A stretch of 44,545 nt of DNA, from positions 1 to 44,545 of the forward strand of contig MEKI01000102.1 in the NCBI GenBank assembly GCA_001766905.1, in the 5' to 3' direction. How positions within the stretch are numbered: position 1 is the first letter of the stretch; the number at the start of each line of letters is the position of its first letter. Positions 1-44,545 of this stretch are shown here, one piece after another. The translations under genes were made by a program, and so were the position numbers. The stretch comes from Acidobacteria bacterium RBG_13_68_16. GTDB taxonomy: Bacteria > Acidobacteriota > Thermoanaerobaculia > Thermoanaerobaculales > Thermoanaerobaculaceae. A model generated the notes under the pieces. That model saw only the letters and a list, made by a program, of their open reading frames with translations, was not told where the DNA came from and searched no databases.

Positions 1-2
1 AC

Positions 3-488
3 CAGCGCATCCGCGTCACCGTCACCGGCGGCTCAGGCCGTGTCATCACCAACGCCTCCCGATTGGACAACCGCACCGGCGACCCCGCAACAATCGAGAT
101 GGTGGGCGGCGGCCGCGAGGGCACCTACGTGTGTAAGGTGGACAAGTCCATTTACGACACCGCCATCACGCTCACGGTTACGGGGGGTGCGGTGACCGCG
201 CTCGACGCGACGATCGTGTTCACCGACGAGGACGTCCCGTCGTGTACGGGTGGCGAGCTGCTGCAGATTGCCTTCCCGCTGCCGCAGGCGGTGTTCTACG
301 ACGAGTCCGGTGCCTTCTCGTTCATGGTCAGTGACCCGGACGTCGGTGGGGTTGGGGTGAGCCTGCAGCTCAGCGCCACGATCACCACGACCGGGCAGGT
401 ACGTGGCACGGCGACGACGACCCTCACCGGAGCGGGAAGCTGCAGCGGCTCCAAGACCTGGCCGCTCGCGGGCGCAAGACTCCACTAG
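3..488 (+). CDS. Hypothetical protein, 5' truncated by window edge
   Basis: The frame is open from base 3, so the gene starts before the window; the ORF-track TTG at 63 is only an internal codon. The visible 161 residues are rich in Thr, Val and Gly with alternating hydrophobic residues, which looks like a beta-sandwich exported protein, and contain three Cys (in CKV, SCTG and SCSG contexts) that could form disulfides. I do not recognise the family. It ends on TAG inside a strong hairpin (488-508) and converges with the RDD gene. Confidence 0.65.
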   Translation, partial: QRIRVTVTGGSGRVITNASRLDNRTGDPATIEMVGGGREGTYVCKVDKSIYDTAITLTVTGGAVTALDATIVFTDEDVPSCTGGELLQIAFPLPQAVFYDESGAFSFMVSDPDVGGVGVSLQLSATITTTGQVRGTATTTLTGAGSCSGSKTWPLAGARLH

Positions 489-508
489 GGGCGAGTTGAC
501 CTCGCCCC
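488..508. terminator. Hairpin between convergent genes
   Basis: Perfect 8-bp arms (GGGGCGAG / CTCGCCCC) enclose a 5-nt loop. The stem begins at the last base of the upstream stop codon and sits in the 48-nt gap between two convergent genes. There is no T-tract on either side, so it may be a weak bidirectional terminator or an mRNA 3'-end stabiliser. Confidence 0.5.
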
Positions 509-536
509 CGCGCTGCCCCTTGAGAGGACGGCAGCC

Positions 537-1013
537 CTAGTCGGCGACCTCGATGACCTTGGTGGCCGCGAACTTGTCGCCCATGCGCCGGCCTTCCGCA
601 TCGGTCAGCACCAGGACCGCCTCGATGATCGCAACCACCAGTCCCGTCAGGCCGAGCAGAATGGCGAGGATCCAGCCCAGGACCGGGATGATCCAGAAGA
701 TGGCACCCACCGCGCCGATGCACAGCGGAAAGTTCCGTTTCACGGAGGTCGCGACGTCCATGGGCTGCCCATCGAGGCGAACCGGCCGCAGCTTGATCAG
801 CTTCTTGCCGATCGAGCGTCGATCCATGAAGTCGACCTCGAGCCCGTCACGGACAAGAATGTACGCTGCGCCCACGATTCCCCCGATGAAGGGGATGAGG
901 CTGACGCCTCCCGCCAGCAGTCCGTCGATGAGAGCCGCGATGAAGCGCTTGGCCAGATCGGCCTTGGCCCCTGTCGGCGCGGGAGCCGGCACTGCACTGC
1001 CTGGAGTTGCCAT
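537..1013 (-). CDS. RDD family membrane protein
   Basis: A 158-residue protein with the RDD-type layout: an Ala/Pro-rich N-terminus, a first membrane segment starting with RFIAALIDG, a loop with the conserved SIGKKLIKLR stretch, and two further hydrophobic segments near the C-terminus. RDD proteins are small polytopic membrane proteins of mostly unknown function; some are linked to ion exchange. The start was set at the second Met of the ORF (MATPGS) because AAGGAGG lies directly upstream; the ORF-track start 24 nt earlier has no such site. It lies 112 nt downstream of bshA on the same strand, so read-through is possible, but nothing ties it to thiol metabolism. Confidence 0.8.
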   Translation of the reverse strand: MATPGSAVPAPAPTGAKADLAKRFIAALIDGLLAGGVSLIPFIGGIVGAAYILVRDGLEVDFMDRRSIGKKLIKLRPVRLDGQPMDVATSVKRNFPLCIGAVGAIFWIIPVLGWILAILLGLTGLVVAIIEAVLVLTDAEGRRMGDKFAATKVIEVAD

Positions 1014-1125
1014 CTTCTCCTCCTTGTGAATTCTCAAACAGAGAACGGTCTCGTTGTTATTGCCGGAAGCCTAGCTGAGCGGGCCGGGCTTTGCAAGGGC
1101 ACCCGCGCGTGGGCGCAAACCGTCC

Positions 1126-2244
1126 TCAGCTCCCGAGCAGGCGGCGGTATAGCGCCTCGTACTGATCGACCACCCGGACTGTGCCGAACGTCCCCGTGGC
1201 CCGAAGCCGCGCCCGCTCGCGCTGCGTGGCCAGCTCCTTCGGGTCCGAGAGCAGCGCAACGACCCGCTCAGACATCGCCGCGGTGTCCCCAACCGGCAGC
1301 GTGAACCCACCCTCCCCGTCCACCACGAGCTCCGGGATTCCGCCTGCGTTGGAGGCTACGACCGGGACACCACACGCCATCGCCTCCAGCGCGGCAAGAC
1401 CGAACGACTCCTCCGACGACGGCAGCAGGAAAACGTCCCCTGCGCCGATAACGCCCTCGACGGGGGAGACGTTGCCCAGGAACTCCACGCGGTCGGCGAT
1501 TCCGGCTTCGCGCGCGAAGCGCTCCGCCGGCGGCCGGTCCGGGCCGTCACCCACCATCGCCAGGTGCGAGGGTATGCGGGCGTGGACCCGCCTGAAGATT
1601 TCGAGCACGTCCATGACCCGCTTGACCGGTCGGAAGTTGGAGGCGTGCACCAGAAGCGGGGCACCGTCCGGCGAAAGCCTCCTGCGGTGCGCGGCGGCGA
1701 AATCCCGGTCGCACCGATCCGGATCCACGAAGTTGGGTATCACCTCGATCTCGCGCTTCACACCCAAGAGCTCGTGAGTCTGGTTGGCGAGCGACCGCGA
1801 AACGGCCGTGACCACATCCGCGCGCTCGATGCCCAGCCGCACGATCGGCAGGAACGAGGGGTCCGCGCCAACCACCGTGATGTCGGTGCCGTGGAGGGTC
1901 ACGACCAGCTTCGGTCCGTTGCCCAGGATCTCCCGGGCCAGGTGGGCGGAAACCGCGTGGGGGATCGCGTAGTGCACGTGGAGCAGCTCGATACCGTGGC
2001 TGCGCACCGCCTCCGCCATCTGCGACGCCAGGGCGAGCGAGTACGGCGGGTACTGGAACAGCGGGTACGCCGGGACGGTCACCTCGTGGAAGGTGACGCC
2101 CGGCGGCACGCGGCCCAGCCGGTAGGGCATGGCGTAGCAGATGAAGTGCACCTCGTGCCCGCGTTTCGCGATGGCGAGGCCGAGCTCGGTGGCCACGGTT
2201 CCGGAACCTCCGACGGTCGGGTAGCAGGTCACGCCGATCTTCAT
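1126..2244 (-). CDS. bshA: BshA, N-acetyl-alpha-D-glucosaminyl L-malate synthase
   Basis: A 372-residue GT4-family glycosyltransferase with the BshA N-terminus MKIGVTCYPTVGGSG, HYAIPHA and TLHGTDITVVG motifs, and the C-terminal nucleotide-sugar motif ESFGLAALEAMACG around residues 280-295. BshA joins UDP-GlcNAc to L-malate, the first step of bacillithiol synthesis, in the cytoplasm. The start is the ATG at 2244, preceded by GGAGG; the 529-residue ORF in the track is an artificial extension into bshB. It is the last gene of bshC-bshB1-bshA, 67 nt after bshB, and that gap holds a 7-nt tandem repeat. The neighbouring bshB and bshC make the specific call much safer than the glycosyltransferase fold alone would. 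Confidence 0.93.
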   Translation of the reverse strand: MKIGVTCYPTVGGSGTVATELGLAIAKRGHEVHFICYAMPYRLGRVPPGVTFHEVTVPAYPLFQYPPYSLALASQMAEAVRSHGIELLHVHYAIPHAVSAHLAREILGNGPKLVVTLHGTDITVVGADPSFLPIVRLGIERADVVTAVSRSLANQTHELLGVKREIEVIPNFVDPDRCDRDFAAAHRRRLSPDGAPLLVHASNFRPVKRVMDVLEIFRRVHARIPSHLAMVGDGPDRPPAERFAREAGIADRVEFLGNVSPVEGVIGAGDVFLLPSSEESFGLAALEAMACGVPVVASNAGGIPELVVDGEGGFTLPVGDTAAMSERVVALLSDPKELATQRERARLRATGTFGTVRVVDQYEALYRRLLGS

Positions 2245-2266
2245 GGCACCTCCACCGACCGCCCAG

Positions 2267-2301
2267 GCACGAGGCACGAGGCGCGAGGCATGAGGCCCGA
2301 A
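2267..2301. repeat. Heptanucleotide tandem repeat (5 units)
   Basis: Five contiguous 7-nt units: GCACGAG, GCACGAG, GCGCGAG, GCATGAG, GCCCGAA. The array fills about half of the 67-nt gap between bshB and bshA, 22 nt upstream of the bshA start codon on the opposite strand. Confidence 0.8.
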
Positions 2302-2311
2302 GCGGGTCGTC

Positions 2312-3034
2312 TCATCGTGCCCCTCCAAATAACCAGGCCAACTCATCGGCGGCAGGCGTGCCGACGGCCGCCAGCCCCTCGCCAAACTCGCACCCGACCA
2401 GGTTGCCGCACGCCCGGTCGCGCCCCTCGACGGCAGCCAGGAAGTGCCCGCTCGCCAGGCGCGTCGCGGCGCCCGCAGCCTTGTCGAACTGGGACGCGTG
2501 CGCCGCAAGCGCCTCGCGCTTGGCGCCGACGTGCGCCGAAATGTCCACGACCAGCGAGGGTCGTAGCAGCTGTCGAGCGCCCGGGTAGGCGAGCACGAGG
2601 GTTGGGCGGTGAGCAGAGCCGAGGTCGGGAAGAAAACGAGCCAGGCCGGAGAGAAAGAAAACCCGGCGCAGCAGTGCTGCCGCCTCGCCGTGGTCGGGGT
2701 GGGGGTCATCGGCATGTGGGACCAGCAGCACCCGGGGTCGCGCGCGACGCAGCGCTGCGATCACCTTTTCCACCTGGTCGGAGTCGCTCGCCCTGATCCC
2801 ACCGTCCGGAAGCGCCAGGCACGACCGCCAAGAGACCCCCAAGGCACGAGCTGCGGCCTCGGCCTCACGCGCGCGCACCGTGACGTCCCCGCGCGTGCCG
2901 AGCTCCCCCGCAGTGAGGTCCAGGATTCCCACACGCACGCCGCCCTTGGCCAGCCGCGCCACCGTCCCACCGCAGCCGAGCTCCACGTCGTCCGGGTGCG
3001 GCCCTACCGCGAGCACGTCACATCGCTCTACCAC
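2312..3034 (-). CDS. bshB1: BshB1, bacillithiol pathway N-acetyl-hexosaminyl deacetylase
   Basis: A 240-residue LmbE/PIG-L family zinc deacetylase. The first metal motif HPDDVELG starts at residue 13, and PHADDPHPDHGEA near residue 110 supplies the distal His. BshB removes the acetyl group from GlcNAc-malate to give GlcN-malate, the acceptor for cysteine addition by BshC. The GTG start at 3034 was chosen because GGGAGGAGG precedes it and the metal motif then falls at the usual place; the 317-residue ORF adds about 77 unrelated residues from within bshC. It overlaps the end of bshC by 7 nt, indicating translational coupling. Length matches BshB1. Amide-hydrolase side activity on bacillithiol conjugates, as in Mca-like relatives, cannot be excluded. 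Confidence 0.92.
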   Translation of the reverse strand: MVERCDVLAVGPHPDDVELGCGGTVARLAKGGVRVGILDLTAGELGTRGDVTVRAREAEAAARALGVSWRSCLALPDGGIRASDSDQVEKVIAALRRARPRVLLVPHADDPHPDHGEAAALLRRVFFLSGLARFLPDLGSAHRPTLVLAYPGARQLLRPSLVVDISAHVGAKREALAAHASQFDKAAGAATRLASGHFLAAVEGRDRACGNLVGCEFGEGLAAVGTPAADELAWLFGGAR

Positions 3035-4578
3035 GGCCCGCCCTCCTCCCAGAACAGAAGCTGCATGCCGAGGGGGTTGGGGTCCAGCGCCACCGTCAGC
3101 TGCTCGAACCACTCGGGCCCCAGGCGCAGCAGCGGTGCCAGGACCGAGAGGTGCCGTTCCTGCGGTTGGCCATCCGGTCGGAGGAACGCCCGCAGCCTGC
3201 GCCACCGTAAGAACTCCACCTCGGCGTCGCGGGTGGCCGCGGCGGTCATTCGGCCGTCCAACCACGCGAGCGCCGCGTCGACCTTCCTAGTCGTTGCCTC
3301 CACATCACCCCCAAGCGCCGGCAGCTCGCCGCGCGCGGCCTCGACCAGCCCGCCGATCTCCCTCGCGATCCCCGCGCGCAGTCGTTCCAGACGGCGGCGC
3401 GTCGCCTTGCCGGGAAGCGTACCCACCGGTGGCTGCGGGCGCAGCAGGTGCTCCGGCTTTACGCCCAACTGCCGCGCTAGCCTTCGCTCGGCCGAGGTGA
3501 CCACAGTCACGTGGGGGCGCAGCGCCCAGTGCGGCCGGCCGATTCCCGCGACCGTGCGGACGTGCACTGTCTGGGCGTGGTAGGCCAGCTCGGCGGCTCC
3601 GAGAATGGCCACCGCGGAGCCCAGAGCCGCATCCTGTACGAGCGGCCGCAGCCAGGCGTTGGGGAGAAACCGTTCCGGATGGGCCGCAACCTCCTGCAGC
3701 ACAGACGAGGGGCAGGCCCTCCGGGCCGTCGGCACCGACTCCCGAAGATCCCCGCTCCGCCGAAAAGCGGGGAGCTTCTGCGGGGAAACCCGCAGCGGCA
3801 CCGCCCAGCCCCGAGCGCGGAAGCTCTGCGCACCTTCCTCGAGCGCCTCCCAACACGCCGGCAGATCGGAGAGGATTCTCTGAACCACCGGGGCTCCGGC
3901 GCGAGCGACCTCGGGCTCGAGCGCGTCCACCACGATCACGCCGCTCCCCGCAAGCAGACGGGCCAGGAAGCTTGCCGTGGCCTCGCCTAGTGTCGCCCCT
4001 GCCGCATAGCACGAGGTGGCAAGGTCGCTGGCTGCGGCTGCGTGCTTGCCCGACAGGTAGAGCCGCAACGCCTCGATGAACGATGCACACGCCCCGCTAA
4101 GCGGCACCGCACCGCCGAGCCGCGCCCCGCGTTCCCAACCTGGTTCCCGGACCTCGAGGAGCTCCTCGCCCACGGCAACCCGACCCCAACCCATCTCGGG
4201 GAGGTCGTCGTCGCCGGTCGCCAGCCACAGGAACCCCACCGCGTCCCGCCCTTCCGAGCGCAGTTTGCGCACCTCCGCCGCGACCGCGGCGGACTTGACC
4301 AGGGTGAGCATGGGACCGCCCAGTAGACCGGGTTGCTGGCCGGTGACCACCGCGTCGGCACCGGCGAGCCAGCGGGAGAGCTCGGCATCGACCGGGTTTC
4401 CCCACGACCGGTTCGTCCGGGCGAGCGCCTCCGCCAGGGCGGCCGAACGCGGCGTCGCCGGGGGGGACACGGCCGGCAGCTCAACCTCCCCCCGCGCCAC
4501 CGCTATGGCCGCGGGGTGCACCGCCGTCCAGCTTTCCAGAGGCGCGAACATCGCGCCCGCGATTCCGTTTGCCGTCAT
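3028..4578 (-). CDS. bshC: BshC, putative cysteine ligase of bacillithiol synthesis
   Basis: A 516-residue protein carrying the BshC signature VVTGQQPGLLGGPM at residues 77-90, followed by FLWLATGDDDLPEM, the family's equivalent of the WxxxEDHD-type motif, and a C-terminal helical region (about residues 370-440) with coiled-coil character. BshC is thought to add cysteine to GlcN-malate to complete bacillithiol. Length is close to the usual roughly 540 residues. It is the first gene of the bsh operon and overlaps bshB by 7 nt. The ATG at 4578 has no strong ribosome binding site, as expected for a gene near its own promoter in the 240-nt divergent region. Confidence 0.92.
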   Translation of the reverse strand: MTANGIAGAMFAPLESWTAVHPAAIAVARGEVELPAVSPPATPRSAALAEALARTNRSWGNPVDAELSRWLAGADAVVTGQQPGLLGGPMLTLVKSAAVAAEVRKLRSEGRDAVGFLWLATGDDDLPEMGWGRVAVGEELLEVREPGWERGARLGGAVPLSGACASFIEALRLYLSGKHAAAASDLATSCYAAGATLGEATASFLARLLAGSGVIVVDALEPEVARAGAPVVQRILSDLPACWEALEEGAQSFRARGWAVPLRVSPQKLPAFRRSGDLRESVPTARRACPSSVLQEVAAHPERFLPNAWLRPLVQDAALGSAVAILGAAELAYHAQTVHVRTVAGIGRPHWALRPHVTVVTSAERRLARQLGVKPEHLLRPQPPVGTLPGKATRRRLERLRAGIAREIGGLVEAARGELPALGGDVEATTRKVDAALAWLDGRMTAAATRDAEVEFLRWRRLRAFLRPDGQPQERHLSVLAPLLRLGPEWFEQLTVALDPNPLGMQLLFWEEGGPW

Positions 4579-4818
4579 CCGCGGGAGAGTAGCGCGGCTG
4601 TGACGGCAACACCACCGCGCATGCTTGGAGTGCTCTCCACACGATGTGTGTCCGAGCCGGGCACGGAGGTGACTCAGATAACAGTCGACCGTTTTGGCGC
4701 AGCCGCAAGACTCTGTTACTGTTATAAGCGGTAGGGCAGTGATGAATCAGGGTCGACTCATGCCTCCGCTCAGGGGGTCGGTTGGGGTGTCGCTTGCGCG
4801 CGCCTCCGGGGGGGTCGT
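4579..4818. promoter_or_regulatory. Divergent promoter region with inverted repeat
   Basis: This 240-nt region separates bshC from the radical SAM gene and should hold promoters for both. It is clearly more AT-rich around 4675-4735. Two perfect 8-nt arms, ATAACAGT (4678-4685) and ACTGTTAT (4718-4725), are spaced 32 nt apart. A TATAAG (4723-4728), five of six matches to the -10 consensus, overlaps the right arm and points toward the radical SAM gene; no good -35 was found. Confidence 0.4.
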
Positions 4819-6396
4819 GTGAAGGTCCTTCTCACCTCCGTGTTTGGCCCCTACGGCGTGGATGACGAGTACGGCCAGGCGAGCTGCCGGATGGAGCTGT
4901 TCCACAACCAGGTGACCCGCGAGCAGGGCGTTTTCTCCATGCGCTTCTTCCACGAGAGCTTTGGGCTCCACTTTCTCGCCGAGAACATCTCGGTTCCGAC
5001 CACAGTGCTGGACTTCCCGAGTGAGGCGCGCTTTGTCGAGGAGCTCCGACGAGGGTACGACCTCGTCGGGATCTCGTTCATCGTTGCGAACTTCGCAAAA
5101 GCGAAGAGGATGGCGGAACTCGTCCGGCGCCACGCCCCCCACGCGAGGATCGTCCTGGGGGGGCACGGCGTGCAGATCCCGGAGGTGGCGGAAGAGATCC
5201 CCCACGACCACCTCTGCGTGGGCGAAGGGGTGCGCTGGCTGCGCGGCATCCTTGGCGAGGACCCGAAGGCGCCAATCCGGCATCCGATTCGCCCGGCGAC
5301 CTTCGGCGGACGGATCCTCGGCGTTCCCGTGAAGGATGGCTCGGGTCACGTCATGCCGGGTCTCGGCTGCCCGAACGGCTGCCGCTTCTGCTCGACCAGC
5401 CACTTCTTTGGCCGTCAGTACATCCCGTACCTCGAGACGGGCAAGCAGATTTTCGACCTCTGCGTCGCGATCGAGAGGGCGCTCAACGTTCGCAGGTTCT
5501 TCGTTATGGACGAGAACTTCCTGCAGCACCCGGAGCGCGCCGAGGAACTGCTCGCGCTCATGGAGAAGCACGGCAAGACGTATCGCTTCAATCTCTTCAG
5601 CTCAGCCGAGAACATCACCAAGGTGGGGGTCGATTTTCTGGTCCGGCTCGGGGTGGTCAGTCTCTGGCTGGGCGTCGAGTCCAAGTTCGAGGTGTACGAC
5701 AAAAACAGGGGTGTGAACTTCAAGACCCTGGTGAACGATCTCCGCGACCATGGGATCTCGGTCCTCACCTCCGCGATCCTGTTCCTCGATCAGCACGACC
5801 ACAGGACGATCTGGGAGGACATCCGGTTCATCGTCGGCCTTGAGCCAGACCTCATTCAGTTCATGCAGCTCGGCCCCGTGCCCTACACGCCCCTGTACCG
5901 CGGGATGAAAGCAACCGGCCGCCTCCTTGAGAACGTTCCCTACCGCCACTGGCACGGCCAAGAGCGGATCTGGTTCCAGCATCCCCACTTCAAGGCGGAC
6001 GAGACCGACAGAATCCTCACGGAGGCGTTCCGCTACGAGTACGACACCCTCGGCCCCGCTCTCATGCGCATGTGCGACACCTACCTCCGCGGGTATCGGA
6101 CGCTGGCATCCACCCGCGACCCCTTCCTCGCGGGGCGCCGCGAGGCCCTCAAGCGGCGCGCCGGAAAATTCCGTCCGTTCCTCGCGGCGGCCCGGGATCA
6201 CGCCCACAACGAGACCGCCCGCGAGCTCGTCGGGCGACTTACGGACGAGTACAACGATGTGTTCGGCCGGATGACGCTCAGGCAGCAGGCGCAGTCTCAG
6301 GTGGTGCGGGGTTTTGCAGCGCGGGAAGCCAGACGCGTGGCCGCCGGACGGAACGTCTACCAGCCACGAACTATCGTCACTCACTACGGCAGGTGA
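4819..6396 (+). CDS. Radical SAM protein with N-terminal B12-binding-like domain
   Basis: A 525-residue protein. Residues 1-150 resemble a Rossmann-type cobalamin-binding domain (YDLVGISFIVANF, RIVLGGHGVQ), but the classic DxHxxG motif is missing, as in many class B radical SAM enzymes. The 4Fe-4S motif is CPNGCRFC with Cys at 184, 188 and 191. The radical SAM core continues to about residue 400, with FFVMDENFL and WLGVES strands, followed by an Arg/Ala-rich C-terminal helical tail of about 110 residues. Substrate and reaction are unknown; relatives include methyltransferases and ring-forming enzymes. GTG at 4819 is the start, with only a G-run upstream. It stands alone, divergent from the bsh operon and convergent with atpC, so context gives little help. 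Confidence 0.8.
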   Translation: MKVLLTSVFGPYGVDDEYGQASCRMELFHNQVTREQGVFSMRFFHESFGLHFLAENISVPTTVLDFPSEARFVEELRRGYDLVGISFIVANFAKAKRMAELVRRHAPHARIVLGGHGVQIPEVAEEIPHDHLCVGEGVRWLRGILGEDPKAPIRHPIRPATFGGRILGVPVKDGSGHVMPGLGCPNGCRFCSTSHFFGRQYIPYLETGKQIFDLCVAIERALNVRRFFVMDENFLQHPERAEELLALMEKHGKTYRFNLFSSAENITKVGVDFLVRLGVVSLWLGVESKFEVYDKNRGVNFKTLVNDLRDHGISVLTSAILFLDQHDHRTIWEDIRFIVGLEPDLIQFMQLGPVPYTPLYRGMKATGRLLENVPYRHWHGQERIWFQHPHFKADETDRILTEAFRYEYDTLGPALMRMCDTYLRGYRTLASTRDPFLAGRREALKRRAGKFRPFLAAARDHAHNETARELVGRLTDEYNDVFGRMTLRQQAQSQVVRGFAAREARRVAAGRNVYQPRTIVTHYGR

Positions 6397-6429
6397 GCCG
6401 TCCCTCCGGCCGCTAGTCCACGGGCCGAC

Positions 6430-6434
<5 letters not shown>
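6392..6434. terminator. Nested inverted repeat between convergent genes
   Basis: Outer arms GGTGAG (6392-6397) and CTCACC (6429-6434) enclose inner arms CGGCC (6407-6411) and GGCCG (6423-6427). The structure spans the 33-nt gap between the radical SAM gene and atpC, including both stop codons. No T-tract follows, so the role as a bidirectional terminator is inferred from position only. Confidence 0.35.
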
Positions 6435-8294
<1,860 letters not shown>

Positions 8295-9158
8295 CTACCT
8301 CTCCGCCAGCGCCTGGGCGCCAGAGACGATCTCGATGAGCTCCTTAGTGATCGAAGCCTGGCGCGCCCGGTTGTAGGTGAGCGTCAGCCGGTCGATCATG
8401 TCCGCCGCGTTTTTTGAGGCCGCGCCCATGGCGGTCATCCGGGACGCCTGCTCCGCGGCCTGCGAGTCCAGCAGAGCCCGCAGCACCTGGAACTGGACGT
8501 GCCGCGGGAGTATCTGCCCCAGCAACGCCTGCGGGCTGGGCTCGAAGATGTAGGCCCCCGGCCGCTCGCCACCCGCGATCCTGGCCCGCTCGATCGGCAG
8601 CAGTCGCTCGAGCGTCACCTCCTGCTTCATGATCGAGCGGAAGTGGTTGTACAAAAGGTAGATAGCATCTGTCTCCCCGGCCGCAAAGCGCGTCGCCAGC
8701 GTGCGCGCCAGGTCGAACGCCGCCTCCGGCGTCACGGCCCGCATCAGCTCGGCGTGGGTACTCATGGTCACGTAGCTGCGGCGGCGGAAGAAATCGACGC
8801 CGCGGCGCCCGATCAGAACCAGCTCGACCCTCTCCCAACGCCCACCCTCCAGCAGGGAGATCGCCTCACGGAGGATGTTGGCGTTGAACGCCCCGCACAG
8901 CCCCTTGTCTGCGGTCACCACCACCAGGGTCACCGCATGCTCGGGACGCTCCACGAGCAGCTCGTGCCGATGCGAGGCGACCCGCGAGGCCAGGGACCGC
9001 AGCACCGTATCGAGCGCCGCGGCATACGGGCGGGCCTCCAAGATGTGGGTCTGCGCCCGGCGCAGCCTGGCCGCCGCAACCATTTTCATCGCCTTGGTGA
9101 TCTGCTGGGTGGAGCGCACCGAGCGGATGCGGCGTCGAAGATCCTGTTTGCTAGGCAA
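8295..9158 (-). CDS. atpG: F1Fo ATP synthase gamma subunit
   Basis: A 287-residue central-stalk subunit with the conserved N-terminal helix [31 protein letters not shown] and C-terminal [33 protein letters not shown]. It couples rotation of the c-ring to beta-subunit catalysis. The start codon is TTG at 9158, overlapping the end of atpA by 8 nt with GGGAG upstream; the conserved N-terminus begins right after it, so a later start is unlikely. The rare start plus overlap suggests translation coupled to atpA. Confidence 0.95.
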
Positions 9159-10683
9159 GAACCGCTCCCGGGTTTTCGCGCACGAATGCGTCCAGGGCGG
9201 CCTGGCAGCCGGCTGTGAGCTCCTCCTCGACGGCCCCCTCGAGCTTGCCGGTCGCCGTGATGGTTTCCAGGACGGTGCGGTGGTGCAGCTCGAGGTGCTC
9301 GTGGAGGTAGGCCTCGAACGGCAGCACCGACTCCACCTTCAACGTGTCGAGGAATCCGTGGGTGCCTGCGAACACCGAGGCCACCTGAAGCTCCACCGGC
9401 ATCGGCTGGAACTGCCCCTGTTTCAGCATCTCCACCAGCCGCTCACCGCGAGCGAGCTGCCGCTGTGTGGCCCTGTCGAGGTCCGACCCGAATTGGGCGA
9501 ACGCCGCCAGCTCCCGGTACTGCGCCAGGTCCAGGCGCAGGGTGCCGGCCACTTTCTTCATCGCCTTGATCTGGGCGTTGCCGCCCACCCGGGAGACGGA
9601 GATGCCCACGTTCACCGCCGGCCGCACGCCGGCGTAGAAGAGGTCGGACTCCAGGAAGATCTGGCCGTCCGTGATCGAGATCACGTTGGTCGGGATGTAC
9701 CCCGACACGTCGCCCGCCTGAGTCTCGATCACGGGGATCGCGGTGAGCGAGCCGCCCCCAAGGTCGTCGCGGAGCTTGGCCGCACGCTCCAGCAGGCGCG
9801 AGTGCAGGTAGAACACGTCGCCCGGGTAGGCCTCACGTCCCGGCGGCCTGCGCAGCAGCAGCGAGATCTCGCGGTATGCGGCGGCGTGCTTGGAGAGGTC
9901 GTCGTAAAAGACCACCGCGTGCCCGCCGCTGTAGAGGAAATACTCGCCCATGCTGCATCCGGCGTACGGGGCCAGGTACTGCAGCGGGGCGGGCTCGGAC
10001 GCGGTGGCGGCCACCACGATGGTGTGGCCCATGGCGCCGTGGTCCTCGAGGACTTTGACCACCTGGGCCACGGTCGAGCGCTTCTGGCCGATCGCAACGT
10101 AGATGCAGACCGTTCCCTGCCCCTTCTGGTTGATGATGGTATCGGCGATGATGGCGGTCTTTCCGGTCTGCCGGTCGGCGATGATCAGCTCGCGCTGACC
10201 ACGCCCGATCGGGATCATTGAGTCGATGGCCTTGATGCCGGTCTGCACCGGTTCCTTGACCGGCTGGCGGCGGACCACGCCGGGGGCGATGCGCTCGATC
10301 GGGTAGCGGTCGGCGGCGGCGATCGGGCCCTTGCCATCGATCGGCTGCCCGAGCGGGTTGACCACCCGCCCGACCAACCCGGGTCCGACCGGCACCTGCA
10401 GGATGCGGCCGGTACGCCGCACCTCGTCCCCCTCTCGGATCCCCTGGGACTCGCCCATCAGCACACATCCGACGCTGTCTTCCTCGAGGTTGAGGGCGAG
10501 GCCGAAGACGTCGTGGGGGAACGCCACCATCTCGCCGGCCATCACGCGGTCGAGGCCGAACACCCGCGCGATGCCATCGCCGACCGACACGACGGTGCCG
10601 ACCTCCGCCATCTCCACGGACGTCTCCAGACCCCGGATCTGGCGCCTGAGGATGTCCGTGATCTCATCGACCTTAATCTGCAT
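9151..10683 (-). CDS. atpA: F1Fo ATP synthase alpha subunit
   Basis: A 510-residue non-catalytic nucleotide-binding subunit with N-terminal [22 protein letters not shown], the P-loop region and the [32 protein letters not shown] block. Its P-loop reads ADRQTGKT at residues 169-176, with Ala in place of the usual first Gly of GDRQTGKT; the Lys and Thr that contact phosphate are kept. ATG start with GGGGGA upstream, 8 nt after atpH. Confidence 0.96.
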
Positions 10684-10691
10684 GCTTCCCC

Positions 10692-11237
10692 CTACTCACC
10701 CGCCGCGGATGCGGCAAAACGCCGCACCTGGGCGAGCAGCGAACCGTCGAAGACTCGACTGCCCACCCGCACGATGAACCCCGCGAGAAGCTCCTCGCGG
10801 ACCTTCACATCCAGCTCGATTCGCACCCCGAGCGCCACCGCGAGGGCCCGCTCCAACGCAGCTACCTGCTCCCCGTCGGGCCTGGACGGCACCTCGACCC
10901 GCCCTCGCACGATCCCCTCCTTGCGGTCCACGAGCTCCCGGAAGAACGCCACCACCTCGTCCAGGTAGCGCATGCGGATATGGTGCTCGAGGGCGATCAG
11001 CATGCGCTGCGCCTCGGGCCGCAACGACAAGGTTCCTGCGATCGTGTTCACCAGTTCGCGTTTAGCGGCGGGGGCCACCGAGGGCACCTCGAACACGCGC
11101 AACAGCTCGGGTGCGTGCCGAAACAGCTCGGACACCGCGGCGAGGTGCCCCTCGATCTCGCGCAGTGCCGGGACGCCTTCCCTCTGCGTCACCTCGAAGA
11201 GCGCAACCGCGTACGGCCGCGCGACGCGCCGGCTCAC
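10692..11237 (-). CDS. atpH: F1Fo ATP synthase delta subunit
   Basis: A 181-residue protein with the delta/OSCP pattern: an N-terminal helical domain starting [15 protein letters not shown] and the C-terminal [24 protein letters not shown] / [21 protein letters not shown] region. It ties the b/b' peripheral stalk to the top of F1. The GTG start overlaps the atpF stop (GTGA). Confidence 0.93.
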
Positions 11238-11812
11238 TGTGCACCTCGCGCCGCTCGCGCCGTCAGGCGCTCGACCGTGGTCCGGAAGATGCGCTCGCGG
11301 TCCTCCGGCGTGAGCTCGCGCTGCAGCAGCTCGAGCGCGAGCTCGGCCGCCACCGTAGCGGCTTCAGAGGCAAGCTCCCGACGCGCCTGCTCGACGCGCC
11401 GCGCTGCTTCCTGCTCTATCTGCGCCACCATTCGGGCAGCTTCTTCCTCCCCCTGACGCGCCAACGCCTCACGCTCACGCTCGCCGTCATGCTGCAACCG
11501 CTCCTTCAGTGCCGCGATCTCCCCCGAGAGCGCCGCCACCCGCGTCTCCATCTCCGAGCGCAGGCGCTCGGCCTCCTGTTGCTGGCGTGCTGCCTCCTTC
11601 ATGTGCGAGGCGATCTGCTCCGTGCGAGCGCGGAAGAACCGTGAGAGTGGGCGCACCAGGAGGTAGACGAGAAGGCCGAAGAAGACGATGAGGTTGCCGA
11701 CCTTCCAGAAGAGCGACGGGAGGCCGAGGAAGTCCCCGCCGGCCTCCTCCGCGGCCCACGCCGGCAACGCGCCACAGACGAGGACGAGCGTCACGAGGAG
11801 CCGCTTCTTCAC
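11234..11812 (-). CDS. atpF: F1Fo ATP synthase b subunit
   Basis: A 192-residue peripheral-stalk subunit. The N-terminus has a signal-like stretch (MKKRLLVTLVLVCGALPAWA) ahead of the true membrane helix (FWKVGNLIVFFGLLVYLLV), then a long charged helix rich in Glu, Arg and Ala. The b subunit dimerises, here probably with b', and holds F1 still against the rotor. A cleavable N-terminal leader on b is an inference. GTG start overlaps the atpF' stop by 4 nt. Confidence 0.9.
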   Translation of the reverse strand: MKKRLLVTLVLVCGALPAWAAEEAGGDFLGLPSLFWKVGNLIVFFGLLVYLLVRPLSRFFRARTEQIASHMKEAARQQQEAERLRSEMETRVAALSGEIAALKERLQHDGEREREALARQGEEEAARMVAQIEQEAARRVEQARRELASEAATVAAELALELLQRELTPEDRERIFRTTVERLTARAARGAQ

Positions 11813-12240
11813 GCCACTCTCCGCCCCAGGAGGCGGCTCGCCAGCTCTCGCGCGAGCTCGCTGCTCCGTTCCCGTAGCACCGTGCGAGCGGCGCGCGATG
11901 CCTCGTCCAGCTCCCCGGAGAGCTGGGCCAGGCGCTGCTGCACCTGGCCGCGCGCCGCCTCGATTCTTCTCCGCCGATCCGCGTCACCGCTCGCGCGCAA
12001 CGAGGCCCGTTCCCGCTGCCCCTCCGAAGCCGCAGCCGAAAGTTCTCGCTCGCAGCGTGCGACCGCCTCCTCGAGCGACTGCCGCGCGTGGTCGTACACC
12101 TCGCGCCCCGCTCTGATCGTCGCGTCCCGTTCGTCGAGCACACGCCCCAACGGCTTCACCAGTTGGGTTGAAACCAGCAGGTAGACCAGCCAGAAGCAGG
12201 CCATGATGAGAAACAACGAGTAGTTGGGCGGACCGAACAC
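11809..12240 (-). CDS. atpF': F1Fo ATP synthase b' subunit
   Basis: A 143-residue second b-type subunit with one membrane helix (YSLFLIMACFWLVYLLVSTQLV) followed by the PLGRVLDERDATIRAG motif and a long helix. A b/b' pair is known from photosynthetic bacteria and several other Gram-negative groups. First gene of the operon; GTG start at 12240 with GGAGGT upstream. No atpB, atpE or atpI lies upstream. Confidence 0.88.
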   Translation of the reverse strand: MFGPPNYSLFLIMACFWLVYLLVSTQLVKPLGRVLDERDATIRAGREVYDHARQSLEEAVARCERELSAAASEGQRERASLRASGDADRRRRIEAARGQVQQRLAQLSGELDEASRAARTVLRERSSELARELASRLLGRRVA

Positions 12241-12363
12241 ACTGACCTCCCGCCGACGGCAACGGACGAGGAGGCGTAAAGCCTCCAGCAGCGAGGGCTT
12301 AAGTTAGCAAAGGCGACCGCTGCGGTCAACGGGAGCCGACGCCTGCCGCGGGGGTGGTCACCC
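12241..12363 (-). promoter_or_regulatory. ATP synthase operon leader region
   Basis: This 123-nt gap precedes atpF'. It holds a 6-bp hairpin GGAGGC-GTAAA-GCCTCC (12270-12286) in the likely 5' leader, and an odd palindrome GACCGC-T-GCGGTC (12315-12327) further upstream that could be an operator or part of a terminator of the preceding gene. No convincing -35/-10 pair was found, so whether atp has its own promoter or is read from the btuB unit is open. Confidence 0.35.
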
Positions 12364-13221
12364 CTAGCGCGGGGCTCTCTCGCGGAGGATCAGCTGCGGA
12401 AAACGTTTCTCGAGCGCCCGGTAAAGCTCTGCCACCTGGGCGTCGCCGCCGGTGGCCCAGTCCGCGTCGCGGAACGTCAGGTCGTCCCCGGCAACCGTGC
12501 GCATCCGCAGCTCGCCCACCGAGCCACGCCCGCCCTGCGCCAGCCACGCGGCCCGAAGCGACACCACCGGGACTGATTCGTCGTGACTGGAGCCGCGCCC
12601 GTCGTGCCACTCCAGCCGGTCCGCGGTGAGCACAAGGCGGCCCGTGCTCTCCCGGCGGAAAACCCCCGTCATGCGGAGCAGAGGGCCGAAGGTGATCGGC
12701 TCCATCGGTGCCGGCAACGGAGGCGGCGGCACCAGCGTGGGCATGAGGGTCGGTGGCGGCAATGCCGGAAGGGATGCGAGCGGCGCCCCGCTCGCCACCA
12801 GCGCAAGGATGACCACATCCGCCACCTTACTCTCCTTGAGGTAGATGAGGTCGTTGACGGTGAGCGCGTAGCGTCGTCCGGAGCGGCGCACCCGCTCGGC
12901 GACCGCCTCTGCGGGGAGCCCGGAGTTCACCGCCCGCACGACCTCTGCAAGGTGCTGGTCGTCGGGGCGAACCGGCGTCGGCGTGGGCGTTGTGCGGACA
13001 GCCATCGCCTCGATCACCCGCTCGGGGACGCCGGCGGCCCGTAGCATCGCAAGGTCGGCGGGCGCAAGCGGCGCCACGACAGGCGATTCGCGGATCAGCC
13101 TGAGGATGCCTTCCTCAGGGGCGCCGGCGCGGTGCGCGGCCACGACCTCCGCCACCGTCAGCTCCTGCGCCGGAGCGAGGCCAGCCACGAGCAGCATGAC
13201 CAGGGCCGGGAGAACGCGCAT
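12364..13221 (-). CDS. Exported protein with repeated helical motif and PH-like C-terminus
   Basis: A 285-residue protein with a signal peptide ending near AQELTVAEV. Residues 20-65 and 88-145 are two copies of a helical motif seen in many acidobacterial exported proteins (xVxxxxxGxxEExIxxxIRxS, then LxxxDLxxLxxxxVxxxVI). A Pro-rich linker (PPPTLMPTLVPPPPLP) follows, then a C-terminal region (LVLTADRLEWHDG, VPVVSLRAAWL) that looks like a PH/GRAM-type beta sheet. Function unknown. It begins 25 nt after btuB with the same orientation and so is probably under the same cobalamin riboswitch. Confidence 0.7.
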   Translation of the reverse strand: MRVLPALVMLLVAGLAPAQELTVAEVVAAHRAGAPEEGILRLIRESPVVAPLAPADLAMLRAAGVPERVIEAMAVRTTPTPTPVRPDDQHLAEVVRAVNSGLPAEAVAERVRRSGRRYALTVNDLIYLKESKVADVVILALVASGAPLASLPALPPPTLMPTLVPPPPLPAPMEPITFGPLLRMTGVFRRESTGRLVLTADRLEWHDGRGSSHDESVPVVSLRAAWLAQGGRGSVGELRMRTVAGDDLTFRDADWATGGDAQVAELYRALEKRFPQLILRERAPR

Positions 13222-13246
13222 TGCACCCTCCGGGAACGACCGTCGG

Positions 13247-15070
13247 TCAGTGTATCAACGTCTCCAGCCCGACCATCACGCGACGACCCGGCGAAGGGTA
13301 GCCGCGGACCTCCTCGTAGCTGCGGTCGGCCACGTTCTCCACCCGCAAACGAGCGGAGAGTGCCTTTGCCAGACGCAGGGTGAGGGCGACGTTGGCGGTG
13401 ACGAAACCACCTTGCACCACCCTCGCGAGGCTGACCGGGTCCGCGTCGGGACGGCTCCCGACCCAGACGAGAGAGGCGGCGCCCTCCACCTTGGCCGCGA
13501 GGGGACCGTCCAGAGTCAGCGCCCCCGACCATGCCGGGCGCCGCAGCAGCGTCCGCCCGTCTCCGTCCCGGGCGGACAGCCACGTGAGCGCCGCCTGCAG
13601 GCGGCCACCGTCCCCGAGCGTTGCGATCCACGAGGCCTCCACACCGTTCTGCCTGGCCCGAGCGACGTTCTCGAACCGAAACCTCGTGAGGTCGAATTCG
13701 ATCAGGTCGCGCTCCCGGTTCGCAAACCCGACGACCTGGAGGACCGACCTCCCTCCCGACAACGGCACCGACGCACCCATCTCTGCTGCGTGCGAGCGCT
13801 CGGGCGCAAGTCCGGGGTTCCCGGAGAACGGGTAGTACAGTTCACCGAGACCGGGGGCGCGGAACGCCTGCCCGAAGGAGACCCAGATGCGGACGGGCCG
13901 CCCCTCCCAGCTCACCGAGAGCCGGGGCGACAGCTCACTTCCCCAGGGGTCGGCCTCATCCCAGCGCACCCCGGCCAGCACACCGAACCCGCCCCCGGGG
14001 CTCCAGTCGTCCTGGGCGAAGAGCGAGCGGGTGCGCAGCCGGAGGTCGTTCACGGCGGTGCCGAAGTTGGAGGCGTCGGTGACGGCGTCTTCGCGCCACT
14101 CACCGCCCACCGTGACGCGGTGCTGCCCAAAGCGCTCGTGGAATGCGAGGTTCGCGCCATTCGAGTCGGAGGCCGTGTCGCCGCTCACGAAGCCGGATGC
14201 GTCGTCCGGATCGCGGAACTGCAGGCTCCGCTCGACCCTCGAGAGGGTAGCCTCCAGGGTGCCCCGCTGCCCCAGGCGCCAGCGCAACGGAAGGGCAACG
14301 AGGCTCTCCTCGGCTGCAGTGAAGCGCCTCGGCGTGAGCTGCGCTCCGGAGAACGGGATCTGGGTATGCCCGGTGGTCCGGCGGACGAGGACCCCGATGC
14401 GACCCACCGAACCCAGGGTCATCCCCAGGTCGATCATCCCGGAACGCGACCAGAAGTCGTCGTTCGCCAGCGCTCCGTCTCCCGCCCGGCCAGCCGCGCT
14501 CACGTAGGCGTCCCACGAGCCCCCGGCGAGCCCGGCCTCAACCTCCTCGCGCTGCCACCCGTCACTGCCACCCTCGATTAGCGCGCGCAGCGTGTTTCCG
14601 CCCAAGCGGGCGGGCATCAGCTGCACCACCCCCCCAACGGCGTCGCCGCCGTACAGGGCGGAGAACGGGCCGCGCACGACCTCAACGCGGCCGAGACCCA
14701 CGGTGAGGGGTAGGCTCCAGTCGTACCCGCCGAAAAACGGGGAGTTGAGCCGCACCCCGTCGAAAATCACCAGCGTGTGCGTGGAGGAGGTGCCGCGCAC
14801 GAAAAGCGAGGTGACACCGGCGTCCAGCCCCGAACGGAGCACCGTCACGCCGGGCACCCATCGCAGGGCTTCGGCGACCGTCGTCACGCCCTCGGCTCTC
14901 AGCAGCGACGCCGGGATCACCGTGGAGGCGGCGGACACCTCGTCCGCGGGCTTCTCCTCGCCCGTGGCGGTCACAACCACGGTGTCGTGATAGGCGGGGG
15001 GTTGCTGGGCACTTCCCAAAGGGGGGAACAACGCAAGCGCTGCGAGGACAACGGCGGCACGCCGGACCAT
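13247..15070 (-). CDS. btuB: TonB-dependent receptor, BtuB-like (probable cobalamin uptake)
   Basis: A 607-residue outer-membrane receptor: signal peptide (cleavage near GSAQQ), TonB box DTVVVTAT from residue 29, plug domain (VPGVTVLRSGLDAGVTSLFVRG, IFDGVRLNSPFFGGYDW, VRGPFSALYGGDAVGGVVQL) and a 22-strand-type barrel ending in a C-terminal His. Length equals BtuB (about 600). It would import cobalamin or a relative into the periplasm using TonB energy. The specific substrate call rests on the cobalamin riboswitch in its leader, not on the receptor sequence itself. ATG start with GGGAGG 8 nt upstream, directly after the riboswitch, so translation control by masking the ribosome site is plausible. 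Confidence 0.88.
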   Translation of the reverse strand: MVRRAAVVLAALALFPPLGSAQQPPAYHDTVVVTATGEEKPADEVSAASTVIPASLLRAEGVTTVAEALRWVPGVTVLRSGLDAGVTSLFVRGTSSTHTLVIFDGVRLNSPFFGGYDWSLPLTVGLGRVEVVRGPFSALYGGDAVGGVVQLMPARLGGNTLRALIEGGSDGWQREEVEAGLAGGSWDAYVSAAGRAGDGALANDDFWSRSGMIDLGMTLGSVGRIGVLVRRTTGHTQIPFSGAQLTPRRFTAAEESLVALPLRWRLGQRGTLEATLSRVERSLQFRDPDDASGFVSGDTASDSNGANLAFHERFGQHRVTVGGEWREDAVTDASNFGTAVNDLRLRTRSLFAQDDWSPGGGFGVLAGVRWDEADPWGSELSPRLSVSWEGRPVRIWVSFGQAFRAPGLGELYYPFSGNPGLAPERSHAAEMGASVPLSGGRSVLQVVGFANRERDLIEFDLTRFRFENVARARQNGVEASWIATLGDGGRLQAALTWLSARDGDGRTLLRRPAWSGALTLDGPLAAKVEGAASLVWVGSRPDADPVSLARVVQGGFVTANVALTLRLAKALSARLRVENVADRSYEEVRGYPSPGRRVMVGLETLIH

Positions 15071-15094
15071 GGAAACCTCCCGTTTCCCGCTCGG

Positions 15095-15270
15095 GATGGC
15101 AGGTCTCCTGGCTCCCGGATCATCCGGAACCGCTCGCCTTCCCAGGCGTCAGGCCTTTCGACCCGGGCGCCCAGTGGCTGTGTGAGCGGTCCGTCCCCGG
15201 TCACAGTGGCGGGGGCCGCGCCGGACTCGCACCGGCTTCCCTCGACACCACCCCGGACAGCTTCCAAACC
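15095..15270 (-). promoter_or_regulatory. Cobalamin riboswitch
   Basis: Read on the minus strand the leader shows the hallmark elements in order: GAAGCCGGTGCGAGTCCGGC, then GCCACTGTGACC, a variable region, a second GCCACTGGG, and the terminal box AGCCAGGAGACCTGCC (15098-15113), which ends 16 nt before the btuB ribosome site. These are the conserved blocks of the AdoCbl riboswitch family. When B12 is plentiful it should lower expression of btuB and probably of the downstream exported protein. The exact 5' end is estimated. Confidence 0.95.
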
Positions 15271-15272
15271 AC

Positions 15273-15300
15273 ACTCTAGCGGCCACCGGAGAAAAAGCAA
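15273..15300 (-). promoter_or_regulatory. Candidate btuB promoter
   Basis: TTGCTT (15300-15295) and TAGAGT (15278-15273) are separated by 16 nt, giving transcription starting just at the riboswitch. Matches to consensus are only 3/6 and 4/6. The -35 element would lie inside the T-tract of the upstream terminator. Confidence 0.35.
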
Positions 15301-15323
15301 GCGGCCCGGGAGGCCCGGGCCGC
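15291..15323 (-). terminator. Rho-independent terminator of the DUF1573 gene
   Basis: Perfect 10-bp GC-rich arms (GCGGCCCGGG / CCCGGGCCGC) with a 3-nt loop, followed on the minus strand by TTGCTTTTTC. It lies 21 nt after the stop of the DUF1573 gene and insulates it from the B12-regulated unit. Confidence 0.85.
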
Positions 15324-15344
15324 GGGAGCATCAAGCCTCGCGTC

Positions 15345-16412
15345 CTACTGCACGACCGCCTGGATCGGGACCTCCAGGAGCTTGCGCAGTGGGTCGGTTG
15401 TGGTGATCCTCACGGTTGCCTTCTGCGTGCCCTTGGGCACGCCGGCCTTCATGCTCACCGCCACCTGGTACCGCTGTCCCGCTTGCAGCGGAATGACCTC
15501 GGTGGAGAAGTTGGGGTTGTCCACCTTGACATCGGAGAGCTGCAGCTCCGCGCCCTGGCGGTTGTTCACCACCAGGAAGTTCTGACCGACAAGGGCGTCA
15601 CCGCCCACGGTGCCAAAGTTGACCTGCGCCGGAATCACCTGAACCACCGGCCGTACAGCCCCGGTGACGTTGATCGTGACCTCGGGTGCCTTGGGTGCGT
15701 TGGTCTTCACAACGATCTTGTGGTTGAGCATCCCCTCCGGAGCGTTCGCCGGCACGGTCACGGTGAGGTCCCACTGCGAGCCCTTTCGCTCCGGAACCCG
15801 CTCCTTCTCTTCCATCTCTTTGTACGTCAGCTGGTAGGGCCCTCCGCTGGCCTCGGCGCCTTCGATCTTGAAGTCCGAGCCGTCCGCCGACAGCAGCACC
15901 AGCTTCTCGCTGGCGGACTCCCCTTGCAGCACGTTGCGAAAGATGACCAGCGGGCGGGGGAGCACCTCGATGAACGCCCGAACGTCGGCCTTGATCACAA
16001 CGTTGACCTGAGGGGTCGCGGGGTCGTTGGAGAACACCAGCACCGCCTTGGAGACCGGGCCCGAGAACCCGGTGGTGTCCACCTCGGCCGTGATCTTGCC
16101 CGTGCCGCCGGGCGGGATCGTGCGGTCGAAGCTGGCCACGGTGCAGCCGCAGGTGGGCCGAACCTGGGTGACCTCGAGGGGCGCCTTGCCGGTGTTCCGT
16201 ACCTCGAAGACAGCACGGAGTTTCTCGCCCTTTGCCACGGTGCCGAAGTCCTTGATCTTCTCGGGAACGTCGATCACGGGCCGGGGCCCTTCCGGGGCCA
16301 CCTGGACCGCGGTCTGTGACTGAGCCTGCAGCGGCGCCGAGGCCGGCTGCTGGGCTACCACCGCCGCCGCCATCAACCCGGCCGCGAGTGAACAAACGAT
16401 CGTTCGCGTCAT
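15345..16412 (-). CDS. DUF1573 domain exported protein
   Basis: A 355-residue protein with a signal peptide (AAGLMAAAVVAQQPASA). Residues about 45-150 form a DUF1573 / Ig-like ASH-type domain (FGTVAKGEKLRAVFEVRNTG, VRPTCGCTVASF, IPPGGTGKI), and a second, less conserved copy sits at about 255-355 (VIPAQVNFGTVGG). The family is common in Bacteroidetes, Planctomycetes and Acidobacteria; its role is unclear but the beta-sandwich fold suggests binding or structure in the periplasm. Start at the ATG at 16412 with GGAGG upstream; the longer ORF would put a charged tail before the signal peptide. Single-gene unit with its own terminator, divergent from mpl. Confidence 0.85.
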   Translation of the reverse strand: MTRTIVCSLAAGLMAAAVVAQQPASAPLQAQSQTAVQVAPEGPRPVIDVPEKIKDFGTVAKGEKLRAVFEVRNTGKAPLEVTQVRPTCGCTVASFDRTIPPGGTGKITAEVDTTGFSGPVSKAVLVFSNDPATPQVNVVIKADVRAFIEVLPRPLVIFRNVLQGESASEKLVLLSADGSDFKIEGAEASGGPYQLTYKEMEEKERVPERKGSQWDLTVTVPANAPEGMLNHKIVVKTNAPKAPEVTINVTGAVRPVVQVIPAQVNFGTVGGDALVGQNFLVVNNRQGAELQLSDVKVDNPNFSTEVIPLQAGQRYQVAVSMKAGVPKGTQKATVRITTTDPLRKLLEVPIQAVVQ

Positions 16413-16499
16413 CTCTTGAGACCTCCTCTCGCCTACGTCCGCGTCCGGCTCCGCCGGAGGTGGTAGAGTACACCCCCGCGCGGGAGCGCGCCAGCGTGT

Positions 16500-17900
16500 A
16501 TGCAGAAAGCTTGCCACTTTTACCTCCTCCCAATCGGCGGGACGGCCACTGCTGCGCTGGCGGGGCTCCTCCACGACGCGGGCGAGCGGGTCTCAGGGGT
16601 CGATGCCGTGCTCTACCCCCCCACCTCCGAGCTGCTGGCGGAGTTGGGGTTGCCGGTGCGGCTCGGTTTCGACCCCGCCGGCATCCCCGCCGACCTGGAT
16701 CAGGTGATCATCGGCAACGCCCTGCCGCGCACTAACATCGAGGTGCAGGCGGTTCTGCAGCGCGGGCTCCCCTACACCTCACAGGCCAAAGCCTTTGGCG
16801 ATCGTTTCTGCCGGTCGGGCCGCACGGTCGTGGTGGCCGGCACCCACGGCAAGACCACGACGACGGCCCTGGCTTCGCACATCCTCACGACGGGTGGCCT
16901 CGACCCGACGGCACTGATCGGAGGCGTGCCCCGAGGTGGAAGGCCCTGGCGCCTCGGACACGGCGGCTGGACGGTGGTGGAAGGGGACGAGTACAACACC
17001 GCGTTCTTCGACCGCGGCCCCAAGTTCCTGCACTTCCGCCCGCACATCTTCGTGGTCGGAAACGTCGAGTTCGACCACGGGGACATCTACCCCGACCTAG
17101 ATGCCATCCTGGCAGCGTTTCGTGCCGGAGTGGCGCTTGTGGGCGGCGACGGGCACATCGTCGCCAACACAGGGGATGCTGGCGCGCAGCAGGTGGCCGC
17201 GAACCACCCCCGCGCGGTCGGGTACGGGCTCGCCTCGCACGCCGATCTCGCGTGCAAAGACTGGGGCCACACCGACGGCCATTTGCGCGCCACCGTGCGG
17301 TGGCAGGGGCAGCTGTTCGACCTCGAGACGCCGCTGGTCGGGCGGCACAACCTGGACAACCTCCTCGCCGCGTGCACCTGTGCCCTCCTCGCCGGGATTC
17401 CCCCCGAGGCCGTCGCACACGCAGCCGCGAGCTTTCCGGGCGTGCGGCGCCGACTGGAGCTGGTGGGTGAGGCGGCCGGGGTCTCGGTTGTGGACGACTT
17501 TGCCCACCACCCCACCGCGGTCGGCCTCACCCTGGAAGGGGCGCGTCACCGGTTCCCGGGGTGCCGGCTAGTCGCCGTCTTCGAACCGCGCTCCCTCACT
17601 GCCGGTCGCAGGACGTTCGCCGCCGCCTACGAGAACGCCTTGGCCAGAGCAGACGTGGCGCTCCTCGCGCCGGCTTTCCACCGGGTCCGCCTGGGGCCGG
17701 AGCTGGCACTCGACTGTGAGGCGCTGGCGGCCGCGCTTGTCGCCCGCGGGGTCGACGCCGAGGCGCTTCGCGAGGACTCAGACATCGTCGATGCCGTGCG
17801 GAGGCACGTGCGAACCGGCGACGCGGTGATCTGCATGTCGTCGGGGGAGTTCGGCGGCCTACCTCGGCGGCTGCTCGAGAGGCTCCGGAGGGACGGATGA
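16500..17900 (+). CDS. mpl: Mpl-type UDP-N-acetylmuramate:tripeptide ligase
   Basis: A 466-residue Mur ligase family protein. It has an N-terminal Rossmann domain (HFYLLPIGGTATAALAGLL), the ATP motif GTHGKTTT at 114-121, the Mpl-like EGDEYNTAFFDRGPKF motif, HNLDNLLAA, and the C-terminal-domain motifs DDFAHHPTAV and FEPRS. Mpl reattaches the recycled tripeptide L-Ala-gamma-D-Glu-mDap to UDP-MurNAc in the cytoplasm. DEYNTAFFD distinguishes it from MurC. The ATG at 16500 lacks a clear ribosome site. It overlaps pgpA by 4 nt (ATGA). Confidence 0.9.
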   Translation: MQKACHFYLLPIGGTATAALAGLLHDAGERVSGVDAVLYPPTSELLAELGLPVRLGFDPAGIPADLDQVIIGNALPRTNIEVQAVLQRGLPYTSQAKAFGDRFCRSGRTVVVAGTHGKTTTTALASHILTTGGLDPTALIGGVPRGGRPWRLGHGGWTVVEGDEYNTAFFDRGPKFLHFRPHIFVVGNVEFDHGDIYPDLDAILAAFRAGVALVGGDGHIVANTGDAGAQQVAANHPRAVGYGLASHADLACKDWGHTDGHLRATVRWQGQLFDLETPLVGRHNLDNLLAACTCALLAGIPPEAVAHAAASFPGVRRRLELVGEAAGVSVVDDFAHHPTAVGLTLEGARHRFPGCRLVAVFEPRSLTAGRRTFAAAYENALARADVALLAPAFHRVRLGPELALDCEALAAALVARGVDAEALREDSDIVDAVRRHVRTGDAVICMSSGEFGGLPRRLLERLRRDG

Positions 17901-18379
17901 AGGCCTGGCTCGCCCGCGCCCTGGCCACCGTCGGTGGGCTCGGGGACCTCGTGCCCGCCCCCGGAACCACCGTGGGCTCGCTGGCGGGAGTCCTGCTGTA
18001 CTGGGGAGCCTCCCGACTGTGGCCGCATCCGGTGTGGGTGGTTGCCGTCGGCGGGCTTTGCGTGCTGGTGCCCGTTTCGGTGTGGGCCTGCGGGGCGGAG
18101 GCCTCACGGCGTAGCCGGGCCGACCCGGGCCCGGTGGTGCTGGACGAGGTTGCCGGGCAGTGGCTCGCCCTCGCGGTCGTGGCGCTGGCCCGGTCGCGGC
18201 CGCCCGTACCGAGCGAGCTGGTGGTGGCGTTCCTGTTGTTCCGCCTCCTGGACGTGGCCAAGCCGTGGCCGATCCGACCGCTGGAGCGCCTCCCCGGGGG
18301 CTGGGGGATCGTCGCCGACGACCTCGCCGCGGCCGTCGCGGCAGGCCTCCTCGCGCTCGGGGTAAGCCTGCTCCTCTAG
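17897..18379 (+). CDS. pgpA: Phosphatidylglycerophosphatase A
   Basis: A 160-residue membrane protein with the PgpA motifs GDLVPAPGTTVGSL near the N-terminus, DPGPVVLDEVAGQWLA mid-way, and FRLLDVAKPWPI...LPGGWGIVADDLAA near the end, with about three to four hydrophobic segments. It removes the phosphate from phosphatidylglycerol-phosphate in the inner membrane. Translationally coupled to mpl by an ATGA overlap. Its TAG stop shares the palindrome CTAG with the stop of the convergent phosphatase gene. Confidence 0.92.
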   Translation: MKAWLARALATVGGLGDLVPAPGTTVGSLAGVLLYWGASRLWPHPVWVVAVGGLCVLVPVSVWACGAEASRRSRADPGPVVLDEVAGQWLALAVVALARSRPPVPSELVVAFLLFRLLDVAKPWPIRPLERLPGGWGIVADDLAAAVAAGLLALGVSLLL

Positions 18380-20412
18380 CCCGGCGTTGGCCGGTGTTCC
18401 ACGAGCACGACCGTGAGGTCGTCGGCGAGAGGGTGCCCTGCCGTGTGCCGGTCCAGCTCGGCAAGGAGCGCACCCAGCAGCTTCGGCCCATCGGCCTCCC
18501 GATGCCGGAGGAGGGCGGCCTGCAGCCTCTCGTACCCGAAGGGGTTTCCGGCTTCGTCGTGCGCCTCCACGAGCCCATCCGAGTACAGGAGCAGGCGGCT
18601 GCCGGTGGGGAACGAAAGCTTGCGCTCGGGGGCGGGGTCCGGCCAGCGGTGACCGAGCGGCAGCGACGAGAGCAACACCTCTTCCACCGCGCCGTCGGCG
18701 TCCAGCAGCACGCCGGGCTGGTGGCCCGCGCTCGCGATCTTCACCTCTCGGCGCGCGGCGTCCACCTCGGCGAGGGCGAAGGAGACCATGCGCTGCTTGA
18801 GGCTCTGGCCCAGCAGTAGGTGGTTCAGCTTCGAAAGCAGCTCGCCGCCGCGGTACCCCTCCTCGATAAGCGCTGCAACCGCGGCCTTGACCATGGCCAT
18901 GAGCAGGCCCGTGGGCAGGCCGTGCCCGGCCACATCCCCGATCGACACCACAAGGCGTCCGGGCGCCAGCGTGAAGAGGTCGAAGTAGTCCCCCCCGACC
19001 TCCGCCGCCGGCCGGAAGTGGGCCCACACCGAGAGCGGTCCGGTCGAAAGCTCCGAGGGCGGGAGGAGACTCTCCTGGATCTCCCGTGCCAGCTCGATCT
19101 CCCGCGCCATGCGCTCCTTCTCCGCGACCTGGGCCAGCATTGTGCGGACCGACTCGGTCATGGCGTTGAACGAGACCGCCAGGTCGCCGAGTTGGTCGCG
19201 GCGCTTCACCGGGATCCGGGTCTCGAGGTCGCCGCGGGCCACTGCCCGCTCGCCGCGCGTCAGCCGGGCGGTGGCGCGGGCGATCGCAAGGATCATGCCA
19301 GCGGCGAAGCTCACCGCGACGAGGTAGATCGAGCCGAAAACCGCGCCGAGGATCAGAAGCATCGTCTTCGCCTCGTTGCCGACCGTCTCCGAAGGGCCGA
19401 AGAGGTCCTCGATCGCACCCCGCGGCGACAGCTTGATCAGCGCGAGAGACAGCGCGTTCTTGAGCTCCTCACCGGTGTCGAGCGCCCGTGGTGCCTTTCC
19501 GGTCCAGATCCACACCAGTCTTGCCCTCTGCCAACGGCTGCCCTCGAGGGGTCTCGCACTCAGCCATTCCCTTTCCACCTGCGTCTCGGGGACCGCTTGA
19601 CCGTCGATGCGGAACGTCGAGCGCTCACCCGGCTCGCCGGGAACGCCGATCGTGACGTTGCGTCCGCCTGCGGCCACCGCCGCGGCCTTTACCCCCGTCA
19701 CGAAGCGGACCTCGTACCAGCGGCCCCGCCCGAAAGCTGCGGCATTGGCGATGTCCAGCGGCAACAGCACCGCCGCGACCGCCCTCCCCCGCCGGTCCAC
19801 CGCGGCCAGGAACGCCGACCCGCCGTGAACGACCTGCCCCCGCCAGCTGTCGCCGGACCAATGGGGCACCGGCAGCCCTGTCGCACCAGGACTCCGCCAC
19901 TCGCCAGAGGCGTCGGCGAGCAGCCACTCCTCACGCAACCCCAGCTCTGCCGCCGTGCCTCCCCCCACTAGGAGCTCGCGTGCGTGTGCGACCCTCCCCT
20001 CCGCCAGCTCGCGCACGGCCGCACCCGCACGAACGGCCATCGCCGTGCTCACACGGTCCATTTCGTTCCCGACACGCGTTGCGGCGTATTGGCCCACCAG
20101 CACGTACCCCACAACCAGGGCGAGACCCGCGAACAGCGCAAAAGGTGTCAGACCGATGAGGAGGTACGAGATGAAGAGCCTCACGCCCACCCGGTAGGTG
20201 AGCCTGCGCCACAACAACCGCATCGCTGAAAACACGAGCGGCACGACACCCACGACGGCGAAAACCACCAGCACCTGGGCGGCTTCGGAACCGGGCGCGG
20301 CCAAACCAACGACCAGGGCGGCCACCACCAGCGCGCCGAGGACGGCGAGGTAGCCGGTCCACACCGGGTGTCGGGAGAACGCAGACCGAGAGCCGCTTCC
20401 CACCTCTGCCAT
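18376..20412 (-). CDS. Membrane-bound SpoIIE-type PP2C phosphatase with HAMP domain
   Basis: A 678-residue protein. Three hydrophobic segments lie within residues 18-110, an extracytoplasmic sensing region follows to about 345, then a membrane helix (LLILGAVFGSIYLVAVSF) and a HAMP domain (ARLTRGERAVARGDLETRIPVKRRDQLGDLA). After a coiled linker (EIELAREIQESLLPP) comes a PP2C/SpoIIE domain with metal motifs GGDYFD and SIGDVAGHG, and DGLVE and DDLTVV near the end. Such RsbU-like proteins dephosphorylate anti-anti-sigma (STAS) proteins; no STAS or kinase partner is in the window. It lies 123 nt downstream of the VWA gene. ATG start at 20412. Confidence 0.88.
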   Translation of the reverse strand: MAEVGSGSRSAFSRHPVWTGYLAVLGALVVAALVVGLAAPGSEAAQVLVVFAVVGVVPLVFSAMRLLWRRLTYRVGVRLFISYLLIGLTPFALFAGLALVVGYVLVGQYAATRVGNEMDRVSTAMAVRAGAAVRELAEGRVAHARELLVGGGTAAELGLREEWLLADASGEWRSPGATGLPVPHWSGDSWRGQVVHGGSAFLAAVDRRGRAVAAVLLPLDIANAAAFGRGRWYEVRFVTGVKAAAVAAGGRNVTIGVPGEPGERSTFRIDGQAVPETQVEREWLSARPLEGSRWQRARLVWIWTGKAPRALDTGEELKNALSLALIKLSPRGAIEDLFGPSETVGNEAKTMLLILGAVFGSIYLVAVSFAAGMILAIARATARLTRGERAVARGDLETRIPVKRRDQLGDLAVSFNAMTESVRTMLAQVAEKERMAREIELAREIQESLLPPSELSTGPLSVWAHFRPAAEVGGDYFDLFTLAPGRLVVSIGDVAGHGLPTGLLMAMVKAAVAALIEEGYRGGELLSKLNHLLLGQSLKQRMVSFALAEVDAARREVKIASAGHQPGVLLDADGAVEEVLLSSLPLGHRWPDPAPERKLSFPTGSRLLLYSDGLVEAHDEAGNPFGYERLQAALLRHREADGPKLLGALLAELDRHTAGHPLADDLTVVLVEHRPTPG

Positions 20413-20535
20413 GTCGCTCCTTCCTACGCGAACGGTATCAAAAAGGTTGTCGAACCGGCGCGGAGGGCAGCGTAGACCGGGAAGACCGTCTGACTCTTTG
20501 CTTTTTGGTGTTTTCTTCTTGCGTCTTGCTTGCTC

Positions 20536-21624
20536 TTAATGCACGCGCCTGCGCCGGTTCTTGACGTAGTCGGCCAGGATGAAATCCCCCAGGTTGTAGG
20601 GGTTGGCGAAGTAGGCCCGACCGCGGTTCGTGCGGGTGAGCTTCTCCACGAACTCCTGCAGCATCGGGTCGGTCGCGATCATGAAGGTGGTTATGACCAC
20701 CCTCTGGCGCCGGCACTGGTCGGCCTGTTCGAGCGTCCGATTGACGATCTTCAGGTCGAGGCCGATTGGGTTTTTGTAGATCCGGTGCCCCTCCGTGATC
20801 GCGGAGGGCTTGCCGTCAGTGATCAGGAAGATCTGCTTGTTGGGCTGCTTGCGGCTTGCCAGCATCCCGCGCGCCACCTCGAGCGCCTCGCACGTGTTGG
20901 TGTGAAAGGGACCCGCCTGGATCCCGGCGATGGCGGAAAGCTCGATGCGGGAGGCGCGGTCGCCGAAGATGAGCACCCCCAGGTAGTCCTTCGGGTACTT
21001 GGAGGTGATCAGCTCGGTGAGCGCTAGGGCTACCGTCTTGGCCGGGGTGATGCGGTCCTCGCCGTAGAGCACCATGGAGTGAGAGACATCGATCGCGATC
21101 ACGGTGGCGCAGGAGGTGATGTGCTCGGTCTCGGTGATCTCGAGGTCCTCCTCTGCAAGCTCCAGCTCGCCATGCGTGCGCTTGAGGGCGTTGGCGGTCG
21201 AGCGGATCCCGTCAATGGAGTGAAGCTCGTCGCCGAACTCGTAGGGTTTCGTCTCCGGGAGTTGCTCCGCCCCTTCGCCGGCGGCGGGGATGGGATGGTA
21301 CCCGGGGCCGGCCTTCTTGAGGTTCGAAAAGACCTCGTCCAGGGCGCTGCGCCGCAGCTGCCGGACGCCGGCGGTGGTGAGCTGGAGCGCCCCCTCGCCG
21401 TCGCGCGCCAGCATCCCCTGCTCCTCGAGCTTTGTGAAGAACGCCTCCAGATCCACCGCGTCGTCTATGTAACCCCGTGCCTGCAGGTCCCGCATCCACT
21501 CCCACGCCTGCTCGGCGTTCCCAGCCGCCGCGATCAGCAGTTGGTTGAAGAGCCGCAGAAGGTCCAGGCTTGCCAGGAGGCTCTTTATCAACTCGGGATC
21601 GAGGTAGAGGTAGCGGTGCCGCAT
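20536..21624 (-). CDS. VWA domain protein (partner of MoxR-type ATPase)
   Basis: A 362-residue protein. Residues 1-165 are helical and charged; the VWA domain begins near 170 with the MIDAS motif AIDVSHSM and continues through LIFGDRASRI, FLITDGKPSA and TTFMIATDP, ending with a basic KNRRRRVH tail. No signal peptide or membrane segment, so cytoplasmic. VWA proteins next to MoxR/Mg-chelatase-like ATPases act as metal-dependent adaptors for complex assembly or metal insertion. It follows the ATPase gene by 77 nt on the same strand. Confidence 0.85.
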   Translation of the reverse strand: MRHRYLYLDPELIKSLLASLDLLRLFNQLLIAAAGNAEQAWEWMRDLQARGYIDDAVDLEAFFTKLEEQGMLARDGEGALQLTTAGVRQLRRSALDEVFSNLKKAGPGYHPIPAAGEGAEQLPETKPYEFGDELHSIDGIRSTANALKRTHGELELAEEDLEITETEHITSCATVIAIDVSHSMVLYGEDRITPAKTVALALTELITSKYPKDYLGVLIFGDRASRIELSAIAGIQAGPFHTNTCEALEVARGMLASRKQPNKQIFLITDGKPSAITEGHRIYKNPIGLDLKIVNRTLEQADQCRRQRVVITTFMIATDPMLQEFVEKLTRTNRGRAYFANPYNLGDFILADYVKNRRRRVH

Positions 21625-21701
21625 CGCTACAGGGCCGTCACCCAGCGACGCCAGGAGATCCTTCGCCCCCGCTGCGCGAGGGCTCAGGATGACGCTTCGG
21701 G

Positions 21702-23192
21702 TCAGTTTGCATCGCCGTGACCCTCGCCGCGGGCCACCCGGCGCATCAGCTGGAACTTCACCATCTCCTTGTAGCTCACTGTGCTGTCGAGGTCCTCACG
21801 AGCGAGCTTGAGGTGCTGGTGCAGTGCCTCGAGCACCATCTCGGCGGCAAACGCCCGTTCCTGCTTGGTCGCGCCTTGCTTCTCGACGAGCTTCATGAGC
21901 CCCGGCACGCGCGCCAGCTCGGCCTCGTACTCCCCGAAACGCTGCTCGTCCGAGAGCGTCACGCTGCCCCCGGCGGCGAACCAGGCGATGATTCCCGCGA
22001 ACGGACCCTTGTCCTCCGGCGAGCCCACTTCTCGCCCGACCGCCGGAAACCTCGCAGCAAAGCGCTTCTTCACCGCCGCGCCGATCAGTGCCCGCGCCAC
22101 GACCTCGGCCCCCTTCTGCTCGCCCTCGTACACCATCTCCACCTTGCCGGTGATCGCCGGCAGCAGCATGTGGACGTCCACCGCCCGTGGGTAGACCGGC
22201 TCCTCCCCGGTAGCCAGCGCCCGTCGCTCCAGGTTCGACACCAACAGCTCCAGCGCCGCGATCGGAACGCGGGCGCTCACCCCCGAGCTCTGGTCAACGA
22301 GCTCGCTATCGCGGGCCGCGAAGGCGATCTCCTCGATCAGCAGCTCGACCTCCTCCGGGATCTCCACGCGCGGGCCGGGCCGCTGCCGCCAGGCTTCCTG
22401 CCGGGTGATGGTCACGGCGGTGGTCGCGTCCTTCGGGTAGTGCGTCAGGACCTGGGAGGAGATGCGGTCCTTGAGGGGGGTGATGATGTTGCCGCGACTC
22501 GTGTAGTCCTCCGGGTTGGCGGAGAACACCATCAGGATGTCGAGCGGGATCCGAATCGGGAAGCCGCGGATCTGGATGTCGCGTTCCTCGAGGATGTTCA
22601 GGAGGCCTACCTGGATTCGGGGTGCGAGGTCGGGGAGCTCGTTGATCGCGAAGATCCCGCGGTTGGTGCGCGGCACGATTCCGAAGTGGATCACCTCCGG
22701 GTCCGCGTACGTGAGGCGCCGCGTCGCTGCCTTGATCGGGTCGATATCTCCGATGAGGTCGGCGATCGTCACGTCCGGGGTGGCGAGCTTCTCGTTGTAG
22801 CGCGCCTCGCGGGGAAGCCACTCGATCGGCGTTTCGTCGCCTGCCTCCTCGACGATACGCCGGGCGCGCGTCGAGGTGGGCCGGAACGGATCGTCGTTCA
22901 GCTCGCTCCCAGCGACGACCGGAATCTCGTCGTCGAGCAGCGCGGTCAGGGCACGCAGGATTCGCGTCTTTGCCTGGCCCCGCAGACCGAGCAGAATGAA
23001 GTCGTGCTGGGCAAGCAACGCGTTGACGATGCCGGGCAGGACGGTGCGCTCGTACCCCACGATCCCGGGGAAGAGAGGATCCCCGGCCGAGAGCCTGGCG
23101 AGGAGATTCTCACGCACTTCCTGCTTGACGGGGCGGGTCACCATGCGAGCGGCCTTCAATTCCCCTAACGTCGAGGGCTTGCGGCCGGTCAC
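21702..23192 (-). CDS. AAA+ ATPase, Mg-chelatase/MoxR-like
   Basis: A 496-residue protein. Walker A is GLRGQAKT (about residues 69-76) in the context DFILLGLRGQAKTRILRAL. The Walker B region reads GIFAINELPDL, where the usual acidic DE pair is NE. LPREARYNEKLATPDVTIADLIGDIDP and FSANPEDYTSRG match the magnesium-chelatase subunit I-like group. The C-terminal 200 residues are helical and charged. With the VWA gene downstream it forms the ATPase/VWA pair known from several bacterial assembly and repair systems. GTG start; the substrate is unknown. Confidence 0.85.
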   Translation of the reverse strand: MTGRKPSTLGELKAARMVTRPVKQEVRENLLARLSAGDPLFPGIVGYERTVLPGIVNALLAQHDFILLGLRGQAKTRILRALTALLDDEIPVVAGSELNDDPFRPTSTRARRIVEEAGDETPIEWLPREARYNEKLATPDVTIADLIGDIDPIKAATRRLTYADPEVIHFGIVPRTNRGIFAINELPDLAPRIQVGLLNILEERDIQIRGFPIRIPLDILMVFSANPEDYTSRGNIITPLKDRISSQVLTHYPKDATTAVTITRQEAWRQRPGPRVEIPEEVELLIEEIAFAARDSELVDQSSGVSARVPIAALELLVSNLERRALATGEEPVYPRAVDVHMLLPAITGKVEMVYEGEQKGAEVVARALIGAAVKKRFAARFPAVGREVGSPEDKGPFAGIIAWFAAGGSVTLSDEQRFGEYEAELARVPGLMKLVEKQGATKQERAFAAEMVLEALHQHLKLAREDLDSTVSYKEMVKFQLMRRVARGEGHGDAN

Positions 23193-23309
23193 GTCTCACC
23201 GCCCGTTCCAGCGCCGAACAGGTGCTCGCCTCGCATCAGCCGGTACAACACCTGAAATGCCGGTTTGTTCCCGGTGTGGACAGCCGCCGGCCGCGATGTT
23301 AGGCTCCAG

Positions 23310-23319
23310 ACCGATCGGT
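23310..23319. promoter_or_regulatory. Palindrome upstream of ferritin gene
   Basis: ACCGATCGGT is a perfect 10-bp palindrome 87 nt before the ferritin start codon, in the 214-nt divergent gap. A role in iron-dependent control is conceivable but it does not resemble a Fur box. Confidence 0.3.
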
Positions 23320-23406
23320 TCTAGGCTTCCCCATGCCTGGGGGCTGCCCCGGACGTGGTGCCGTTTACAACGCGGCGGGGACACCACCCGCGAAGGGAGA
23401 TTCGGG

Positions 23407-23898
23407 ATGATCGGAAAACCCATGGAGCAGGCCCTCAACAAGCATCTCAAGGACGAGATGTACTCGGCCTACCTGTACCTCTCGATGTCTGCCTACCTCG
23501 AGGGGCTCAACTTCAAGGGAATCGCCTCGTGGATGCGGGTCCAGGCGCTTGAGGAGTATGCCCACGCGATGAAGTTCTTCGACTTCCTCCACGAGCGCGG
23601 TGGCAGCGTCACGCTGCTCGCTCTGGAACAGCCACAGGCTCAGTGGGCGTCGGTGCTGGCGGCGTTCAAGGCGGCGTATGCACACGAGCGCTCGATCACG
23701 AAGAAGATCCACGCCCTCGTCGACAAGGCGACCGCCGAGAAGGACCATGCCACCGCCAACTTCCTCCAGTGGTTCGTTAAGGAGCAGGTGGAGGAGGAAA
23801 CATCGGCCGAGACGATCGTGAAGCGTCTCGAGGCGATCGGCGACAGCCCCGGCGCCATCTACTACCTCGACCACGAGCTCGGCAAGCGCGGGAAGTAA
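23407..23898 (+). CDS. ftnA: Bacterial non-heme ferritin
   Basis: A 163-residue four-helix protein with the ferroxidase-site pattern: DEMYSAYLYLSM near residue 17, EEYAHAMKFFDFL near 50-60, YAHERSITKKI near 95, and WFVKEQVEEE near 125. It oxidises and stores iron in a 24-mer shell. ATG at 23407 was chosen by homology and a GGGAG upstream; the 340-residue ORF adds unrelated sequence. Divergent from the AAA+ gene and convergent, with 8 nt between, with the HtpX-like gene. Confidence 0.93.
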   Translation: MIGKPMEQALNKHLKDEMYSAYLYLSMSAYLEGLNFKGIASWMRVQALEEYAHAMKFFDFLHERGGSVTLLALEQPQAQWASVLAAFKAAYAHERSITKKIHALVDKATAEKDHATANFLQWFVKEQVEEETSAETIVKRLEAIGDSPGAIYYLDHELGKRGK

Positions 23899-23906
23899 GA
23901 CTCTCC

Positions 23907-25118
23907 TCAGGCCGCGGTGGGCTGGATCCTGTGAACGGTCCCGCAGTGCGGGCACGCGATCTCACGACCCACGTAGGCGGGCGGAAACTTGAGCGTGGTG
24001 CCGCAGGCGCAGGCGACGAACGTGTACTCGTTCAGCCGCCAGAGCATGTCGGTCGTCCGCCGCACCCGCTCCAGCCGGCTCCCCGCCTGCGGTGCACCGG
24101 GCAGGACGGCGCTCCGTTGCTCGGCTGAAGCGAGCGCCCGGAACGGGACCACGCCCACCGGCCTCCCGGTCACCCTCCGGAACGCCTCGTCGTAGTTCCT
24201 CAAGCCCGCACCTGCTCCCATGGAGCGCAGGATGCGGATCCGCTCGGAGACCGGCGGGTGCGTGCTGGAGAGGTCGGCGAGACCCCGCTGGCTCACCCCA
24301 AGGGGGTTCACGATGTACATCGGCGCGGTGGCGCGCGTCGCGACTGTCAGCTTGGCGGTCGAGTGCGAGATCTTCTCGAGCGCGCTCGCCAGCCCATCGG
24401 GGTAGCGGGTGTACATCGCGGCCGATGCGTCGGCCAGGTACTCGCGCCGTCGCGAGATCGCCAGGTAGATGAGCTGGGCAACGAGCGGCGCCAGGATCAT
24501 CAGCACAATCGCAACGATCAGGATGATGAGCTGCGCCTGCCCGCCCGAACGCGAGGAGGTCCGCCTCCGACCACCGCCCCAGAAGAACGCTCGCCCCCCG
24601 ATGTCGGCGAGCAGCACGATGGTTCCCATCATCACGCCGACCATCATCATGTAGAGAACGTCGCGATTGGCGACGTGTCCGAGCTCGTGGGCGATGACAC
24701 CCTGGAGCTCGTCTCGGTTCAGCGTCTCCAGAAGCCCGGCGGTCACTGCTACCACGGCGTGTTGTGGGTCGCGCCCGGTTGCGAATGCGTTGGGTGCGGC
24801 CTCGTCGATGATGTACACCTCCGGCAGCTTCGGCAGGCCGGCCGCGATGCTCATCTCCTCGACCACGTTGAAGAGCACCGGATTATCCTTCTTCTCGATC
24901 CTCCGCGCACGGGCAAGCGCGAGGAAGATCGAGTCACCCTTGAAGTAGCTGACCAGGGTGAGACCTATCCAGACGAGGAACGCGATGAACAGGCCGCCGG
25001 CACCCGCCCCCGGGGCAAGCGCCTCGGCCAGCGTGTAGCCCAGAAGGAAGAGCAAAACCGCCATCACCACGACCAGGGTGGCGGCGCGGCGTTGGTTGGC
25101 GCGAACCAGTTCCCACAC
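23907..25118 (-). CDS. htpX: M48 (HtpX-like) membrane metalloprotease with C-terminal zinc ribbon
   Basis: A 403-residue protein. Two membrane helices lie within residues 14-60; the zinc motif HELGH is at 144-148, followed by two more helices (MMMVGVMMGTIVLLADI; ILIVAIVLMILAPLVAQLIYLAI) and the third-ligand region RRREYLADASAAMYT. Unlike typical HtpX (about 290 residues) it has a 110-residue tail ending in a zinc ribbon, CACG...CPHCG. HtpX proteases clear damaged membrane proteins. The gene is 15 nt after lemA, a frequent LemA/M48 pairing. Confidence 0.9.
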   Translation of the reverse strand: MWELVRANQRRAATLVVVMAVLLFLLGYTLAEALAPGAGAGGLFIAFLVWIGLTLVSYFKGDSIFLALARARRIEKKDNPVLFNVVEEMSIAAGLPKLPEVYIIDEAAPNAFATGRDPQHAVVAVTAGLLETLNRDELQGVIAHELGHVANRDVLYMMMVGVMMGTIVLLADIGGRAFFWGGGRRRTSSRSGGQAQLIILIVAIVLMILAPLVAQLIYLAISRRREYLADASAAMYTRYPDGLASALEKISHSTAKLTVATRATAPMYIVNPLGVSQRGLADLSSTHPPVSERIRILRSMGAGAGLRNYDEAFRRVTGRPVGVVPFRALASAEQRSAVLPGAPQAGSRLERVRRTTDMLWRLNEYTFVACACGTTLKFPPAYVGREIACPHCGTVHRIQPTAA

Positions 25119-25133
25119 GGCAGGCCGACCCGG

Positions 25134-25688
25134 TTAGAACTTGACCTGGGGCGCCTGGCGCTCGGCGGCCGCCTCGACCTCGAAGAACTTCTCCATCTGG
25201 AAGTTGAACGAGCTCGCAAGGATGTTGGAGGGGAACATCTGGATCTTGTTGTTGATGCGCATCACCGCATCGTTGTAGTACTGGCGGGCAAACGAGATCT
25301 TGTTCTCGGTCGAGCTCAGCTCCTCCTGGAGCGCCAGGAAGTTCTGGTTCGCCTTGAGGTCGGGGTACGCTTCGGCGACCGCAAACAGCGAGCGCAATGT
25401 TTGCGAGAGGACGTTCTCCGCCTTGGCGCGTTCCGCCACGTCCCCGGTGACCTGGATCGCCTGCTGGCGCGCTTTGGTCACCGCCTCCAGTGTGTTGCGC
25501 TCGTGGCCCATGTAACCCTTGACGGCCTCCACGAGGTTGGGGATTAGGTCGTGCCGCCGTTTCAGCTGCACGTCGATCTGACCCCACGAGTTCCGAACCT
25601 CGTTGCGCGAACGGACAAGACCGTTGTACATCCCCATCACCCACAGCGCCGCCAGCACCACGACGACTAGGAAAGCCAAGAAGATCAT
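25134..25688 (-). CDS. lemA: LemA family protein
   Basis: A 184-residue protein with one N-terminal membrane helix (FLAFLVVVVLAALWVMGMYN) followed by the LemA helical domain (NEVRNSWGQIDVQLKRRHDLIPNLVEAVKGY, ARQYYNDAVMRINNKIQMFPSNI). The N-out topology is known for the family; exact function is unknown. The ATG overlaps the upstream stop as ATGA. Confidence 0.93.
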   Translation of the reverse strand: MIFLAFLVVVVLAALWVMGMYNGLVRSRNEVRNSWGQIDVQLKRRHDLIPNLVEAVKGYMGHERNTLEAVTKARQQAIQVTGDVAERAKAENVLSQTLRSLFAVAEAYPDLKANQNFLALQEELSSTENKISFARQYYNDAVMRINNKIQMFPSNILASSFNFQMEKFFEVEAAAERQAPQVKF

Positions 25689-26134
25689 CGCTCCACCTCC
25701 CCTGCACGACGTTCCGTTGAAGGTTGCGCCCCCGCGGTAGCCGCAGGTGCCTCGATTACCTCGCCCATGAAAGCCAGGGCGGCGTCCGGGTGCGAGCCGG
25801 GTGTGGGGGTCAGTTGGCGCATCAGCGCCCCCAGCTCACCGTGGTCGAACCAAAACCCGTGCGCGGCGCAGCGGTCCAACATCAGCCTCCCCGACACCCC
25901 CACGAGGACCTTGTCCATCGCCCTGTCGCAGCGCGGGCACCGCCTCGCCTTCTCCTCGGTGGCCGTCGGCTCAAAGGCGGTTTCGCCCAGCTCGAGGGAC
26001 CTGCCGAGCTTCCCGGCGAGGAGCTCGAGTTCGCCCACGTCGAACCACAGCCCGTGACACCATGGGCAGACGTCGAGCTCGATGCTCTGACGCTCGGCGA
26101 CGATCAGCGGTTCACGGCAGATCGGACAGTCCAC
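25685..26134 (-). CDS. Double zf-TFIIB zinc-finger protein
   Basis: About 149 residues with two treble-clef-like zinc units: CPICREPL...CPWCHGLWFDVGELE and CPRCDRAMDKV...DRCAAHGFWFDHGELG. Both match the zf-TFIIB family (CxxC, then C-x-C/H-G-x-WFDxGEL); the second unit has DRCAAHG where one Cys is replaced by His-spaced residues. The tail is Ala/Pro-rich. Start at GTG 26134, with AGGAG 4 nt upstream, is preferred over the ORF-track GTG at 26149. First gene of an operon with lemA and the M48 protease, overlapping lemA by 4 nt. Function unknown; a zinc-binding adaptor is a guess. Confidence 0.85.
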   Translation of the reverse strand: MDCPICREPLIVAERQSIELDVCPWCHGLWFDVGELELLAGKLGRSLELGETAFEPTATEEKARRCPRCDRAMDKVLVGVSGRLMLDRCAAHGFWFDHGELGALMRQLTPTPGSHPDAALAFMGEVIEAPAATAGAQPSTERRAGEVER

Positions 26135-26203
26135 GCTACTCCTCGGCACGGCGCTGGGCGCACACGAGCCGACGCCGCGCTCAGTCCACCGGGCTCCCCT
26201 GCG

Positions 26204-26209
26204 ATTATA
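26204..26209 (-). promoter_or_regulatory. Consensus -10 element of zf-TFIIB/lemA/htpX operon
   Basis: TATAAT on the minus strand, a perfect -10 consensus that stands out in very GC-rich DNA, 69 nt before the GTG start. The -35 is poor (GCAACA at 17-nt spacing). Confidence 0.5.
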
Positions 26210-26232
26210 CGGTGGGAACCCGCCCGTGTTGC

Positions 26233-27372
26233 CTACTCCAGCGCCTCGGTGGTCTCACGGAACACCACGCCCCGCCTCGCGAGCTCGGCCATCACGAACT
26301 CATAGCAGCCGGGCTCCCTCCCCAGGAACTCGGGCGGCGAGATCCCGGGGCGGCGGTACACCCCGGACGCCAGCATGCGGACCGCCGCCGTGCACGTGTA
26401 CCCGGTGGTGCGCGCCATCGAGGTCGTGCGTGTGGCAGGGTCGTAGCGGTCCAGCATCTCAAAACTCCGACGCACGCGAAGTCCGGCCTGCACACCCTCG
26501 ATGCTCACCCGCATCGCGGTCAGGTCTTCCTCGCCTTCGGCCAGATGCCAGAGTGGGAAGAGCAGCCGGGAGGTCAGGTCGAGCGGTCGCACCTTGACGT
26601 TGGCGACCTCGATCGGTTCGGTCGCGAAGAAGCCGCTCTCCCGGAGCACCCGGATGCTCTCGATGTGGCCCGGGTAGCGCATCGTCTTCTCCTGCATGAA
26701 CGGCGCCTTCACAGTCGAGAGCAAGGTGCGTAGGCCATCGGTGTTGAAGGCCTCCAGGGTTCCGAGCCCGGGGAACTCCACCAGCTCCGCCTCGGAAAGC
26801 GCCGGCACCGTGACCACTCGTCCTGCCACCACGTAGCGGGCCGGGCGCGTGTACTCCTCCAGCACGTCGGCTGGTGAGAAGGCCGCCTTGTACTCCCAGG
26901 GCCAGGTGCGTACAACGGGCAACCCGCCGACGAGGCAGAGGAAGCGCTCGACCGCGTCGAACTCGGTCTCCACCCGGCCGAGAATCAGGTTGGAGCAGCC
27001 CGGCGCGATGCCGCAATCCACCACTGCCGGTACGGCCTTCTCCCGTGCAAGGGCGTCGAGGGCGAAGGGATCTTCCGGGAAGAACGAGATGTCCACGACG
27101 GGCTGGGCGCACTCCAGGACCCGGCGGAGCGTGGCGAACCCCATGTGTCCCGGCACCGCGCCGACCACCAGGTCCTGGCCCTCCACCACCCGCCGCACCT
27201 CCCCATCCGCGGAGAGGTCGGCCCGTACGGTGATGACCCCAGTCTCGCGGGCCAGGCGCGCCAGGGCCTCCTGCGAGGAATCCACGAGCGTGACTTCGAA
27301 CTCGCCGCCCCGCGAAAGGTCCCGCGCGATCGCGCCGCCCACCAGCCCCGCCCCCAGCACCACGACCCGCAT
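26233..27372 (-). CDS. Saccharopine dehydrogenase-like NAD(P) oxidoreductase
   Basis: A 379-residue protein with the N-terminal dinucleotide-binding motif GAGLVGGAIARDL, the D at the end of beta-2 (LVDSS), and the family pattern AVPGHMGFATLRRVLE, VVDISFFPEDPFALD, VVDCGIAPGCSNLILGR. It most resembles the saccharopine dehydrogenase / lysine 6-dehydrogenase group. Start at ATG 27372 with GGAGG upstream. Single gene divergent from sixA; substrate not decidable. Confidence 0.8.
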   Translation of the reverse strand: MRVVVLGAGLVGGAIARDLSRGGEFEVTLVDSSQEALARLARETGVITVRADLSADGEVRRVVEGQDLVVGAVPGHMGFATLRRVLECAQPVVDISFFPEDPFALDALAREKAVPAVVDCGIAPGCSNLILGRVETEFDAVERFLCLVGGLPVVRTWPWEYKAAFSPADVLEEYTRPARYVVAGRVVTVPALSEAELVEFPGLGTLEAFNTDGLRTLLSTVKAPFMQEKTMRYPGHIESIRVLRESGFFATEPIEVANVKVRPLDLTSRLLFPLWHLAEGEEDLTAMRVSIEGVQAGLRVRRSFEMLDRYDPATRTTSMARTTGYTCTAAVRMLASGVYRRPGISPPEFLGREPGCYEFVMAELARRGVVFRETTEALE

Positions 27373-27467
27373 GCCCACCTCCCCTTCCCGGGCGCCAACT
27401 ATAGCCTGACCCGGTACACTTGCTCCTGAGGTCGGGCCTGTGACCCGGCTCGCGCAGGGAGGTGTCC

Positions 27468-27959
27468 ATGCGCCTGTACCTGATCCGCCACGGGAAGGCC
27501 GTCACCGCCGAGATCGTCATGCCCGACAGCGAGCGGCCGCTGGTCGCCGAGGGTCGGAAGCAGGTGATGCGTCTCGCGCAGCGCTTGCAGGGTCTCGCCA
27601 TCCGCTGGAAGCTGATCCAGACCAGCCCCTTCGTCCGGGCGCGGGAGACGGCAGCCATCCTGCGCGAGGCCGGGCTCGCCCCTAAGGCGGAGCCCGTGGC
27701 AGAACTTGCGCCGGCCGGCGAGCTGACCGACTGGCTGCCCGCCCTTACCCAGTGGCGGGACGCTAAGAGTGGCGATCTCGCGGCCATCGGGCATTTCCCC
27801 AACCTCGCTCACTGGGCCGAGTCGCTGGCGTTCGGCGAGGCCCGCGGAAGGCTCGTCCTGAAGGCTGCCGGCGTCATCGCCCTCGAAATACCCCAGAGTG
27901 GCGCCCTGCTGGGCAACTGCGAACTCTTCTGGCTGAGCTCGCCGGCGCTTCTGCCCTGA
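27468..27959 (+). CDS. sixA: SixA-type histidine phosphatase
   Basis: A 163-residue histidine phosphatase with the phospho-acceptor motif RHG at residues 7-9 (MRLYLIRHGKA), the second Arg in TSPFVRARETA, and the distal His in IGHFPNL. In E. coli SixA acts on phosphohistidine of a phosphotransfer protein; here the target is unknown. ATG 27468 preferred over GTG 27462 because GGGAGG is then properly spaced. Confidence 0.85.
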   Translation: MRLYLIRHGKAVTAEIVMPDSERPLVAEGRKQVMRLAQRLQGLAIRWKLIQTSPFVRARETAAILREAGLAPKAEPVAELAPAGELTDWLPALTQWRDAKSGDLAAIGHFPNLAHWAESLAFGEARGRLVLKAAGVIALEIPQSGALLGNCELFWLSSPALLP

Positions 27960-28043
27960 TCTCGACCCTGAGGGCGGCCGTGAACGCTCCCATTTTTTAC
28001 CTCCTCCAAACAACGGGAGACTGATCGGGCCGCGCCAAACGTC

Positions 28044-28057
28044 GGATGGTACCATCC
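28044..28057. promoter_or_regulatory. Perfect 14-bp palindrome at DUF2891 start
   Basis: GGATGGTACCATCC is fully self-complementary and ends 4 nt before the DUF2891 start codon, where a ribosome binding site would be. It could be an operator or an RNA stem that limits initiation. Confidence 0.5.
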
Positions 28058-28061
28058 TGAC

Positions 28062-29180
28062 ATGCTCAAGCTGACAGCCGTTGGCTGCATGCTCCTTGCC
28101 GGGGCGCCCCCGCTGTCGGCCGCGGAGAAACCAGCCGATTTCGACGCCGCGGCCGCGCAGCGCTTCGCCGACCTCGCACTCACCTGCGTGCACAGGCACT
28201 ACCCCAACAAGGTCGCCCACGTGCTCGCGAGTGATGCCGACGTCAAGCCGCCACGGGAGCTGACGCCGGCATTCTGCGGGTGCTTCGACTGGCACTCGGC
28301 CGTCCACGCGCACTGGCTGCTGGTTCGGCTCGTGCGCACTTTCCCCGACGCGCCGTTCGTGCCTGCTGCCCGCGTGGCCCTGGCCGAGAGCCTGACGCCG
28401 GAGCACATCACGGGGGAGGTCCGGTACCTCGAGGGGCCGGGCCGCTCGGACTTCGAGCGCCCGTACGGCTTCGCCTGGCTGCTGCAGCTCGCGGCCGAGT
28501 TGCACGAGTGGAACGACCCGCAGGCCCGGGAGTGGGCCCGCACGCTCGAACCGCTTGCGAGGGCGGCTGCCGCCCGCCTCGGGACGTGGCTGCCCAAGCT
28601 CTCCTATCCGATCCGGATAGGCGAGCACAGCCAGACCGCGTTCGCGTTCGCCCTCGTGCTGGACTGGGCGCGCGCGACCGGCAACGCGGAGATGGCGGCG
28701 CTGCTCGAGGAGCGCACCCGCCACTACTACCTCGCGGACCGCGATTGCCCGATGGCCTACGAGCCCTCGGGGCAGGACTTCCTCTCACCGTGCCTGGCCG
28801 AGGCCGACCTGGTGCGCCGCGTGCTGCCGCCGCCCGCGTTTGCCGCCTGGCTCGGTGCATTCCTCCCGCGCCTGCCGCTCGACGGGTCGAGCGCCTGGCT
28901 GCAACCTGCGGTCGTCACCGATCCCGCCGATGGCAAGCTCGCCCATCTCGACGGCCTTAACCTCTCGCGCGCCTGGATGCTCGAGGGGATCGCCGCCGGG
29001 CTGCCGAACGACGACCCCAGGATCCCCTCGCTGCGCGCAACTGCTGCCGCCCACCGCTCCTCCGGCGTCCGCGCGGTCACCGGTGAGCACTACGAGGGCG
29101 GTCACTGGCTCGGGAGCTTCGCGATCTACCTGGTTACCGGACGAGGGTTGCCGGCCAGGCCGGAAGCGGGTAAACGGTAA
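28062..29180 (+). CDS. DUF2891 exported protein
   Basis: A 372-residue protein with a short signal peptide (CMLLAGAPPLSAAEK). The core matches DUF2891: CGCFDWHSAVHAHWLLVRLVRTFP near residue 75, FERPYGFAWLLQLAAELHEW, YPIRIGEHSQTAFAFALVLDWA, EPSGQDFLSPCLAEADLV, GLNLSRAWMLEGIA and HYEGGHWLGSFAIYL. The helical-repeat and aromatic pattern recalls alpha/alpha-barrel glycan-active proteins, but no reaction is known. No ribosome site is visible; a 14-bp palindrome sits in its place. Confidence 0.85.
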   Translation: MLKLTAVGCMLLAGAPPLSAAEKPADFDAAAAQRFADLALTCVHRHYPNKVAHVLASDADVKPPRELTPAFCGCFDWHSAVHAHWLLVRLVRTFPDAPFVPAARVALAESLTPEHITGEVRYLEGPGRSDFERPYGFAWLLQLAAELHEWNDPQAREWARTLEPLARAAAARLGTWLPKLSYPIRIGEHSQTAFAFALVLDWARATGNAEMAALLEERTRHYYLADRDCPMAYEPSGQDFLSPCLAEADLVRRVLPPPAFAAWLGAFLPRLPLDGSSAWLQPAVVTDPADGKLAHLDGLNLSRAWMLEGIAAGLPNDDPRIPSLRATAAAHRSSGVRAVTGEHYEGGHWLGSFAIYLVTGRGLPARPEAGKR

Positions 29181-29309
29181 AAGCGGAAAGGCAAAACAAA
29201 GAACTCCACCCGCGTGTGGCGTCCAGCGGGAAGAGGCACCCGTCGCCTCCCAGCCTTTTACTCTCTCCGTTTCCCTTTTTCGTTTCCCGTCTTCCCTTTT
29301 TCCGCCGTC
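29181..29309. other. Low-complexity purine/pyrimidine intergenic segment
   Basis: Between two convergent stops, one purine-rich stretch (from about 29165) and one pyrimidine-rich stretch (29250-29305, with CGTTTCCC and CCCTTTTT each repeated) are partly complementary; GTAAAAG (29177-29183) pairs with CTTTTAC (29255-29261). T-runs on the plus strand could help terminate the DUF2891 transcript. No gene seen. Confidence 0.4.
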
Positions 29310-30416
29310 TCATTGCCAGCGGAACAGTCGCAGGGCAACAGCGAAGCTGATGCCGCCCCAGAGGACCATGACCAGCAGCGCCGGCCAGTTCTCCGCCAAC
29401 GATGTGCCATCGTTGATCACCGCGCGAAGGGCATCGTTGAGGGCGGTCAGCGGAAGAACGCGGATGGCGGGCTGCACCGCCGCCGGGAACCGCTCATACG
29501 AGAAAAACGTCCCCGAGAACAGCCACATCGGGAGCTGGACGAGGTTCATCCACCCCGACACTCCCTCGATGGTGCGCGGGCGTGCGGCGACCAGAAGACC
29601 GACACCGGCGAAGGTGAGCGCCCCGAGAAGCGAAACCACCGCAAGGTCGAGCAGCGAGCCGTGCACCGCCACGCCGAAGAGCAGCCACCCGAACCCCACC
29701 ACGACGGCCACCTCAAGCACCAGCCCGACCAGGCGTGAGAGCATGAACGAGAGCAGGTAGTGCGAGCGCCGCATGGGGGTCGCCGCGAACCGTTTGAGGA
29801 GCTTACGCACGCGCGCCTGCACGACGGCAAACCCGAGCCCCCACATGCCGCTCCCCATCAGGTTGAGCCCCACGAGCCCCGGGATCAAGAAGTCGATGTA
29901 GCGGTTTCCCGGCAGCGCCACCCGCTCGTCCCGGGCAGAGAGCAGGTCCGGCCGCCCCAGTGCCCGCTGCAGCACATCGTCAGTGGCGAGGCGCGCCGCC
30001 CGCCCCTCCGCTCTCGTGGTGTCGTAGCGGTAGGTCACGGCCAGCGGCTCGCCGTTCGCGCCCGCCGCCACGGACACGCCCTCGACGACCAGGTCGACCT
30101 TGCCCGTGCGCAGGGCCCGGTCGGCCTTGTCGGCCGGCAGATCGATCACCGTCAGACCCGGGGATTCCCGCAGCATCGCGACGATTCGCGCCTCCCCCGG
30201 CATTCCGCTCCGCACCGCCACCCGTAGGGTGTCGACCGGCTTGGACCGGAATGCGATCCCAAGCGCCAGAGCCAGGAGTACCGGGAACACGAACACCCAG
30301 AACACCGCCTCCGGCTCGCGGAGGAACTCCAGCAAGCGGCTGCGGGTCAGCTCCACAAGTGGGTGAGCCCGGCGCGACTTTTGGCCGCCAGCCAGGGTCC
30401 GGCGCGGCTCACTCAT
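29310..30416 (-). CDS. ABC-2 type transporter permease
   Basis: A 368-residue membrane protein. One hydrophobic segment near residues 38-58 (AVFWVFVFPVLLALALGIAF) is followed by an extracytoplasmic region of about 120 residues and then five hydrophobic segments in the C-terminal half (IDFLIPGLVGLNLM, LVGLVLEVAVVVGFGWLLFGVAV, LAVVSLLGALTFAGVGLLVAA, LVQLPMWLFSGTFF and the last near the end). This is the ABC2_membrane_3-like layout. It pairs with the ATPase gene (8-nt overlap) and should form an exporter; substrate unknown. Confidence 0.9.
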   Translation of the reverse strand: MSEPRRTLAGGQKSRRAHPLVELTRSRLLEFLREPEAVFWVFVFPVLLALALGIAFRSKPVDTLRVAVRSGMPGEARIVAMLRESPGLTVIDLPADKADRALRTGKVDLVVEGVSVAAGANGEPLAVTYRYDTTRAEGRAARLATDDVLQRALGRPDLLSARDERVALPGNRYIDFLIPGLVGLNLMGSGMWGLGFAVVQARVRKLLKRFAATPMRRSHYLLSFMLSRLVGLVLEVAVVVGFGWLLFGVAVHGSLLDLAVVSLLGALTFAGVGLLVAARPRTIEGVSGWMNLVQLPMWLFSGTFFSYERFPAAVQPAIRVLPLTALNDALRAVINDGTSLAENWPALLVMVLWGGISFAVALRLFRWQ

Positions 30417-31326
30417 CGCGCAGCGCCCTCCCCGTCAGGTGGACGAACACGTCCTCGAGCGTCGCCTGGTGCGTCGTGAGGCTTTCCAGAACGAGGCCAC
30501 GCCGCTCCAGCTCCGAGAGCAGGGCAGGCATCATCTCCCCCATCCGCCGCACACCCAGTCGAAAGCTGCCCTGCTTCCCCGCGACGCTGCCGACCCCGGG
30601 AAGCGTTGCGAGCGCTGAGGGGTCGAGGTCTCCGCGCAGCTCGAACTGCACGATCTGCTCCGCCCCCAGCGAGGCCACCAGCGCAGCGGGGCGGTCCAAG
30701 GACAGGATCGTGCCGTGGTCCATGATGGCTACCCGGTCGCAGAGCCGCTCCGCCTCCTCCATGTAGTGCGTCGTGAGCAGCACCGTGCCACCGCTCTCAA
30801 CGAACGCCTCCACCACCTCCCAAACGTTGAGGCGGGCCTGCGGGTCGAGACCGGTCGTGGGTTCATCTAGGAAGAGAAGTTCGGGGTCGCTCACCAGTGC
30901 ACAGGCGAGGGCCAGGCGCTGCTTCTGCCCCCCCGAAAGCTTTCCGACGCGCGCCTGGCGCTTGTCCTCGAGCCCCACCGTTCGGATGACCTCCTCCACG
31001 GGTCGGGCACGCGAGAAAAAGCTGGCGAACAGCCGCAGGGTCTCGCCGACGGTCAGCTTCTCGGCGAGCTGCGTCTCCTGGAGCTGTACACCCAGGCGCT
31101 CGCGCAGGTTGTGATCATGCCCGGTGCCCCACCGGTAACCGAGCACGTCCACCGACCCCTCGTCAGGCGCGGTGAGTCCTTCGAGGATCTCGACGGTCGT
31201 CGTCTTGCCGGCCCCATTCGGGCCCAGCAGTCCGAAGCACTCACCCGGCCGCACCGCAAGGTCGATCCCCGCGACCGCCACCAGGTCTTCATATCGCTTC
31301 ACCAGGCCGGTGCAGCGAACCGCCAT
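30409..31326 (-). CDS. ABC-2 type transporter ATP-binding protein
   Basis: A 305-residue ATPase with Walker A GPNGAGKT (35-42), Q-loop LQETQL, signature LSGGQKQRL, Walker B LLFLDEPTTGLD and H-loop LTTHYMEEA, plus the C-terminal domain of DrrA/CcmA-like ATPases ending in LEDVFVHLTGRALRDE. Start at ATG 31326 (MAVRCTGLVKRYE) gives the normal length; ATG 31380 would add 18 low-complexity residues and cannot be ruled out. Its stop overlaps the permease start. Confidence 0.92.
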   Translation of the reverse strand: MAVRCTGLVKRYEDLVAVAGIDLAVRPGECFGLLGPNGAGKTTTVEILEGLTAPDEGSVDVLGYRWGTGHDHNLRERLGVQLQETQLAEKLTVGETLRLFASFFSRARPVEEVIRTVGLEDKRQARVGKLSGGQKQRLALACALVSDPELLFLDEPTTGLDPQARLNVWEVVEAFVESGGTVLLTTHYMEEAERLCDRVAIMDHGTILSLDRPAALVASLGAEQIVQFELRGDLDPSALATLPGVGSVAGKQGSFRLGVRRMGEMMPALLSELERRGLVLESLTTHQATLEDVFVHLTGRALRDE

Positions 31327-31676
31327 GGGGGTACTGTCTCCCCCGCTGGCAGCGGTGCTCGTCCGCGGTTGCATCTTCATCGTTACCCCAAAGACCATCG
31401 GTGGCGGCCGGCGTCCCCTCACCGACGCCGCCACTCTTTGTGCAACCTGCAAAGCATACCCGAGCCGCCAGCCGCAGCCCGAACACGCTCGTTCGGGAGC
31501 AACGGCTCGTTCGAATGTAACCTGCGTCACCGCCTCTGTCGCCTCGCGTGCCCTCCCGTCCCGCACATCCTTCCGGCTTCGTATACTTGTAGGCGAACCC
31601 GCCGCGCAGCGGTTTCGACCGTCGGACCTGCAGACGGGCGACGGGGCCCCACGCGGGGCACCGGGAGGAGGACAGC
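31327..31676. promoter_or_regulatory. Divergent intergenic region with direct repeats
   Basis: About 350 nt between the ABC ATPase and the PKD gene. It holds two copies of GCTCGTTCG (31487-31495 and 31505-31513) 18 nt apart, two AACCTGC boxes, and TATACT (31582-31587), a 5/6 match to -10, pointing toward the PKD gene. A GCCCC/GGGGC stem lies before the PKD ribosome site. No gene seen. Confidence 0.35.
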
Positions 31677-32750
31677 ATGCTCACATCAAAAGGAGTGCGG
31701 CCCGGCCGCGCCGCGGGCCTTGCCGTCATGATGGCGGTCGCCGCATCGGCCGCCGCAGACTCACTGACAATCACGCCGGACCCGAACCCGGCACCGGCCG
31801 GAGTCGCAGTCACGTTCAGCATCGACGCCAAGGTGCGGAGCGACGTCGACTCGGTGACGTTCGACTTTGCGGACGGTGGGTCCGGCAAGATCGAGTACAC
31901 CACGGGGTGTGCCATTCTCGGCGGCTGTAGCACCATCGCACATTCGTACGCCGGACCGGGACTCTACACCGTGACGGCCTCCGGAACCATCAGCGGTCAG
32001 GCCGTCAGCGGCACGGCCCAGATCACCATCACCTCCAGCACCGCAGACACCGAGCTTTACGTACCAACTGGGGCCCACCTCACCGGGTTCAAGAACGTGA
32101 ACTGGAGAACTGACCTCGAGATCCACAACCCAGGAACGCACCGTGTCAGCTACATCATCGCCCTCCTGCTTCGCGATCAGGACAACAATCTCCCGACCTT
32201 TAAGGGCACTTTTCTTCTCGACGCCAGACGGAGTGCTCGGTACAACGATCTCCTGTATGCGACCTTCGGCTTCTCGGGCGCGGCGGCGATTCGCCTGACC
32301 CCTATCGACGGCCCCATCATTGTGACCAGCCGCACGTACAATCAGGTCCCCACAGGCACCTACGGCCAGTCGGTCCCGACGATCGCGCGATCGCAGGCGA
32401 TCGCGTTCAGCCAGGACGCCCGAATGATCGCGCTCTCCCACGATCCGACGCTGGCGGCCGGGTATCGAACCAATCTGGGTTTCGTCAACGCGAGCCCCGC
32501 GCAGATTCGCGTCGAAGCGGAGTTCTACCTGGCCACGGGTGTCCCCTTGGGTGAGAGGACCTACGATCTCCAAGCGTTTGGATTCCGCCAGATCGACAAG
32601 GCGTTCGAGCAGGTCACCGCCGATCCGGTGGATGACGGGTACATCGTGGTGCGCACCACGACGCCCGGGGCGAAGTTCTTCGCCAACGCGGTGGTGGTAG
32701 ACAATCTCACCGGCGACCCGACCTACGTGGACGCGGTAATTCCGGAGTAG
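31677..32750 (+). CDS. PKD-domain exported protein
   Basis: A 357-residue protein with a signal peptide (AGLAVMMAVAASAAADS). Residues about 30-120 form a PKD/Ig-like domain (DSVTFDFADGGSG, TIAHSYAGPGLYTVT). The remaining 230 residues (YVPTGAHLTGFKNVNWRTDLEIHNPG, TRTYN-like SRTYNQVPTGTYGQS, FVNASPAQIRVEAEFY, GYIVVRTT) resemble a second beta-rich domain I have no name for; the phrase pattern recurs in acidobacterial surface proteins. ATG with GGGAGGAGG upstream. Ends 4 nt from the convergent TPR gene. Confidence 0.75.
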   Translation: MLTSKGVRPGRAAGLAVMMAVAASAAADSLTITPDPNPAPAGVAVTFSIDAKVRSDVDSVTFDFADGGSGKIEYTTGCAILGGCSTIAHSYAGPGLYTVTASGTISGQAVSGTAQITITSSTADTELYVPTGAHLTGFKNVNWRTDLEIHNPGTHRVSYIIALLLRDQDNNLPTFKGTFLLDARRSARYNDLLYATFGFSGAAAIRLTPIDGPIIVTSRTYNQVPTGTYGQSVPTIARSQAIAFSQDARMIALSHDPTLAAGYRTNLGFVNASPAQIRVEAEFYLATGVPLGERTYDLQAFGFRQIDKAFEQVTADPVDDGYIVVRTTTPGAKFFANAVVVDNLTGDPTYVDAVIPE

Positions 32751-32754
32751 CGGG

Positions 32755-34107
32755 TCAACTCGCCGGCCGAGCAAGCTTTACGGCTTCGAGGCGCTCCATG
32801 AAGGGCGCGTTGACCGCGCGTGCCTCCGCGAGCACCTCCTCCGCCTGCTCCCGCGCCCCCCCAGCCTGGAGCGCCCGAGCCAGGACAAAGCGGTTGATGA
32901 GCTTGAAGAGCCCGGGACCGAGCTCACGGTAGGCCATGCCCTTGTCGGCGACGCGGAAACGTTCGACAGCTTCGGTTGCATTGCCCTGCGAGAGGAGGAG
33001 GGCCCCTTCCATGTGCGCGAGAAGGGCCTCCACGTAGCGCCTCGACGGTACGGCCGCTGGCAACTTCGCCAGCGCGCCATGCCTCTCCGCGACGAGGGCC
33101 TCGGCTTCGGCCCGTCGTCCGGTCGCCAGGGCCGCCCACAGCTTGAGCACGTTGTCGCTGACGTCCTCTGAGGCGCAGGCGGCTTGCTCGGCATTCCACA
33201 CGCCCTGCCAGTCGCTCGCCAGAAACGGCGGAAACACCGCCGCCTGGCAGCGCATCGCCTTGAGCATGTAGGCGGGGCACGCGTCGACCTTCTCCGCGCG
33301 GGCCAGAGCAGCCCCGGCTTCCTCGGGCCGCCCGGCCATCAGTGCGAGGTTCGCCAGGTGCTGGTACGAGGCGCAGAAGTCCGGCCTCATACGGAGCGCC
33401 TCCTCAAGCTCGCGTTTGGCGTCGTCGTACCGACCGGTGAGGATCAGCAGCTCGCCGAGCGAATCGTGAGGGTTGGCCTGGTCCGGCGCAATGTACCGGT
33501 AGGTCTCGAACATCCTTTTTGATTCGGCGAAGCGCCCCAGCCCCATTTCGAGGTACCCGAGTTGGTTGTAGGCCATCACGCGGTTGGGCGCGACCTCCAG
33601 GAGGCGCGTCAGGAGCCGCCTGGACTCCGGCCAGTCGTGCCGGGCCGCAGCGAGGTTGGCCAGACCCTCCAGAACAAACGGGTCGTCCGGCCTCTTTGCC
33701 GCGTACTCCTCCAGGGCCTTCTGGGCTCTCGCGGGGTCCTTTGTGTAGTCGGCGAGGGTGGACGTGATCAGGAAACGCTCGCGGTCCGTCACCTTGGATA
33801 GGTCCGCCTTCTGCAGCTCCGCGACGAGCTTCTTGATCTCCGGGTCGCTGGACGGGTGCTGCTTGCTGACGAGGAGGAAACGCTTGGCGACCACGAACTG
33901 CGGGTCCGACTCGACGGCCTTCTCGAAACGTCTGGCCGCCTCGTTGTAGTAGATCCTCTGGAGGGAATCCAGCCCCTCTTGGAACTCCGCCAGCGCCTGC
34001 GGGGAGGTGGTGGTCCACTCCGGCTTTCGAGCAGGGAGCATCAGGAGCGCAGCGGCCACCGCCACCAACAGCAGCACGCCTACCAACGCGAGTATCTTGA
34101 CCTTCAC
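32755..34107 (-). CDS. Membrane-anchored TPR protein
   Basis: A 450-residue protein with one N-terminal membrane helix or signal anchor (ILALVGVLLLVAVAAALLML) followed by TPR-like helical pairs throughout (FQEGLDSLQRIYYNEAARRFEKAVESDPQF, AYNQLGYLEMGLGRFAESKRMFE, PHDSLGELLILTGRYDDAKRELEEAL). The arrangement is like the TPR tails of acidobacterial kinases and CadC-like regulators, here without a kinase or DNA-binding domain. Start at GTG 34107 with GGAGG upstream. Confidence 0.8.
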   Translation of the reverse strand: MKVKILALVGVLLLVAVAAALLMLPARKPEWTTTSPQALAEFQEGLDSLQRIYYNEAARRFEKAVESDPQFVVAKRFLLVSKQHPSSDPEIKKLVAELQKADLSKVTDRERFLITSTLADYTKDPARAQKALEEYAAKRPDDPFVLEGLANLAAARHDWPESRRLLTRLLEVAPNRVMAYNQLGYLEMGLGRFAESKRMFETYRYIAPDQANPHDSLGELLILTGRYDDAKRELEEALRMRPDFCASYQHLANLALMAGRPEEAGAALARAEKVDACPAYMLKAMRCQAAVFPPFLASDWQGVWNAEQAACASEDVSDNVLKLWAALATGRRAEAEALVAERHGALAKLPAAVPSRRYVEALLAHMEGALLLSQGNATEAVERFRVADKGMAYRELGPGLFKLINRFVLARALQAGGAREQAEEVLAEARAVNAPFMERLEAVKLARPAS

Positions 34108-34213
34108 CTTGCCTCCAGGGTAGCCCGTTCCCCGCGCCTCCCGTCGGGTCGCGCCGGGCACACCGCCCCCTCATGCTTGATACGTACGGCCGCGGAGGGG
34201 GTTTCGCTCCGGC

Positions 34214-35884
34214 TCACCGGGACCCCTCCGAGAGGCGTCGCCGCGGGTACGGCGATGCGCGGAGGACGGGGAGCTCCAGCCGCGACGGGTGCCCTCCCCC
34301 GACCAGAAGCACGGGCCGTGCGATCGCGCCCTGGGAGGGCACGTTGAGGTCGCGGCCGTCGTTGGGGTTGACCTCAAACCGGGGTGCGTTGGAGCCGGAG
34401 ACATCGATACGCACGCGGTGGCCGCCCGCAAAGGCCAGCGCCGTGGACCACAGGTCCACAACCAACTCCGTCGGCACGCCGGGGGTCAGGAAGCACTGCC
34501 GGTCGTCGCCACAGCGCATGCGGGCGCGCTGGATCCCATCCGCCACCAGCATCGAGCGCCCGTCTGGATAGACGTCGGTGAGGCGCACCGTGAGGTCGAG
34601 GTCGGGCGTGTCGGGGCGAACCCACAGCCGGCAGCGCACTCGCCCGACCACGGTCATCGGCGAGGTCAGGGGTGCCGTAGTGAAGGTGACGACGTCGCCG
34701 CGCCCTTCGATTGGGCGCTGGTCGTAGGGACCGGCCTCGCTGCTGAGTTCCTGGCCGCCCGTGGTGGGCACCGGATGGCTTGGGTCCGTAACCAGCTCAA
34801 GCTCACCTTCCGACGAGCGCGCCGACGAGAGGCCGTGGCCGATATCCAGGTACAACGACACCTTCGAGGCCGGGGGCGGCCAATCCAGCAGCTCAAGCCA
34901 GACGTTCCCGGGCGCACCCGGCTCCCCTGCGGCACCCATCAGGTACACCCTGACGTTCGGCCAGCGCGCAACCCCAGGTTTTCCGCCCTTGAGCCAAAAG
35001 TCAAACCAGTCTCGGACCATCGAGTACATCTGGGTGAGGTAGATCGCGTTGGCCGGGAACGTGATCTGGCCGGCGGTGTTTCCAAAGGTGCCGTAGTGCG
35101 TCCAAGGGCCAATGATCACCTTCTGCCTCCCGAGCGCCCCCGGTCCGCCCCGGTGCTGGAAGCTCGTGAACGCGTCGAGGGTACCCTGCAGGAAGATGTC
35201 GAACCAGCCGCCGACGTGGAGCGCCGGAACGTTCACTTCGTCCACCCTCGGGAGGACCGCGAATGCCTCCCACCACGCGTCCCACAGGCGGTGGATCTTG
35301 AGCTGCTCGAAGATGTCCAGCGCCTCGTGGCCGGCGAGCCACCCGTGGGTGAGGGCGTAGCGCAGCGCGCCTCCCTGGTAGACGGCGTCGTGGTAGAAGT
35401 CCGCCGTGCCGACGATCGGGACCATGCACTTCAGCACCCGGGGCGAACCGGGGGCAAGGGCGTATTGCGCCATCCCGAGCGCGGAGGCGCCGAAGGTGCC
35501 CACGTTGCCGTCGCACCACCACTGCGAGCCGATCCACTCCAGCGTGGCGCGGCCATCCGCACCCTCGTCGACGTAACCCGTGTACCGGCCGCCCGAAGCG
35601 CCTTTCCCCCGCTCGTCCTGCCCGACGCAGACGTACCCCCACACGTTGAAGAGGAGGCATGAGTCCTTGATGGTGTTGGAGTCCTTCCCGTACGGGGTGC
35701 GCTGGAGGACCACCGGCCACGGGCCGAAGCCGGCGCCAATCGGCAGGTAGACGTCGGTGGCGAGGGAGGTGCCGTCCGGCGCGGGCACAGAGGTTGTAAA
35801 CGTCTGCGCCACGCACGGCGCCTCCAGCAAGGCCGCGAACACCACTGCCAGCGCAGTGACACGGCAGGACGAGGGTGGGCGCAC
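34214..35884 (-). CDS. CocE/NonD family (X-Pro dipeptidyl-peptidase-like) hydrolase
   Basis: A 556-residue exported alpha/beta hydrolase with a signal peptide (TALAVVFAALLEAPCVAQ). The N-terminal hydrolase domain shows DGTSLATDVYLP, QRTPYGKD, QDERGKGASGGRY and the nucleophile motif GASALG (Ser). A cap region follows, then the PepX C-terminal jelly-roll domain (VVGRVRCRLWVRPDTPDLDLTVRLTDVYPDG, RVRIDVSGSNAPRFEVNPN). The family hydrolyses peptides, esters or acyl groups. Start at GTG 35884 with GGGGGAGAG upstream; the 652-residue ORF runs into the divergent dinB-like gene. Confidence 0.9.
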   Translation of the reverse strand: MRPPSSCRVTALAVVFAALLEAPCVAQTFTTSVPAPDGTSLATDVYLPIGAGFGPWPVVLQRTPYGKDSNTIKDSCLLFNVWGYVCVGQDERGKGASGGRYTGYVDEGADGRATLEWIGSQWWCDGNVGTFGASALGMAQYALAPGSPRVLKCMVPIVGTADFYHDAVYQGGALRYALTHGWLAGHEALDIFEQLKIHRLWDAWWEAFAVLPRVDEVNVPALHVGGWFDIFLQGTLDAFTSFQHRGGPGALGRQKVIIGPWTHYGTFGNTAGQITFPANAIYLTQMYSMVRDWFDFWLKGGKPGVARWPNVRVYLMGAAGEPGAPGNVWLELLDWPPPASKVSLYLDIGHGLSSARSSEGELELVTDPSHPVPTTGGQELSSEAGPYDQRPIEGRGDVVTFTTAPLTSPMTVVGRVRCRLWVRPDTPDLDLTVRLTDVYPDGRSMLVADGIQRARMRCGDDRQCFLTPGVPTELVVDLWSTALAFAGGHRVRIDVSGSNAPRFEVNPNDGRDLNVPSQGAIARPVLLVGGGHPSRLELPVLRASPYPRRRLSEGSR

Positions 35885-35993
35885 GCTCTCTCCCCCACAC
35901 CATCCTAGCCGATCCCCTCCACTGGACCCGCTCGCGCCGGTCTTTCTCCCGAGGCCTCCGAGGGTTAGAGTGGCCGGGCGCAGGGAGGTGTTC

Positions 35994-36485
35994 ATGATCC
36001 GCACCATCGCCGACTTCGAGGCGATCTGGAAGAACGAGAGTGAGATCACGGCGGGGGTCTTGGCGGCCGTGACCGACGCCTCGCTGGCCCAGCGCGTTAC
36101 CCCCAACGACCGCACGCTCCGCGACATGGCCTGGCACATCGTTGCAACGATCGCCGAGATGATGGGACGCACGGGGCTCGCGATCGAGGGCTTGGACGCA
36201 GATGCCCCGGCCCCTGCTTCGGCGGAGGCGATCCGCGATGCCTACGTGCGGGTGGCGTCCTCGCTGTTGGAGCGGCTTCGGCGCACCTGGACCGACGAGA
36301 CCCTCACCGTGGAGGACGATATGTACGGTGAGCGCTGGCCGCGAGGCGCGACCCTGCTGGCGCTGGTCGTCCACCAGACCCACCACCGCGGCGCGATGAC
36401 CGTGCTGATGCGGCAGGCGGGACTCGTCGTCCCGAATATCTACGGCCCAAACCGCGAGCAGAGCGAGTCGTTGGGCCTCGGCTGA
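35994..36485 (+). CDS. DinB family protein
   Basis: A 163-residue four-helix protein with the DinB metal-site pattern: His48 (MAWHIV), and His127 and His131 (VVHQTHHRG). DinB-like proteins include thiol-dependent enzymes such as bacillithiol transferases; with the bsh operon in the same window, a bacillithiol transferase is possible but unproven. ATG with GGGAGG upstream. Confidence 0.82.
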   Translation: MIRTIADFEAIWKNESEITAGVLAAVTDASLAQRVTPNDRTLRDMAWHIVATIAEMMGRTGLAIEGLDADAPAPASAEAIRDAYVRVASSLLERLRRTWTDETLTVEDDMYGERWPRGATLLALVVHQTHHRGAMTVLMRQAGLVVPNIYGPNREQSESLGLG

Positions 36486-36493
36486 TTCGCGCG

Positions 36494-38749
36494 TCAGCGC
36501 GTGCGCGCGTACCGGGCGAGGTTGCGCCAGAACCGCAGGTTGGCGGGCTGGGCGGCACCGCTTCCGAGGATGCCGAGATCGCCGATTACCAGAACCTCTC
36601 CGCCCGCGCTCCCAGATCCCACCAGCGCCACCGCCCTCTGCGATCCGGCCACCGCCAGCACCTGCCCGCTTTGCACCGAGAACGGCACGCCGTTACCGGG
36701 CACCATCAGCAACTCCGACACTCCTTGAACGAGGGCGTGGCTCCCGCTTGTGCGCGCGCTGGCTCCCGGCAGAGCTCCGGCCGAGAAGGTGACCCCGAAC
36801 GGAACCGCGAGAGCGTTGGCATCGCTCCAGTCCTCGTTCGGCTCCAGAACCTGGTTGATGTACTTAAGCCGGTTGGCGCTGTTGGTCAGGACCAGCAGAC
36901 CGCCGCGCGCGACGTACGCCTGCAGCGTCGCGACCTCCCCGGGATCCCACGCCTCGTCGTAGAGCGTCACGTCGCCCACCACGCTCGGGTAGTCCAGGAC
37001 GGGTAGAACCACAACCAGGCTCGCGCCCTCGACATCGGAGGGTGACAATGGCCGGCCGTAGGGGACCGTGTCCACGTCGAAACCCTCCCAGGCCAGGGCC
37101 ATCCCAAAATCGGTCAGCGCAGCTGGGGTCATGTGCGGGGCCTCGGTGTGGCTCGCGATGAACACCGCTCGCCGGTCGGGGCTTGGCGTCACGCGCAAGA
37201 CAGGGTCCTCTCGGCCGGTTCTCGTCGCCGCGCTCAGAGCGACCCGCGCCATGGCCTCGAGTGTGTCGGCCGCGTCAAGCGCAAGCTCGACGGTGTCGTA
37301 GGGGTCGTGCATGTGCCCGTCGTAGTGGACCTCGTCCATCTGGTAGGGGTTAATGAAAACCAGGTCGGCGCTCGGGACGTCGTAGCCGACGAAGCTCGAG
37401 TTGTCGGAGACGATTCCGTAGGTGGCGAGACCGATCGTATCCGTGTCCCGGTCACGCGCCACCTGGGAGAGATAGTCGGGCCAGAGCAGCCTCGGGTCGC
37501 CGAACAGCCCGTACGGCCATGCCTCCAGGTAGAGGCTGGCCGTTATGCCGTCGAGCGGGCGGCTCAGGCAGTCCACCTGAAGCATCCCTAGGGTGCGGTC
37601 CACAAGCTCCTGGTGGGTGGAGAGAAAGTTGGAAGAGCCGTAGAGCCCCCGTTCATGGCTTCCGAACCATGCGAGGACCAGGTTCACGGGTGGCCGCACC
37701 CGCGCGGCGTCCAACACCCGCGCCACTTCGAGGAGCACCACCGTGCCGCTCCCGTCGTCCATCGCTCCGGGCGAGTTCGGGGAGTCGAGATGGGCGCCGA
37801 GGATAACGGCCTTGCTGGGGTCCTTGCCGGGGATCGTGGCGATCACGTTGCCGGAGAATCCCGGCGAGAAGACGTCCGCGTCCCAGACGATCCGCGCCGC
37901 CTCCACGCGCGAGAGGCCGTCCCAGCCCACGATCCCCGCAGGCATGAGATCCTCCAGCCGCACGTACAGCGTGGGCAGAGCGGGTGCCGTACTCACCGAC
38001 ACGAGCGCACTGAGGTCCCCCACAAAGGTGCCGTGGGAATCGCCGCGCCGGTTGGAGAACGAGGTGACCAGCACCAGACCGGCCGGCTCCCGTGCGAGCA
38101 GGGCAGAGGCGTTCGCCAGCGCCTGCTCCGAGCTCATGATGCTGCGGTCGATCGCAGCGTAGTCGACGAGCGCGATGCGCCCGCGCATCCCCCCGGTTGG
38201 AATGGCGTTGATCTCCGACGCCGAGCGCAGCAGCACCGGCGGACCCTGCACCACGACCCGGTTGCGGTCGCCGTCGTTGAGAATGCCGTCGGAGTCGAAC
38301 CGCAGCGCCAAGGCGAGGTTCTCCCGGTTGCCGGAGAGGGCGTGAGCGGGGACCTCGACCTCTCCCCCACCGACCGTCAGGTGCAGGCGGGCCTCCCAGA
38401 CGTCGGTGGCCAGGTAGGTGCGGAAGCTCTGCCGTTCGACCTCCAGGCCCAGCGCCTTCAGAGATGCGAGCTCGGCAACCCGCCCCGCGATGTAGTCCCG
38501 CGCCTGACCCTCCCCGGAACTCGCGGAGTTACGGAACAGTGAGGAGGACCCGATCGCGGTCAGCACGCGCAGCGAGGAGAACAGGCTCTCGCGAGAGAGG
38601 AACGGAAACGGATCGACGTCGAGCTTGCGGCGTGCGGTGCTCCGGATCGGCTCGTCCGCTGCGGCTCCGGCGAACACTGCCGCCTCAATCATCAGGCCCA
38701 GCAGCCCCGTCAGAACAGCGACGATCGACAGCGGGAAGCCGCGACGCAT
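36494..38749 (-). CDS. M28 family exported metallopeptidase with PA domain
   Basis: A 751-residue protein with a signal peptide (IVAVLTGLLGLMIEAAVFAGAAA). A protease-associated region is inserted around residues 130-270. The M28 core has GAHLDSPNSPGAMDDGSG with His320 and Asp331, then SHERGLYGSSNF (catalytic Glu region), VDCLSRP, FVGYDVPSADL and YDGHMHDPYDT (last His). The final 200 residues form a separate domain that looks like a ThuA/GATase-like fold (LVVVLPVLDYPSV, YVARGGLLVLTNSANRLKYIN). Likely a di-zinc aminopeptidase acting outside the cytoplasm. Start at ATG 38749; GTG 38758 is an alternative. Confidence 0.87.
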   Translation of the reverse strand: MRRGFPLSIVAVLTGLLGLMIEAAVFAGAAADEPIRSTARRKLDVDPFPFLSRESLFSSLRVLTAIGSSSLFRNSASSGEGQARDYIAGRVAELASLKALGLEVERQSFRTYLATDVWEARLHLTVGGGEVEVPAHALSGNRENLALALRFDSDGILNDGDRNRVVVQGPPVLLRSASEINAIPTGGMRGRIALVDYAAIDRSIMSSEQALANASALLAREPAGLVLVTSFSNRRGDSHGTFVGDLSALVSVSTAPALPTLYVRLEDLMPAGIVGWDGLSRVEAARIVWDADVFSPGFSGNVIATIPGKDPSKAVILGAHLDSPNSPGAMDDGSGTVVLLEVARVLDAARVRPPVNLVLAWFGSHERGLYGSSNFLSTHQELVDRTLGMLQVDCLSRPLDGITASLYLEAWPYGLFGDPRLLWPDYLSQVARDRDTDTIGLATYGIVSDNSSFVGYDVPSADLVFINPYQMDEVHYDGHMHDPYDTVELALDAADTLEAMARVALSAATRTGREDPVLRVTPSPDRRAVFIASHTEAPHMTPAALTDFGMALAWEGFDVDTVPYGRPLSPSDVEGASLVVVLPVLDYPSVVGDVTLYDEAWDPGEVATLQAYVARGGLLVLTNSANRLKYINQVLEPNEDWSDANALAVPFGVTFSAGALPGASARTSGSHALVQGVSELLMVPGNGVPFSVQSGQVLAVAGSQRAVALVGSGSAGGEVLVIGDLGILGSGAAQPANLRFWRNLARYARTR

Positions 38750-38850
38750 CGGTTTCACCCTTTCTCTCCCGCATTCGACACGCGAGGTCGCCCGGGAGTG
38801 TGACACCCACCTCGCCCGCGGACCTGCTCCCGGGACCCCCGCCGCCAAAC

Positions 38851-40029
38851 CTACTCGCCGATCCAGTGAAACGGTGAGTAGCCATCGCCGATCACGCGTG
38901 CGACCAGCTTCGGCAAGATGGCCTCCCGACCCTCCCCCGCGCTCAGGATTACCATCCCGACCTTCTCGCGGAGAAACACCACAACGTAGTTTTCGCACCC
39001 GCTTTCCTGCCCGACGTGGAAGATGGCGTCCCCGAGCCCCGTCTCGAACCTCCCCCAGCCGAGGCACCACGAAAGGCCAATCGTGTTCTCGCTGGTCTCC
39101 GCCGCCTGCGGCCCGAGGAGCCTCCTCGACGTGATGCGCACCTGCGGGCGCAGCATCTCCTTGGCGCTCTTCGGGCTGAGCCCCTCGCCGTTCAACACGG
39201 CCGTCACGAACCGGCCGTAGTCGGCGGCCGTGGTGAGCAGCGAACCCGCAGCGCTGGCCTCGGTTCTCATCTTTCGCTTCAGAAACTCCGGGGCCCGGCT
39301 GAGGTCGGCTGCGATGTGGCCCTCAAAGCGCCCTTCGAGGTGGAAGCTCGTCTGGGTCATGCCCAACGGAAGGAACACTTCCTCCCTGGCGATCTGCGCC
39401 AGACCTTTGCCGAGCTTCTGCTCCACGACGAACTGGAGGTATTGGTACCCTTCGCCCGAGTAACCGAACTTCTTGCCCGGGAAGAACTGGATATCCAAGC
39501 GCTGGGTCGGGTTCTGCCAGCGCCAGTTCGGAAAACCCGTCTGGTGGCTCAGCACCCGCCTCGCCGTGATCAACTCATAGCGCCGGTCGTACCTGAGGTC
39601 CTCATACCCCGGGTAGGTGAAGACAGGCTTCGGAAGGTACCGAAAGAGCGGTGTATCCAGATCGAGGAGGTTGCGGTCCACGAGCTTCATGACGAGGTAG
39701 GCGAACACCGGCTTGCTCAGAGAAGCGGCCCGGAACACCGTGAGCGGCTCAACGGCGGCGCCGGAGGAGGACGCTCGCGGTCCGAATGTTCCCTTGTAGA
39801 TCACCCTGTCGTCATTGATGACCGCCAGGGAGAGGGTGGTGACCCCGCACGTCTCCATGAGCGGCCCGACGAAGCCCGCGATGCTGGCCACCGGCACCCA
39901 GTTCCCCTGGACCGTCCTCACCTGAGCGGGCCGCCCATTCGGGCCGGGCTGGCTCCACGTGACGGCGTTTGGGAGCACGCAGAGCACCACGGCAACGGAG
40001 AACCGCAGCGTGATGCCCCAGCTTTTCAT
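38851..40029 (-). CDS. Serine hydrolase, beta-lactamase/class C family
   Basis: A 392-residue exported protein with a signal peptide (FSVAVVLCVLPNAVTWS). The nucleophile motif SLSK is at 103-106, the Tyr motif YSGEGYQYLQ follows at about 190, and a C-terminal HVGQESG stands where KTG is normal. These features fit the Pfam beta-lactamase (PF00144) group, which contains esterases, D-aminopeptidases and penicillin-binding-like proteins as well as true beta-lactamases. I would not claim antibiotic hydrolysis. Start at ATG 40029 with GGAGG upstream; the 866-residue ORF is artificial. Confidence 0.87.
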   Translation of the reverse strand: MKSWGITLRFSVAVVLCVLPNAVTWSQPGPNGRPAQVRTVQGNWVPVASIAGFVGPLMETCGVTTLSLAVINDDRVIYKGTFGPRASSSGAAVEPLTVFRAASLSKPVFAYLVMKLVDRNLLDLDTPLFRYLPKPVFTYPGYEDLRYDRRYELITARRVLSHQTGFPNWRWQNPTQRLDIQFFPGKKFGYSGEGYQYLQFVVEQKLGKGLAQIAREEVFLPLGMTQTSFHLEGRFEGHIAADLSRAPEFLKRKMRTEASAAGSLLTTAADYGRFVTAVLNGEGLSPKSAKEMLRPQVRITSRRLLGPQAAETSENTIGLSWCLGWGRFETGLGDAIFHVGQESGCENYVVVFLREKVGMVILSAGEGREAILPKLVARVIGDGYSPFHWIGE

Positions 40030-40443
40030 GTCGACCTCCACCAGTCCCGGCACCTGGCCGATGCCGGAGACGTCCACGGGGCTATTTTGCCCCAAGAAAA
40101 GGTCGGTCCACCCTGCTGCCCATTCAGGGTGGACCCGAGGAAGAAGGATGAAGCGCGCTTGAGTTGGCCGCTCCAACCCAGCACGCCACCACGATCGGCC
40201 CAATCCTGAGGAAAGTCCTTCCGTCCGCTGTTCATCCCCGTTGAAGAACCTTTCAATTCCCGTTGAAGCCGGACACGATCCGACCCCTCCGGAGGTCGGC
40301 TCGCCCGATCGATTGGCGGGTGGCGACGCGCCTCGTCTTCCCGTGACCTCAACCGAACTGTAAGCCAAAACAACTTGGTTCCAAACAACTTTCGTGTCGG
40401 TCCCGCCGAACTTCTCGGTGGAGAGTTGAGGAGCGGGACCACG
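40030..40443. promoter_or_regulatory. Long divergent intergenic region with hairpins and repeats
   Basis: This 414-nt gap has no gene on either strand. It holds: a stem GGGGC-TATTTT-GCCCC (40078-40093); an 11-bp perfect hairpin GGTCCACCCTG / CAGGGTGGACC (40105-40135); two CCCGTTGAAG copies 22 nt apart (40237-40246, 40259-40268), each preceded by TTCA; and two AACAACTT copies 15 nt apart (40369-40376, 40384-40391). The first two would be in the leader of the beta-lactamase-family gene; the others could be binding sites for a regulator of either gene. Confidence 0.5.
40105..40135 (-). terminator. 11-bp hairpin in leader of beta-lactamase-family gene
   Basis: Perfect 11-bp arms with a 9-nt loop, followed on the minus strand by GACCTTTTCTT, giving a terminator-like shape 76 nt upstream of the start codon. 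It could act as an attenuator, or as a terminator of stray antisense transcription. Confidence 0.45.
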
Positions 40444-41073
40444 ATGGGCAGCGGCCCCACACCGGTCACCCTGAAGCCGAGCCACCCGGCGGCGCAGCGC
40501 GGGCTGAAGGCCGTCCTCATGATGACAGCCCTCGTGCTGCTCCCGGTGACGGCCGCTCCGCAGTCCTCCCCCAGGGGATCGGGGTCCGACAGACAAACAC
40601 TCTCTCAAGACGCGAACGGTCCGGAGAGGGCTGAACAGGCCATAGAGCTCACCATGTTGGCACGCGAGCGGTTCCCTCGCCCCTCGATGGACGGCTCGGT
40701 GCCACCCATCATGAGGTACCAGCTCGCGAAGGCCTACGACACCGCGATCAGGGTGCTGCGGAGGGAGCCGGGGTGCCGGACCCTCTTCCAGCGGTTGGGC
40801 GCCAATGGTGAGGATGTCCTCGCACGCTCCCGGTACTACGCCGCAGGGGAGAGCCGCCACTGCCAGGAGGGGGTTCCAGCCTTTACCAACGTTGGCAGCA
40901 CGCAGATCAAGCTGTGCCGCAGCTTCGGCGAGCTCCAGGCCTCCAGCGCCGCCGTCCTCCTCCTCCACGAGGCGCTGCACTCGTCGGGTCTGCGGGAGAG
41001 CCCTGGGTACCCCAACGCCCTGACTGCCAGGGAGATCAACGTGGTCGTTAGCCAGGGGTGCAGCCTGCAGTGA
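40444..41073 (+). CDS. Exported protein with HExxH motif, unknown family
   Basis: A 209-residue protein with a signal peptide (AVLMMTALVLLPVTAAPQ). The C-terminal half has four Cys (111, 140, 158, 206), suited to two disulfides, and HEALH at 175-179, followed by NALTAREINVVV. HEALH with nearby Ser-Gly resembles the short zincin signature of lysine-specific or deuterolysin-like peptidases, but the third ligand is not obvious. Start at ATG 40444 with GAGGAG upstream was preferred to the ORF-track ATG at 40375. Lies 97 nt before two CadC-like regulator genes on the same strand. Confidence 0.65.
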   Translation: MGSGPTPVTLKPSHPAAQRGLKAVLMMTALVLLPVTAAPQSSPRGSGSDRQTLSQDANGPERAEQAIELTMLARERFPRPSMDGSVPPIMRYQLAKAYDTAIRVLRREPGCRTLFQRLGANGEDVLARSRYYAAGESRHCQEGVPAFTNVGSTQIKLCRSFGELQASSAAVLLLHEALHSSGLRESPGYPNALTAREINVVVSQGCSLQ

Positions 41074-41170
41074 GCCCTCCCCGCTCGCACACCCCGGGAA
41101 ACCCCCAGGCCGACCCCTAGGGGCCAGCCCGCGATAACCCGCGCACCCTTCGCACGTATAGAGATCGAGT

Positions 41171-42175
41171 ATGAACGCGGTTCCAGCGGATCGCCGGAAC
41201 GCGGAGTTCCGTGTCGGCGAGTGGCTGGTTCGGCCGAGCCTGAACCAGCTCTCGCGCGGGGGGACCGTCCTGCACCTGCGCCCGAAGGCAATGGACGTTC
41301 TCGTGTACCTGGCCGCACGAGGCACCACGGTGGTCTCCAAGGATGAGGTCATCAAGGCGATCTGGGCGAAGCAGTTCCTTGCCGATTCGGCGCTCTCGCG
41401 GGCCGTGTGTGAGCTGAGGCAGGCGCTGGGGGACGAGGCCCAGCGGTCCACCTACATCCAGACCATTCCGAAACGCGGGTATCGCCTCATCACCGCGGTC
41501 CGGCAGGTCGAACCGGCCATGGAGTCAGCAGAACCCCCGCGGGAGCCGGCGCCTCACCGGGTCGCTGGGGACGTTTCGAGGCGCCGCTCCGCACCGGCCG
41601 GCCTCTCCGCACTGCTGCTCCTCCTCACCGCCTGGGTGACGGGTCACGAGGCGCGCCCGAGCGTGCGCAGGGTGACGCCCCCGCTCAAGAGGGTTCTCGT
41701 GCTGCCGTTCGAAAACCTCGGCCCGGCAAGGGACGACTACCTCGCCGTTGGCATCACCGAGGAGATCACCGGGCGGCTGTCCGCCGTTCGGGAGTTCGCC
41801 GTCATCTCCAGCGGCAGCGCCGCGCGCCTCGCCCCCCTGGTCAGGAGCACCACGCAGGCCGCCCAGGAGGCCGGGGCGGACTACCTCCTTGCGGGGACCG
41901 TCCGGTGGGACCGCGAGCCGTCTGGGCGGAGTTGGGTCCGCGTCACGCCCCGCCTGGTTCGAGTCTCCGACGACACGCAGGTGTGGGCGGAGGTGTATGA
42001 CGCCGGCAACCAGGACATCCTCCGTGTCCAGTCGGAGATCGCCCGGAGCGTGGTCGCCGAGATCGGGATCGCGCTCGCCGAACCACAGCGACGCGCCGCC
42101 GGGACGTTTGGGTCGGTGGGCCAACCCGCCCCCTCGACACGAGTCGTTCACACGGGCGCGACGTCACGCCTGTGA
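41171..42175 (+). CDS. CadC-like transmembrane transcriptional regulator, short form
   Basis: A 334-residue protein with an OmpR/CadC-type winged-helix domain at residues 13-108 (LHLRPKAMDVLVYLAA, VVSKDEVIKAIW, LSRAVCELRQALGD, YIQTIPKRGYRL), one membrane helix near 140-160, and a periplasmic TolB-N-like domain at about 170-310 (RVLVLPFENLG, YLAVGITEEITGRLS, YLLAGTVRWD). It ends where its downstream paralogue continues with TPR repeats, so it is a natural short form or has lost its tail. No -10/-35 recognised; GAGATCGAG before ATG may be the ribosome site. Confidence 0.85.
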   Translation: MNAVPADRRNAEFRVGEWLVRPSLNQLSRGGTVLHLRPKAMDVLVYLAARGTTVVSKDEVIKAIWAKQFLADSALSRAVCELRQALGDEAQRSTYIQTIPKRGYRLITAVRQVEPAMESAEPPREPAPHRVAGDVSRRRSAPAGLSALLLLLTAWVTGHEARPSVRRVTPPLKRVLVLPFENLGPARDDYLAVGITEEITGRLSAVREFAVISSGSAARLAPLVRSTTQAAQEAGADYLLAGTVRWDREPSGRSWVRVTPRLVRVSDDTQVWAEVYDAGNQDILRVQSEIARSVVAEIGIALAEPQRRAAGTFGSVGQPAPSTRVVHTGATSRL

Positions 42176-42192
42176 GAACAGCCCCATAGGTT

Positions 42193-42211
42193 TGTTTCGT
42201 TGAGCGAAACA
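42193..42211 (+). promoter_or_regulatory. Hairpin with start codon in the loop
   Basis: TGTTTCG and CGAAACA form a perfect 7-bp stem around the loop TTGAG. The TTG start codon of the next gene (42200-42202) is the first three loop bases. No Shine-Dalgarno sequence is present. Confidence 0.5.
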
Positions 42212-44347
42212 TCCACACGCCCGCCGCCCCAGAGCTTCCTCCTCGGCGACTGGCTCGTCGAGCCTACCCTCAACCTCGTGTCGCGCGGGCAGACGCTCGT
42301 CCACCTCCGCCCCAAGGTGATGGACGTGCTGGTGCTCCTCGCCGCCCACCCGGGCGAGGTCGTCTCCAAGGACGTGATCATCACAGCTGTGTGGTCCAAG
42401 AGAATCCTTGCCGACGCCGTCCTCTCCCGTGCCGTCTTCGAGCTCCGCGAGGCCCTGGGCGACAACGCGCAGCAACCCAGGTTCATCGAAACCGTTGCGA
42501 AACGTGGGTATCGCCTCCTCGCCCCGGTGGCCCCCCCGAAACCGCTCGAGAGAGTCTCGCCGGCCCCTCTTCTCCAAGCGAGGTCACCGACGCGACTCCT
42601 TATGGCCACTGCGGCGGTGGTGTTGCCGCTCGCGGTCGTCGCCGGCTGGCTCACCCTCGGCCGCCGAACACCAGAGGACGTCCAGGGCTCGGCCCGACCC
42701 CAGAGCCGAATCGTCGTGTTGCCGTTCGTGAACCTGGGTCCCCCCGAGGACAACTACTTCGCGGCCGGAATCACCGAGGAGATCACGAGTCGGCTCACCT
42801 CCGTACCCGGCATCGCCGTCATTTCGCGCGACAGCGCGGACCACTACGCAAACTCGAGCAAAACCCACCAGGAAATCGGTCGAGAGCTGAGAGTCGCCTA
42901 CGTCCTCGACGGAACGGTCCGATGGGACCGCGGCCGAGACCGCGCCAGCCACGTCCGCATAGCTCCTCGCCTGATTCGCGTCGACGACGACACCCAGGTG
43001 TGGGCCGATGCATACGATCGCGTGATCGAGGACATCTTCACCGTGCAGTCGGAGATTGCGCGCAGCGTCATCGTCCAGGTCGGTATCACGCTGCGTGAAC
43101 CGGAGCGCGACGAGGTTGAAGGCAGGCCGACGGACAACCTCGACGCCTACCAGGCCTATCTCAGGGGGATGTACCACGGGGCCTCGGTGTACAGGCCGGA
43201 GCAAAGCCTCCGGCTCGCGCTCCAGATGCTGGAGCGTGCGGTCCAACTCGACCCCGGTTTTGCCCTGGCCTGGGCCGAGATTGCGCGGGTCCGGGCGGTG
43301 ATGTACCTCGACGGGTTCGACCGCAGCGAACGCTCCCGCTCCGAGGCGAGACAGGCGATCGATCGCGCCCTCAGGTTAGCCCCCGAGTCGCCCAGGGTTC
43401 GGTTCGACTTGGGGCTCTACTACTACTGGTTCGATCACGACTACCAGCGCGCTCTCGACGAGTTCGGCAGGGCCAGAAAGGCCCGCAACGACTGGGCCGA
43501 CATCCGGGTCGCGGAGGCCTATGTGCTGCGGCGCGGGGGACGTTGGGATGAGGCACTCAAAAACCTCGACCAGGCGGCTGAGTTGGATCCGCGGGGATGG
43601 GGGGTGGCACGCGAGCAAGGCGTCACCTGCCTCTACCTGCGCCGGTACGACGAGGCGGAGCGCCACCTCAGGAAGGCCATCGCCCTCGCTCCCGACGAGC
43701 AGGAGGTGTACGGCTTTTTGGCCGAGACCTACTGGGGCTGGACGGGCGACCTCGCGAAAGCGCGCGCGACCCTCCAGGCGATGCCGCCCTCAGGCGACGC
43801 GTGGCCGACGTACTGGTGGTTTTGGCAGGAGGTCTACGAAGGCAACTATCAGGAGGCCCTCAACCGCACTTTGGCAAGCCCAGTCGACACAATCGGGGCT
43901 GCTCTGACCTGGGTATCGAAGAATATGCTCGTGGCTCGCGCCTACGGCCTTCTCGGCCGTACGACCGACGCCCGCGCGACGTTCCAGCGCGAGCGTGACA
44001 GGCTCGAGCACCTGCTCCGCGAGACACCGGACGACTTCAGCTTGCGCTCCGCCTTTGGCCTCTGCCTCGCCGGCGTCGGTCAGAGGGACGAGGCGATCCG
44101 CGAGGGTCGGCGAGCGACCGAGCTTCTGCCGATCAGCAAGGACGCCGTCTACGGCCACGGATCGGTCTTGACGTTGGCGGAGATCTACACGATGGTCGGC
44201 GAGTCCGAGTTGGCGTGCGCACAACTCGAGACTCTTCTCGCCATGCCGTCGACGATCTCTGTGCCGATGCTCAAGCTCGACCCACGCTGGCTCCCTTTGC
44301 GCGGCAATCCACGGTTCCAAGCGCTCCTCAATAGGTTCGGGCGGTAG
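42200..44347 (+). CDS. CadC-like transmembrane regulator with TPR tail
   Basis: A 715-residue paralogue of the preceding gene: winged helix at about 13-108 (LHLRPKVMDVLVLLAA-type helix, VVSKDVIITAVW, LSRAVFELREALGD, ETVAKRGYRLL), membrane helix near 135-155 (LLMATAAVVLPLAVVAGWLTL), TolB-N-like domain to about 310 (RIVVLPFVNLG, YFAAGITEEITSRLT, YVLDGTVRWDRG), then a 400-residue TPR array (DAYQAYLRGMYHG, ALQMLERAVQLDPGFALAW, DEAERHLRKAIALAPDEQEVYGFLAETYWG). Such one-component regulators bind DNA while sensing signals across the inner membrane. The only usable start is TTG at 42200, 24 nt and in the same frame after the upstream stop, inside a small hairpin loop. Confidence 0.87.
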   Translation: MSETSTRPPPQSFLLGDWLVEPTLNLVSRGQTLVHLRPKVMDVLVLLAAHPGEVVSKDVIITAVWSKRILADAVLSRAVFELREALGDNAQQPRFIETVAKRGYRLLAPVAPPKPLERVSPAPLLQARSPTRLLMATAAVVLPLAVVAGWLTLGRRTPEDVQGSARPQSRIVVLPFVNLGPPEDNYFAAGITEEITSRLTSVPGIAVISRDSADHYANSSKTHQEIGRELRVAYVLDGTVRWDRGRDRASHVRIAPRLIRVDDDTQVWADAYDRVIEDIFTVQSEIARSVIVQVGITLREPERDEVEGRPTDNLDAYQAYLRGMYHGASVYRPEQSLRLALQMLERAVQLDPGFALAWAEIARVRAVMYLDGFDRSERSRSEARQAIDRALRLAPESPRVRFDLGLYYYWFDHDYQRALDEFGRARKARNDWADIRVAEAYVLRRGGRWDEALKNLDQAAELDPRGWGVAREQGVTCLYLRRYDEAERHLRKAIALAPDEQEVYGFLAETYWGWTGDLAKARATLQAMPPSGDAWPTYWWFWQEVYEGNYQEALNRTLASPVDTIGAALTWVSKNMLVARAYGLLGRTTDARATFQRERDRLEHLLRETPDDFSLRSAFGLCLAGVGQRDEAIREGRRATELLPISKDAVYGHGSVLTLAEIYTMVGESELACAQLETLLAMPSTISVPMLKLDPRWLPLRGNPRFQALLNRFGR

Positions 44348-44545
44348 CGGCGCTCCCGACGAGGTTGACCGTTTGCTGTCCGGAACACCGGACGCCGAAT
44401 TCATGAGAGCGTACATTCTGAAGCGCCCCTCTAGCTGAGAACGCCTTGTGAACTGGCAGGGGTTTTGCTAGGGAGTGGGCAGGTTCGGCCCACTGCCCAG
44501 GCGCGAGTCCAGGGGAGGGGGTTTAACAGCCGTAGCGAACCGGTC
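44348..44545. other. Terminal intergenic region with two hairpins
   Basis: No gene recognised up to the window edge. GTCCGG-AACA-CCGGAC (44378-44393) lies 31 nt after the regulator stop and may stabilise or end its mRNA, though no T-tract follows. AGTGGGC / GCCCACT (44474-44494) forms a second stem with a 7-nt loop of unknown role. A minus-strand frame is open from the edge to a TAG near 44471, too short to call. Confidence 0.4.

Follow-up and report, generated by a model that had tools for sequence, protein, structure and literature searches.

At the end of contig C102 (MEKI01000102.1), which makes up the whole window analysed here (44,545 nucleotides) and comes from an Acidobacteriota MAG (3.6 Mb, 163 contigs, 91% complete), two genes coding for CadC-like regulators of 334 and 715 aa follow one another on the same strand and in the same frame, and TPRs are encoded by the second one alone. 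How did such a pair arise, and what could a TPR-less regulator do in front of a complete one? As an earlier note on this stretch had described, a single TGA and eight in-frame codons lie between the two ORFs; coordinates, frame and spacing were all confirmed, no further stop codon being present between them beyond this TGA (Table 1). The TTG start of the long gene is backed by the long protein of a congener, which reads L/M-SDTPVRPAPQSF as compared with SETSTRPPPQSF here. The explanation that we favour, and that we consider fairly probable, is that the pair represents an old tandem duplicate of a membrane one-component regulator of the CadC/ToxR type, organized as a two-gene operon under one ECF-type promoter, in which the first copy has lost its TPRs. 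It is supported by the architecture of the two proteins, their paralogy, the conservation of the domains kept in the short protein, a promoter motif found before the first copy only, and the presence in congeners of a long/long tandem and of a remnant followed by a long gene.

Table 1. Features of the regulator pair and of related loci (positions are those of the window unless another locus is given).
Feature	Position	Strand	Basis or remarks
Upstream gene, 232 aa	40375..41073	+	Signal-peptide-like N-terminus; HExxHxxGxxE (HEALHSSGLRE); putative secreted zinc metallopeptidase
ECF-sigma-type promoter motif AACC-N15-CGTAT	41136..41159	+	11 nt 5' of the ATG of the short gene
Short CadC-like regulator	41171..42175	+	334 aa, no TPRs; ATG 41171, TGA 42173-42175
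Winged-helix DNA-binding domain, short protein (aa 13-112)	41207..41506	+	Pfam, AlphaFold, Foldseek
Weak TM segment, short protein (aa 140-158)	41588..41644	+	Kyte-Doolittle hydropathy
TolB-N-like alpha/beta domain, short protein (aa 172-307)	41684..42091	+	Paralogue alignment, AlphaFold, Foldseek
C-terminal tail, short protein (27 residues)	42092..42172	+	No relatives, low pLDDT, non-coding-like codons
Spacer: TGA and eight in-frame codons (42176-42199)	42173..42199	+	Promoter motif absent
Long CadC-like regulator	42200..44347	+	715 aa; TTG 42200, TAG 44345-44347
Layout of the long protein			Winged helix aa 13-112; TM ~133-151; TolB-like ~168-303; TPRs ~317-711
G001 first-copy remnant, internally deleted, frameshifted	L038 9741-9466	-	ECF-type promoter motif kept
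HExxH-regulator neighbourhoods	window 40375-41073; L083, L084, L088-L090, L092-L094, L096, L108		
wHTH-FHA proteins	L066 4020-4751, L067 667-1449, L072 1714-2529, L073 4879-5661, L074 5768-6532, L075 3255-3986		

Regarding the architecture, the short and long proteins align over about 296 columns (aa 13-307 and 13-303) with 50% identity (E=2e-84), far beyond chance, and by this alignment they are paralogues. The winged helix and the TolB-N-like domain attributed to both by the earlier note are indeed common to them. Pfam Trans_reg_C (PF00486) is found in each (E=7e-15 and 3e-16), and AlphaFold predicts in the short protein two confident domains (aa 13-112 and ~172-300, pLDDT >90), the linker and the tail being disordered. 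With Foldseek, the first of these domains matches the DBD of E. coli CadC (5ju7, 41% identity, E=1.6e-7) and that of ToxR, and the second one the N-terminal domain of TolB, PelC and FlgT. The TolB-N-like domain, which is reported by no Pfam model in either protein, is recognized by its fold; it stands after the TM segment and is a putative periplasmic sensor. Pfam TPR families are present in the long protein only, which confines the TPRs to the second regulator as proposed, and the HilA/EilA model matches this protein as well. The CadC equivalog NF007540 gave 99.4 and 92.9 bits against a cut-off of 400, the wHTH region alone being matched. As for the membrane helix said to be common to both, it is clear in the long protein (best 19-residue Kyte-Doolittle mean of 2.27) and only marginal in the short one (1.47), relatives ranging from 1.6 to 2.9. 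Finally, the two winged helices are identical at 60 of 100 positions and their recognition-helix regions at 15 of 19, which makes overlapping operators plausible and agrees with the suggestion that the two could compete for DNA sites.

In named genomes, Acidobacteriota MAGs, among them Acidobacteria bacterium FW104_bin.1, WY1.bin89 and Terriglobia SRVP_14, provided relatives when an alignment served as query, and the scan with the short protein alone as query returned none. A third paralogue, of 718 aa, is encoded in the same genome (contig C137). Among congeners, FW104_bin.1 (G002, SCRJ01000061) possesses a tandem of two long proteins (726 and 723 aa) whose genes are 52 nt apart, in different frames, and located behind the same upstream HExxH gene as the window pair; G006 contains a single long copy; and G001 contains an intact long gene with, 94 nt 5' of it, a first-copy remnant in which ~30 N-terminal residues are joined by a frameshift to 45 C-terminal residues, ~640 residues being gone. 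G010, a member of another genus of the same family, also carries this upstream gene, and the regulator encoded behind it is TPR-less (352 aa) and stands without a long partner. Searches with the common region brought up no other tandem of this architecture among the matches listed for the order (37 genomes) or among the best matches listed for the class (149 genomes). The similar short/long pairs that the earlier note had looked to in other genomes are thus absent from the matches listed for the class, where the sole other tandem is the long/long one. Judged from the sequences compared, a short gene in tandem with a long one is so far known from this genome alone among the genomes searched, and the tandem arrangement itself is older. 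Single-gene TPR-less wHTH-TolB proteins of 293-355 aa occur in at least nine other genomes; going by these, the absence of a TPR lobe is not unusual in relatives, and since TPR-less forms occur alone in other genera, they have no need for a long partner.

In trees of the common region, the long gene falls together with the copies of G002 and G006, and for the short gene several origins stand as candidates, namely the G002 first copy, the C137 paralogue and a separate duplication. AU tests rejected the grouping of the short gene with the G002 first copy, in a borderline manner (p-AU 0.045), and did not reject its grouping with the long neighbour (0.18 and 0.26). This range of candidates weighs against the tandem-duplicate explanation, as do the marginal TM segment of the short protein and the solitary short gene that G010 carries behind the upstream gene, which leaves room for an older short state. 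That part of the long gene was duplicated recently is ruled out by the mere 50% identity of the proteins and by the deep split.

Just 5' of the short gene lies a candidate promoter motif with AAC in the -35 element and CGT in the -10 element at a suitable spacing; promoters of ECF sigma factors are marked by AAC and CGT at these positions (PMC3426412). The form AACC-N15/16-CGTA is also present just 5' of the C137 paralogue, the G002 first copy, the G006 gene, the C5 copy of G010, the G001 remnant and, by eye, the C88 short gene of G010, and it is absent 5' of the window long gene, the G002 second copy and the G001 long gene. As the motif was found by inspecting these very regions, its fit there is partly by construction; its genome-wide enrichment (23 occurrences in the same genome vs 3 for the reversed pattern, and ~173 vs 25 in the genus) is independent of that choice. 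Near the pair, no sigma-70 promoter was found, and the one terminator-like site, 3' of the long gene, is a number within chance. Because the motif precedes the first copy and is absent before the second, the pair probably forms one operon with its predicted promoter before the first copy, and such a single promoter may explain why G001 has kept the promoter and the start of its deleted gene. Elsewhere in the genome, a copy of the motif (C16:38820-38844, L123) precedes an ECF sigma-factor gene, which suggests that this gene is autoregulated and that its product is a candidate for the sigma factor recognizing the motif. A second window copy of AACC-N15-CGTAT (34180-34203, minus strand) is located 18 nt 5' of a TPR-protein gene (32755-34161, minus strand).

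As for the integrity of the short gene, its protein keeps 27 of the 29 invariant positions and 88% of the near-invariant positions of the family, on par with full-length relatives, and the codon composition of its retained part is coding-like, the 334 codons being intact. In the tail, GC3 minus GC2 is 0.04, as compared with a mean of 0.36 for same-size coding windows from these genes, about 1% of which are so low. The stretch encoding these 27 residues was probably once non-coding, or out of frame, and is now read to a chance stop. Since the search for TPR traces behind the short gene was negative (none stood above shuffles in any frame, in the tail or 3' of the gene), the loss of its TPR lobe is something that we infer rather than see. 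One may then ask whether the short gene is a decaying duplicate with little function, kept for now as carrier of the operon promoter. This would fit its non-coding-like tail, its weak TM segment and an N-terminal branch longer than that of its neighbour (0.73 vs 0.48), as well as the state of the first copy in G001, reduced to the promoter and the gene ends, and the long copy standing alone in G006. We nevertheless regard decay as rather unlikely, given the intact codons, the coding-like retained part, the conserved positions kept as in functional relatives and the high confidence with which both folded domains are predicted. An assembly artefact would account for the short gene in another way, two full-length tandem genes having collapsed in the MAG with deletion of the first TPR region. 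The window being a contig of a MAG in 163 pieces and the congener pair being long/long are in its favour, but it is very improbable: the two genes have no exact match longer than 17 nt, and the one of this length lies inside the TolB-like region, away from the junction; the sequence at the short/long junction recurs elsewhere in the window over 14 nt at most, in an unrelated spot. It is this lack of a long common word at the junction which argues against the collapse of two full-length genes.

The common frame of the two ORFs had also suggested, in the earlier note, that read-through of the stop codon could produce a giant fusion protein, for which eight codons without a further stop would offer a path. 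We give this next to no credence. Indeed, one in three tandem pairs is in frame by chance, the congener pair conserves neither frame nor spacing, and the spacer (42173-42199) shows no similarity above shuffles to the intergenic regions of relatives. In addition, each half having one TM, the second winged helix of such a fusion would be placed in the periplasm and its second sensor in the cytoplasm. The non-conserved frame and spacing, together with this topology, speak against the fusion, and the same frame of the two genes is most likely due to chance.

Under the favoured scenario of an old tandem duplicate, the long copy would have the full CadC-like layout, i.e., a cytoplasmic winged helix, one TM helix, a periplasmic alpha/beta sandwich and a periplasmic TPR lobe. 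The short copy would have kept the winged helix, the TM segment and the alpha/beta domain and lost the TPR lobe at the domain boundary, through a deletion or an early stop. It may be that both proteins have remained DNA-binding dimers anchored in the membrane. Devoid of the TPR input lobe, the short one could be gated in another way or be blind to the signal, and its targets would overlap those of the long protein. In CadC, the sensor is built from an alpha/beta sandwich and a TPR lobe (PMC9214523). Dimers of CadC form through the periplasmic domain and the TM region (PMC5430869), so that mixed short/long dimers are conceivable. From there, the earlier note had proposed a built-in antagonist, the short protein damping the output of the long one in mixed dimers or on the same operators. 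Besides this mode of dimerisation, the alike recognition and winged helices, the common TolB-like domain and the probable co-transcription speak for it. We are inclined to doubt it, however, as there is no second short/long tandem among the matches listed in the class, the congener pair is long/long and TPR-less relatives occur alone; moreover, the wHTH is conserved family-wide, and the likeness of the recognition helices is therefore not specific to the pair. As far as its sequence tells, the short protein might activate regardless of the signal, act as an antagonist or do next to nothing.

The gene located upstream of the pair adds a further dimension to this locus. In the family of its product, H198, E199, H202, G205 and E208 are invariant among 19 sequences, and AlphaFold predicts aa 100-232 with a pLDDT of about 97. 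The best PDB match is deuterolysin (M35, 1eb6), with a probability of 0.99 but E=0.019, and PF14521 (M35-like, cut-off 30) gave 12.4 bits for the window protein and 22.2 bits for the G010 homologue. At 11 of 30 loci of relatives of this protein in the class, a CadC-type winged-helix gene lies within 1.5 kb, in tandem or divergent, as compared with a chance expectation of ~1% of loci (our own estimate, at ~10 such regulators per genome), and the neighbouring regulators carry three C-terminal modules (FHA, TolB and TolB-TPR). One reading of this is that the short gene serves the secreted HExxH protein encoded upstream as its dedicated partner, in a conserved peptidase-regulator module, the long gene being a passenger duplicate; G010, with the upstream gene and a short regulator but no long one, is in line with it. 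We hold this to be possible, though on the unlikely side: the regulator adjoining the upstream gene is long in G002 and of the wHTH-FHA type in other genomes, and in the window the upstream gene stands 97 nt away, without the promoter motif. The wHTH-FHA proteins (~250 aa) combine a CadC-type DNA-binding domain with FHA and have no evident membrane segment, and four of their six genes adjoin an HExxH gene. A YD-repeat (Rhs-like) protein of 592 aa (G059 C27, L099) also carries the HExxH domain, at its C-terminus, and the same genome as the window contains a second homologue of the HExxH gene (C155:442-948, L071 / L109), with a sequence partly masked (N). It is a quite speculative thought that a secreted M35-like metallopeptidase and CadC/ToxR-type regulators would act in one pathway that an ECF sigma factor switches on, with the first, TPR-less regulator as a co-expressed modulator of its long neighbour; the peptidase could, for example, process or feed the periplasmic sensor. 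The recurrence of the HExxH protein beside CadC-type regulators whose sensor modules change from locus to locus points to an undescribed Acidobacteriota pathway as a lead. Although outside the tandem finding, it is the more interesting lead.

CadC-like two-lobed receptors are models for one-protein signalling across the membrane, and if the two proteins are indeed co-expressed, such a natural pair, of which one member alone has the TPR lobe, would allow one to ask what each lobe does. Our literature search found no paper on CadC-like proteins in Acidobacteria nor on truncated antagonist paralogues of ToxR-like regulators. The closest arrangement, the G002 tandem, has the same upstream gene, the same order and the promoter motif before the first copy only, but it differs by TPRs in both copies, a 52 nt gap and different frames. 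With E. coli CadC and the ToxR-like family, the pair has in common the OmpR/CadC-type winged helix and, as predicted, an alpha/beta domain on the periplasmic side of a single TM segment (marginal in the short protein), and the helical TPR lobe of E. coli CadC (PMC9214523) is present in the long protein as well; TolB-N-like sequence, a far larger TPR region, an Acidobacteriota host and two DNA-binding paralogues in tandem set the present locus apart. The two-lobed sensor of CadC, with its alpha/beta sandwich followed by the TPR lobe, is not found in the short protein, the TPR lobe residing in the long one, and a sandwich without TPR lobe, as in the short protein, is known from ToxR and VtrA. 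HilA-type wHTH-TPR regulators resemble the long protein by their winged helix and TPR tail and differ from it in that here a TM segment and a TolB-like domain stand between the two. Finally, two adjacent co-oriented genes are also typical of the co-component systems ToxR/ToxS and VtrA/VtrC (PMC9214523), but their partner is a lipocalin-like, non-DNA-binding protein, whereas the second gene of the present pair encodes a full wHTH regulator.
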